Positions 1 through 41,541 of a DNA stretch of 41,541 nt are shown here, in pieces. Under the pieces are notes generated by a model. That model ran no database searches. It had not been told where the DNA came from and worked only from the letters and a program-made list of their open reading frames with translations. The number at the start of each line of letters is the position of its first letter. Positions within the stretch are counted from its first letter, which is position 1. Location: NCBI RefSeq assembly GCF_031082295.1, contig NZ_JAVHLD010000028.1, positions 1 to 41,541 of the forward strand, given 5' to 3'. A program made the position numbers and the translations under genes. This DNA is from Humidesulfovibrio sp. (GTDB taxonomy: Bacteria; Desulfobacterota; Desulfovibrionia; Desulfovibrionales; Desulfovibrionaceae).

Positions 1-101
1 CCTGAAACAGCCCTTTCGGCGCAAAATGGGGGTTCGGGGGCCGCTGGCCCCGACCGCCGGGGGCTCGTCTCGCGGCGGCGGGCGCTGTTCGTGGTCGTCG
101 A

Positions 102-686
102 CTAGAGCGCCTGGGGCTTCGTCACCCACTTGGTGACGGTGGGGGCCTGGTAGTTGGCGAAACGGTCGAGCAGGGCTGCGGGGTCGGCATCGGAGAGCAG
201 CATGCCCCGGTGCGCGGCCATGACGAAGCCCTCGACGACGGCGTGGTCGAGAAACGCGCAGAGCGGGGCGTAGTAGCCGTCAACGTCCAGCAGCCCGCAG
301 GGCTTCTTGTGGAAGCCGAGCTGCGCCCAGGTCAGCACCTCGCACAACTCCTCCAGCGTGCCCAGGCCGCCCGGCAGGGCGATGAAACCGTCGGCCAGCT
401 CGGCCATGAGCGCCTTTCGCTCGTGCATGGACGACACGACCTTGAGGCTGGTCAGGCCTTGGTGGGCCAGCTCCTTGTCGCGCAGGGCCTCGGGGATGAT
501 GCCGATGACCTCGCCCCCGGCCTTGAGGGCGCTGTCGGCCAGCTGGCCCATGAGGCCCACGTTGGAACCGCCGTAGACGGTGGTCAGGCCCCGGCGGGCG
601 ATTTCCGTCCCGAGGGCGCGGGTGGCGGCCAGGTAGTGCGGGTTGGTGCCGGGGTTTGACCCGAGGAAGACGCAGATGCGGCGCAT
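102..686 (-). CDS. LOG-family protein (cytokinin riboside 5'-monophosphate phosphoribohydrolase-like)
   Basis: 194 residues, a normal length for the LOG/YgdH-small family of cytosolic Rossmann-like nucleotide phosphoribohydrolases, which release the free base from nucleoside 5'-monophosphates. The family signature is complete: GGSNVGLMG at 39-47, the MHERK segment at 87-91 with its conserved Arg and Lys, and PGGLGTLEE at 105-113, which forms the phosphoribose-binding and catalytic site. The ATG at 684-686 (minus strand) is preceded by AGGAG. The gene is divergent from xseA across about 170 bp and ends close to the window edge. The true bacterial substrate is unknown: family members may act in nucleotide salvage or housecleaning rather than cytokinin production. 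Family assignment is firm; the substrate is inference. Confidence 0.93.
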
Positions 687-816
687 GGGGAGCTCCTGGT
701 GGAAATGGTGGCGCGAGCGTGGTGGGCGGCGCGTTGCCCCGGATGATTAGGGCGCGGCGCGGATTATTGCAAGTCCGCACGGAGGCGGAGCGTTTGCCCG
801 CCGCCCTGCCCCGGTT

Positions 817-846
817 TTGGACAGCCGGGAAGTTTCGGGGTATGGG
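817..846 (+). promoter_or_regulatory. Possible sigma70-like promoter of xseA
   Basis: TTGGAC (817-822), an 18-nt spacer and TATGGG (841-846) lie directly before the xseA ATG at 855. The match is modest. If it is used, the transcript would start at or just before the start codon, in keeping with the lack of a visible Shine-Dalgarno sequence there. Confidence 0.25.
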
Positions 847-854
847 TCCTGACC

Positions 855-2372
855 ATGTCGCACATCCTCTCCGTCACCGATCTCACCCAGGCCCTCAAGG
901 ACGTGCTTGAGGCCGAGTTCCCCTTCGTGTGGGTGCGCGGTCAGGTGACGAACCTCGCTCGACCGGCCTCCGGGCACATGTATTTCACCCTGTCGGATTC
1001 CGGCGCGGCGTTGCCGGTGGTCTGGTTCAAGAACAGCCAGGGGCGCGGGAGCAAGGGAGCCGGGGGAGCGCAGGGCGAGGAGGCCATCGACCCGCTCACC
1101 GGCGAGGTGCTGGAGCCGGGGCGCGACGTGGCGGCGAGCCTGGACGACGGCCAGGAGGTGCTGGTGGCGGGCCGCATCACGGTCTACGCCGCGCGCGGGG
1201 CGTACCAGCTGGTGGCCGAGCTGGTGCAGCCAAGCGGCGTCAGCGACCTGGCCCTGGCCTTTGAGGCGCTGAAGCGCAAGCTTTCCGACAAGGGATATTT
1301 CGACGAGGCGCGCAAGAGGCCCATCCCGGCCAACCCGGCGCGGGTGGCGCTGGTCACCTCGCCCCAGGGCGCGGCGGTGCGCGACTTCCTGCGCCTGGCC
1401 GAGGCGCGCGGCACGGGAACCTCGCTGCGCATCTACCCGACCCTCGTGCAGGGCGACGCCGCTCCGGCCCAGATCGCCGCGGCGCTCGACGCGGCCAACG
1501 CCGATGTCTGGCCCGGGGGCGGCACGGCGGAGGTCATCGCGCTCATCCGCGGCGGCGGCAGCCTGGAGGACCTCTGGGCCTTCAACACCGAGCCCGTGGC
1601 CGAGGCCATGGTGCGCTCGAAGATCCCGGTGGTGACCGGGGTGGGGCATGAGCCCGACGTGAGCATCGCCGACTTCGTGGCCGACAAGCGCTTTCCCACG
1701 CCCTCTGCCGTGGCCTCGGGGCTGTGGCCCCTGCGCGCGGACCTCATGCAGGCCGTGGACGGGCTTGAGGGCGAGCTGTCGCGGGCCTTCGAGGCGCTTC
1801 TGGAGCGCAAGGCCGGGCGGCTCTCCGAGCTGCGGCGCGGCCTGTCCTGGCTTTCGCCCGCGCGGCGGCTGGAGCGCCTGGAGGAGTCCTGGCGCGAGAC
1901 CTCGCGGCGGCTGGAGGCGGCTGGCGGGCGCATGCTCGGCGCGCGCCGGGAGCAGCTTGCCGGGGCCGTGCGCGATCTTTCCCGCGCCTTTGGGCCTGTC
2001 GCGGTGGAGGCCCGGCAGGAGCGCCTGGCAGCCACCCTGCGCGACCTGGCCCGCGCCTTCGGGCCTGCGGAGCTCTCCGCGCGGCAGGACCAGGTGCTCG
2101 CCCTGCGAGAGCGGGCGGCCCTGGCCGTGGACATGGCCCTGGGGCAGGCCGGGCGGCGGGTGGAGGTGCTCTCTGCGCGGCTGGCCGGGCTCGACCCCGA
2201 GGGGCCGCTGGCGCGCGGGTACAGCCTGGTGCGCATCGAGCGCACGGGCCGGTTCCTGCGCTCCACGGCGGAAGTGGTGCCCGGCGACCGCCTGGGCGTG
2301 CGCACGGCCGACGGCGAGGTGGCGGCGGTGGTGTCGACGGTGGTTTCTGGCGAGCCCGGCGGCGAAGCCTGA
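855..2372 (+). CDS. xseA: Exodeoxyribonuclease VII large subunit
   Basis: 505 residues. Catalytic subunit of exonuclease VII, which degrades single-stranded DNA from both ends into oligonucleotides. An N-terminal OB-fold (about 1-115, starting with the usual VTDLTQALKDVLE-type segment) is followed by the catalytic domain with RGGGSLEDLWAFN (232-244) and GVGHEPDVSIADF (262-274), then a long helical, probably coiled-coil region (about 290-460) and a C-terminal segment with the GYSLVR motif. A Gly/Glu-rich insert of about 30 residues (62-95) interrupts the OB-fold. The ATG at 855 gives the normal N-terminus, although no Shine-Dalgarno is obvious. The small subunit xseB follows 95 bp downstream, and the isoprenoid genes ispA and dxs continue on the same strand. 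Confidence 0.97.
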   Translation: MSHILSVTDLTQALKDVLEAEFPFVWVRGQVTNLARPASGHMYFTLSDSGAALPVVWFKNSQGRGSKGAGGAQGEEAIDPLTGEVLEPGRDVAASLDDGQEVLVAGRITVYAARGAYQLVAELVQPSGVSDLALAFEALKRKLSDKGYFDEARKRPIPANPARVALVTSPQGAAVRDFLRLAEARGTGTSLRIYPTLVQGDAAPAQIAAALDAANADVWPGGGTAEVIALIRGGGSLEDLWAFNTEPVAEAMVRSKIPVVTGVGHEPDVSIADFVADKRFPTPSAVASGLWPLRADLMQAVDGLEGELSRAFEALLERKAGRLSELRRGLSWLSPARRLERLEESWRETSRRLEAAGGRMLGARREQLAGAVRDLSRAFGPVAVEARQERLAATLRDLARAFGPAELSARQDQVLALRERAALAVDMALGQAGRRVEVLSARLAGLDPEGPLARGYSLVRIERTGRFLRSTAEVVPGDRLGVRTADGEVAAVVSTVVSGEPGGEA

Positions 2373-2467
2373 GTTCCGACGTTTGGGAGCGCGGCTGGCC
2401 TGTGGACCCCGCGCCGCTCTTTCTGTATGATGCGATCCCATAAGCTGCGGCAAACGCCACGGGAGCG

Positions 2468-2731
2468 ATGAAGATGGCCAAGGACAAGAGCAAGGAAAGT
2501 TTCGAGAAGCGCCTGGAGCGCCTGCGCGGCATCGTGGACGCCCTGGAGCGCGGCGACCTGCCCCTGGAAGAGGGCCTGGCCCTGTACAAGGAGGGGCTGG
2601 TGCTGGCCGGGGATTGCGGACGCCAGTTGGAGAGCGCCAGGAACGAGGTCAAGCTCGTGCAGGAGGGGTTGCTCAAGGAGTTCGCCGCACTGGACGCCGC
2701 CAGGGATATCCCCGGAGGAGACGGCCAATGA
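2468..2731 (+). CDS. xseB: Exodeoxyribonuclease VII small subunit
   Basis: 87 residues, typical of XseB, the small helical subunit that binds the coiled-coil region of XseA. The diagnostic sequence is present: FEKRLERLRGIVDALERGD (13-31), then LPLEEGLALYKEG and a second amphipathic helix. The ATG at 2468 follows GGGAG; an in-frame ATG at 2474 is an alternative. The stop overlaps the start of ispA in an ATGA (2728-2731), which implies translational coupling. The acidic and Gly-rich tail (DIPGGDGQ) is unremarkable. Confidence 0.96.
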   Translation: MKMAKDKSKESFEKRLERLRGIVDALERGDLPLEEGLALYKEGLVLAGDCGRQLESARNEVKLVQEGLLKEFAALDAARDIPGGDGQ

Positions 2732-3672
2732 GCGGGACCGCCGCAGCCAAGCCCTCCAAGGGCGGCGTCGACGTGAAGGCCGCCTTGCGCCAGCGCGCGG
2801 CGGAGGTGGAGGCGCATCTTGCCGACTGCCTGAAGGACCGGGACATTCCCGAGCGCCTGCTCGCCAGCATGGAGTACAGCCTGCACGCCGGGGGCAAGCG
2901 CCTGCGGCCGGTGCTGCTGCTCACCTTCGCGCGGCTGTTTGCCGGAACCGGCACGGGGCTTGGCAAGCGGGTGCTGCCCTTTGCCGCGGCGCTGGAGCTC
3001 ATCCACACCTATTCGCTCATCCACGACGACCTGCCCGCCATGGACGACGACGACCTGCGGCGCGGCAAGCCCTCCAACCACAAGAAGTTCGACGAGGCCA
3101 CGGCCATCCTGGCGGGCGACGGCCTGCTCACCGAGGCCTTCACCCTCATGCTGTCCTGCGCGGACGACGGCGCCATCCCGGCGGAACGGGTGGCCCGCGC
3201 GGCCCGCGCCGTGGCCGTTGCCGCCGGAGCGGGCGGCATGGTCGGCGGCCAGGCGCTGGACATGGAATACACCGCCAAGCAGGGCGTGAGCTTCGAGGAG
3301 CTGCGCGGCATGCACGCCATGAAGACCGGCGCGCTCATCACCGTGGCCTGCGTGGCCGGGGCCGTGCTGGCCGGGGCGGGGCTGCCCGACGTGCACCGCG
3401 CCCGCGAGTTTGGGGCGGCCGTGGGCCAGGCCTTCCAGATCGCCGACGACATTTTGGACGTGACCAGCGACACCGAGACCCTGGGCAAGCCCGCGGGCAG
3501 CGACGAACGCCAGGGCAAGACCACCTATCCGTCGCTGCTTGGCCTGGACAAGAGCCGCCGGATGGCGCATGAGCGCGCCGCCGAGGCCGTCTCGAACCTG
3601 ACGCCCTACACCGGCGCCGAGGCGGACTTTCTGCGCGCCCTGGCCCGGTATATCGTCGAGCGGGTCAACTGA
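2728..3672 (+). CDS. ispA: Polyprenyl (farnesyl/geranylgeranyl) diphosphate synthase
   Basis: 314 residues. All-helical trans-prenyltransferase that condenses IPP with allylic diphosphates to make farnesyl or geranylgeranyl diphosphate for quinone and cell-wall lipid carriers. It has GGKRLRP (55-61), the first aspartate-rich motif DDLPAMD (100-106) and the second FQIADDILD (236-244), so both Mg-diphosphate sites are intact. The start was set at 2728, where ATGA overlaps the xseB stop. An open frame extends back to 2614 but lies inside xseB and carries no family sequence. dxs follows 79 bp downstream, so first and late steps of isoprenoid supply are together. Chain length cannot be read with certainty from the sequence. 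Confidence 0.96.
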   Translation: MSGTAAAKPSKGGVDVKAALRQRAAEVEAHLADCLKDRDIPERLLASMEYSLHAGGKRLRPVLLLTFARLFAGTGTGLGKRVLPFAAALELIHTYSLIHDDLPAMDDDDLRRGKPSNHKKFDEATAILAGDGLLTEAFTLMLSCADDGAIPAERVARAARAVAVAAGAGGMVGGQALDMEYTAKQGVSFEELRGMHAMKTGALITVACVAGAVLAGAGLPDVHRAREFGAAVGQAFQIADDILDVTSDTETLGKPAGSDERQGKTTYPSLLGLDKSRRMAHERAAEAVSNLTPYTGAEADFLRALARYIVERVN

Positions 3673-3751
3673 AACCATGCCCGGAATCGTGGCGCCAGCC
3701 GTGGCGAAAGCCATGGAGACCCAGCGCACCTGCGCTTAAGGACCCTCGCAC

Positions 3752-5665
3752 ATGACAGACATCCTCCCCACCTCCCTTCTGGCGCAGGTCAGCCGCCCGT
3801 CCGACGTGGCCCGCATGAGCCTGGACGAACTGGCGCACCTGGCCGTGGATCTGCGCCGGGTCATCATCGACCAGTGCTCCGAGGGCGGCGGGCACCTGGC
3901 GCCGTCGCTGGGCGTGGTGGAGCTGACCCTGGCGCTCTACAAGGCCTTCGACTTCGAGCGCGACAAGCTCATCTGGGACGTGGGACACCAGGCCTACGCC
4001 CACAAGCTGCTCACCGGGCGGCTGCCGCGCTTCCACACCCTGCGCCGCCTGGACGGCGTGAGCGGGTTCCCGCGCATGAGCGAGAGCCCCTATGACCACT
4101 TCGGCGTGGGCCATTCCAGCACGTCCATCTCCGCCGGGCTTGGCATGGCCATGGGCCGCGACCTGGCCGGACTGGACCACCGTGTCGTCTCGGTCATCGG
4201 CGACGGCTCAATGACCGCCGGACTGGCCTACGAGGGGCTGAACCAGGCGGGCGACATGGGCCGCAAGATGGTGGTGGTCTTGAACGACAACGAGATGAGC
4301 ATCTCGAAGAACGTGGGCGCGCTCTCGCGCTTCCTCTCGCGCAGGCTCTCCCGGCCCGCGCCCCAGCGCTTCAAGCGCGAGTTCGAGTCCTGGCTCAAGA
4401 GCATTCCGCGCATCGGCAAGGACCTGGCCATGTATGCCCGCCGCAGCGAGGACTCGCTGAAAAGCTTCTTCACGCCGGGCATGCTGTTCGAGGCCTTCCG
4501 CTTCACCTACGTCGGACCCATCGACGGGCACGACACCGCCAGCCTCATCGACGTGTTCGAGCAGACCAAGGGCATGGACCGCCCGGCGCTGGTGCACGTG
4601 CTGACCAAGAAGGGCATGGGCTACAAGCCCGCCGAGACCAACCCCACCTACTTCCACGGGGTGGGCAGCTTCGAGCCCGAGACCGGGCTGGCCCCGGCCA
4701 AGCTCGGCGTGGGGCGCAAGTCCTACACCGAGGTGCTGGGCGAGACGCTGTGCCGCCTGGCCGCCGCCGACGACAAGATGGTCGCCATCACCGCGGCCAT
4801 GCCCGAAGGCACCGGCACCGACTGCTTCCGCCAGAATTACCCGGAGCGCTTCGTTGACGTGGGCATCTGCGAGCCCCACGCCGTGACCTTCGCCGCCGGG
4901 TTGGCCACCCAGGGCTTCAAGCCCGCCGTGTGCATCTACTCCACCTTCCTGCAGCGGTCCTACGACCAGATAGTGCACGACGTGTGCCTGCAGAACCTGA
5001 ACGTGAATTTCTTCCTCGACCGCGCCGGGCTGGTGGGCGAGGACGGCGCCACGCACCACGGCGTGTACGACATCGCCTACCTGCGCCACGTGCCGAACCT
5101 GACCCTCATGGCCCCCAAGGACGAAGGCGAGCTGGCCCGCATGGTGGCCACGGCCCTGGATCTGCCCGGTCCGGCGGCGGTGCGCTACCCGCGCGGCGTC
5201 GGCCCCGGCGTGGCCGTGCCCGAGACCCCGGAGGGAGTGGAGCCGCTGGCCGTGGGGCAGGGCGAGCTCTTGCGCGACGGCGCCGACGCGGTGATCATCG
5301 CCCTGGGCTCGCGCGTGTACCCGGCGCTGGAAGGCGCGCAGGAGCTGGAGGCCGAGCATGGCCTGTCCGTGGCGGTGTTCAACGCCCGGTTCGTCAAGCC
5401 CCTGCCCGAGGCGCAGATACTGGAGCTTTCGCAGCGCTTCGACCGCATCGTGACGGCGGAGGAGGGCTGCCTGGCGGGCGGCTTCGGCTCGGCGGTGGTG
5501 GAGCTGTTGGCCGACCGCGGCCTCCTTGCGGGCCGCACGGTCAAGCGCGTGGGCATCCCCGACGCGTTCATCGAGCACGGCACCTCAAAAGAGCTGCGCG
5601 CCAAGGTCGGCATCGACAAGGCCGGGATCAAGGCCGCGGTGCTGGCGGCGGTGGGCAAGGCCTAG
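3752..5665 (+). CDS. dxs: 1-deoxy-D-xylulose-5-phosphate synthase
   Basis: 637 residues, full length. Thiamine-diphosphate enzyme that condenses pyruvate with glyceraldehyde 3-phosphate, the first step of the MEP isoprenoid pathway and also a feeder for thiamine and pyridoxal synthesis. The N-terminal domain has the conserved His49 in GGGHLAPSLG, DVGHQAY (76-82), and the ThDP motif GDGSMTAG (150-157) ending in NDN (178-180). The transketolase central domain follows, with GICEPHAVTFAAGLA and the pyrimidine-binding region. The C-terminal domain carries GTSKELRAKVG. The ATG at 3752 follows AAGGA. It is the last gene of the xseA-xseB-ispA-dxs run, and its stop abuts a 124-bp inverted-repeat element. 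Confidence 0.98.
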   Translation: MTDILPTSLLAQVSRPSDVARMSLDELAHLAVDLRRVIIDQCSEGGGHLAPSLGVVELTLALYKAFDFERDKLIWDVGHQAYAHKLLTGRLPRFHTLRRLDGVSGFPRMSESPYDHFGVGHSSTSISAGLGMAMGRDLAGLDHRVVSVIGDGSMTAGLAYEGLNQAGDMGRKMVVVLNDNEMSISKNVGALSRFLSRRLSRPAPQRFKREFESWLKSIPRIGKDLAMYARRSEDSLKSFFTPGMLFEAFRFTYVGPIDGHDTASLIDVFEQTKGMDRPALVHVLTKKGMGYKPAETNPTYFHGVGSFEPETGLAPAKLGVGRKSYTEVLGETLCRLAAADDKMVAITAAMPEGTGTDCFRQNYPERFVDVGICEPHAVTFAAGLATQGFKPAVCIYSTFLQRSYDQIVHDVCLQNLNVNFFLDRAGLVGEDGATHHGVYDIAYLRHVPNLTLMAPKDEGELARMVATALDLPGPAAVRYPRGVGPGVAVPETPEGVEPLAVGQGELLRDGADAVIIALGSRVYPALEGAQELEAEHGLSVAVFNARFVKPLPEAQILELSQRFDRIVTAEEGCLAGGFGSAVVELLADRGLLAGRTVKRVGIPDAFIEHGTSKELRAKVGIDKAGIKAAVLAAVGKA

Positions 5666-5789
5666 CAGGCTGTTGAAAAACGGCAATCTGCTGCGTCGCC
5701 GCAAAAAGTTCGAACCCTCACGTACGAGAAGTGCGCTTCGGCCTTGAACTTTTTTTGCTCCTTGCATCTCACCATTTTTGAGCAGCCTG
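5666..5789. repeat. 124-bp MITE/REP-like inverted-repeat element
   Basis: The left end CAGGCTGTTGAAAAA (5666-5680) and the inverted right end TTTTTGAGCAGCCTG (5775-5789) match at 13 of 15 positions. Inside, GCAAAAAGTTC (5701-5711) is mirrored by GAACTTTTTTTGC (5746-5758), so the whole unit is one long imperfect palindrome. It has no coding capacity and fits exactly between the dxs stop and the 3' region of the convergent downstream gene, where its RNA could act as a bidirectional terminator. The layout resembles non-autonomous miniature elements or dispersed intergenic repeats. A target duplication was not identified. Confidence 0.75.
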
Positions 5790-5828
5790 TCTTTCCGCCA
5801 TTCCCGACGGGCTGTTGAGCGGAGCGCC

Positions 5829-6569
5829 CTAAAAATACCCCAGGCTCTTCAGCGTCTCCAACTGCCGCTCCTTGTCCGGGTCGCGGCCCGCGCGCTCGCC
5901 CGAGTCCGCACCCGCAGGCTTCGTGCAGGGCACGCAGCCGAGCGACCGGTAGCCCTCCAGGTACAGCTCGCAGAACGGCAGCCCCTCCCCCGTGATGAAC
6001 GCCCAGATGTCCATTTCCGTCCAGTCCAGGATGGGGTTCACCTGCCAGTGCTCCGGGCAGCCGCCTGAGGCGGCCCGCAATTCTGCGTATTGCCGCGCCT
6101 GGCGCGAGGGGTGCTCGTCGCGCCGGATGCCCGTCAGCAGCGCCTGCGTGCCGGTGTCCGCCAGGGCTTGGCAGAGCGGGAGGATTTTGAGGTCGCGGCA
6201 GCAGGAGACCTTGTCCACGGCCACGGGGTAGGCCCCCAGGTCCACCCCGGACGGGCCGCCTTGGGGCCGGGCGATGGTCAGCTCAACGTTCCAGTCCGCG
6301 CAGAGTTTGTCGCGGAAGGCCATGACCTGCGGGAACTTGTGGCCTGTGTCGATGGATATGGCCCGCGGCGGGCCGCTTCCGGCCAGCGCCTCCTTCCATA
6401 GATACAGCGCCACCCCGGAGTCCTTGCCGCCGGTGTAGGCCACGGCGATCCGGGCCGGGTCGAGGCGCGGGGCCAGGGCGGCCAGGAGCTGGCGGCTGCG
6501 GGAGAGCTTGTCCGCCAGGGGCGCGGCGGGTGGCAGGGGGCAGTGGGCGTTCAGTTCGGCGAGGGGCAC
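5829..6569 (-). CDS. APS/PAPS-reductase-family PP-loop protein with Fe-S cysteines
   Basis: 246 residues from a GTG at 6567-6569, preceded by AGGAG. The longer open frame reaching 7100 overlaps the divergent gene and adds no family sequence. It has an N-type PP-loop YTGGKDS (45-51), RRDEHPSRQ (149-157, close to the CysD version), the WTEMDIWAFI segment (183-192), a CC pair (123-124) in a CCxxxKxxPL context and GCVPCT (211-216). The CC plus CxxC set is the [4Fe-4S] ligand pattern of assimilatory APS reductases. The C-terminal ECG(L/I)H active-site cysteine motif of that enzyme is absent: the protein ends about 30 residues after CxxC. Likely a cytosolic adenylyl-sulfate or other sulfur-chemistry enzyme of unknown reaction. 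Family is sure, function is not. Confidence 0.85.
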   Translation of the reverse strand: MPLAELNAHCPLPPAAPLADKLSRSRQLLAALAPRLDPARIAVAYTGGKDSGVALYLWKEALAGSGPPRAISIDTGHKFPQVMAFRDKLCADWNVELTIARPQGGPSGVDLGAYPVAVDKVSCCRDLKILPLCQALADTGTQALLTGIRRDEHPSRQARQYAELRAASGGCPEHWQVNPILDWTEMDIWAFITGEGLPFCELYLEGYRSLGCVPCTKPAGADSGERAGRDPDKERQLETLKSLGYF

Positions 6570-6596
6570 GGCGTCTCCTTGTGCGCAACGGGCGGC

Positions 6597-6626
6597 TTGC
6601 CGGGTCGGTCGGGAATCCGGTACAGT
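6597..6626 (+). promoter_or_regulatory. Possible sigma70-like promoter of the PNPOx-like gene
   Basis: TTGCCG (6597-6602), an 18-nt spacer and TACAGT (6621-6626) lie in the short gap between two divergent genes, 37 nt before the ATG at 6663. The match to consensus is moderate. Confidence 0.35.
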
Positions 6627-6662
6627 GGGCCGGACGCTGAACCCCGGAGGCTTAAAAAGCGC

Positions 6663-7166
6663 ATGCCCATGCTGAAGAATATCGCCGAACTTGTCCAGGC
6701 CCAGGGCCACCTTGTGCTGGCCACCTGCGCTCCTGGCGGCAGGGGCGGCCAGCCCCACGCCTCGCTCATGGCCTATTGCCCGTCGCCGGACGGGGGCGAG
6801 TTCTGGCTGGCGACGCTTAAGGAGACGCGGAAATACGCCAACCTGCGGGCCAACCCGCGCGCCAGCCTGCTGCTTGATGACAGGGTGGGCGACAGGGTGG
6901 GCGACAGGGGCGGCCAGGGGGGCGGGGCGCCCGGCCAGGCCCTGACCGTGGACGTGGAACTGGCTGCTTTCGCCGACGCGCAGGCCGAGGCCTCGGCGCG
7001 CCGGGCGCTGCTGGCGCGTCACCCGGAACTGGCGGATTTCATGGCGCTTCCGGGGGCCGTGGTGCTGCGCCTGGTGGGCTTGCGCTACCAGCTTCTGCAC
7101 GGCCTCACCGAGGTTTTCGTGTGGAGCCCGCAGAAAAACCTTGACGGCGCTGGTCGTACCGCTTAA
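6663..7166 (+). CDS. Pyridoxamine 5'-phosphate oxidase-like (split-barrel flavoprotein) protein
   Basis: 167 residues. Resembles small split-barrel FMN-binding proteins: an N-terminal LVLATCAPGGRGGQPHASLM strand pair (18-37), the FWLATLKETRKYANLRANPRASLLL segment that usually contacts the flavin phosphate, and a C-terminal region ending in a family-like strand. The ATG at 6663 is 12 nt after GGAGG (6646-6650); ATG 6669 is an alternative. A DRVGDRVGDRGG insert arises from a 12-nt tandem repeat between two barrel strands. Such proteins bind FMN, haem or F420, and the substrate is usually unknown. It is divergent from the APS-reductase-like gene and followed by tRNA-Arg. Confidence 0.82.
   Translation: MPMLKNIAELVQAQGHLVLATCAPGGRGGQPHASLMAYCPSPDGGEFWLATLKETRKYANLRANPRASLLLDDRVGDRVGDRGGQGGGAPGQALTVDVELAAFADAQAEASARRALLARHPELADFMALPGAVVLRLVGLRYQLLHGLTEVFVWSPQKNLDGAGRTA
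6879..6909 (+). repeat. 12-nt tandem repeat inside the PNPOx-like gene
   Basis: GACAGGGTGGGC occurs twice in tandem (6879-6890, 6891-6902), followed by a partial third copy (GACAGGG, 6903-6909). It encodes DRVG repeats and keeps the frame, so copy-number changes would lengthen a loop without a frameshift. Confidence 0.85.
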
Positions 7167-7183
7167 ATGTTCCTTCCTCGCGT

Positions 7184-7259
7184 GGGCTCGTAGCTCAGTG
7201 GATAGAGCGCCGGACTACGAATCCGTAGGTCGCAGGTTCAAATCCTGCCGGGCCCACCA
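7184..7259 (+). tRNA. tRNA-Arg (anticodon ACG)
   Basis: A 76-nt cloverleaf with an encoded CCA end. The acceptor stem pairs GGGCTCG with CGGGCCC, with one G-U pair. The D-stem is GCTC/GAGC, the anticodon loop is CTACGAA with U33 and anticodon ACG (A34, normally converted to inosine by TadA), and the T-arm is GCAGG-TTCAAAT-CCTGC. The outermost anticodon-stem pair (27-43) is a C-U mismatch. A rho-independent terminator follows at once. Confidence 0.97.
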
Positions 7260-7269
7260 CGCATGACCA

Positions 7270-7304
7270 AGGGGTTGCTGTCGAAAGACGCAGCCCCTTT
7301 TTTT
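7270..7304 (+). terminator. Rho-independent terminator after tRNA-Arg
   Basis: GGGGTTGC-T-GTC, a GAAA tetraloop and GAC-GCAGCCCC form a stem with one bulge and one G-U pair, followed by TTTTTTT. It lies about 12 nt after the tRNA CCA. Confidence 0.9.
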
Positions 7305-7408
7305 GCGCCGCGCTCCCAAAGGGCGGGGCCGAGGCGCGTGGGCATATGGCCCGCCTCTTGCGCCGCCCGCCGCTTCGGGTGTATGGCGGGACAAAGAGAG
7401 GTACCCTT

Positions 7409-7810
7409 ATGCGCCACCTGACCGCCCTTGCCATCGCGCTGTGCGTGCTCGCCAGTCCGGCCGTGTCCGCCGGGGAATCGTGGAAGCAGCTCTCCGGCGA
7501 CATGTTCATCGACACCAGCTCCATCGTCCGCAGCTTCAAGTCCGTGCACGCGGACGTGAAATACCTCTACGACAAGGCTGACGGCGCGCGCCTGCAGAAA
7601 ACCTTCAGGTCCAAGCTCATGCCGCAGCACTCGATCCAGCGGAAAAACTTCTACTGCAACAACCGGGAGGTCTCCACCTCCGCCTACAAGTATTTCGCGG
7701 CGGACGGCACGGTGCTGGCCACCGGGTCCATCAGCGAGCAGAAGAAGACGCCGGTGGTGCCGGAATCGCGCATCGAGGTCGTGTTCGACTACGTGTGCCA
7801 GCAGCGCTAG
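7409..7810 (+). CDS. Exported surface-adhesin protein E-like protein
   Basis: 133 residues. Residues 1-21 form a clear Sec signal peptide ending ASPAVSA, so the product is probably periplasmic or surface exposed. The rest resembles the adhesin-E-like domain: an initial W-x-Q-L then IDTSSI, a V-x-Y-L-Y-D strand, a CNNREVSTSAYKYFAADGTVL block, and a final SRIEVVFDYVC. The two cysteines, near the middle and at the C-terminus, could form a disulfide. The ATG at 7409 was chosen because it begins the signal peptide; the frame opens at 7346 with sequence that fits no family. In bacteria with such proteins they are often of unknown role. Function is not determined. Confidence 0.75.
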   Translation: MRHLTALAIALCVLASPAVSAGESWKQLSGDMFIDTSSIVRSFKSVHADVKYLYDKADGARLQKTFRSKLMPQHSIQRKNFYCNNREVSTSAYKYFAADGTVLATGSISEQKKTPVVPESRIEVVFDYVCQQR

Positions 7811-7861
7811 GGCATGAGCCTGCGCCTGGACATCCTGCCACGGCGCTGCTAGGGGGTGCGC

Positions 7862-8053
7862 ATGAAAACAATCACCGGCTCCCTGGTCCCCGGCAAGGGC
7901 GGCATGCTGCGCCCCATTTTCACCTGCGGCTGCAAGCAGGTCATGGAAGACTACACGATGGCCCCGGTGGTCGAGGTGACCTGCCCCAAATGCCAGGCCA
8001 CCAAGACCTTCCGCATCGCCGAGTTCGCCCCGAGGCAGTGGCGCATCAAATAG
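7862..8053 (+). CDS. Small zinc-ribbon-like protein
   Basis: 63 residues from ATG 7862, which sits 5 nt after AGGGGG; an in-frame GTG at 7856 is less well placed. The protein has CGC near residues 22-24 and CPKC near residues 39-42, a four-cysteine set typical of a small zinc ribbon, with a basic C-terminus (RQWRIK). I do not recognise a named family. It follows the adhesin-E-like gene by 51 bp on the same strand. It may bind nucleic acid or protein, but that is inference from the fold type only. Confidence 0.7.
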   Translation: MKTITGSLVPGKGGMLRPIFTCGCKQVMEDYTMAPVVEVTCPKCQATKTFRIAEFAPRQWRIK

Positions 8054-8188
8054 CCCCGCCGCTTTCCACTCTGTCCTGAAGCGCGTTCTGGCGCGCACGC
8101 CGTTCCCGGCCCGCCATGCGGAGCCGGGCTTTTGGCATTGGTGCGCGGCGGCAATCGTGGGGCTTGCGCTTCTGTTTGCGTTGTCGCT

Positions 8189-8217
8189 TGCTTCTGGCTG
8201 CAAACTTCTGGTATGCT
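8189..8217 (+). promoter_or_regulatory. Sigma70-like promoter of the hemerythrin gene
   Basis: TTGCTT (8189-8194), a 17-nt spacer and TATGCT (8212-8217). The predicted start near 8224 falls inside the palindrome at 8222-8242, about 46 nt before the ATG. Confidence 0.55.
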
Positions 8218-8221
8218 CATC

Positions 8222-8242
8222 CTGCCGGGCACTGCCCGGCAG
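8222..8242. promoter_or_regulatory. Perfect 10-bp palindrome at the hemerythrin promoter (operator-like)
   Basis: CTGCCGGGCA, a single C, then TGCCCGGCAG: perfect 10-bp arms around a one-base centre. It starts 4 nt after the -10 hexamer and so covers the predicted transcription start. There is no T-run after it, which argues against a terminator and for a dimeric regulator site. Confidence 0.55.
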
Positions 8243-8269
8243 ATGGCGCAACATCTCAAGGGAGGGACC

Positions 8270-8668
8270 ATGCCGCTTTTCGAATGGGACGGATCATTGG
8301 CTTTAGGGCATGAACTCATCGACGCACAGCACAAGAGCCTCGTCGAACTCGTTGACCAGTTGCACGGCGCCTGCCTCGACGGGGCTGAGGGCAGCGATCC
8401 CCGGTCCGTGCTGATGGCGCTCTACAAATACACCATGTTCCACTTCAGCGAGGAAGAGCGGCTCATGAAGCAGGCGAACTACGCGGAGTATGCCGAGCAC
8501 AAGGCGGAACACGACACGTTCGTGAGCAAGCTGGACGCTCTGGCCGTTCAGGCCAAGCAGGGCCGCGCCGACATCGGGCAGGAGACTCTCAAATGGCTTG
8601 TGGCCTGGCTGCTGAACCATATCTCTGTCGTGGACAAGCGGCTGGCGGCCTGTCTGCCCAAGGGGTGA
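8270..8668 (+). CDS. Bacteriohemerythrin
   Basis: 132 residues, a single hemerythrin domain with no fusion partner, so a cytosolic non-haem diiron O2-binding protein. All seven expected ligands are visible in the right order: H21 (DAQHK), H58 and E62 (HFSEE), H77 and H81 (HKAEH), H117 and D122 (HISVVD). The ATG at 8270 follows GGGAGGG; the frame is open upstream to 8132 but has no family sequence. In anaerobic sulfate reducers such proteins are thought to store, deliver or sense O2. The gene is monocistronic, with its own promoter and a palindrome at the start site, and ends at a bidirectional terminator. Confidence 0.97.
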   Translation: MPLFEWDGSLALGHELIDAQHKSLVELVDQLHGACLDGAEGSDPRSVLMALYKYTMFHFSEEERLMKQANYAEYAEHKAEHDTFVSKLDALAVQAKQGRADIGQETLKWLVAWLLNHISVVDKRLAACLPKG

Positions 8669-8691
8669 CCGGCCCCGCCGAGGCCACAAGG

Positions 8692-8724
8692 AAAGGGCTG
8701 CCGTCTTGCGATGGCAGCCCTTTT
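8692..8724. terminator. Bidirectional rho-independent terminator
   Basis: AAAGGGCTGCC (8692-8702) pairs with GGCAGCCCTTT (8713-8723) around a 10-nt loop, with T/A runs on both sides. It lies between the convergent hemerythrin and aminopeptidase genes and can serve both strands. Confidence 0.9.
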
Positions 8725-8749
8725 GCGTTGGCGTGTTAAGCCGCCCGGC

Positions 8750-9949
8750 TTACAGGTCGAACTCGCCGCTCTTGTAGATGACCTTCTTGCCGCCGCCGCC
8801 GAGCGTGGCGGTGACGGTCTTGTCCTCGGTGTTCACCAGGTCCCAGTGCAGGGCCGAATCGTTGAAGCCGAGCTGCTTCTTGAGGTCGGCGTCGAGCTTC
8901 GACTGGTCGCCGGAGTAGGTGTCGGAGTAGCTGGCGCCCACGGCCACGTGGCAGTTGCCGAAAGGCCCGCCGAAGTTCTCGTCGAAGAGCGTGTTGGCCA
9001 TGAAGGCGTCGATGCGCGAGTGGCGGCGGTCGGTGAGGGAGAACTCGCCCAGCTGGGCAGCGCCCTCGTCCATGGCCAGCTGCTTCTGCACGAACTCCTG
9101 GCCCTCCTTGGCGGTGACGGAGACCGCGCGGCCGGTCTTGAACTCCAGGCGCACGCCCTCCACCCGGTTGCCCGAGCGGTAGCTCGGCTGGTCGGCGAAG
9201 TACACGCCCTCGGTGCCGCGCCAGTCGGGCGAGAGGAAGATCTCGAAGCTCGGGATGTTGTGGCCCGACACGCCCAGCCAGCGGCGCGACTCGCCGGGGC
9301 ACACGGTGAGGTCGCAGTTGGCGGACTCCACGCGCAGGCTCTGGATGTTCAGCGCGGCCAGGGACTGCTTCACGCGCTGCACGTCGGCGAAGACCTCGCT
9401 CCACCGCGCGACCGGGTCGGCGTCGTCCAGGAAGCAGGCGCGCTTGATGACCCGGGCGTATTCCTCGACGCTGACGCCCGCGCACCGGGCCTGCTCCGGG
9501 GTGGGGAAGGCGCACAGCGTCCAGCCGAAGTCGCCCGTCTGCTCGCGGCCTTCCATGATCTCGCGCAGGAACTTGCGGGCCACGGCGGCCTGGCCGATCT
9601 TGGACGGGTCCGTGCCGGCCAGGTGCGTGAGCGAGGCCGGGGCGATGAGCGAGATGAGTCCCGAGAGGTTCTGCATCAGCTCACGGTCGCCGGGGGGCAC
9701 GGTCTTGATCTGCGCCTCGGAGCCTTTGCCGTAGAACGAGAGCTCCATGTTGCTGGTGAGGTTCTGGCGTACCACGGGCACCATGCCTTCCTCCATGAGC
9801 AGGTCGAACACGGCTTCGGCGAGCGGGGTGGCCAGCTGGTCGAAGCGCAGCAGGATGAGGTCGCCCGGCTTGTAGGGGCTGGTGCGGGCGGTGGTGAGGC
9901 CCCACCAGAGGGTGCGGGCGTATTTCTTGAGTTCGTCGGTGCTGAACAT
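8750..9949 (-). CDS. M29-family aminopeptidase (thermophilic/AmpS-type)
   Basis: 399 residues, normal for family M29 cytosolic dimetal aminopeptidases that remove N-terminal residues from peptides. The metal-ligand set can be placed by comparison with the Thermus enzyme: E236 (NIPSFEIF), E302 (LGEFSL), H334 (NCHVAVG), and H368 and D370 (LHWD). The ATG at 9947-9949 was chosen; the frame continues to 10069 but the extra sequence is Pro-rich and overlaps the promoter. The gene is monocistronic, has a good promoter at 10041-10069 on the minus strand, and ends at the shared terminator. The likely role is peptide turnover. Confidence 0.94.
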   Translation of the reverse strand: MFSTDELKKYARTLWWGLTTARTSPYKPGDLILLRFDQLATPLAEAVFDLLMEEGMVPVVRQNLTSNMELSFYGKGSEAQIKTVPPGDRELMQNLSGLISLIAPASLTHLAGTDPSKIGQAAVARKFLREIMEGREQTGDFGWTLCAFPTPEQARCAGVSVEEYARVIKRACFLDDADPVARWSEVFADVQRVKQSLAALNIQSLRVESANCDLTVCPGESRRWLGVSGHNIPSFEIFLSPDWRGTEGVYFADQPSYRSGNRVEGVRLEFKTGRAVSVTAKEGQEFVQKQLAMDEGAAQLGEFSLTDRRHSRIDAFMANTLFDENFGGPFGNCHVAVGASYSDTYSGDQSKLDADLKKQLGFNDSALHWDLVNTEDKTVTATLGGGGKKVIYKSGEFDL

Positions 9950-10040
9950 GGGGACTCTCTTTGGTGCGGAATTTCCGGGCTGGCGTTCCCCTGGGCCGAG
10001 GCGGAACCTGGGCGGAGGCGGGGCCGGAGCGGATGAACCC

Positions 10041-10069
10041 AGCATAGCCCATGCTTGCTGGAAGCTCAA
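10041..10069 (-). promoter_or_regulatory. Sigma70 promoter of the M29 aminopeptidase
   Basis: On the minus strand: TTGAGC (10064-10069), a 17-nt spacer and TATGCT (10041-10046). This gives a leader of about 85 nt. Together with the ferredoxin promoter it accounts for the 336-bp gap from 9950 to 10285, which otherwise holds only the ferredoxin leader. Confidence 0.6.
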
Positions 10070-10113
10070 CCGGTGCAGTTTTTACGAGTTCTCACAGAGA
10101 GCTGCGCTTTGGC

Positions 10114-10143
10114 TTGACACCAAGCGTGAGGTAGCGCTATCAG
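10114..10143 (+). promoter_or_regulatory. Sigma70 promoter of the ferredoxin gene
   Basis: A consensus -35 TTGACA (10114-10119), an 18-nt spacer and TATCAG (10138-10143). The start near 10150 leaves a leader of about 135 nt before the ATG at 10286, with a nested GC-rich stem-loop (about 10200-10245) and then an AT-rich stretch before the GGAGG. Confidence 0.6.
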
Positions 10144-10285
10144 CAACCCCGGAGCCTGTGCGCTCGGTTGCTTGCCTACATTGTGCGAGGAGAACGGCGC
10201 CTGGCCCTTCGGACCTCTTCCCAGTCGGGGAAAAGGCCGGAATGGGCTGACGATAAATCCTATTTTTACACACTTGGAGGGTACA

Positions 10286-10474
10286 ATGGGCTACAAGGTT
10301 ACTGTCGACAACGACAAGTGCATCGGCGACGGCGAGTGCGTGGACGTTTGCCCCGTCGAGGTCTACGAGCTGCAGGACGGCAAAGCCGTTCCCGTCAACA
10401 TGGAAGAGTGCCTGGGCTGCGAGTCCTGCGTTGAAGTTTGCGAGCAGGACGCCATCGTCATCGAAGAAGAATAG
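10286..10474 (+). CDS. 7Fe-type ferredoxin ([3Fe-4S]/[4Fe-4S], Desulfovibrio ferredoxin III-like)
   Basis: 62 residues, a small acidic cytosolic electron carrier. The second cluster motif is canonical: C42xxC45xxC48 with C52. The first motif is C12-xx-D15-xx-C18-xxx-C22P, so aspartate replaces the second cysteine, exactly the pattern of Desulfovibrio africanus ferredoxin III. There the site holds a [3Fe-4S] cluster that can take up a fourth metal. In the second motif the Pro that usually follows the last Cys is Glu (E53). The protein is acidic (EEE at the C-terminus), as expected for docking to oxidoreductases. The ATG follows GGAGG. The gene is monocistronic with a strong promoter and terminator, as expected for an abundant electron carrier; its partners are not in the window. 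Confidence 0.95.
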   Translation: MGYKVTVDNDKCIGDGECVDVCPVEVYELQDGKAVPVNMEECLGCESCVEVCEQDAIVIEEE

Positions 10475-10497
10475 CATTTTTAAGCTTCGGCTTGATC

Positions 10498-10534
10498 GGG
10501 CGGGGGCGGCCACACGCCGCTCCCGTCCCTTTTT
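10498..10534 (+). terminator. Terminator of the ferredoxin gene
   Basis: GGGCGGGGGCGGC and GCCGCTCCCGTCCC form a very GC-rich hairpin with a CACAC loop, followed by TTTTT, 24 nt after the ferredoxin stop. Confidence 0.88.
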
Positions 10535-10613
10535 CGCACCGCACCACCTGCCCGCCCTTTACGGGGCCGAAGCCCTGGTGCAGCGCGCCCGCCTGCTGGT
10601 GGCGGCCCTGGCG

Positions 10614-10635
10614 CCGGGTGAACCCCGGTTTTTTT
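10614..10635 (+). terminator. Second terminator-like hairpin, with no known gene before it
   Basis: CCGGG (10614-10618), loop TGAAC, CCCGG (10624-10628), then seven T. It lies 80 nt after the ferredoxin terminator and 120 nt before the next gene, so it may end an unrecognised short transcript or be a backup terminator. The stretch 10535-10757 holds no supported gene. Confidence 0.6.
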
Positions 10636-10757
10636 GTATGCGCCGGACCCCTTTACTAATCCCCCGCGCGTACCCATATTTCCAAGACGCTTCCGGCCCG
10701 AAGGCTGCCCGCCGTGGCAGCGTGCCCGCACGGCGAAATCTTTTGAGGAGTCCTTGA

Positions 10758-11741
10758 ATGGCCTTTGACTTCAGCGAATTTTTCACAAAATACGAATCCA
10801 TCATCTCCGAGGCCGACCAGGTCTTCAACACCGTGCGCGCGCGTTTCTCCGAGAATGTGCGCTGCGAAAAGGGCTGCTCCGACTGCTGCCACGCCCTGTT
10901 CGACCTGACCCTGGTGGAGGCCATGCGCGTCAACGCCGCCTTCAACGCCCGCTTCAAGGGCAGGGACCGCACCAGGATCCTCAAGCGCGCCGACGATGCC
11001 GACAGGCTGGTGCATCGCCTCAAGCGCGACGCCTTCAAGGCCGTTAAGGATGGGCAGAACGCCCAGGAGATTCTGCTGGAGATGGCCAAGGTGCGCGTGC
11101 GCTGCCCGCTTCTGGACGACGACGGCCTGTGCGAGATGTACGACGTGCGGCCCGTCACCTGCCGCATCTACGGCGTGCCCACGGCCATCGGCGGGGAGGC
11201 CCACACCTGCGGCAAGTCCGCCTTCGAGAAGGGCAAGCCCTATCCCACGGTCTACCTGGACCGCATCCAGGACCGCCTCTACGCCCTGAGCCACGAGATG
11301 GCCTCAAGCATCCCCACGCGCTTCAAGGGCCTGGGCGAGGTGCTGGTGCCGCTCTCCCTGGCGCTGTTGACCGAGTATACCGAGGACTACCTGGGCATAA
11401 AGAAGCCCAAGGAAGAGGCCAAGGCCGCCCCGGCCGGGAAATCCGCCGGCATGGCCGCCAGACTCGCGGCAGGCAAGGCCAAGGGCAAGGGCCTGGCCGA
11501 GTGCTCCGGCTGCTCGCCCGAGACCAAGCAGGGCGGCTGCTCCGGCTGCGCGCCCAAGAGCTTCACCATCGGCCAGGCGCCCGAGCGCCCTGCCAGGAAG
11601 CCCGCCGCCAAGAAGCCCGCAGCCGCCAAGAAACCCGCCGCGACAAAGGCCGCAGCCGGCGAAACGGCCAAGCCCGCCGCGAAGCCCGCCGCCGCCAAGA
11701 AGCCTGCGGCCAAGAAAACGGCCAAGCCGTCCAAGGACTAG
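10758..11741 (+). CDS. YkgJ-family cysteine-cluster protein with histone-H1-like tail
   Basis: 327 residues. The N-terminal 210 residues match the YkgJ-type (PF03692-like) Fe/Zn-binding cysteine-cluster family: C36xxxC40xxCC44, then C116P, C125, the RPVTCRIYG segment with C135, and C151. Residues 249-264 add a separate CSGC-x8-CSGC motif, and residues 276-327 form a Lys/Ala/Pro-rich tail (KPAAKKPAAAKK type) like histone H1, which suggests nucleic-acid or polyanion binding. The ATG at 10758 follows GAGGAG. It is the first gene of a tight four-gene operon, and the next start is 3 nt after its stop. The YkgJ part is sure. The biochemical role of the family is unclear, and a metal cluster is inference from the cysteine pattern. 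Confidence 0.85.
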   Translation: MAFDFSEFFTKYESIISEADQVFNTVRARFSENVRCEKGCSDCCHALFDLTLVEAMRVNAAFNARFKGRDRTRILKRADDADRLVHRLKRDAFKAVKDGQNAQEILLEMAKVRVRCPLLDDDGLCEMYDVRPVTCRIYGVPTAIGGEAHTCGKSAFEKGKPYPTVYLDRIQDRLYALSHEMASSIPTRFKGLGEVLVPLSLALLTEYTEDYLGIKKPKEEAKAAPAGKSAGMAARLAAGKAKGKGLAECSGCSPETKQGGCSGCAPKSFTIGQAPERPARKPAAKKPAAAKKPAATKAAAGETAKPAAKPAAAKKPAAKKTAKPSKD

Positions 11742-11744
11742 TCA

Positions 11745-12125
11745 ATGGAGCAGATGTACACCCCGGCCCAGGTCGAGGAGCAGAAGAAGGCCATGTACGA
11801 GCGCATGACGCCCCGGCGTCGGCGCTTCGTGGACCGCATCGGCTACGAGAACTGGGACCCCTTCCAGGCCCCGTTCGATCCCATCGACATCCGCACAGAC
11901 GCCATGGGCTTTACCTCCCATGACCTTTTGAACAAGTATTTCAAGACGCTGCCGAGCATTCCGGACCCGGACTACATGCAGACCCTGTCCGAATTCATGG
12001 TCATGCTGGTCATGAACATCGAGAAGGTCCGGCCCATCCTGGAGTTCAGCGACTGGTACAACAGCATGCTGAGAGAGCGCGGCATATCCTTAACCAACAG
12101 CGCCCAGGCGCAGTCCGGAGAATAA
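11745..12125 (+). CDS. Conserved hypothetical protein (126 aa) of the YkgJ/TPR/HEAT operon
   Basis: 126 residues with no family I recognise. It starts at ATG 11745, 3 nt after the YkgJ stop, and ends 4 nt before the TPR gene, so it is almost certainly co-translated with them. The sequence is soluble-looking. An N-terminal amphipathic helix (about 6-32) runs into MTPRRRRFVDRIGYENWDPFQ, a Pro/Asp-rich linker, then two helices. The middle has PDPDYMQTLSEFMVMLVMNIEKVRP, a hydrophobic helix that could form a dimer or bind a partner. No cysteines are present, so it does not share the metal-site chemistry of its neighbour. Codon use matches its neighbours. It is likely a lineage-specific partner of the YkgJ protein. 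Confidence 0.8.
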   Translation: MEQMYTPAQVEEQKKAMYERMTPRRRRFVDRIGYENWDPFQAPFDPIDIRTDAMGFTSHDLLNKYFKTLPSIPDPDYMQTLSEFMVMLVMNIEKVRPILEFSDWYNSMLRERGISLTNSAQAQSGE

Positions 12126-12129
12126 AGCC

Positions 12130-12762
12130 ATGAGCGAAGAGAAGAAGTTCAACAACGTCGACGAGTACATTGCCGACCTGAAGCAGAAGCTGGTCAGCGC
12201 CCCGGAGTGCGGCAACACCCACTACAACCTCGGCGTGGCCTATCTGTCCAAGCGCGAGTACATGGACGCCGAGCACTGCTTCCGCGAGGCCATGGCCAAC
12301 TCGCCCAAGATGGCCGAGGCCTATGTGCAGATGGGAGGCATCTGCCTGGAGCGCGGCGACCTGGAAGGCTGCCTGAACTTCAACCGCATCGCCACCCAGC
12401 AGCGCCCGTTCTTCGCGGTGCCCTGGGGCAACATCGGCTTCGTGCTCATGCAGCTGGGCGACTCCGAGAAGGCCATCCCGGCCCTGCAGAAGGCCATCAA
12501 GTATGATCCGGGCTTCGTGCAGGCCCTGGCCACCCTGGGCAGCGCCTTCTTCTCGCGCGGTCAGCTCGACGACGCCCTCGCCAACCTCAAGAAGGCCGTG
12601 GAGCTGCAGCCCATGTTCGGTCCGGCCTGGAACAACCTGGCCCTGGTGCAGGCCGAGATGGGCGATTGGGCCGCCGCGGCCGCATCCGTGAAGAAGGCCC
12701 AGGACACCGGCTACGAAGTGCCCCAGGCCTTCCTGGACGAGATCGCCCAGAACAACAAGTAG
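12130..12762 (+). CDS. Tetratricopeptide-repeat protein
   Basis: 210 residues made almost entirely of TPR units. About five 34-residue repeats run from near residue 25 to 200, with the consensus small and aromatic positions (for example HYNLGVAYLSKREYMDAEHCFREAM and AWNNLALVQAEMGDWAAAAASVKKA). No signal peptide or membrane segment, so it is a cytosolic protein-binding scaffold. It sits 4 nt after the 126-residue orphan and 18 nt before the HEAT-like gene. TPR proteins have no catalytic role of their own; the most likely function is to assemble the other operon products. Confidence 0.92.
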   Translation: MSEEKKFNNVDEYIADLKQKLVSAPECGNTHYNLGVAYLSKREYMDAEHCFREAMANSPKMAEAYVQMGGICLERGDLEGCLNFNRIATQQRPFFAVPWGNIGFVLMQLGDSEKAIPALQKAIKYDPGFVQALATLGSAFFSRGQLDDALANLKKAVELQPMFGPAWNNLALVQAEMGDWAAAAASVKKAQDTGYEVPQAFLDEIAQNNK

Positions 12763-12780
12763 GCCGGACCGGAGGGGGAC

Positions 12781-13509
12781 ATGCCCCGCTACCGCGACCT
12801 CAAGCGCGACCTGCGCGACCTCCTGGCCGATGACGGCTGGGCCGCGCGGTTGCGGGAACTCGACGCCGTTCCGGCGCGCCGTCTCATCGGCCCGCTGTTC
12901 TCCCTCTTGCTCGACAAGTCCGAGGCCGTGCGCTGGCGCGCGGTCTCGGCTTTTGGGCGCACCGTGGCCCGCATGGCCGACGGCCAAGAGCCCGGCGAGG
13001 GCCTGGAGGCCGCCCGGGTGGTGCTGCGCCAGTGCCTTTGGCGGCTGAACGAGGAGTCCGGAGGCGTGGGCTGGGGCGTGCCGGAGGCCCTGGGCGAGAC
13101 GCTTTTTCAGCACCGGCGGCTGGCCACCGAGTTCCACCGCGTGCTGGCCTCCTATGTGCGCGAGGAGCAGCACGGCGAGGGCAACAGCCTGGACCATGTG
13201 CCCCTGCGCCGGGGCGTGTATTGGGCGCTTGGGCGGCTGGCCCAGGCCCACCCGGACCTGCTGGCCAATGAGGTCTCGACCTTGCTGGCCGGGCTGGCCG
13301 AGGACGACGGGGCCTGCCGGGGGCTGGCGGCCTGGGCGCTGGGCATCCTGGGAAGCAAGGGCGGCGCCGGGGTCGGGCAAGCGGTGGCGGCGCTCGCCGC
13401 GCTTGAGTCCGACGCCACGGAGATCGTGCTCTTCCACGACGGGGGCTTGCGCCACGCCACTGCCGGGGCCCTGGCGAGCGAGGCCCTGCAAGGCCTGCCC
13501 GGCATTTGA
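12781..13509 (+). CDS. HEAT-like repeat protein
   Basis: 242 residues, mostly paired helices with conserved Arg/Ala/Gly at HEAT-repeat positions (VRWRAVSAFGRTVARMAD near 54-71; RRGVYWALGRLAQAHPDLL near 143-161; GLAAWALGILGSK near 181-193). A GGVGWGVPEALGE segment near the centre is distinctive. No signal peptide, so it is cytosolic. The ATG at 12781 follows GGAGG. It is the last gene of the four-gene operon; a strong promoter for tRNA-Val lies 20 nt after its stop. HEAT repeats bind proteins or guide enzyme assembly; the phycobilin-lyase-like repeats are one related class. The specific function is unknown. Confidence 0.82.
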   Translation: MPRYRDLKRDLRDLLADDGWAARLRELDAVPARRLIGPLFSLLLDKSEAVRWRAVSAFGRTVARMADGQEPGEGLEAARVVLRQCLWRLNEESGGVGWGVPEALGETLFQHRRLATEFHRVLASYVREEQHGEGNSLDHVPLRRGVYWALGRLAQAHPDLLANEVSTLLAGLAEDDGACRGLAAWALGILGSKGGAGVGQAVAALAALESDATEIVLFHDGGLRHATAGALASEALQGLPGI

Positions 13510-13528
13510 AATTTGGTGCAATTCTTTG

Positions 13529-13557
13529 TTGACAACCAGGATGCCCTGGCTTAAATG
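13529..13557 (+). promoter_or_regulatory. Strong sigma70 promoter of tRNA-Val
   Basis: TTGACA (13529-13534), 17 nt, then TAAATG (13552-13557). The start near 13564 is 13 nt before the tRNA 5' end. The same transcript may read on toward thrS if the terminator at 13662 leaks. Confidence 0.7.
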
Positions 13558-13576
13558 AATCTCCCTTGAGCAATTT

Positions 13577-13653
13577 AGGCGCGTAGCTCAGTTGGTTAGA
13601 GCACTTGCTCGACACGCAAGGGGTCAGGAGTTCAAGTCTCCTCGTGCCTACCA
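13577..13653 (+). tRNA. tRNA-Val (anticodon GAC), with C33 in place of U33
   Basis: A 77-nt cloverleaf with encoded CCA. The acceptor stem is AGGCGCG/CGTGCCT, the D-stem GCTC/GAGC, the anticodon stem CTTGC/GCAAG, the T-arm AGGAG-TTCAAGT-CTCCT. The anticodon loop reads TCGACAC. Anticodon GAC is at 34-36, but position 33 is C, where U is nearly universal. Valine identity fits A35 and C36, and the short variable loop excludes serine. Transcribed from the promoter at 13529-13557. Confidence 0.93.
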
Positions 13654-13661
13654 TAATTACC

Positions 13662-13695
13662 GGGAAGGGAGGCCACAGCCTCCCTTTCCACTTTT
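13662..13695 (+). terminator. Terminator after tRNA-Val, before thrS
   Basis: GGGAAGGGAGGC (13662-13673) and GCCTCCCTTTCC (13678-13689) form a long stem with a tiny loop, followed by ACTTTT. The T-run is short, so it may be partial, letting transcription reach thrS. Confidence 0.7.
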
Positions 13696-13778
13696 CGCCG
13701 TCCGACGGGTTTCGCTCTGGCGGGCCAGGCGGAGGGCAGAAGGCCTTTACCCAAGGCAAGTCTAAAGGAGAGTTCGCC

Positions 13779-15713
13779 GTGCAAGTCACCGTGGCCGGTC
13801 AGGACATTTCCGCCGAAGCAGGCGCCACCATCGCCGAAGTCTTCAAGCAGGCCCTCTCGGGCAAGCAGTTCAAGAACACCGTGCTCGCCCGCTGCGGCGA
13901 GACCCTGCTCGACCTCACCGCCGCCGTCCCGGCGGACTGCACCGCCCTTGAGCCCATCTCCGCCGACTCCCCCGAGGGGCTGGTGGTCATTCGCCACTCC
14001 ACCGCCCACCTCATGGCCGAGGCGGTCAAGAAGCTGTTCCCCACCGCCAAGGTCACCATCGGCCCGGCCGTGGAGCACGGCTTTTACTACGATTTCGACT
14101 TCGAGCGCCCGTTCACGCCCGAGGACCTGGAGGCCATCGAGGCCGAGATGGTCCGGAGCGTCGGCGCGGACAAGCCCTTCGCCTGCGAGGTGGTCACCAG
14201 CGCCGCCGCGCGCGAGCGCTTCGCCAAGGAGGGCGAGACCTACAAGGTCGAGCTCATCGACGACCTGGGCGTGCCCGAGGTCTCCATCTACACCCACGGC
14301 AGCTTCTCCGACCTCTGCCGCGGGCCCCACGTGCCGCGCACCGGCCTGCTCAAGGCCTTCAAGCTGACCAGCGTTGCCGGGGCCTACTGGCGCGGCGACG
14401 AGAAGAACCCGCAGCTCCAGCGCATCTACGGCACCGCCTGGGCCAACCCCAAGGACCTGAAGCAGTACCTGGACCGCCTGGAGGAAGCGCGCAAGCGCGA
14501 CCACCGCAAGCTCGGCGTGGCGCTCGACCTGTTCAGCTTCCACGAGGACGTGGGCGGCGGCATGGTCTTGTGGCACCCCAACGGCGCCCTGGTGCGCGCC
14601 ATCCTCGAGGACTTCGAGCGCAAGGAGCACCTGAAGCGCGGCTACAAGTTCGTGCAGGGCCCGCTGATCCTCAAGCGCGAGCTGTGGGAGAGAAGCGGCC
14701 ACTACGACAACTACCGCGAGAACATGTACTTCACCGAGATCGACGAGCAGGCCTACGGCATCAAGCCCATGAACTGCCTGTCGCACATGCTCATCTACAA
14801 GAGCAGGCTCAAGAGCTACCGCGACCTGCCCCAGCGCTACTTCGAGCTGGGCGTGGTGCACCGCCACGAGAAGAGCGGCGTGCTGCACGGCCTGCTGCGC
14901 GTGCGTTCCTTCACCCAGGACGACGCCCACATCCTCTGCCGCCCGGACCAGCTGCGCGAGGAGATCATCGGCGTGGTCAAGTTCGTGCGCGACATCATGG
15001 ACATCTTCGGCTTCAATTTCACCGCCGAGATAAGCACCCGGCCCGAGAAGAGCATCGGCAGCGACGAGGACTGGGAGCGCGCCACGGACTCGCTGAAGGA
15101 CGCCCTGGACCACATGGGCATGGCCTATGAGATCAACGCTGGCGACGGCGCGTTCTACGGCCCCAAGATCGACATCAAGATCAAGGACGCCCTGGAGCGC
15201 AGCTGGCAGTGCGCCACCGTGCAGTGCGATTTCACCCTGCCCGAGCGCTTCGACCTCTCCTACATCGGCGAGGACGGCAACAAACATCGCCCGGTCATGC
15301 TGCACCGCGTGATCCTGGGCTCCATCGAACGCTTCATGGGCGTGCTCATTGAGCATTTTGCCGGGGCGTTCCCCGTGTGGCTCGCGCCGATCCAGGCGCG
15401 CATCCTCACCGTGACCGATGCCCAGAACGCTCATGCCGAAAAAGTCTTGCGGTTTTTGCAGGAACAGGGCATACGCGCCGAAGCGGATCTACGGAATGAG
15501 AAGCTCGGGTACAAAGTGCGCGAGGCGCAGCTTGAGCGAATTCCGTTCATGTTCGTCATTGGAGACAAGGAAGTGGAAGCCGACAGCGTCAACGTGCGCG
15601 TGCGCGCAGGCGCTGATGTCGGGCTTGTGCCGCTTGCCGAGGCTGCCCGGATTGTCCGTGAGGCGGCCCAAGAACCTTTCAAGCGCGGAGGGATGAGCTA
15701 TAGCTTTTCCTAG
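13779..15713 (+). CDS. thrS: Threonyl-tRNA synthetase
   Basis: 644 residues, full length. Class II synthetase that charges tRNA-Thr. The N-terminal TGS domain (about 1-60) is followed by the editing domain with H73, H77, C180 and H184. The catalytic core has the zinc ligands C333, H384 and H509 and motif 2 in FRHEKSG-like context (HRHEKSG). The anticodon-binding domain starts near residue 545. The start is GTG 13779, preceded by AAAGGAG; the frame is open farther upstream only through the tRNA gene. The last 300 bp have clearly lower GC than the rest. infC begins inside its 3' end, overlapping by 14 nt. Confidence 0.98.
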
Positions 15714-16245
15714 AAGGCAGGACCAGCATCCCAAGGATGATGGCGTCCGCCGCAACGAGCGGATACGTATACCTCAGGTGCGCGTCGTCGACGACGAAGG
15801 CACGCAGTTGGGGATCATGGCGACTTCTGAGGCCTTGGCCCTGGCTATGGGCAAGGGTTTCGACCTTGTCGAGGTCTCGCCCAACGCCGACCCGCCCGTC
15901 TGCCGCATCATGGACTATGGCAGGTTCAAGTACGAGCAGCAGAAGCGACAGCAAGAAGCGAAGAAGAAGCAGACGGTCATTCAGATCAAGGAAGTCAAGT
16001 TCCGGCCCAAGACCGATGAGCATGACTACCAGACCAAGCTGAAGCACATCCGCCGCTTCCTCGAGGAGGGCGACCGCTGCAAGGTGGCCGTGTTCTTCCG
16101 GGGCCGCGAGATAGTGCACAAGGACCGCGGACAGATCATGCTTGACCGGGTGGTGGTCGACACGGCGGACATCGCCAAGGTCGAGCAGCCGTCCCTGGCC
16201 GAAGGCCGTACCCTGGTGATGATGCTGACTCCGGTCAGGAAATAG
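15700..16245 (+). CDS. infC: Translation initiation factor IF-3 (AUA start)
   Basis: 181 residues, the usual IF-3 length (E. coli 180). It blocks 50S joining and checks the start codon. The N-domain runs from [19 protein letters not shown] (16-34), which is essential IF-3 sequence, through [15 protein letters not shown] and the [13 protein letters not shown]-like linker region to the C-domain with [13 protein letters not shown]. There is no ATG, GTG or TTG before the GTG at 15778, and a start there would delete residues 1-26. The only placed start is ATA 15700, 7 nt after GGAGGG (15687-15692). IF-3 genes are known for non-standard starts (AUU in E. coli) used in autoregulation, so AUA fits. 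It overlaps thrS by 14 nt and precedes rpmI and rplT. Confidence 0.9.
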
Positions 16246-16309
16246 CGCCAGTCGGAAATAATGACAGACACCGCGCCCGCAAAGCGCGTGTTGATTTCAG
16301 GAGGAAACC

Positions 16310-16507
16310 ATGCCCAAGATGAAGACCAACCGCAGCGCCGCCAAGCGTTTTGTCAGCAACGGCGCCGGCAAGTTCAAGCGTCGCCGCCAGAACCTGCGCC
16401 ACATCCTGACCAAGAAGAGTGCCAAGCGCAAGCGCCGCCTCGGTCAGGGCGCCATGGTCGACGCTTCCAACCTCGACGCCGTCAAGCGTCTGCTGCCCTA
16501 CGGCTAG
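16310..16507 (+). CDS. rpmI: 50S ribosomal protein L35
   Basis: 65 residues, the usual length, basic, with the family start MPKMKTNRSAAKRF and the RRRQNLRHILTKKS centre. The ATG at 16310 follows AGGAGG. It belongs to the infC-rpmI-rplT block, 64 nt after infC and 86 nt before rplT. In other bacteria L20 represses this group by binding the leader; no unambiguous copy of that site can be named here. Confidence 0.98.
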   Translation: MPKMKTNRSAAKRFVSNGAGKFKRRRQNLRHILTKKSAKRKRRLGQGAMVDASNLDAVKRLLPYG

Positions 16508-16593
16508 CCTCAACCATTAACCGTTTTACGCCAACGAGCGTGCCGCGCGGACATTGAGCCGGGCGGCCTGAAACGATTCGGAGGGACCTAGAT

Positions 16594-16938
16594 ATGAGAG
16601 TTAAGCGCGGAGTTGCCGGCCACCGTCGGCACAAGAAATTCCTGAAGATGGCCAAGGGCTACATCGGCGCGGGCTCCCGCCTGTACCGCACCGCTCGCGA
16701 ACGCGTCGAGCGCGCCCTGTGCTTCGCCTTCCGCGACCGCAAGCAGAAGAAGCGCGACTTCCGCCGCCTGTGGATCGTGCGCATCAACGCCGGCGCGCGC
16801 CTGAACGGCATGTCCTATTCCAAGCTCATCAACGGCCTGTCCAAGGCCGAGATCGGCATCAACCGCAAGATGCTGGCTGACCTGGCGGTGCGCGAGCCCG
16901 CCGTGTTCGCCCAGATCGTCCAGGCGGCAAAGGCGTAG
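16594..16938 (+). CDS. rplT: 50S ribosomal protein L20
   Basis: 114 residues, a near-normal length for L20, which binds 23S rRNA early in 50S assembly and represses its own operon in several bacteria. The start [20 protein letters not shown] and the [25 protein letters not shown] segment are diagnostic. The ATG at 16594 follows GGAGGG. pheS follows 4 nt after its stop, so the ribosomal and PheRS genes are probably one transcript. Confidence 0.98.
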
Positions 16939-16942
16939 GTCT

Positions 16943-17995
16943 GTGAACGAGATGCTGAAGTCCTTCCTGGAAGGACTCGATGGCCTGACCCTGGAGTGCG
17001 AAGCGCGCCGGGGTCAGGCTTGCAGTTTAAAGGATCTGGAAGCCCTGCGCGTGGAGTTCCTTGGCCGCAAGGGCAAGCTCGCCGGGGCCATGGTCGCCCT
17101 GGCGCAGATGGGGCCAGAGGACAAGCCCGCCGCCGGCAAGAAGGCCAACGAGGTCAAGACCGCGCTCACCGCGCTGCTTGAGTCCCGCCAGGCCGAGCTG
17201 GAGGCCGAGAGCGCCCAGGGCGCGCTCGCCGGGTTCGACCCCTCGCTGCCCGGCCGCCGCCCGGCCCCGGGATCGCTGCATCCTGTCACCCTGGCCATGC
17301 AGGAGATCTGCGAGGTCCTGACCGGCCTCGGGTTCGAGGTCGTGGCAGGCCCGGAGGTCGAGAACGACTGGAACAACTTCGAGGCCCTGAACATGCCGCC
17401 GGACCATCCGGCCCGCGACATGCAGGACACCCTCTACGTGTCCGAGAACATCGTCCTGCGCACGCACACCTCGCCCCTGCAGGTACGCACCATGATGAGC
17501 CGCAAGCCTCCGGTGGCGGTCATCGCGCCGGGCAAGGTCTATCGCCGCGACTCGGACATCACCCACACGCCCATGTTTCACCAGATCGAGGCGCTGCTGG
17601 TCGACACGAACGTTAGCATGGCCGACCTGCGCGGCACCCTGACCGCCTTCGTGCGGCAGCTCTTCAGCCCCGACACCAAGGTGCGCTTCCGCCCCAGCTT
17701 CTTCCCGTTCACGGAGCCCAGCGCCGAGCTCGACATCTCCTGCGTGCTCTGCGGTGGCGAGGGCCACGTCGCGGGGGCGCCCTGCCGCGTGTGCAAGCGC
17801 ACCGGCTGGGTGGAGATCGGGGGCTGCGGCATGGTGGACCCCAACGTGTTCCGCCAGGTGGGCTACGACCCCGAGACCGTGACCGGCTTCGCCTTCGGGC
17901 TGGGCGTGGAGCGTGTGGCCATGCTCAAGTACGGCATCGGCGACCTGCGCATGTTCTTCGAAAACGACGTTCGCTTCCTCGAACAGTTTTCGTAA
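16943..17995 (+). CDS. pheS: Phenylalanyl-tRNA synthetase alpha subunit
   Basis: 350 residues. Catalytic subunit of the (alpha-beta)2 enzyme. An N-terminal coiled-coil (about 1-100) is followed by the class II core: [20 protein letters not shown] (146-165), motif 2 in [19 protein letters not shown] (198-216), and motif 3 [14 protein letters not shown] (315-328). Between strands of the core, residues 267-284 carry C-xx-C-x10-C-xx-C, a likely zinc-knuckle insert absent from the E. coli enzyme. The start is GTG 16943, 4 nt after the rplT stop; ATG 16952 is an alternative with no better ribosome site. pheT follows after a strong hairpin. Confidence 0.96.
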
Positions 17996-18001
17996 ATCGC
18001 T

Positions 18002-18069
18002 GCCCCGCCCCAGGTCAGTGAGGCCCGGCACAGCCGAGCGCAGCAGTGACCTGGGAGCGGGGCGTTTTT
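18002..18069 (+). terminator. Terminator or attenuator-like hairpin between pheS and pheT
   Basis: GCCCCGCCCCAGGTCA (18002-18017) pairs with TGACCTGGGAGCGGGGC (18047-18063), with one bulged base, around a 29-nt insert, followed by GTTTTT. It has the form of a strong rho-independent terminator between two subunits of one enzyme. No phenylalanine-rich leader peptide is seen. Confidence 0.7.
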
Positions 18070-18123
18070 CCATCACCGGGGCACCCCATCCGGGGCAGGC
18101 CCGCAAGGTTTGGCGAGGCGGAT

Positions 18124-20550
18124 ATGTTCATCAGCTTGCAGTGGCTCCGAGAGTTCGTGCCCTACACCGGCACAGTCCAGGATCTGGCCGATCGCCTGAC
18201 CATGCAGGGCCTGGAGGTCGAGGCCATCCTCGATCCCTTCGCGTCCATCGCCAAGATCGTGGTCGGGCATGTGGTCGACCGCGCGCAGCACCCCGAGGCG
18301 GACAAGCTCTCGGTCTGCACCGTGGACGTGGGCGGGCCTGAGGCGCTTCAGATCGTCTGCGGCGCGCCCAACGTGGCCAAGGGCCAGAACGTGCCCGTGG
18401 CGCTGATGGGCACCACCATGCCCGGCGGCATGGAGATCAAGAAGGCCAAGCTGCGCGGGGTCGTGTCCTGCGGCATGATCTGCTCCGAGCGCGAGCTGGG
18501 GCTCTCCGAAGAGCACGCGGGCATCATGGTCCTGCCCGCCGAGTTCAAGCCCGGACAGTTGCTCGTCGATGCCCTCAAGCTGGAGCGCGAGGTCATCGAG
18601 GTGTCCATCACCCCGAACCGCGCCGACTGCCTGTCCGTGCTCGGCATCGCGCGGGAGGCGGCGCTGGGCTTCGGCCTGCCCCTGTCCATGCCCAAGCTGA
18701 ACCTGGTCGAGGACGAGGGCGCTGGCGACGCGACGAAGGTTGTCCGCATCGACATCGCCGACGGCGAGCTGTGCCCGGTGTACCGCGCGCGCGTGCTGAC
18801 CGGCGCCAGCATCGGCAAAAGCCCGGACTGGATGCGCTACCGCCTGCTGGCCATCGGCCAGCGGCCCATCAGCAACATCGTGGACGTGACCAACTACATT
18901 TTGATGGAGCTGGGCCAGCCCCTGCACGCCTTTGACCGCACCCTGCTGAAGGGCGACGTCATCCGCGTGGCTCCGGCAAAGGACGGCCAGAGCATCACCA
19001 CCCTGGACGGGGCGGAGCGCAAGCTGCTGGGCAGCGACCTGCTCATCTGGGACGCCGAGCGCCCGGTGGCCCTGGCCGGCGTCATGGGCGGCGCCAACTC
19101 CAGCATCTCCGACGCCTCCACCGAGGTGCTGCTGGAATGCGCCATCTTCCGCCCCGGCACCATCCGCAAGACCGCCCGCCGCCTGGCCCTGCCCAGCGAG
19201 GCCTCCTACCGCTTCGAACGCGGCGTGGACCAGGTGGGCTCGCTGTTCGCGCTCAACCGCGCGGCGCAGCTCATGGCCGAGGTCTCCGGCGCCAGGGTGC
19301 TCAAGGGCATCGCCTGCGCCGAGCCCAAGCCCTGGGCCGACCGCTCGCACATCTTCCGCATCGACCGCTGCAACGCGCTGCTGGGCCTCAACCTGACGCC
19401 AGAGTTCTGCCGCACCACGCTGACCGGCCTTGGCTGCGGCGTCGATTTTCCCAATGAAGGCGCCGACCCCGCCTGCTGGCAGGTGAGCTCGCCCTCGCAC
19501 CGCCTGGACCTGGAGCGCGAGGTGGACCTGTTCGAGGAATGCGGACGCGTGCACGGGCTCGACCGCATCCCGGCGGTGCTGCCCAAGATCTCCAAGGCGC
19601 TCGATTCCGTGCAGCTCTCCGACACCGAGTTCGGCTTCCTGCAGGGCCTCAAGGCCTGGGCCGTGGGCGCGGGCCTGCGCGAGGCCGTGAACTACAGCTT
19701 CGTCGGCACCGATGACCTGGACCGCCTGAACCTGCCGGTGGAAGGCCGCATCATGATCGCCAACCCGCTGTCCGAGGACCAGAACGTGCTGCGTCTGGAG
19801 ATCGCGCCGGGCCTGCTCAACAACGTTCGCCACAACCTGAGCCAGGGCAACGCGAGCCTGCGCCTGTTCGAGGTGGCCAAGGCCTTTGTCGCCGACCCGG
19901 CCTCCGACACCAGCGCCCGCGAGAACTCGCGCCTGGGCCTGCTGGTGCACGGCGCCCGCCACAGCCAGGAATGGCCGTGGGAGCAGGGCGAGGCCGACTA
20001 CCTGGACGCGAAGGGGCTGGTGGAGAACCTGCTCACGCACTACCGCCTCGGCAGCGCGGACTACGTGCTGGAGCCTGGACACGCCTATCTGGAGCCCTGC
20101 GTGCGCGTGGAGCTTCCGGGCAAGAACGGCCCGACCCTGATTGGCCGCATCGGCCGGGTTCAGCCCAAGATCGCCGACGCCTACCACGCCCGCAAGGACA
20201 TCTGGCTGGCGGACCTGGACGCGGATCTGCTGCGCTCGCTCACCCGCGCCACCAAGCCGGTGTTCAAGAGCCTGCCCAAGTTCCCGCCCGTGCGCCGCGA
20301 CGTGACGGTCATCTGCCCGGCCACGCTCAAGGCCAGTGAGGTGGAGGCGGCCATCCGCGAGCTCAAGCCCAAGCTGCTGGAGAGCCTGGCGCTGGTGGCG
20401 GTTTACGCGCCGGAGGGCTCGCCGGAGCGCAACCTGACCTTCCGCCTGACCTACCGCCACGCCGAGCGCACCCTGGTGGACAAGGAAGTGGACAAGGAGC
20501 ACGGCAAGGTGCTCGGCGGCCTGCCGCAGAAGCTGCCGGTCAGGATCTAG
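18124..20550 (+). CDS. pheT: Phenylalanyl-tRNA synthetase beta subunit
   Basis: 808 residues, normal for PheT. It binds tRNA, holds the editing site and completes the heterotetramer with PheS. The order is as expected: an N-terminal MFISLQWLREFVP segment, an EMAP-II-like OB-fold (about 40-150, with HPEADKLSVCTVDVG), the B3/4 editing domain (about 210-380), B5 (about 400-475), a core resembling the synthetase fold, and a C-terminal FDX-ACB anticodon domain ending VLGGLPQKLPVRI. The ATG at 18124 was chosen; the frame runs back to 18046 inside the hairpin with no family match. The ribosome site is weak (GGCGGAT). A terminator follows. Confidence 0.97.
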   Translation: MFISLQWLREFVPYTGTVQDLADRLTMQGLEVEAILDPFASIAKIVVGHVVDRAQHPEADKLSVCTVDVGGPEALQIVCGAPNVAKGQNVPVALMGTTMPGGMEIKKAKLRGVVSCGMICSERELGLSEEHAGIMVLPAEFKPGQLLVDALKLEREVIEVSITPNRADCLSVLGIAREAALGFGLPLSMPKLNLVEDEGAGDATKVVRIDIADGELCPVYRARVLTGASIGKSPDWMRYRLLAIGQRPISNIVDVTNYILMELGQPLHAFDRTLLKGDVIRVAPAKDGQSITTLDGAERKLLGSDLLIWDAERPVALAGVMGGANSSISDASTEVLLECAIFRPGTIRKTARRLALPSEASYRFERGVDQVGSLFALNRAAQLMAEVSGARVLKGIACAEPKPWADRSHIFRIDRCNALLGLNLTPEFCRTTLTGLGCGVDFPNEGADPACWQVSSPSHRLDLEREVDLFEECGRVHGLDRIPAVLPKISKALDSVQLSDTEFGFLQGLKAWAVGAGLREAVNYSFVGTDDLDRLNLPVEGRIMIANPLSEDQNVLRLEIAPGLLNNVRHNLSQGNASLRLFEVAKAFVADPASDTSARENSRLGLLVHGARHSQEWPWEQGEADYLDAKGLVENLLTHYRLGSADYVLEPGHAYLEPCVRVELPGKNGPTLIGRIGRVQPKIADAYHARKDIWLADLDADLLRSLTRATKPVFKSLPKFPPVRRDVTVICPATLKASEVEAAIRELKPKLLESLALVAVYAPEGSPERNLTFRLTYRHAERTLVDKEVDKEHGKVLGGLPQKLPVRI

Positions 20551-20586
20551 CAGAAGGCACAGCGCAGCCCGCAAAGGGCAAGAAGA

Positions 20587-20615
20587 AGGGGAGTCCGGTG
20601 GGGCTCCCCTTTTTT
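20587..20615 (+). terminator. Terminator of the pheST operon
   Basis: AAGGGGAGTCC and GGGGCTCCCC, with one mismatch and a GGT-type loop, followed by six T. It lies 37 nt after the pheT stop and just before the convergent mscS-like gene. Confidence 0.88.
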
Positions 20616-20655
20616 GTGGCGCCCGGCTCAGGCGACGGTCTCAGGCGCGCGGGGA

Positions 20656-21480
20656 TCAGGTGTTGGTGAGCATCCGCACCTCCCGCTGGGGGAAGGGGAT
20701 GGCGATGCCGCGCGCGCGGAAAGTCTCCAGGATCGCCTTGTTCAGCTCACCCGTGGCGTCCACGTAGTCCGGCACCTTGACCCACGGAGCAGCGCGCAGG
20801 GTTACGCCGGAATCCGCCAGGCGCGACACGCCCGTCACCGGCGCGGGGTCCTGCAGCACGCGCGGATTGGCGCGCAGGATGCCGTCCACGATGGCCAGGG
20901 CGTTGTCCACGTCGGTGTCGTAGGCCACGTCCACGGCCAGGTTCAGCTGGCGTATCTTGCCGCAGTTGTGGAGGATTTCGCCCACGATCTTGCGGTTGGG
21001 GATCACCACCATGGAGCGGTCCGCGTGGCCGAGCGTGGTGCTGAACAGGCTGATGTCGAGGATTTCGCCTTCCTCGCTGGCGATGGAGATGTAGTCGCCC
21101 ACGTTGAAGGGCCGGGTGAAGATGATGGTCAGGCCCGCCGCCACGTTGCCGAGGATGCCCTGCATGGCCAGGGCGACGCCCGCGCCGGCGACGCCGAGGC
21201 CGGCGACCAGGGGCAGCAGCTCCACGCCGAGGTTTTGCAGCGCCATGATGACGAACATGCCCACCACCAGGACGCGGGCGGCGCGCACCAGGAGCGTGCG
21301 GATCGGCAGTTCCAGGTTCAGGCGCAGGAGCAGGTGGTCGAGCAGTCGGCCCACCCAGCGGCCGACCATGTAGCCGATGCCGATGATGACGAGCGCGACG
21401 AAGAGCTTGGGGCCGAAGCGGACGGCCATGTCCAGGGCCGAGGCCCGCACCTGGTCGATGGATTGCAGCGATGGTTCCAT
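20656..21480 (-). CDS. Small-conductance mechanosensitive channel (MscS family)
   Basis: 274 residues, close to E. coli MscS. Inner-membrane homoheptamer that opens on membrane tension to release solutes after osmotic downshock. There are three membrane spans near 25-45, 65-85 and 90-120. The pore-lining third span has the Gly/Ala pattern (GLGVAGAGVALAMQGILGNVAAG), and the following FTRPFNVGDYI is diagnostic. A beta-domain with VVIPNRKIVGE and a mixed C-terminal domain complete it. The ATG at 21478-21480 follows AAAGGAG. Monocistronic; divergent from the Cys-motif membrane protein. Confidence 0.95.
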   Translation of the reverse strand: MEPSLQSIDQVRASALDMAVRFGPKLFVALVIIGIGYMVGRWVGRLLDHLLLRLNLELPIRTLLVRAARVLVVGMFVIMALQNLGVELLPLVAGLGVAGAGVALAMQGILGNVAAGLTIIFTRPFNVGDYISIASEEGEILDISLFSTTLGHADRSMVVIPNRKIVGEILHNCGKIRQLNLAVDVAYDTDVDNALAIVDGILRANPRVLQDPAPVTGVSRLADSGVTLRAAPWVKVPDYVDATGELNKAILETFRARGIAIPFPQREVRMLTNT

Positions 21481-21688
21481 GGCGGCGTGTGCTCCTTTGG
21501 TGGCGATGCTGCTGGAAATGTTAGGTCAGATGCGGGCAGGATGTCCAGCCTTGGGCGTCGAAAGCCAGAGCCCGGCGGCAGATTCTGGAAGATCGACCTG
21601 TACTCGTTCCCAAGCCCATCCGCAGTATGTTACCCTCAACCCGACGGCAGCCCGCCGCACAACGGCCACCAACGCACCGGGGCGGAGC

Positions 21689-22294
21689 ATGAGCAGAGTT
21701 GACGACATCCTGAACAGGATCGAGGCGTTGGAAAAGGAGCTGGTGGAGGAACTGCGGCAGGTCGAGCCCAAGCTGCGCTACACCATCCAAGACAAGAAGG
21801 TGCGCTTCAGCGCCGAGGTGAAAAAGCGCCAGAAGCTCCTGGTCAAGCGCTGGTTCAACTACGTCTACGACTCCGGGTTCATGATCGTGCTGACCGTCCC
21901 CATCGTCTGGTCGGCCCTGCTGCCCACGCTGGTGCTGGACGCGGCCATCTGTCTGTACCAGCTCATCTGCTTCCCGGTGTACGGCATCCCCTTCGTCAAG
22001 CGCCGCGAGTACATCGTGCTCGACCGCCATTATCTGCCCTACCTCAACATCATCGAGAAGGTGAACTGCACCTACTGCGCCTATTTCAACGGCGTCCTGG
22101 GCTACCTGCGCGAGGTGGCCGCCCGCACCGAGCAGTACTGGTGCCCCATCCGCCATGCCCGGTCCATCAAGCCCACCCACAGCCGCTACCGGCATTTCTT
22201 CCGCTACGGCGACGCCGAGGGCTATCGCAACGGCCTTAAGGACGCGCGCAAGCGCTTCGACGACGTGCGGCCCAAGGACGATGCCGACGTGTAG
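21689..22294 (+). CDS. Conserved membrane protein with CxxC and YWCPIRHA motifs
   Basis: 201 residues from ATG 21689 (weak GGAGC before it; the frame is open to 21377 but the added sequence is non-coding-like and overlaps the divergent gene). An N-terminal coiled-coil (about 5-50) precedes two hydrophobic spans (about 62-98), which end FPVYGIPFVKRREYIVLDRHYLPYL. After them, CTYCAYFNGVLGYLREVAARTEQYWCPIRHA (127-157) has C127, C130, C152 and H156, a plausible metal site. This motif recurs in a proteobacterial family of unknown function. It is not a transporter by size. Function unknown; the metal site is inference. Confidence 0.8.
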   Translation: MSRVDDILNRIEALEKELVEELRQVEPKLRYTIQDKKVRFSAEVKKRQKLLVKRWFNYVYDSGFMIVLTVPIVWSALLPTLVLDAAICLYQLICFPVYGIPFVKRREYIVLDRHYLPYLNIIEKVNCTYCAYFNGVLGYLREVAARTEQYWCPIRHARSIKPTHSRYRHFFRYGDAEGYRNGLKDARKRFDDVRPKDDADV

Positions 22295-22374
22295 GCTCGG
22301 GCCCAACCGCGTGGCCGCGCCCCTGCCCGGGCCGCCTCTTCCCCCCGCAGAAAAGCTCTGCTATAGCTTTAAAA

Positions 22375-22887
22375 ATGGAGACAGGCACGCGAGAAAAAAT
22401 GTATAAAATCGGGCAGGCTGCGAAACTGCTTGATGTGAAGCCCTTTGTGCTGCGCTTCTGGGAGAGCGAGTTCAAGGACGTGCTGGTGCCCGTGCGCACG
22501 CCCGCGGGCCAGCGCGCCTACACCGAGCAGAACGTTAACACCGTGCGCGAGATCAAGCGCCTGCTCTACGACGAGGGCCTGACCATCGAGGGCGCCAAGA
22601 AGCGCCTGAGCCAATTGCACGGGCCCGTGGTGCGCACGTCCATCGGCAGCCCCGCGCCGGCCAGCCCGGAGCAGTCCGGCATCGCCTTCACAAGTGTTGG
22701 GGCGGCCGCCAAGCCTGCTCAGACCGTCAAGCCTGCTCTGGCCACCGACCCGTCCTCCCCCCTGCTGGCGTTCGAGGCCGCCCCCGAGGTCGCCACCAAG
22801 GCCAGCGCCGAAGCAAACGCCCTGCGCGGCATCCTGCGCGACGTCGAGCGCGAACTCCTGCGCATCCGCGATCTCCTGGGCGCCTGA
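22375..22887 (+). CDS. MerR-family transcriptional regulator
   Basis: 170 residues from ATG 22375, or 162 from ATG 22399, which begins the MYKIGQAAKLL segment itself; the upstream base sequence does not settle this. The MerR HTH has YKIGQAAKLLDVKPFVLRFWESEF, then the wing with RTPAGQRAYTEQNVNTVREIKRLLYDEGLTIEGAKKRL. After a Pro/Ala-rich linker the C-terminus is a short predicted coiled-coil (RGILRDVERELLRIRDLLG) for dimerisation. No metal or drug-binding cysteines are present, so it is not a metal sensor. AsmA-family protein is encoded 32 nt downstream; the target genes are unknown. Confidence 0.87.
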   Translation: METGTREKMYKIGQAAKLLDVKPFVLRFWESEFKDVLVPVRTPAGQRAYTEQNVNTVREIKRLLYDEGLTIEGAKKRLSQLHGPVVRTSIGSPAPASPEQSGIAFTSVGAAAKPAQTVKPALATDPSSPLLAFEAAPEVATKASAEANALRGILRDVERELLRIRDLLGA

Positions 22888-22919
22888 CGCCCGGCCACCT
22901 CAGCCAAACTGGAGGGCTC

Positions 22920-25058
22920 ATGCGCTATCTGGTCATCATCGGCGGCATCGTCGTCGCCTTGTTTGTCATCGCCGCCGTGCTGCTGGCCGTCATGGTGGAT
23001 CCCAACAAGTACAAGGGCGACATCGCCAAGCTGGTGAAGGAGAAGACCGGGCGCGAGCTGGTGTTCGAGGGCGACGTGAAGCTCTCGTTCTTCCCGCGCC
23101 TGGGCGTGCAGACCGGCGGCGTGCGCCTGAGCAACCCGCCGGGCTTCGGCGACAAGCCGTTCTCGCGCCTGGATGCCGCAAGCGTCAGCATCAAGCTCCT
23201 GCCGCTGCTGACAGGGCGCGTCGAGGTGGGCCGCGTGGCGCTGGATGGCCTGGAGCTCTTCATGGTGCGCGACGAGCAGGGCCGCGCCAGCTGGGCCGAC
23301 TTCACCGGTCCGGACGAGACTGCGGCCGAGGCCCGGAAGCCCGCCGACTCCGGCCCGTCGAGCCTCACGGACCTGACCCTGGACGGCCTGGTGGTCAAGG
23401 ACGCGCACGTCTATTGGGAGGACCGCCAGACGAACAAGAGCGTCAACGTCAGCGACCTGAGCGTGGACGTGAAGGCCATTCACCCTGGCGAGCCCTTCGA
23501 CTTCACGGGGCATTGCAGCCTGGAGTCCTCTGCGCCGGAGTTCAAGGCGGCTTTGAAGATTTCCGGCACGGCCATCCTGAACCTGCCAGGGCAGCGGCAT
23601 GCGCTGTCGAAGCTGCTGGTGGCGGCCTCGGCCCAGGGCAAGGGCGTGCCCGGCGGGCGCGGCGAGTTCTCCCTCGGCCTTGCGGAGCTCAAGCTCGACA
23701 TGGAGAAGCAGACCGCCCAGGGCATCGGGCTGGTGCTCGCGGCATATGGGGCCAAGGCCACAGGGCAGTTCCAGGCGACGAACCTGACCGCCGGACCGGA
23801 GACCAAGGGCCGCATCGAGATCGCGGACTTCAACGGGCGGGAGCTGACCACGGCCCTCACGGGCAAGGCCCCGGACACGGCGGACGCCGGAGCCTACCAG
23901 CATATCAGCGGCGTGATCGAGTTCAAGCATGGCCGGGGCTACACCGAGATTCCGGAGTTCAAGGCCAGCCTGGACGAGGCCCGGGTGGAAGGCCGCCTGC
24001 GCCTCACCGGCATCGAGAAGAAGTCGGTGAATTTCAACGTGCGCATCAACGGCCTGGACGCCGACCGCTTCCTCCCCGCCAAGGAGGACGGCGAGGCCGC
24101 TGCCAAGGAAGAGGCCAAGGGCACCGAGTTGGACCCCGCAACGGGCCTGCCCCGGAAGGACGAGCTGTTTGCGGTGGACACGCTGCGCGGCTTGAGCCTG
24201 GAAGGCCAGTTCATGGCGGAGCGCTTCAAGATCAAGGGCCTGCGCTTCGCGTCGCTCAAGGTGCCCATGGCCGCGCAGAACGGCGTGCTGGAGGTGGGCC
24301 AGGTGGAGGCGCGGCTGTACGAAGGCTCGCTCAAGACCTCCCTGCGCGTGGACGTGCAGGGCGGGGAGCCCGTGGTCACGCTGCACGCGGTGGCGGAGAG
24401 CGTCCAGGCGAGGCCGCTGTTCACCGACCTGAACGGCAAGCCCAGCGGGCTGGCGGGCGCGCTGTTCCTCGACACCGTCTCGCCGCTGGTGTGCCGGGGC
24501 AACAGCGCCCTGGCGCTCAAGCGCTCGCTGCTTGGCCGGGCCACCTTCGCCATCAAGGACGGCGTGTTCCCCGGCGTCAACGTCATCGCCAGCGTGAACG
24601 AGGCCACCGAGAAGGCCAAGCAGGCTTCCACAGGCGTGGAGGCGGGCTCGGAAAAATCAACCAAGTTCGGCAGCATCACCGGCACGGCGGTCATCACCAA
24701 CGGGGTGGCGACCATCAACGACCTGGACGTGAAGGCACCGTTCCTGCGGGCCGCTGGCGCCGGCACGGTGAACCTGGTCAGCAAGGAAGTGGACTACACC
24801 CTGAATGCCCGCGTGGTGCCGAGCAGCGAGGGCCAGGGCGGCAGCTCGGGGCTCATCGGGCTTGTGGTGCCCATCCGCGTCACCGGGCCGTACGACAATC
24901 CCTCCTACGGCACGGACTACCTGCGCGCCCTGGGCAAGGGCGCCCTCAACGCCGTGGGCGGCGTTGTCACGGGCGTGGGCAACGTCATCACCGGCAAGAA
25001 GGACAAGACCGGCAAGCGCTCAGGCGGCCTGCTGCAAGGGGTCAAGAATCTGTTCTGA
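22920..25058 (+). CDS. AsmA-family protein
   Basis: 712 residues. A signal anchor at about 4-24 (VIIGGIVVALFVIAAVLLAVMV) is followed by the AsmA-type N-domain (DPNKYKGDIAKLVKEKTGRELVFEGDVKLSFFPRLGV-type), then a long beta-rich repeat region of the bridge-like lipid-transfer superfamily, and a C-terminal AsmA-like domain with GTAVITNGVATINDLDVKAPFLRAAGAGTVNL. The last 30 residues are basic and Gly-rich. AsmA proteins sit in the inner membrane with a periplasmic body and affect outer-membrane lipid supply. The ATG at 22920 follows GGAGG. It is probably co-transcribed with the MerR-type gene before it. Confidence 0.9.
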   Translation: MRYLVIIGGIVVALFVIAAVLLAVMVDPNKYKGDIAKLVKEKTGRELVFEGDVKLSFFPRLGVQTGGVRLSNPPGFGDKPFSRLDAASVSIKLLPLLTGRVEVGRVALDGLELFMVRDEQGRASWADFTGPDETAAEARKPADSGPSSLTDLTLDGLVVKDAHVYWEDRQTNKSVNVSDLSVDVKAIHPGEPFDFTGHCSLESSAPEFKAALKISGTAILNLPGQRHALSKLLVAASAQGKGVPGGRGEFSLGLAELKLDMEKQTAQGIGLVLAAYGAKATGQFQATNLTAGPETKGRIEIADFNGRELTTALTGKAPDTADAGAYQHISGVIEFKHGRGYTEIPEFKASLDEARVEGRLRLTGIEKKSVNFNVRINGLDADRFLPAKEDGEAAAKEEAKGTELDPATGLPRKDELFAVDTLRGLSLEGQFMAERFKIKGLRFASLKVPMAAQNGVLEVGQVEARLYEGSLKTSLRVDVQGGEPVVTLHAVAESVQARPLFTDLNGKPSGLAGALFLDTVSPLVCRGNSALALKRSLLGRATFAIKDGVFPGVNVIASVNEATEKAKQASTGVEAGSEKSTKFGSITGTAVITNGVATINDLDVKAPFLRAAGAGTVNLVSKEVDYTLNARVVPSSEGQGGSSGLIGLVVPIRVTGPYDNPSYGTDYLRALGKGALNAVGGVVTGVGNVITGKKDKTGKRSGGLLQGVKNLF

Positions 25059-25097
25059 TGAGTGTGCTAATTCATATCGCTAAAAAATGAGGTACTC

Positions 25098-25895
25098 ATG
25101 CAACGTTTCGCCTTCTTTGTCGACGGCTCGAACCTCTACGGTTCGCTGCGCACCATGAACCTTGAGATCAACAACTACTCGCAGCTTTACGCGCACATCT
25201 ACCGCGAGGCGGTGAAGACCTGGCATGAGGTGACCCTGCAGGACTCCCCGGCCTGTGCGCAGCTTCGGCGCGTGTATTGGTACGCCGTGGGCGGCATCGA
25301 CGACTGGGACCTGCAGAACCCGCAGTCGCGCTCGGCCCTGCGCCAGGCCTTTGCGCGCGATGCAGAGATCCGCGCCCTGTGGATGACCCGGGTTGCCGCG
25401 GGCAATCAGGCCATGTCCGAGGGCGAGCTGGAGGAGGAGGCCTGGCAGTCCTGCTACTCCGACTTTCGCGACTGGTACCACGCCAAGATCCGCGCCATCG
25501 ACGGCATGCGCCGGTTCTACGCCGGGGTGCGCGCCTCCTCGGACCTGATCGACATCCGCGAGGCCGGGCACTGGAAGGTCAACTTCCTGCACAAGTGGGT
25601 GGAGGAGAAGGGCCTGGACACCGCCCTGGCCGTGGACATGGTGGCCCTGCAGGACAACTACGACGTGGCCGTGGTGCTCACCGGCGACGCCGACGCCATC
25701 CCCTCCATCCGCCACCTGAAGGAGCGCGGCAAGCACATCGCCGCGGTGGAGTTCGTGGGCGGCGGCGCGGCGGATACGCGCGGCCGGGCGTTCTCCTCCC
25801 GGCTCAAGGTTCACGCGGACTTTGTGCTGCGCGTTTTCGAGAAGGACCTGGTGCACCTGGACCACCGCAACAAGGGCATGAACGGGTCCGCGTAG
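25098..25895 (+). CDS. NYN-domain (PIN-like) putative RNase
   Basis: 265 residues. The LabA/NYN domain of the PIN-like nuclease fold is clear. VDGSNLYGSL (8-17) gives the first acidic cluster (D9, N12), and LDTALAVDMVALQDNYDVAVVLTGDADAIPSIRHL carries the later Asp residues of the metal site. A helical insert (about 80-150, with many aromatic residues) interrupts the domain. The ATG at 25098 follows GAGG. The preceding 39 bp are AT-rich compared with the region. NYN proteins are generally endoribonucleases or RNA-binding; the substrate is unknown. A GNAT acetyltransferase follows 24 nt downstream. Confidence 0.88.
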   Translation: MQRFAFFVDGSNLYGSLRTMNLEINNYSQLYAHIYREAVKTWHEVTLQDSPACAQLRRVYWYAVGGIDDWDLQNPQSRSALRQAFARDAEIRALWMTRVAAGNQAMSEGELEEEAWQSCYSDFRDWYHAKIRAIDGMRRFYAGVRASSDLIDIREAGHWKVNFLHKWVEEKGLDTALAVDMVALQDNYDVAVVLTGDADAIPSIRHLKERGKHIAAVEFVGGGAADTRGRAFSSRLKVHADFVLRVFEKDLVHLDHRNKGMNGSA

Positions 25896-25919
25896 GGCGC
25901 CGCCGGGCTGGGCAGGGAC

Positions 25920-26450
25920 ATGAGCCAGGGCGCCGCCGTACCCGAAGTCGAGCTGGCGGGCTACGTGCCCGGGGCCATCGGCCGCCTGGCCGAGCTGCAC
26001 GCGCGCTACTACAGCCGCCACTGGGGCTTCGGGCTTGAGTTCGAGGCCCTGGTGGCCGCAGGGCTGGCGGAATTCCTGCCGAGGCTCGACCCGGCGCGCG
26101 ACGGCTTCTGGACCGTGAGCCGTGGCGGGCGCGTCCTGGGCGGCCTGGCGATTGACGGTGGCAAGGGCGGCGGAAAGGGCCAGGGCGCGCACCTGCGCTG
26201 GTTCATCGTCTCTGAAGAGCTGCGCGGCCAGGGCTATGGCGACCGGCTCCTGCGCGAGGCCGTGGCCTTTTGCCGCAGCGTCGGCCATCCGTCCGTATTT
26301 CTCTGGACCTTCAAGGGGTTGGACGCGGCCCGGCATCTTTACGAGAAGCACGGATTCCGGCTGGCGGAGGAACGCGAGGGCCGCCAGTGGGGAAATCTTG
26401 TGCTGGAGCAGAAGTTTGTGCTTGCCCTGGACGGAATCCGCCTTATCTGA
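25920..26450 (+). CDS. GNAT-family N-acetyltransferase
   Basis: 176 residues, a single GNAT domain. The acetyl-CoA pyrophosphate loop is RGQGYG (102-107), preceded by the strand [14 protein letters not shown], and followed by a helix and strand ([22 protein letters not shown]) where Tyr is the usual general acid. The N-terminal 90 residues contain a Gly/Lys-rich loop ([10 protein letters not shown]). No signal peptide. The ATG at 25920 follows GGGACA-type weak site. It is 24 nt after the NYN gene, perhaps co-transcribed; the substrate (protein or small molecule) is unknown. Confidence 0.88.
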
Positions 26451-26509
26451 TTAAGATTGTTCACCACCACCAGATCAGCCCGCCTGATGAGAGCGGCAAG
26501 GAGCAGCAC

Positions 26510-27439
26510 ATGGCGATCGCAGCAAGCATGGCCGAACTCATCGGCAAGACCCCGCTGGTGCGGCTGAACGCGCTTTCCCAGGGCCTTGGCGCCACCCTTG
26601 TGGCCAAGCTGGAGTCCATGAACCCCGGCGGGTCCGTGAAGGACCGCATCGGCCGGAGCATGATCGAGGCGGCCCTGGCCGATGGCCGCATCACCAAGGG
26701 CAGCGTCATCATCGAGCCCACCAGCGGCAACACGGGCATCGGCCTGGCGCTCCTTTGCGCCATCAACGGCCTGCGCCTCATCCTGACCATGCCCGACTCC
26801 ATGAGCGTGGAGCGCCGCAAGCTGCTCCACGGCTACGGGGCCGAGCTGGAACTCACCCCGGCCACCCTGGGCATGAAGGGCGCCATCGCGCGCGCGCTGG
26901 AGCTCGTGGCCGCGACGCCGGGGGCCTACATGCCCATGCAGTTTGAGAACCCGGCAAATCCAGAGGCGCACCGCGCCACCACGGCGCTGGAGATCTGGGG
27001 CGACACCGCCGGGCAGGTGGACTGCTTCGTGGCGGGCGTGGGCACGGGCGGCACCGTCACCGGCGTGGGCCAGGTGCTCAAGGCCAGGAAGCCCGGCGTG
27101 CGCATCGTGGCGGTGGAGCCTGCGGACTCCCCGGTGCTCTCCGGCGGCGCGCCCGGTCCGCACAAGATCCAGGGAATCGGCGCGGGCTTTGTGCCCGGCG
27201 TGCTCGACACCGGCATTTACGACGAGATCATCAAGGTCGGGGCCGAGGACGCCTTTGCCACGGCCCGCCGCCTCATGCGCGAGGAGGGCATCTCCTGCGG
27301 CATCTCCTCCGGGGCCAACGCCTTCGCCGCCATGCAACTGGCCGCGCGCCCAGAGATGGCGGGCAAGATGATCGTGTTCATCGTCTGCGACACTGGCGAG
27401 CGCTACCTTTCCACTCCGCTGTTCGCTGAAGCCGACTAG
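26510..27439 (+). CDS. cysK: Cysteine synthase A (O-acetylserine sulfhydrylase)
   Basis: 309 residues. Fold-type II PLP enzyme making cysteine from O-acetylserine and sulfide. The PLP lysine is K44 in NPGGSVKDR (38-46), the substrate loop is TSGNTG (71-76), and the phosphate loop is GTGGT (178-182). The ATG at 26510 follows AAGGAG; the open frame runs back to 26270 within the GNAT gene only. serine acetyltransferase follows 15 nt downstream, so the pair can form the cysteine synthase complex. In a sulfide-producing organism, this uses dissimilatory sulfide directly. Confidence 0.97.
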
Positions 27440-27454
27440 GCCGGGAGGGCCGCC

Positions 27455-28417
27455 ATGATAGACCAGACGCCGGTTCTTGTGAGCCTTGACCGCGACGCCG
27501 TGCTGACCGAGACAGTGGAGAACCTCTGCGCCCAGGACGCCTGCGAGGCCTCCTGGCATCGCGTCAGCCGCGACCAGCCCCTGCCGTCGCTGGACGCCCT
27601 GGCCGAGGTGGTGAGCCTGCTGCGCGCGGTGCTGTTCCCCGGCTTCTTCGGCCCGCAGGACGTGAGCCAGCGTACCATGCCCTTTTACGCGGGCAGCGCG
27701 CTGGACCGGGTGGTCAAGCTTTTGTCCGAGCAGATCAACCGGGGCTACTGCTTCGTCTGCGCCAAGGAGAACCGCGCCCCCTGCAACGACTGCGAGAAGC
27801 GCTCGGAGTCCGTGGCGCTGGAGTTCATCCGCAGGCTGCCCAGGGTGCGCGAGCTGCTGGCCACGGACGTTCAGGCGGCCTTCGACGGCGACCCGGCGGC
27901 CAAGAGCCCGGGCGAGACCATCTTCTGCTACCCGTCCATCAAGGCCCTGACAAACCACCGCATCGCGCACCAGCTGCACCACCTGGGCGTGGACATCATC
28001 CCGCGCATCATCGGCGAGATGGCGCACTCGGACACCGGCATCGACATCCACCCCGGCGCGCACATCGGCGAGCGCTTCTTCATCGACCACGGCACGGGCA
28101 CGGTCATCGGCGAGACCTGCGTCATCGGCAAAAACGTGCGCCTTTACCAGGGCGTGACGCTGGGCGCCAAGAGCTTCCCCAAGGACAAGACCGGGGACGG
28201 CGCGGGCAACCGCCTGGTCAAGGGCCTGGCGCGCCACCCCATCGTGGAGGACGACGTGACCATCTACGCCGGGGCGACCATCCTGGGCCGGGTGACCATC
28301 GGCCAGGGCGCGGTCATCGGCGGCAACGTGTGGGTGACCCAGGACGTGCCGCAGGGCGCGCGCATCGTGCAGGCCAGGGCCTCGGAGCAGGTGCTTCTGG
28401 GCGGGGCGGGGATTTGA
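27455..28417 (+). CDS. cysE: Serine O-acetyltransferase with four-cysteine insert
   Basis: 320 residues, a long SAT. The N-terminal helical domain (about 1-170) has C99-xx-C102-x7-C110-xx-C113, an unusual four-cysteine motif. The left-handed beta-helix (about 180-300) carries hexapeptide repeats with the catalytic HSDTGIDIHPGAHIG segment (H199) and DHGTGTVIGE. The C-terminus is GGAGI: a terminal isoleucine like that which inserts into the CysK active site in the cysteine synthase complex. The ATG at 27455 follows GGAGGG. It is 15 nt after cysK. The Cys set may bind zinc or sense redox or thiols (inference). Confidence 0.95.
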   Translation: MIDQTPVLVSLDRDAVLTETVENLCAQDACEASWHRVSRDQPLPSLDALAEVVSLLRAVLFPGFFGPQDVSQRTMPFYAGSALDRVVKLLSEQINRGYCFVCAKENRAPCNDCEKRSESVALEFIRRLPRVRELLATDVQAAFDGDPAAKSPGETIFCYPSIKALTNHRIAHQLHHLGVDIIPRIIGEMAHSDTGIDIHPGAHIGERFFIDHGTGTVIGETCVIGKNVRLYQGVTLGAKSFPKDKTGDGAGNRLVKGLARHPIVEDDVTIYAGATILGRVTIGQGAVIGGNVWVTQDVPQGARIVQARASEQVLLGGAGI

Positions 28418-28468
28418 GGGCGACGCGGAAGGGTGTCAAGAATTATTCCGATGATCGGGCAAAAGCCC

Positions 28469-28495
28469 TTGTATTTCTTTTTTCGTCGGTATAAT
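28469..28495 (+). promoter_or_regulatory. Promoter of the HIT gene (perfect -10)
   Basis: A perfect -10 TATAAT (28490-28495), with TTGTAT 15 nt before it (28469-28474), in an AT-rich stretch. A small GGGC-AAAA-GCCC hairpin (28457-28468) and a T-rich tract lie just upstream and may end cysE transcription. Confidence 0.55.
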
Positions 28496-28536
28496 GATAG
28501 GGCAATGTTGACTTTTTTCAATGCCTGGAGAGAGCT

Positions 28537-28953
28537 GTGAGCGACGACTGCATTTTCTGCAAGATCATTGAGGGCAAGATTCCCTGCGCCAAGGTCTATG
28601 ACCGGGGCGGCATCTTCGCCTTTCTGGACATCGCTCCGGTGAACAAAGGGCACGCTCTGGTGGTGCCGAAAGCCCACCACGCCACGCTTTTCGACCTGCC
28701 GCCGGACCTGGGGCGCGAGTTGTTGACCGCGCTCAAGCTGGTGGGACAGGCGGTGATGCAGGCCACGGGAGCAGCCGGGCTCAACGTTGGCATGAACAAT
28801 TTCGAGGTGGCCGGGCAGTTGGTGCATCACGCCCACTTCCACCTCATTCCCCGCCACGAGGGCGACGGGCTCAAGCTCTGGACCCAGCACGCCTACGAAT
28901 CCGGCGAAGAGATGCAGAAGCTGGCCCAGGCCGTGAAACAGGCCATCGGCTAA
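28537..28953 (+). CDS. HIT-family nucleotide hydrolase
   Basis: 138 residues from GTG 28537, preceded by GGAG at 28527-28530. The HIT domain starts with CIFCKIIEGKIP, which is typical of the HinT branch, and ends with the histidine triad in VHHAHFHLIPR. Such proteins hydrolyse nucleoside phosphoramidates such as AMP-lysine. The two cysteines in CIFC can bind zinc in some family members. Its own promoter at 28469-28495 sets it apart from cysE. An HU-type gene follows 26 nt downstream. Confidence 0.95.
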   Translation: MSDDCIFCKIIEGKIPCAKVYDRGGIFAFLDIAPVNKGHALVVPKAHHATLFDLPPDLGRELLTALKLVGQAVMQATGAAGLNVGMNNFEVAGQLVHHAHFHLIPRHEGDGLKLWTQHAYESGEEMQKLAQAVKQAIG

Positions 28954-28979
28954 GAACCGCAACGAAGGAGGCCCCCAAT

Positions 28980-29276
28980 ATGAGCGGTCAAACCTTGACC
29001 AAGGCCCACATCGTCGACGCCATCTACAAGAAAACCGACCGCAACCGCGCGGAGATCAAGGACCTTGTGGAGTCCGCCCTGGACCTCATGAAGCAGGCCA
29101 TCAAGAAGGACCACGCCATGCTGGTGAGCGGGTTCGGCAAGTTTGAGGCCTACGACAAGAACTCGCGTCGCGGCCGCAACCCGCAGACCAACGAGAGCAT
29201 CACCCTGCCGCCGCGCAAGGTGGTCGTGTTCCGCCTGTCCCGCAAGTTCCGCGCCGAGCTTAATCCAGAGGAATAA
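28980..29276 (+). CDS. HU/IHF-family DNA-binding protein
   Basis: 98 residues. It has the family fold: LTKAHIVDAIYKKTD at the N-terminus, VSGFGKFEAYDKNSRRGRNPQTNESI with the DNA-intercalating arm (GRNPQT, 65-70), and KVVVFRLSRKFRAELN. Nucleoid-bending dimer. Sequence features mix HU and IHF-alpha types, so no subunit name is given. The ATG follows AAGGAGG. It is 26 nt after the HIT gene and probably in its transcript. Its last 17 nt overlap the end of the convergent SPOR gene. Confidence 0.95.
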   Translation: MSGQTLTKAHIVDAIYKKTDRNRAEIKDLVESALDLMKQAIKKDHAMLVSGFGKFEAYDKNSRRGRNPQTNESITLPPRKVVVFRLSRKFRAELNPEE

Positions 29277-29805
29277 ACGCCTGTGGCCACTCCGGCTTGA
29301 GAGCCTCCAGGGCCTTGTGTGCAGACGCAAGGTCCTGGAAGGGTCCGGCCTGGACCCGGAACAGCGTCCCCTGTCCCTGCTCCACGCGCACCATCCGCGA
29401 ATTCTCGTATCCCTTGCCCTTGAGCCAGGCCACCGCGCCCAGGGCGTTCATGGCCGTGCCGAAAGCGCCCACCTGCACGTAGGCCGGGCGCTCGGCCACA
29501 GGAGCGTTGTGCCCTGTCGCCGCCTCCGGCGTGAGCGAGTCCAGGATCACCGGGGCCAGCGTGACCGGAGCCTCGGTCTTGGCGGGCGCGGCCTTCTCCG
29601 TCACCTTGACCTGTGTCGGCGCGCGCTTGGCGGCCGCAGGAGCCTTGGCTGGCGCCTCGGCCGGGGCCTTGGTGGCCAGGCGCGGCTGGTCGAGCGGGAT
29701 GGGCTGGCGCGGGGCGCAGCCGTTGAGCGTGAGGAGCGCAGTCAGGGCTGCCAGGGCCAGGGCGGCCATAACTCCATGACTTTTGGGCATGGTTGTGCCG
29801 GGCAT
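29260..29805 (-). CDS. SPOR-domain lipoprotein
   Basis: 181 residues. A signal peptide ends in the lipobox LNGC (near 28-31), so it is a lipoprotein, probably facing the periplasm. A Pro/Ala/Lys-rich linker (about 33-85) leads to a SPOR domain (about 107-181: YVQVGAFGTAMNALGAVAWLKGKGY and LFRVQAGPFQDLASAHKALEAL). SPOR domains bind denuded septal peptidoglycan. The ATG at 29803-29805 follows GGAGG. Its last 17 nt overlap the convergent HU gene. Its promoter was not found with confidence. Confidence 0.9.
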   Translation of the reverse strand: MPGTTMPKSHGVMAALALAALTALLTLNGCAPRQPIPLDQPRLATKAPAEAPAKAPAAAKRAPTQVKVTEKAAPAKTEAPVTLAPVILDSLTPEAATGHNAPVAERPAYVQVGAFGTAMNALGAVAWLKGKGYENSRMVRVEQGQGTLFRVQAGPFQDLASAHKALEALKPEWPQAFIPLD

Positions 29806-29930
29806 AACGGCCTCCGGAACGGTTTGAGCTTAGGGCCTTGGTCGGCCTAGATTTTCTCTAGATAGTGCAGACGAGGGGCGATGGCAAGGGGGATTGAGAG
29901 GTGGCGGGTATTGGGCTGGACGTAGGGCCG

Positions 29931-29961
29931 AAAAAAAGCGCCCGGTCTCGCAACCGGGCGC
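29931..29961 (-). terminator. Terminator of the LysM lipoprotein gene
   Basis: On the minus strand: GCGCCCGGT and ACCGGGCGC form a perfect 9-bp stem with a 6-nt loop, followed by seven T. It lies 28 nt after the stop of the LysM gene. Confidence 0.93.
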
Positions 29962-29989
29962 CTCATCCATTGCCAGTAGCGGGGGCTTC

Positions 29990-30454
29990 TTAGAAGCCGT
30001 AGCCCAGAGCTTCGCGCAGGTCAGCAGGCAGATTGGCGCTGGCCTCGGGAGCGGACTTCTTCTTGGACTTGCCGGCCTTGTGGCGGGCAGCCTTGACGTC
30101 GTCCAGCGCGAAGGCGCGCGGAATCTCGAAGTTCTGGCCGGGGTAGATCAGGTTGGCGTTCTTGATCTTGCTGCGGTTGGCCTTGAAGATCAGGGGCCAC
30201 ATGAAGGGATCGTTGTAGATCTGCTTGAACTCGGAGATCCACCACAGGCAGTTGCCCTTCACGACAGTGTACGAGGTGGGCAGCTTGGCGTAGTCAGCCT
30301 CGTAGATCTGGCGGGGGGACATGGGGGCCGGAGCCATCTCGCGAGTCTCGACCACGGGGGCCGGTGCGGGGGCAGGAGCCGGTTCAACCTTCTTGGCGCA
30401 GCCAAGGGCAAAGACAACACAGCAGGCAATCGTCAACAGCATGAGTTTTTTCAT
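29990..30454 (-). CDS. LysM-domain lipoprotein
   Basis: 154 residues. The signal peptide ends in the lipobox ALGC (near 16-19), so the protein is lipid-anchored. A short Pro/Ala/Val linker leads to a LysM domain (about 60-112: YTVVKGNCLWWISEFKQIYNDPF to NLIYPGQNFEIP) that should bind peptidoglycan. The basic tail (KAGKSKKKS) is notable. The ATG at 30452-30454 follows GGAGG. It has its own strong promoter (30485-30513) and terminator, so it is a free-standing and likely abundant envelope protein. CWWIS in the motif is a common variant. Confidence 0.92.
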   Translation of the reverse strand: MKKLMLLTIACCVVFALGCAKKVEPAPAPAPAPVVETREMAPAPMSPRQIYEADYAKLPTSYTVVKGNCLWWISEFKQIYNDPFMWPLIFKANRSKIKNANLIYPGQNFEIPRAFALDDVKAARHKAGKSKKKSAPEASANLPADLREALGYGF

Positions 30455-30484
30455 AAGATTTTCCCTCCTCCGGTTGGGAATTGA

Positions 30485-30513
30485 AAGATATTCCTGGCGC
30501 TTTAGCGTGTCAA
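30485..30513 (-). promoter_or_regulatory. Strong sigma70 promoter of the LysM lipoprotein
   Basis: On the minus strand: TTGACA (30508-30513), exactly 17 nt, TATCTT (30485-30490). It abuts the stop of the upstream gene (30516-30518), leaving about 25 nt of leader. Confidence 0.75.
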
Positions 30514-30515
30514 GC

Positions 30516-31286
30516 CTAAGGTACCATGCGAGCGCTCCAATTATCTAATATTTTTTTCTCCTGGAGCACAAGACGATCCGTCGCATTGATTGCAAATGCG
30601 TTCTGCACCGCCTGGGAGGCCTCGGCCACCCAGCCGCCCAGGCGCAGGCTTTGGGCCGCCAGGATGTACATGCGTTCTGGATGCTCGCCGTAGACGCTTG
30701 TCAGCAGCAGCTCGTAGTCATTGCCGAAAACCTCGCGCACCAGCGCGTTTTGCGAGAACATGTAGCGTGCCAGCAGCGCGTTTTCCCGGTGCCGCGCCAG
30801 GTAGATGGGCAGCAGCCTGCGGCACTGGCTCATGATGAAGCGGATGCGGTCGATCTCTCGGCGCATGCTTTCCTCGGTCTGCTTGAGCACGTGGAAGAGT
30901 TCCTCCACCACCACGCGCTCGTCTTCGGGCAGGTCGCGCCCGCGCAGGGCCAGGAACCACGGCGCGTAGGTCAGGGCCTGGTAGGCGTCCTCCTTGAGCT
31001 TGATGGTCTCGTGGAAGATGTAGCCCAGGCCCCAGTCCAGGAACTGTCCCGTGAGCGAGGTCTCCGGGTCGTTGCGGAACACGTGGTGGGCGGTGTCCTT
31101 CATGCGCCAGAGCAGGCCCTTGTCCATCTCCTGGCCCACCAGGTCGCGCAGGGTGGTGAAGGTCACCGCGCCTTCGCGGTCAAAGGAGGTGAACTGCTCC
31201 TCCAGCGACTTGCAGGCCATGCAGAAGGTGCGGAACATGTCGCGCACGAATTCCGGCAGTTTGGCCCTGATCCAGGCTTTGGACAT
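30516..31286 (-). CDS. Conserved hypothetical protein coupled to the Lon-like protease
   Basis: 256 residues with no family I recognise. The start at 31284-31286 is 3 nt after the Lon-like stop, and its ribosome site AGGAGGAG lies in the last codons of that gene, so the two are co-translated. The sequence is helical and soluble, with an FCMACKSLEEQF segment (CxxC, 21-32), a central acidic region with DLPEDERVVVEELFHVLKQTEESMRREIDRI (about 115-147) that may be a coiled-coil, and ten or more aromatic residues. It lacks a signal peptide. It may be a substrate, adaptor or regulator of the protease; this is only inference from position. Confidence 0.78.
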   Translation of the reverse strand: MSKAWIRAKLPEFVRDMFRTFCMACKSLEEQFTSFDREGAVTFTTLRDLVGQEMDKGLLWRMKDTAHHVFRNDPETSLTGQFLDWGLGYIFHETIKLKEDAYQALTYAPWFLALRGRDLPEDERVVVEELFHVLKQTEESMRREIDRIRFIMSQCRRLLPIYLARHRENALLARYMFSQNALVREVFGNDYELLLTSVYGEHPERMYILAAQSLRLGGWVAEASQAVQNAFAINATDRLVLQEKKILDNWSARMVP

Positions 31287-31289
31287 GGC

Positions 31290-33785
31290 TCAGCTCCTCC
31301 TCTTGCGGGGGTGTTCGGCGCTGGCTGCCAGGCGCGTCAGCTCGGCCAGGCGCGCGTCCACCATCTGGTAGAGCGACCCCGGGGGGTAGCGGCCGTCCTT
31401 GCGAAGCGCCCCGGCGGGCCGTCCGGTCAGGATGGTCATGGCCTGCTCGATGGTGGCCACGGGGTAGAGGTGGAAGCGGCCCTCGGCCACGGCCTCCACC
31501 ACCTCGTCCTTGAGCATCAGGTGCACGGCGTTGTCCGCAGGGAAGAGCACGCCCTGCCTGCCGGTGAGCCCGCGCCTGCGGCAGACCTCGAAGAAGCCCT
31601 CGACCTTGCGGCTGACGCCGCCCACGGCCATGATGGCACCGCTTTGGCTCACCGCGCCGGTGAAGGCCAGGGAGAGGTCGATGGGCGCGCCGGACAGCGC
31701 CGAGAGCAGCGCCGCCAGCTCCGCGCCCGAGGCCGAGTCGCCCTCGACCCCGGCGTAGTTCTGCTCGAAGCAGAGGCTGCCGGTGAGCACGATGGGCTTG
31801 TCCTGGGCGAACAGGCGCACCAGGTAGCTCTTGATGATCATCATGCCCTTCGTGTGGATGGGGCCGCCCAACTGGGCCTCGCGCTCCAGGTCGAGGATGC
31901 CGCCGTGGCCAACGCCCACGGTGCAGGAGATCTGGTGCGGCAGGCCGAACTCGTAGTCGCCGAAGAGCGTCACCGAGAGGCCGTTGGCCCGGCCCACAGC
32001 GCTGCCGCCCGTGGCGACCTTGATGATCTCGCGGTCGTAGTCGGCCATGAACTCTTCCTCGAAGAGGTTGGCGCGGAAGTCGTGGTCGGCCACGGCCTTG
32101 GCCAGGTCGGCGGCCTCCACCAGCTCGCGCCCGTCCATGCGGGCGATGGCGGCGGCCTCCACCATGCGCGCGCGCACCTGGGTGAAGGAGAGTGACAGGC
32201 GCTTCTGATCCTCGGCCAGGCGGCTGGCGTGGTCCACCAGCCCGGCCAGGGCCTCGCGGCTGAAGGGCGGCAGCCCGGCCTTGTCGATGATGCCGCATAG
32301 GGTCGACAGGAAGTGGCGGATGCTCCCCGCGTTGCGATCGGCCGTGCCCTGCAGGTGGGCCTTGAGCTTGAAGTGCTTGCGGAAGCGGTCGTCGGCGGTC
32401 AGCAGGGCCTCGTAGGCCTCGTCCGTGCCGACCAGGATGATGCGCAGGGACAGCGGAATGGGCTCGGGCTCGATGGTGCGCACGCGGACCTGCTCGGCGT
32501 CGCCGGGGTCCTCCATGCGCAGCTTGCCCAGGCGCAGGGCGCGCAGCAGGCCCTCCCAGGAGCCCTGGTTGCCCATGAGGTCTTCTACATTAATAATGAG
32601 GAACCCGCCGTTGGCACGGTGCAGGCTGCCGGAGCGCACCAGGGTGAAGTCCGTGTAGACGGCGCCCATTTCGCTCTCGCGCTCGATGCTGCCCAGGAGG
32701 TTGAAGGCCGTGGGGTGGTCCTCGATGACCACCGGCGCGCCGAGCTTGCCCTGGGCGCTCTTGCCGTTGTCCACGAAGAGGTTCACCTCGTGGCGGAAGC
32801 TCGAGTCCTCCGGCGGGGAGTGGGCCTGGCCGTGGAAGTCCTGGTGCGGACCCGGCGGCGTCGGGTTGGGCGTGGGCAGGGGCAGGGTGTCTTCGGTCTC
32901 GCGCGGGAGGTAGGCGTCCACATTCTCGAGGACGTCCTTCTCCACCGCGGCCATGTGCTCCACCAGGCGGGGAATCGCGGCGAAGTCGCGGCGCAGGGAG
33001 GCGAGGTGCTCGGTGAGCGCGGCCTGGGCGATCTCGCGGTGCAGCTTGAGTTCGCCCTGGCGGAAGCCCTGCTCGCTCAGGGTGAGCTTGCGCAGGAACA
33101 CGCCGATCTCCTGGAGCAGGCGTTCGCCCTTGCTCTTGAGCATCTTGCGGCGGGCCGGGGCCAGGCGTCCGTACTCGTCGTCGCCCATGACCTTGCCGCC
33201 CACAAGCGGCATGATGGTCAGGCCGCCGGCGTCGTCCATCTCAAGGGCGAAGCCCTTGCCGCGCGCGGTCGCCTCCATCTTGCTGAAGATGCTGTCGCGC
33301 TTGGCCGAGAAGCGCTTGAACAGGGTCTCGTGCTTGCGGCGGTAGGCGTCCTGGTCGAAGCGCGCGGCGATGGCCGAACGCACGTCGGTGAGGGCCTTGG
33401 CCAGCCCGGTCTTGAAGATCCGGCCCTGTCCGGCGGGCAGGCTCACCGCCAGGGGGCGGTCGGGGTCGTCGAAATTATGGAGGTACAGCCAGTCCGGCGG
33501 GACGGGGCGCTTGGCGGCCTCCGGAGCCAGAAACTGCCGCACGAAATGCGTGCGTCCGTGGCCGGGCTCGCCCGCGAGGAACACGTTGTACTCGTTGCCG
33601 GGAATCTCAAGGGCCATGCGCAGGGCCTGCATGGCGCGGGGCTGAAAGGCCGCCTGGCCGTTCTTGCGGGAGATGCCGGAGCTGTCGGCCTGGCGGATGC
33701 TGGCCGGGTCCATGCGGTTGCGAAGTTTTTCCGGCGGCAGGGGCCGTGCGGCACGGCGGGGAATCAGGTCGTTCTTGTCGGTCAT
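31290..33785 (-). CDS. Lon-like AAA protease (LonC/YcbZ-type)
   Basis: 831 residues. The Lon proteolytic domain is intact: the catalytic Ser684 in EGDSASGAEL and Lys727 in GGVSRKVEGF are 43 residues apart, as in Lon. The N-terminal AAA core has GEPGHGRT (72-79) in place of the classic GxxGxGK[ST] Walker A (Arg for Lys), which is common in this branch and leaves ATP hydrolysis in doubt. A long helical insert (about 150-300) and a Pro-rich linker (PTPNPTPPGPHQDF) precede a second AAA-like part with VDLMGNQ-type elements and the IILVGTDEAYEALL sensor region. The ATG at 33783-33785 was chosen. It heads a two-gene operon and is divergent from the Fo cluster. Confidence 0.9.
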   Translation of the reverse strand: MTDKNDLIPRRAARPLPPEKLRNRMDPASIRQADSSGISRKNGQAAFQPRAMQALRMALEIPGNEYNVFLAGEPGHGRTHFVRQFLAPEAAKRPVPPDWLYLHNFDDPDRPLAVSLPAGQGRIFKTGLAKALTDVRSAIAARFDQDAYRRKHETLFKRFSAKRDSIFSKMEATARGKGFALEMDDAGGLTIMPLVGGKVMGDDEYGRLAPARRKMLKSKGERLLQEIGVFLRKLTLSEQGFRQGELKLHREIAQAALTEHLASLRRDFAAIPRLVEHMAAVEKDVLENVDAYLPRETEDTLPLPTPNPTPPGPHQDFHGQAHSPPEDSSFRHEVNLFVDNGKSAQGKLGAPVVIEDHPTAFNLLGSIERESEMGAVYTDFTLVRSGSLHRANGGFLIINVEDLMGNQGSWEGLLRALRLGKLRMEDPGDAEQVRVRTIEPEPIPLSLRIILVGTDEAYEALLTADDRFRKHFKLKAHLQGTADRNAGSIRHFLSTLCGIIDKAGLPPFSREALAGLVDHASRLAEDQKRLSLSFTQVRARMVEAAAIARMDGRELVEAADLAKAVADHDFRANLFEEEFMADYDREIIKVATGGSAVGRANGLSVTLFGDYEFGLPHQISCTVGVGHGGILDLEREAQLGGPIHTKGMMIIKSYLVRLFAQDKPIVLTGSLCFEQNYAGVEGDSASGAELAALLSALSGAPIDLSLAFTGAVSQSGAIMAVGGVSRKVEGFFEVCRRRGLTGRQGVLFPADNAVHLMLKDEVVEAVAEGRFHLYPVATIEQAMTILTGRPAGALRKDGRYPPGSLYQMVDARLAELTRLAASAEHPRKRRS

Positions 33786-33926
33786 GTGCGGTCCAGTGTA
33801 GGGTTTCAGGCACGAGCGCGTTCAGGATTCTATGTACGTGCTTCCGCTCCGAATGTCACTAGAAGCGGGGGAGACGCGGCGGGCGGTTAAAATGGAGAAA
33901 ATGATGCGCCTTGGGCCGCAACCGCA

Positions 33927-33955
33927 TTGACGGGCAGGGGGGCTTGTGCTAGGTG
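33927..33955 (+). promoter_or_regulatory. Possible promoter of the Fo (atp) cluster
   Basis: TTGACG (33927-33932), 17 nt, TAGGTG (33950-33955). The -10 is weak. TTGTGAA (33963-33969), a perfect Rex half-site, lies just after it, but the second half is poor. The rest of the 235-bp gap 33786-34020 has no supported gene. Confidence 0.4.
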
Positions 33956-34020
33956 TTCCTCCTTGTGAAGAAATGAACGTCCGGCATGGCGACCGGCACA
34001 CGAGTCGTCCGGGGTTCCCA

Positions 34021-34290
34021 ATGTTCTTTTCCAGGCAGGACAAGTCTTCGGGCCACATGGGGGTCCTCGGAACGGTTGGCACCATCGGGATGCAGCTCGT
34101 GGCGGCCACCTTCGTCGGACTTGCCATGGGGTATTTTCTTGATAAGTGGCTGGGCACAGACCCGTGGCTGCTCATCATTTTTCTTCTGCTGGGAATCGTC
34201 ACCGGCTTTCGCGATGTCTATCGCGAGGCCATGCGGCTCCAACGGCGCAGCGAAGAAGAAGGTTCCGGCCCTGGCGCCGGAACGCGATGA
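34021..34290 (+). CDS. AtpZ/AtpI-like Fo assembly protein
   Basis: 89 residues from ATG 34021 (alternative ATG 33973 adds 16 residues that do not look like the family). Two membrane spans (about 20-40 and 48-65) fit the small AtpZ-like family: GVLGTVGTIGMQLVAATFVGLAMGYFLDKWLGTDPWLLIIFLLLGIVTGFRDVYRE. Such proteins assist Fo ring assembly or Mg2+ delivery. It begins the cluster before the AtpI-like gene and atpB and atpE. The ribosome site is weak, and a possible promoter lies at 33927-33955. Confidence 0.85.
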   Translation: MFFSRQDKSSGHMGVLGTVGTIGMQLVAATFVGLAMGYFLDKWLGTDPWLLIIFLLLGIVTGFRDVYREAMRLQRRSEEEGSGPGAGTR

Positions 34291-34328
34291 CTCCAGGGAC
34301 GGTTGCGGGCCGTTAGAGGAAATGAGGC

Positions 34329-34769
34329 ATGACGACGCTTGTCCAGAAGATCGATGCCGTGCTGTATCGCCGCGGGTTTGCCCTGGCGGACGCGCGCAAG
34401 CTCATGCGCAACCAGATTCTGCTGGCGGCGTGCGGGTCGGCGCTTGTCTGTCTGGCAACGGGCTTCTCCCCTTGGGGGCTGTCTTTCGCCGCGGGGACGC
34501 TGATCATCACCATGAATTTCTGGTGGCTTTCAAAGGCCGCTCAGGAGTTGGTGAAGGTTCAAAACGGTGCCGTGTTCACGCTTTTGACGCTCTTTTATGG
34601 TAGGCTGGTATTGACCGGGGTCGCCATCGCCGCATTGGTGGCATGGCTTGGGGCATCGGTTTTTGGACTTTTGGCCGGGCTCTCCACGGTGGTCGTCAAC
34701 GCCACCCTCTGGGGGGTTCTCCAGATCAGGCACAAGGTTCCCGCCACAGGGAATGGGAAGGAGGCTTAA
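34329..34769 (+). CDS. ATP synthase subunit I-like protein
   Basis: 146 residues, four predicted membrane spans and short loops, like the AtpI (ATP-synt_I) family. An N-terminal helix precedes LLAACGSALVCLATGFSPWGLSFAAGTLIITMNFWWLS (about 31-68) and FTLLTLFYGRLVLTGVAIAALVAWL (82-106). AtpI aids assembly of the c-ring. The ATG at 34329 follows GAGGAAATGAGGC-type weak sites. It is 38 nt after the AtpZ-like gene and 3 nt before atpB, so it belongs to the Fo unit. Confidence 0.85.
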   Translation: MTTLVQKIDAVLYRRGFALADARKLMRNQILLAACGSALVCLATGFSPWGLSFAAGTLIITMNFWWLSKAAQELVKVQNGAVFTLLTLFYGRLVLTGVAIAALVAWLGASVFGLLAGLSTVVVNATLWGVLQIRHKVPATGNGKEA

Positions 34770-34772
34770 CAA

Positions 34773-35459
34773 ATGGCTGCAGGACTCGCGCATCCGCTGA
34801 CCTATTCGGTCCTCATCGACCAGCAACTTGGACTTCACCTCCCGCCGCACGTTTACTACATGTGGCTGGCCATGATCATTCTGTTCAGCTGCGCCTTCAT
34901 CCTCCGCGGCCGCCTGACGCTGGTGCCCGGTGGCTTGCAGAATGTCTTCGAGACCGTGATCGGCGGACTGGAGGACTTTGTCGTCCTAAACATAGGTGAA
35001 GAAGGACGCAGGGTTTTCCCGTTCCTGTGCGGCATGTTCATCTTCATCCTGGTGATGAACTACATCGGCCTGATTCCCGGTTGCGACGCCGCCACCGCCA
35101 ACGTGAACACCAACGCGGCCATGGCCATCACGGTGTTCGTGTACTACAACTACATCGGCATCAAGAAATGGGGCTTCGGCTACATCAAGCATTTCATGGG
35201 CCCGGTGGCCTTCCTGGCTCCGCTCATGCTCATCCTTGAAACCGTCAGCCACATCGCGCGCCCCCTTTCGCTGACGCTGCGACTCTTCGGCAACATCCGC
35301 GGCGAGGAAATCGTTCTGGTGCTGCTGTTCATCCTGGCTCCGGTCGCCGGAACCATCCCGATGTACTTCCTGTTCATTCTGGGCAAGACCATCCAGGCCT
35401 TCATCTTCTTCATGCTGACCATGATCTACTTGAAGGGTTCTCTGGAGCACGCCCACTAA
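34773..35459 (+). CDS. atpB: F-type ATP synthase subunit a
   Basis: 228 residues, normal length. Stator subunit of Fo, with five or six membrane spans. The essential arginine R170 sits in [10 protein letters not shown] (166-175), and the following [14 protein letters not shown] is diagnostic, as is Q208 in [11 protein letters not shown] near the C-terminus. The ATG at 34773 follows GGAGG, 3 nt after the AtpI-like stop. A small TGGTC-GTCT-GACCA hairpin (35471-35484) follows it, before atpE. F1 genes and the b subunit are not in the window. Confidence 0.97.
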
Positions 35460-35514
35460 ACTTGGGGAAATGGTCGTCTGACCAACACATAAATACCTTA
35501 AGGAGTTCACTGTT

Positions 35515-35841
35515 ATGCGTAAATCTCTGCTGATGACCCTGGCTATGGTTCTGGTTGCTTCCGCCGCCTACGCTTCTGATGCTCCCGCCGCCGCCGGCGC
35601 CGCTGTCGGCCCCGTCGCCGCTTGGGCCACCGCCATTGGCATGGCTGTCGCCGCCGGTCTGTGCGGTCTCGGCCAGGGCATGGGCCTCAAGGCCGCTTGC
35701 GAAGGCACCGCCCGCAACCCCGAAGCCGGTGGCAAGCTGACCGTCACCCTGATCCTGGGCCTGGCCTTCATCGAGTCCCTGGCCATTTACGCCCTGGTCG
35801 TCAACCTGATCCTGCTCTTCGTGAAGCCCCTGGGCGCCTAA
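35515..35841 (+). CDS. atpE: F-type ATP synthase subunit c, with N-terminal signal-like extension
   Basis: 108 residues, longer than the usual 75-85. Residues 1-20 are a signal peptide-like segment ending AAYA, so the mature subunit may be 88 residues, as in a few species. The hairpin has helix 1 with GLGQG (51-55) and the polar loop ARNPEAGG (66-73), then helix 2 with the proton/sodium-carrying Glu87 in FIESLAIY. Q54, E87, S88 and Y92 match Na+-ligand positions of Na+-type c subunits, but the Thr after Ser is Leu. The ATG follows AAGGAG. It ends at a strong terminator. Confidence 0.96.
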
Positions 35842-35867
35842 TTCCCAAGGTTTGTTTCTGGAATCAA

Positions 35868-35891
35868 GGAGGCCGCAAGGCCTCCTTTTTT
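35868..35891 (+). terminator. Terminator of the Fo cluster
   Basis: GGAGGCC (35868-35874), a GCAA loop, GGCCTCC (35879-35885), then six T. It separates atpE from rex. Confidence 0.93.
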
Positions 35892-35901
35892 CCGGGAAGT
35901 T

Positions 35902-35919
35902 TTGTTAAAAAATTCACAT
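35902..35919 (+). promoter_or_regulatory. Predicted Rex operator upstream of rex
   Basis: TTGTTAAAAAATTCACAT matches the Rex consensus TTGTGAA-N4-TTCACAA at 12 of 14 fixed positions. It lies 20 nt before the rex ATG, at the site expected for autoregulation. Confidence 0.72.
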
Positions 35920-35938
35920 TCACAATCGGTGCAGGGCC

Positions 35939-36577
35939 ATGAAGAGCGAGCATATTCCCAAAGCTACAATCGCCCGTCTGGCCACCTATATCCAGGTGCT
36001 CTCCGAGTTCAAGCGCGAGGGCACGGATGTGGTCTCCTCCGAACGTCTTGCCGAGGCGTGCTCCGTCAATTCCTCACAGATACGCAAGGACCTCGCCTAC
36101 TTCGGTGAATTCGGCGTTCGCGGCGTCGGGTATTACGTTCAGGATCTCATCACCTCCATCAAGCGTTCGCTCGGCATCGACCGCGCCTGGAACTGCGGTC
36201 TGGTGGGTGTGGGCAACCTTGGGCGCGCCCTGCTGCGCCATCGCGAGTTTTCGCGCAAGGGATTCAACATACGCGGGGCCTTCGATTGCGATCCCTACAA
36301 GATCGGCGAGATCGTGGAAGGCATGGAGATCGTCTGCTCGCGCCAGCTTCCCGCCAAGGTCAAAGAGTTGTCCCTCGAGATCGGCATCATCACCACCCCG
36401 CCCGAGCGCGCACAGCGCGCCGCCAATTATCTCGTTGGAGCTGGCATCAAGGGAATCATCAACTTCGCTCCCTCAAGAATTTCCGTGCCGAGCCATATCC
36501 ACCTGGAATACGTCGACTTCTTCCACCATTTCTACGCGGCCGCCTTTCACATCCGCTTCGCCGAACATCAGGAATAG
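35939..36577 (+). CDS. rex: Redox-sensing transcriptional repressor Rex
   Basis: 212 residues, normal for Rex. Homodimer that binds operator DNA when NADH/NAD+ is low and lets go when NADH rises. A winged helix (1-80: IPKATIARLATYIQVLSEF, SSQIRKDLAYFGEFGVRGVGY) is followed by the Rossmann domain with GVGNLG (90-95) and the RISVPSHIHLEYVD end that swaps with the other monomer. Full match. A predicted Rex site at 35902-35919 implies autoregulation. The Fo genes upstream are a known type of Rex target in Desulfovibrionales by regulon predictions. The ATG at 35939 has only a weak site (AGGGCC). Confidence 0.97.
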   Translation: MKSEHIPKATIARLATYIQVLSEFKREGTDVVSSERLAEACSVNSSQIRKDLAYFGEFGVRGVGYYVQDLITSIKRSLGIDRAWNCGLVGVGNLGRALLRHREFSRKGFNIRGAFDCDPYKIGEIVEGMEIVCSRQLPAKVKELSLEIGIITTPPERAQRAANYLVGAGIKGIINFAPSRISVPSHIHLEYVDFFHHFYAAAFHIRFAEHQE

Positions 36578-36619
36578 CGCGCGACGGCGCTCAGCCGAAG
36601 CAGTTGACAGTGCCCTCTG

Positions 36620-36647
36620 TTGTCCCGATGATGTGGGACGCTATAGA
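36620..36647 (+). promoter_or_regulatory. Possible promoter of the cheD operon
   Basis: TTGTCC (36620-36625), 16 nt, TATAGA (36642-36647). GTCCC-N8-GGGAC (36622-36639) lies between the hexamers. The start would be near 36654, before the GTG at 36671. Confidence 0.4.
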
Positions 36648-36670
36648 ACTGGCTACCGGGGTGCATTTCC

Positions 36671-37183
36671 GTGCGTGATTTCGACCGCTATCCAAAAGTG
36701 TTCCTGCAGACGGGCGACTGCTTCCTCGGAGTGCGCCCAACCCTGGTGACGACGGTGCTTGGTTCCTGCGTGGGCATCACCTTGTGCGCGCCACGCAAAA
36801 AGGTCGGTGCCATCTGCCACGCGTTTTTGCCAGACAGCACCAAGTTCAACTCCAACGGCAAGGACCCGCAGGTGTGCCGTTTTGTGGACACCGCACTGGA
36901 AAGCATGTTCTCAAGCCTCATGCGCCTCAAGATTTCGCCGGAGGAACTTGTGGTGAAGGTTTTCGGAGGCGCCTCGGGCATCATGAGCCGGAACCGTTGC
37001 GACCAGTATGACATCGGGGGACGCAACCTCGCATCCGTGCGTGAGCGCTTGGCCACTTACGGTATCAAGGTCGCGCGCTCCGCGACCGGGGGCAGCCAGG
37101 GGCGCAAGCTCCTTTTTCTGACCCACACCGGCGACGTTTGGGTCAAGACACTGCACAAGAACAACGAGGAGATACGCCCATGA
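36671..37183 (+). CDS. cheD: Chemoreceptor glutamine deamidase CheD
   Basis: 170 residues from GTG 36671. Cysteine-hydrolase that deamidates receptor Gln residues and, in some species, interacts with CheC. The catalytic triad can be placed by spacing from the Thermotoga enzyme: T27, C33 (LGSCVG) and H50 (CHAFLP). The KVFGGASGIM and DIGGRNLASVRERL segments are typical. No other che gene is in the window. The 3' end overlaps the next gene in ATGA (37180-37183), so it is translationally coupled to a budA-like gene, an unexpected partner. Confidence 0.94.
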   Translation: MRDFDRYPKVFLQTGDCFLGVRPTLVTTVLGSCVGITLCAPRKKVGAICHAFLPDSTKFNSNGKDPQVCRFVDTALESMFSSLMRLKISPEELVVKVFGGASGIMSRNRCDQYDIGGRNLASVRERLATYGIKVARSATGGSQGRKLLFLTHTGDVWVKTLHKNNEEIRP

Positions 37184-37974
37184 AGACTTGGCGCACCGCT
37201 TTTCTCTGGCTTCTGCTCTGCGCGCTGCTGGGTGCAGGGCTTCCTGCCCAGGCCGCAGAGCCCTCTGCCAAGTCCTCCATGACGCAGATCGGAGTCATCG
37301 ACGCCCTCCTGGCCGGTGGGTACGATGGCTCCGTGGCTGTGCGTGGGCTGCCGAGGTTTGGCGACATTGGCCTGGGCACCTTCGACGCCCTGGACGGCGA
37401 GATGGTGATCCTCGACGGTGTCGTCTATCAGGTTCCGTCGACCGGAGTGGTGCGCCGCGCCGACCCGCGCGGGACCACGCCCTTCGCCCAGGTGGTGCGC
37501 TTCAAGCCCGGGCGGGCCCAGCCGACACCGGAAAACGTCGGCCTGAAGGATCTGGAGTCCTGGCTCGACAAGACCCTCGGCGACACCAACGTATTCGGAG
37601 CGGTCCGCATCGAGGGCGTCTTCACCGCGCTCAAGGCCCGCAGCGTCCCGCGCCAGCAGAAGCCCTACCAGCCCCTCGCCGTCGTGGCCAAGTCGCAGTC
37701 GGTGTTTGAGTTCGCGCAAGTGCGCGGCACCCTGGTGGGCCTGCGCGGGCCTGACTATGTCCGCGGCCTGGGCGTGCCCGGCTGGCACCTGCATTTCCTC
37801 ACCCAGGACCGCGCGCGCGGCGGGCATGTGCTCGACCTGACCCTGGGCTCGGGCACGGTGCGCATGGCCAGCCTGCGCCGCTTCGAGCTGCTGTTGCCCG
37901 AGGCTGGGCTGGGCGGGCTCGATCTGGCCAAGGATCGCGCGGGCGAGCTCAAGGCAGTGGAGTCCTCGCGTTGA
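37180..37974 (+). CDS. budA: Exported acetolactate decarboxylase
   Basis: 264 residues. A Sec signal peptide (about 1-25, ending GLPAQAA) precedes an acetolactate decarboxylase domain that turns acetolactate into acetoin. Signature blocks: QIGVIDALLAGGYDG (36-50), LDGEMVILDGVVYQV (71-85), RSVPRQQKPYQPL (154-166), and the zinc ligands H203, H205 (GWHLHF) and H216 (GGHVLD). Cytosolic in most bacteria but secreted in a few. The ATG at 37180 overlaps the cheD stop and begins the signal; the frame is open back to 37138 only within cheD. No acetolactate synthase is in the window, and the physiological role outside the cell is unclear. Confidence 0.92.
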   Translation: MKTWRTAFLWLLLCALLGAGLPAQAAEPSAKSSMTQIGVIDALLAGGYDGSVAVRGLPRFGDIGLGTFDALDGEMVILDGVVYQVPSTGVVRRADPRGTTPFAQVVRFKPGRAQPTPENVGLKDLESWLDKTLGDTNVFGAVRIEGVFTALKARSVPRQQKPYQPLAVVAKSQSVFEFAQVRGTLVGLRGPDYVRGLGVPGWHLHFLTQDRARGGHVLDLTLGSGTVRMASLRRFELLLPEAGLGGLDLAKDRAGELKAVESSR

Positions 37975-38960
37975 AAATCCTGATGATCGCGGTGAACGAT
38001 CCCGCAGGAACCGGCATAGCCTTTTGCCGGGCGGTGAACCGCCTGGACCGGAAGAACAGGCACACCGCGCGCATCGTGACCCTGGAGACGCGCTACACGC
38101 ACGCCTGGGGCAAGGACCTGCACGTGCCCGACCTCCTTGGTCCTGACGGCGACGAGGCCGGGCTTGCGGAGCTGGAGCACCTGCTCAAGACCAGTGACGT
38201 GCTGCATTTCCACATGACCGCGGACGAGCACCTGCGGCTGGGGCCGTTCCTTCCGGCGGACTACCTTGCTGGCAAGGCCGTGGTGCATCACGAGCACGGG
38301 CACCACGACTTCCGCAGCGACCCGGAGCGCTTCCGCGCCAAGTACCGGGCCTTGGGCCGCAAGAACCTGCTGGTGAGCACCCCGGACCTGCTGCGCATGA
38401 TGCCCGAGGCCCGCTGGCAGCCCAACCTCGTGCACGAGCACGAGCCGCTGTTCCGGCCCGTCGAGCGCGTCTGGACCGGCCCGCTCAAGGTGGCGCACTC
38501 GCCCACGCGCAAGGACCTCAAGAACACCGACGACCTGCTGGCCGTTGTGGACGAGCTGGGCCGCGAAGGCCTAAACGTCGACCTGGACCTCATCGACAAC
38601 GTGCCCAACAGCGAGTGCCTGGCGCGCAAGCAGCAGGCCCACGTGCTCTTTGACCACATGCAGGGCTACTACGGCGTCAGCAGCCTGGAAGGCCTGAGCC
38701 AAGGGCTGGCGGTCATCGCCGGCTTGGACGAGTGGAACCGGTCGCACGTGGCGGAATTCGCGGGGGTGTCCTCGGAAGGGGGCGACTTGCCCTGGGTTGT
38801 GGCGCGCGGGCGCGACGAGTTGGCCAGGCGCCTGCGCGAGCTGGCCGGGGACTTGCCGCGCTGTCGCGAGATCGGCGCGGCCTCCCGCCGTTTCGTGGAG
38901 GAGCGCTGGTCCGAGGCCAAGGTGGCCGGGCGTCTGGCGGAATTTTGGGACGCTCTGTAG
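37971..38960 (+). CDS. Glycosyltransferase (GT-B fold), TTG start
   Basis: 329 residues. The start is TTG 37971, overlapping the budA stop in TTGA; it reads MKILMIAVNDPAGTG, a normal GT-B N-terminus with a Gly-rich loop, and ATG 37983 would cut into it. The C-terminal half has the family pattern: HSPTRKDLKNTDDLLAVVDEL, then HVLFDHMQGYYGVSSLEGLSQGLAVIA (about 213-239), with the E of SLEGL as the usual sugar-nucleotide contact. Soluble, no membrane span. Donor and acceptor are unknown. It joins cheD and budA in one translationally coupled unit. Confidence 0.85.
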   Translation: MKILMIAVNDPAGTGIAFCRAVNRLDRKNRHTARIVTLETRYTHAWGKDLHVPDLLGPDGDEAGLAELEHLLKTSDVLHFHMTADEHLRLGPFLPADYLAGKAVVHHEHGHHDFRSDPERFRAKYRALGRKNLLVSTPDLLRMMPEARWQPNLVHEHEPLFRPVERVWTGPLKVAHSPTRKDLKNTDDLLAVVDELGREGLNVDLDLIDNVPNSECLARKQQAHVLFDHMQGYYGVSSLEGLSQGLAVIAGLDEWNRSHVAEFAGVSSEGGDLPWVVARGRDELARRLRELAGDLPRCREIGAASRRFVEERWSEAKVAGRLAEFWDAL

Positions 38961-39004
38961 CCCGGCTTTGCCAAGCGCCGGGAGATCGTGTAGGGTTCCA
39001 GAAA

Positions 39005-39859
39005 ATGCGAAGAGTGCGGGGGATGCGCGGGATGGTGAATCATTTCGGATGCAAGGGGCTGATCCTGGGGGCCATGATGGGCGTGCTGGTCTGGACCGGA
39101 AGCGCCCAGGCGGCAAGCTACGAGGTGCGGATGCCGGTGGAGAAGACCGTGCGCCTGACTCCGCCGAAGGACGCGCCCGCCGAGCCCGAGAAGCCCGCAA
39201 AGCCCGAAGCCGCGAAGCCTGTTGCCGCAAAGGCCGAGTCCGTCAAGCCCGAGCCAGCCAAGCCCGAGCCGGTCAAGCCCGAGCCGGTCAAGCCCGCCAC
39301 CCCGAAGCCGGAGGCCGCGAAGCCCGCTCCCACCAAGCCGGAAGGACAGAAGGCCGAGGCGCCCAAGCCCGCGCCCGAACCCAAGCCCGCACCGGAGCAG
39401 CCCGAGCCCGCGCCCAAGCCTGTTCCCAAGCCCAAGCCGGAGCCCAGAGTCGACCCGCTGGCCCTGGAGACCCCGCCCGCGCCCGCGCCCCACGAGCCCA
39501 TCGCGCTGCCGGAAAAGGGAAGCTACGTCGGCGACATGGAGATTGAGTTCCAGTCCGACCGCATCATCCTGCGCGCCGCGGCCAACGGGCAGGTGGAGCG
39601 CGTGACCTACTTCGGCGTGAAGTCGCCGCGCAAGCTGGCGCTTGACCTGCGCGGCCCCTGGCGCAAGAAGGGGCCCTTCGTGCTGCGCTACGCCACCGGC
39701 CCGGTGAAGGACGTCGTGGTTGGCGAGCATCCCGACCGCCTGCGCCTGGTGCTGGAGTTCCGCGAGGGCGCGGTCGAGCCGGACATGCAGCCCACGATCG
39801 AGATCGACGCCAAGGGCGTCACCGCAACCATCCCGCTGGCCCTGCATCTGCGCCGATAG
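39005..39859 (+). CDS. AMIN-domain exported protein with long Pro/Lys/Glu linker
   Basis: 284 residues from ATG 39005 (alternatives ATG 39023 and 39032). A signal peptide ends near SAQA (about 33-36). Residues about 48-175 are a KPEPAKPEPVKP-type Pro/Lys/Glu linker, like TonB or other periplasm-spanning stalks. The C-terminal domain (about 185-284: SDRIILRAAANGQVERVTYFGVKSPRKLALDL and VVGEHPDRLRLVLEFREG) is AMIN-like, a peptidoglycan-binding module of amidases and secretins. No amidase domain is attached. It is 44 nt after the GT; a small CCCGGC/GCCGGG hairpin is between. Envelope location is inferred. Confidence 0.85.
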   Translation: MRRVRGMRGMVNHFGCKGLILGAMMGVLVWTGSAQAASYEVRMPVEKTVRLTPPKDAPAEPEKPAKPEAAKPVAAKAESVKPEPAKPEPVKPEPVKPATPKPEAAKPAPTKPEGQKAEAPKPAPEPKPAPEQPEPAPKPVPKPKPEPRVDPLALETPPAPAPHEPIALPEKGSYVGDMEIEFQSDRIILRAAANGQVERVTYFGVKSPRKLALDLRGPWRKKGPFVLRYATGPVKDVVVGEHPDRLRLVLEFREGAVEPDMQPTIEIDAKGVTATIPLALHLRR

Positions 39860-39900
39860 CGGCGTTTGGCGCCCCTGGGCCGGGGGTGCTCAAAAGGGTG

Positions 39901-39918
39901 TCGTCACCGAATCGTCAC
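39901..39918 (+). promoter_or_regulatory. Pho-box-like direct repeat upstream of pstB
   Basis: TCGTCAC-CGAA-TCGTCAC: two identical heptamers 11 bp apart, as in the PhoB box (CTGTCAT-N4-CTGTCAT). It lies 107 nt before the pstB ATG. The core GTCA of each half is preserved. Confidence 0.72.
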
Positions 39919-40024
39919 ATTTCCGTGGCCCAGACGTTGCGTCTCGGGCATTATTGAAGCAGGTCGGCAGCAGAATGACGGGGAAGCGTCCCGTTTGGCG
40001 GCACCGGCAGAGCACGGAGAGACA

Positions 40025-40783
40025 ATGCCCAACATCAAGATTTCTTCGCAATCCCTCGACTTCCACTACGGGGCCTTTCACGCCCTGCACCAGGTGAGCC
40101 TGAACTTCGAGGAGCACCAGGTCACGGCGCTCATCGGGCCTTCCGGCTGCGGCAAGAGCACCTATCTGCGCTGCATCAACCGCATGAACGACCTCATCCC
40201 CGGCGCGCGCGTCGACGGCGAGCTCACCCTCGACGGCGAGGACATCTACGCCTCCGGCGTTGACGTGGTGGCGCTCCGGCGGCGCATCGGCATGGTCTTC
40301 CAGAAGCCCAACCCCTTCCCCAAGACCATCTACGAGAACGTGGCCTACGGCCTGCGCGTCAACGGCGTGAAGGACAAGCGCGTCCTCGATCAGAGCGTGG
40401 AGTCCTCCCTGCGCGGCGCGGCCCTCTGGGACGAGGTCAAGGACCGCCTGGAGTCCTCGGCGCTGGGACTGTCCGGCGGCCAGCAGCAGCGCCTGTGCAT
40501 CGCCCGCGCCCTGGCCGTGCGGCCCGAGGTGCTGCTCATGGACGAGCCCGCCAGCGCGCTCGACCCCATCGCCACCCAGAAGATCGAGGACCTGATCCAC
40601 GAGCTCAAGCGCGACCTCACCATCATCATCGTCACCCACAGCATGCAGCAGGCCGCCCGCGTGTCCGACCGCACGGCCTTCTTCTACCTCGGGAAGCTCA
40701 TCGAAGAGGGCGACACCCGCACCATCTTCACGCACCCGCGCAACAAGCAGACGGAAGACTACATCACCGGCCGGTTCGGCTAG
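40025..40783 (+). CDS. pstB: Phosphate ABC transporter ATP-binding protein PstB
   Basis: 252 residues. ATPase of the high-affinity phosphate importer PstSCAB. Walker A is GPSGCGKST (38-46), the signature is LSGGQQQR (149-156), and Walker B is LLMDEP (170-175), with [14 protein letters not shown] typical of Pst[18 protein letters not shown] (93-109) is diagnostic. The ATG at 40025 follows GGAGAG. phoU follows 9 nt downstream. pstS, pstC and pstA are not upstream here, so the Pst genes are split. A Pho box lies before it. Confidence 0.98.
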
Positions 40784-40792
40784 GGAGAGAAC

Positions 40793-41458
40793 ATGCAGCA
40801 GCGCATCCATTTCACCCAGAAGCTCGAAGAGCTGCGCATGCAGCTCATCCGCATGGCCGCGCTCACCGAGAAGGCCGTGCAGGATGCCACCCGCGCCTAT
40901 CTGGAGAACGACACCGACCTTGCCGAAAGCGTCATCATGAACGACACCGCCGTCAACGACATGGAAGACGCCATCGACGCCTTCAACCTGGAGCTCCTGG
41001 CTCTGGACCAGCCCATAGCCTGCGACCTGCGCTTCATCATCGGCTCCATGCGCCTCACCGTGAACCTGGAGCGCATCGGCGACGAATGCGTGAACCTGGC
41101 CCACCGCACCCTGTTCCTGTCCACCCGGCCCCCCCTGCCGCCCAACGCCCGCATGGAGCGGCTCTGCGCCCACGTGCGGGACATGCTGTCCAAGGCCGTG
41201 CGCGCCTTCATGGACGAGGACACGGCCCTGGCCGGGGAAATCTGCGCCATGGACCACACCGCTGACGAGCTCTCCCTCAAGGTGCTCAAGGAGGCCATCA
41301 ACACCATGGTCGACGAGACGCGCATCGTGGAGCGCAGCGTGCACGTCATCATGGCCTCCCGGCACCTGGAGCGCATCGGCGACCTGGCCACCAACCTGGC
41401 CGAGGCCGTCATCTTCATCAAGGATGGCCAGAACGTGAAGCACAGGTGCAAGGGGTAG
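40793..41458 (+). CDS. phoU: Phosphate-signalling protein PhoU
   Basis: 221 residues. Two PhoU repeats of three helices each. The metal-binding ExxxD-type motifs are visible: RLTVNLERIGDECVNLA and ASRHLERIGDLATNLAE. It is a cytosolic link between the Pst transporter and the PhoR kinase, and lowers Pho-regulon output when phosphate is plentiful. The ATG at 40793 follows GGGAGAG, 9 nt after the pstB stop. A REP-like palindrome follows it. Confidence 0.97.
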   Translation: MQQRIHFTQKLEELRMQLIRMAALTEKAVQDATRAYLENDTDLAESVIMNDTAVNDMEDAIDAFNLELLALDQPIACDLRFIIGSMRLTVNLERIGDECVNLAHRTLFLSTRPPLPPNARMERLCAHVRDMLSKAVRAFMDEDTALAGEICAMDHTADELSLKVLKEAINTMVDETRIVERSVHVIMASRHLERIGDLATNLAEAVIFIKDGQNVKHRCKG

Positions 41459-41461
41459 AAT

Positions 41462-41500
41462 GCCTCCGGCGGCCAAAGGGCCTGAGGCCCTTTGGAATCC
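41462..41500. repeat. REP-like palindromic element
   Basis: CCAAAGGGCCT (41473-41483), a single G, AGGCCCTTTGG (41485-41495): perfect 11-bp arms, inside a GCCTCCGGCGG...AATCCCC context. No T-run follows, so it is not a classic terminator. Such flanked GC-rich palindromes recur between genes in Desulfovibrio-type genomes (recalled, not checked). Confidence 0.6.
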
Positions 41501-41541
41501 CCATCAAGCGGACGGGCTGCGCGGCGAAGAGACCGCGCAGC

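Follow-up and report, generated by a model that had tools for sequence, protein, structure and literature searches.

A ferredoxin–YkgJ–orphan–TPR(–HEAT) gene module of the dissimilatory sulfite reductase cluster, separated from dsrAB in a Humidesulfovibrio genome

The gene block and its conservation

The window, the whole stretch of 41,541 nucleotides from Humidesulfovibrio sp. analysed here, contains four consecutive plus-strand open reading frames at positions 10758-13509. The first-pass annotation described them as a tight operon, and both the frame coordinates and the intergenic gaps of 3, 4 and 18 nt were verified; we infer co-translation from the lengths of these gaps. However, the conserved unit does not begin at 10758 but one gene earlier, at a ferredoxin gene. 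The features are as follows.

10286..10474, + strand: ferredoxin gene (fdx), 62 aa; opens the conserved block, ahead of the reported operon
10498..10528, + strand: terminator-like hairpin between fdx and ykgJ (the scan gave 7 such sites against 3.9 expected)
10758-11741, + strand: YkgJ-family protein (PF03692), Dsr-linked subfamily, 327 aa
11502..11549, + strand: CSGC-x8-CSGC, residues 249-264 of YkgJ, in its Lys/Ala/Pro-rich tail
11559..11573, + strand: SFTIG peptide following the Cys pairs, read from the sequence
11745-12125, + strand: orphan, 126 aa, of a family with no Pfam or NCBIfam entry
12130-12762, + strand: TPR-repeat protein, Dsr-linked subfamily, 210 aa
12781-13509, + strand: HEAT-repeat protein of the DVU0298 family, 242 aa; optional member of the block

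The order fdx, ykgJ, orphan, TPR on one strand was found in 77 of 80 named relatives, although some loci stop at contig ends, and a ferredoxin gene precedes ykgJ in 78 of these loci. Because different families of the order Desulfovibrionales share this arrangement, it is not due to chance. The HEAT gene adjoins the block in only 28 of the 80 loci and was rejected as an obligate fourth partner. Separation of the four genes in relatives, which would speak against the first-pass reading, thus partly applies to HEAT, not seen beside the others in 52 of 80 loci (some of which stop at contig ends); the other three are together in 77. The terminator-like hairpin weakly suggests that fdx is perhaps transcribed apart from the rest in the window.

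Properties of the encoded proteins

The fdx product is predicted from its motifs to be a two-cluster ferredoxin, with C-x2-D-x2-C-x3-C-P for the first cluster and C-x2-C-x2-C-x3-C for the second. A longer frame (10172-10471) matches Fer4 (PF00037) in two stretches with 51.7 bits (cut-off 21.1), and the PDB-level matches are other ferredoxins.

The YkgJ protein matches PF03692 with 30.1 bits (curated cut-off 23). Eight Cys residues are invariant among 23 aligned sequences, namely those of CxxxCxxCC and Cys116, Cys125, Cys135 and Cys151. A model built from dsr-linked loci only scored the window protein at 243.5 bits and the next paralogue in the same genome at 31.5 bits; all six other YkgJ-type proteins of this genome gave at most 31.5 bits or nothing. 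On these scores, the operon protein is assigned to a distinct Dsr-linked subfamily of PF03692. The first-pass annotation had also singled out the CSGC-x8-CSGC motif and the Lys/Ala/Pro tail. Both are present in the window protein, but neither is conserved: of 125 YkgJ loci (104 distinct sequences), 53 (40) have a CxxC..CxxC pair and 23 (21) a Lys/Ala/Pro-rich tail. Both features are decorations of particular lineages, found in part of the relatives, and were ruled out as a functional core. Short hydrophobic-Gly peptides akin to SFTIG were detected by a loose pattern in 53 of 125 loci and 39 of 104 distinct sequences. A structural search with YkgJ returned no useful fold (best Z 2.0), and a PDB profile search gave nothing below E 0.35; neither for YkgJ nor for the orphan did these searches yield a relative of solved structure that reveals a function.

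Neither Pfam nor NCBIfam gave a match to the 126-aa orphan at E of 1 or below, in agreement with its initial description as a protein of no known family. It is predicted to be all-alpha, and its conserved segment, WDPFQxPxDPIDIR, lies in a low-confidence part of the prediction. The fold search yielded nothing useful (when 57 chains were re-examined, unrelated ones with Z of at most 2.7), and the PDB profile search gave weak matches only (SIR1, E 0.017). Identity of the orphan with DsrT was rejected, since a different protein, with an RsbRD_N domain, sits just before dsrM in locus L075; that protein is probably DsrT.

The TPR protein matches TPR_1 in four stretches with 104.8 bits (cut-off 27.8) and reaches 221 bits with a model built from dsr-linked TPR proteins only. 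The HEAT protein scores 225.1 bits (cut-off 75) with the DVU0298 family model NF045662 of NCBIfam. Both had been described as pure protein-binding scaffolds; the repeats are indeed present in both, but the HEAT protein falls in a named family. In locus L050, HEAT and TPR are fused. The HEAT family was found in none of 14 named control genomes, and no gene family was shared by more than four of 13 neighbourhoods of the single-domain HEAT gene. Its structural search returned mostly designed repeat proteins. The literature search on DVU0298 produced one match, a table entry on CO dehydrogenase, and the searched neighbours gave nothing; a Tn-seq study of D. vulgaris contains neither "tetratricopeptide" nor "TPR" in the consulted portion of its main text.

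Co-occurrence and linkage with dsr genes

The first-pass annotation had proposed a comparison with sulfate-reduction genes, and the result was strongly positive. In a sample of 297 Desulfobacterota genomes, 144 were counted as dsrA-positive (143 over the cut-off and G292 with partial matches). All 46 genomes that contain the orphan have dsrA, as do 66 of the 67 with the Dsr-linked YkgJ subfamily, 110 of the 111 with the TPR protein and 122 of the 127 in which the HEAT family occurs (126 over the cut-off by the tool count, 127 by our own list). Module genes without dsrA were seen in G099, G114, G135, G170 and G221 and, in the order-level set, in G025 (98% complete), which keeps ykgJ-orphan-TPR with no dsrA or aprA over the cut-off. 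Module genes are thus rare in the examined genomes that have no dissimilatory sulfite reductase. For YkgJ, 67 of 82 genomes were kept (E up to 3.1e-48), the 15 dropped having E values of 2e-30 to 7e-21; with these included, dsrA is present in 71 of 82. For TPR, 111 of 116 genomes were kept after frames of at least 354 aa were dropped, and the inclusive count is 112 of 116. The orphan was kept in 46 of 47 genomes, the one dropped (G098) containing a fragment together with dsrA. Among orphan-positive Desulfovibrionales, 24 of the 25 searched had dsrA.

Individual genomes refine this picture. G015, which is 100% complete and belongs to the same family as the window genome, has no orphan, YkgJ, dsrA or aprA. 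G020 retains the orphan and dsrA with no match to aprA or YkgJ, and the retention of the orphan with dsrA but not aprA points to DsrAB rather than Apr. G006, of the same genus and 84% complete, has pieces of dsrA and no orphan or YkgJ match.

Binomial and Fisher values on the co-occurrence ignore shared ancestry; therefore, we put weight on repeated, differently ordered linkages. dsrA lies within 10 kb of the TPR gene in 70 of 111 genomes, of ykgJ in 25 of 67 and of the orphan in 16 of 46; among the 25 orphan-positive Desulfovibrionales, 13 have it within this distance. In the phylum sample, 16 family codes show dsrA linked to the orphan or YkgJ, in differing gene orders. Of 18 regions retrieved, 13 of them picked because matches lay near dsrA, 9 have the single-strand arrangement dsrMKJOP-fdx-ykgJ-orph-tpr-dsrABDN. 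In two genomes, L183 and L189, fdx-ykgJ-orph-tpr-heat precedes dsrABDN, with HEAT and dsrA separated by 1.46 kb including two small frames in the former and by 402 nt in the latter. In six loci of distant families (L049-L054), homologues stand beside dsrAB: TPR and HEAT in all six, YkgJ in five and the ferredoxin in four. In the window genome, the operon is on contig C20 and dsrA on C71, and there is no linkage. Comparative genomics thus shows the block fdx-ykgJ-orphan-TPR(-HEAT) to be an accessory module of the dsr cluster, detached from dsrAB in the window genome. No description of it was found in the literature searched, and none of ykgJ, orphan, TPR or HEAT appears among the Dsr components listed in the consulted part of a 2026 comparative study of cable bacteria (PMC13047784).

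At the thresholds used, 78 of the 144 dsrA genomes are without YkgJ, 98 without the orphan, 34 without TPR and 22 without HEAT. In a midpoint-rooted DsrA tree of 60 sequences, read with no support values considered, a separate part whose members also carry dsrN is largely without the module, so that the module is not required for every DsrAB. Only one of 12 module-less tips lies outside this part (G256, 88% complete, 8% contamination), and within it, G138 and G234 have TPR matches on contigs other than that of dsrA. The HEAT-less dsr loci carry dsrN together with DsrC- and DsrM/K-like genes. DsrD is absent from 11 and weak in 7 of 22 HEAT-less genomes, and absent from 3 and weak in 2 (G073 and G110) of 53 HEAT-positive ones. 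An oxidative-type assignment of the HEAT-less genomes was dropped, canonical DsrE exceeding the cut-off in 0 of 75 genomes; we claim only that they fall in a different region of the DsrA tree.

Possible roles and comparison with known systems

Sulfate respiration, a main source of sulfide in anoxic sediments and guts, has as its central enzyme DsrAB, which produces hydrogen sulfide. To our knowledge, the assembly of siroheme-[4Fe-4S] in sulfate reducers and the electron donor of DsrAB where DsrL is missing are open questions. The module proteins most likely form a DsrAB-dedicated complex for assembly, electron supply or both. Tentatively, we favor a cytoplasmic complex that would make DsrAB or keep it active, a reading drawn from the sequences and their genomic context; beyond maturation, it might also stay attached to DsrAB as a partner in electron supply. 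Solenoids of TPR and HEAT repeats would grip the DsrA and DsrB subunits, and the small helical orphan may be a DsrAB-specific adaptor acting through its WDPF..DPIDIR segment. YkgJ, with its eight invariant Cys, would be the putative carrier that binds iron or an Fe-S cluster or passes it on; electrons for inserting the cluster or siroheme might come from the ferredoxin. DsrN amidates siroheme, and its gene is next door to the module in relatives. The earlier suggestion of a multi-protein assembly, perhaps maturing an oxidoreductase, thus gains a target that the module both tracks and neighbours, but loses HEAT as an obligate partner.

The ferredoxin could instead reduce DsrAB directly, with YkgJ, the orphan, TPR and HEAT docking it in place of DsrL, the partner of DsrAB in other organisms. 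Its usual position before ykgJ (78 of 80 loci) and its presence within the dsr cluster of distant families agree with this idea, and in the consulted parts of one study, reductive DsrAB-DsrL-2 is said to require NADPH, and the passage on organisms lacking DsrL names the genus Desulfovibrio, from which DsrL is seemingly absent (PMC7596348). However, the hairpin parts fdx from ykgJ in the window. A further objection is that, as far as we know, a small ferredoxin normally needs no scaffold proteins, and we regard electron supply alone as unlikely. In a combined form, which we also consider rather doubtful, a DsrAB-dedicated machine of adaptor, Cys-cluster protein and two solenoids would load the cofactors and then dock the ferredoxin donor, replacing DsrL. 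If true, supplying it to a foreign host would permit active DsrAB to be made there.

Other targets and functions appear less probable still. Assembly or regulation of the membrane complex DsrMKJOP (or of DsrC) rather than DsrAB would fit the many Desulfovibrionales in which the module sits between dsrMKJOP and dsrAB, and the ykgJ-orphan pair adjoining dsrMKJOP in L087, where no dsrA lies within the 16 kb examined. However, module genes flank dsrAB and dsrN in L049, L051, L052, L053 and L054 with no dsrM-P match in the stretch, and in L074-L077 and L085 dsrA comes directly after orphan-TPR, with dsrM-K farther off, beyond dsrN; we therefore find this target improbable. We give similarly little credence to a structural metabolon or regulator in which TPR and HEAT cluster or tune DsrAB, DsrC, DsrD and other enzymes with no maturation role. 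Two protein-binding solenoids, one of them fused with further TPR repeats in L050, and the tight co-occurrence with dsrA are in its favor, but it leaves the invariant Cys of YkgJ and the ferredoxin unexplained. Housekeeping genes lying near dsr by accident in one lineage would account for dsrA and the block being on separate contigs in the window genome, for the absence of dsrA from the stretch examined at 73 of 80 named loci and for the block retained in G025. This explanation is very improbable because linkage recurs in 16 family codes with varied gene orders, presence follows dsrA genome by genome, and G015, which has no dsrA, lost both the orphan and YkgJ.

This compact gene set, whose orphan is accompanied by dsrA in 46 of 46 sampled genomes, provides candidates for the questions of DsrAB assembly and electron donor. 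It is also a possible recipe for recombinant DsrAB, and its genes are additional genomic markers of one region of the DsrA tree.

Among known families, the operon YkgJ shares the CxxxCxxCC cluster and further conserved Cys with the YkgJ/CxxCxxCC family (PF03692), from whose other members it is set apart as a Dsr-linked subfamily by its score (243.5 against at most 31.5 bits). Its resemblance to histone H1 is confined to a tail that its relatives largely do not share (23 of 125). The HEAT protein is a clear member of NF045662, a family whose name carries no function, while dsr loci of other families carry a HEAT paralogue that is longer and has a CPFC..CxCG segment at its N terminus. NarJ and TorD are dedicated redox-enzyme chaperones; the orphan, also a small, by prediction all-helical protein encoded with one respiratory enzyme, would be alike by role only, with no useful match in sequence or fold. 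No flavoprotein was found by Pfam among the module genes, which distinguishes the module from DsrL, the NAD(P)H:acceptor oxidoreductase of DsrAB, of which it is a candidate functional counterpart as electron partner. In module loci, dsrD is a separate gene, distinct from the module members. A parallel in genomic setting is with dsrD, dsrN and dsrT, which accompany dsrAB or dsrMKJOP in organisms of the reductive type and, like the module, specify soluble proteins that serve the pathway.

Organization and conservation of the operon

Four open reading frames lie on one strand with gaps of 3, 4, and 18 nt, exactly as the first-pass annotation had claimed. Pfam places a YkgJ-type CxxCxxCC domain in the first protein, TPR repeats in the third, and HEAT repeats in the fourth, and it assigns no family to the second, a 126-aa protein already described as an orphan. 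The operon and its surroundings are as follows.

5829-10069, upstream stretch that includes a frame resembling a PAPS-reductase type by eye
7346-7810, Adhesin_E protein, upstream
8132-8668, hemerythrin, upstream
8750-10069, minus strand, M29 peptidase, upstream
10286-10474, small two-cluster ferredoxin (fdx), 5' of the operon
10758-11741, plus strand, ykgJ
11745-12125, plus strand, orphan
12130-12762, plus strand, TPR protein
12781-13509, plus strand, HEAT protein
13577-13653, tRNA-Val gene, 3' of the operon

Two terminator-like hairpins (10498-10528 and 10613-10629) separate the ferredoxin gene from ykgJ in the window. NCBIfam assigns the HEAT protein to the DVU0298 family (225 bits; cut-off 75). 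DVU0298 is entered as a CO-dehydrogenase gene in Table 2 of PMC2901600; this label clashes with the HEAT family of that name and is probably a mistyped locus tag.

Relatives of the orphan were found in 54 of the 59 genomes nearest the window, and in 46 of the 47 with completeness of ≥90% and contamination of ≤5%. YkgJ, the orphan, and the TPR protein occur together in all 29 fetched relatives' loci, 28 of which have a ferredoxin match. When named genomes were scanned, 80 of 244 relatives were retained, with Humidesulfovibrio and Desulfocurvus among the closest genus-named ones. The one-strand order fdx-ykgJ-orphan-TPR is present in 77 of these 80 loci, and HEAT follows in 28. Therefore, the core unit is fdx-ykgJ-orphan-TPR, and HEAT is an optional addition.

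The YkgJ protein had been credited with a metal-type cysteine cluster, a CSGC pair, and a Lys/Ala/Pro tail. The cluster is invariant among 23 aligned proteins, where CxxxCxxCC and Cys116, Cys125, Cys135, and Cys151 make up eight cysteines. The other two features are not conserved. Of 125 loci, which encode 104 distinct sequences, 53 (40 distinct) have CSGC-like pairs and 23 (21 distinct) have the K/A/P-rich tail, so both features are local additions. The structure model of YkgJ is confident (pLDDT 90.5), and a limited second look found no close solved fold. The orphan model is all-helical (pLDDT 85.7, pTM 0.52). Its residues 41-50 (block mean pLDDT 67) fall within a strongly conserved WDPF..DPIDIR segment, which may gain order upon partner binding.

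Association with dissimilatory sulfite reductase genes

The HEAT-family and dsrA searches of 297 Desulfobacterota genomes were answered by largely the same genomes, in many of which a longer HEAT paralogue lies a few kb from dsrA. Six such loci (L049-L054) all encode the TPR protein and a longer HEAT protein; five contain the module's YkgJ subfamily (absent from L054) and four the ferredoxin (L049, L051, L053, and L054). These homologues adjoin dsrA, dsrB, and dsrD, and also dsrN in five loci, the exception being the examined part of L050. Models built exclusively from Desulfovibrionales operons matched the TPR (E 1e-38 to 6e-57), YkgJ (1e-46 to 1e-64), HEAT (9e-17 to 3e-29), and ferredoxin (5e-23 to 4e-29) proteins of these loci. 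Conversely, models built solely from loci that are linked to dsr in orders other than the window's, scored on the window and the fetched loci, gave 243.5 bits for the window YkgJ (≤31.5 bits for the genome's other six YkgJ-type proteins), 221 bits for TPR, and 80 bits for the orphan.

L050 encodes a 578-aa HEAT protein (L050:6413-8149) with an N-terminal CPFC..CxCG segment and a C-terminal TPR part, which is 44% (L051) and 25% (L054) identical to a separate HEAT-adjacent TPR protein and differs from the module's main TPR protein. The fusion suggests that HEAT and this TPR part cooperate. A second, different YkgJ-type protein, outside the module's subfamily, adjoins dsrA in the window genome (L048:7241-7996, contig C71, PF03692 27.3 bits) and likewise in the distant genome G347 (L050:8713-9375, 41.3 bits).

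The first-pass annotation had suggested a comparison with sulfate-reduction genes, and across the 297 genomes the module does follow dsrA: dsrA is present in all 46 genomes with the orphan, 66 of 67 with the YkgJ subfamily, 110 of 111 with the stand-alone TPR protein, and 122 of 127 with the HEAT family. TPR lies within 10 kb of dsrA in 70 genomes, YkgJ in 25, and the orphan in 16; the linked orphan and YkgJ cases spread over 16 family codes, as tallied by eye. The sole YkgJ and TPR exception, G099, is 67% complete and is also one of the five HEAT exceptions. The other four are G135, G170, and G221 (62-76% complete) and G114 (listed as complete, 6% contamination). Since aprA is over the cut-off in G099 and G135 and gives strong partial matches in G221, the lack of dsrA there may be an assembly gap; no aprA match in G170 or G114 exceeded the cut-off.

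In a second set, dsrA was over the cut-off in 24 of 25 orphan-positive Desulfovibrionales, within 10 kb of the orphan in 13. G015, a 100% complete member of the window's family, shows a concordant loss: orphan, YkgJ, dsrA, and aprA were all missing. G020 has dsrA and the orphan, with no aprA or YkgJ match. Two genomes count against strict co-occurrence. G025 (98% complete) keeps ykgJ, orphan, and TPR, while dsrA was not found and aprA matches were weak and below the cut-off; its block could be a relic, serve another function, or reflect an assembly gap. G006, of the window's genus (84% complete), has pieces of dsrA and no orphan or YkgJ match.

Gene orders and the DsrA tree

Eighteen stretches were fetched, a non-random sample because 13 were picked for matches near dsrA and five as contrast. 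Nine carry dsrM-K-J-O-P, fdx, ykgJ, orphan, TPR, and dsrA-B-D-N complete on a single strand. L184 and L192 have dsrMKJOP-fdx-ykgJ-orphan-TPR-HEAT followed by convergent dsrNDBA. In L183 and L189, the window's order, fdx-ykgJ-orphan-TPR-HEAT, precedes dsrA-B-D-N on the same strand, with a HEAT-dsrA spacing of 402 nt in L189 and of 1.46 kb, containing two small frames, in L183. Seven of the 80 named loci include dsrA, in records such as Desulfomicrobium, Desulfoplanes, Desulfonatronovibrio, and Desulfohalobiaceae. Among distant families, orphan and TPR lie immediately 5' of dsrA in L074-L077 and L085, and L083 reads ykgJ-orphan-(PrmA)-TPR-(404-aa ORF)-dsrABDN on one strand. A 107-aa DUF6955 protein (L075:7343-7663) stands between ferredoxin and orphan ahead of dsrA, with counterparts in L074, L076, and L077 matched by position and length only. 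In the window genome the module is separated from dsr, with dsrA on another contig (C71).

The HEAT family is missing from 22 of 144 dsrA genomes; in 18 of these, stand-alone TPR, orphan, and YkgJ were likewise absent under the thresholds applied. In a midpoint-rooted tree of 60 DsrA sequences, from which no support values were read out, module-less genomes share one part, except the contaminated G256. Three genomes that have HEAT alone and two whose TPR matches are unlinked also fall in this part, and every other tip belongs to a genome that has one or more of the module genes. Therefore, the module characterizes one part of the DsrA tree. G064, G101, and G271 (L209-L211), whose DsrA branch adjoins the module-less group, have the HEAT family and no TPR, YkgJ-subfamily, or orphan match; a ferredoxin lies beside dsrN in L209 and L210.

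Of the 22 HEAT-less genomes, 11 lack DsrD and seven have it weakly; of 53 HEAT-positive genomes tested, 50 have it, two of them weakly. In module-less loci, dsrN is accompanied by DsrC- and DsrM/K-like genes; in L206, L204, and L195, dsrA-dsrB-dsrN precedes a small protein resembling DsrC and genes of the DsrM/K kind (DsrC and DsrM assigned by eye). An oxidative type for this group was unsupported, given these genes and the fact that canonical DsrE exceeded the cut-off in none of 75 genomes.

Possible roles of the module

The module is associated with dsr, and we infer a complex dedicated to DsrAB that serves in its assembly or electron supply. DsrAB assembly is our favoured, still tentative reading, because the ingredients would suit it: protein-binding solenoids, a cysteine-rich protein, a ferredoxin, the small helical orphan as a candidate adaptor, and dsrN next door in relatives. 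Electron supply to DsrAB is less probable; in its favour, a ferredoxin nearly always heads the block, and DsrL is apparently missing from the genus Desulfovibrio, according to PMC7596348. A metabolon or regulatory role is unlikely, and assembly of DsrMKJOP marginally more so.

No description of the module was found in a limited search of open-licence literature or in passages of PMC2901600, PMC13293266, PMC13047784, PMC8528874, PMC10102598, and PMC7596348; it may have been mentioned earlier as hypothetical genes beside dsr. The 2026 list of Dsr components in PMC13047784, which comprises DsrABC, D, N, TMKJ, OP homologues, Qmo, Apr, and Sat, does not include the module.
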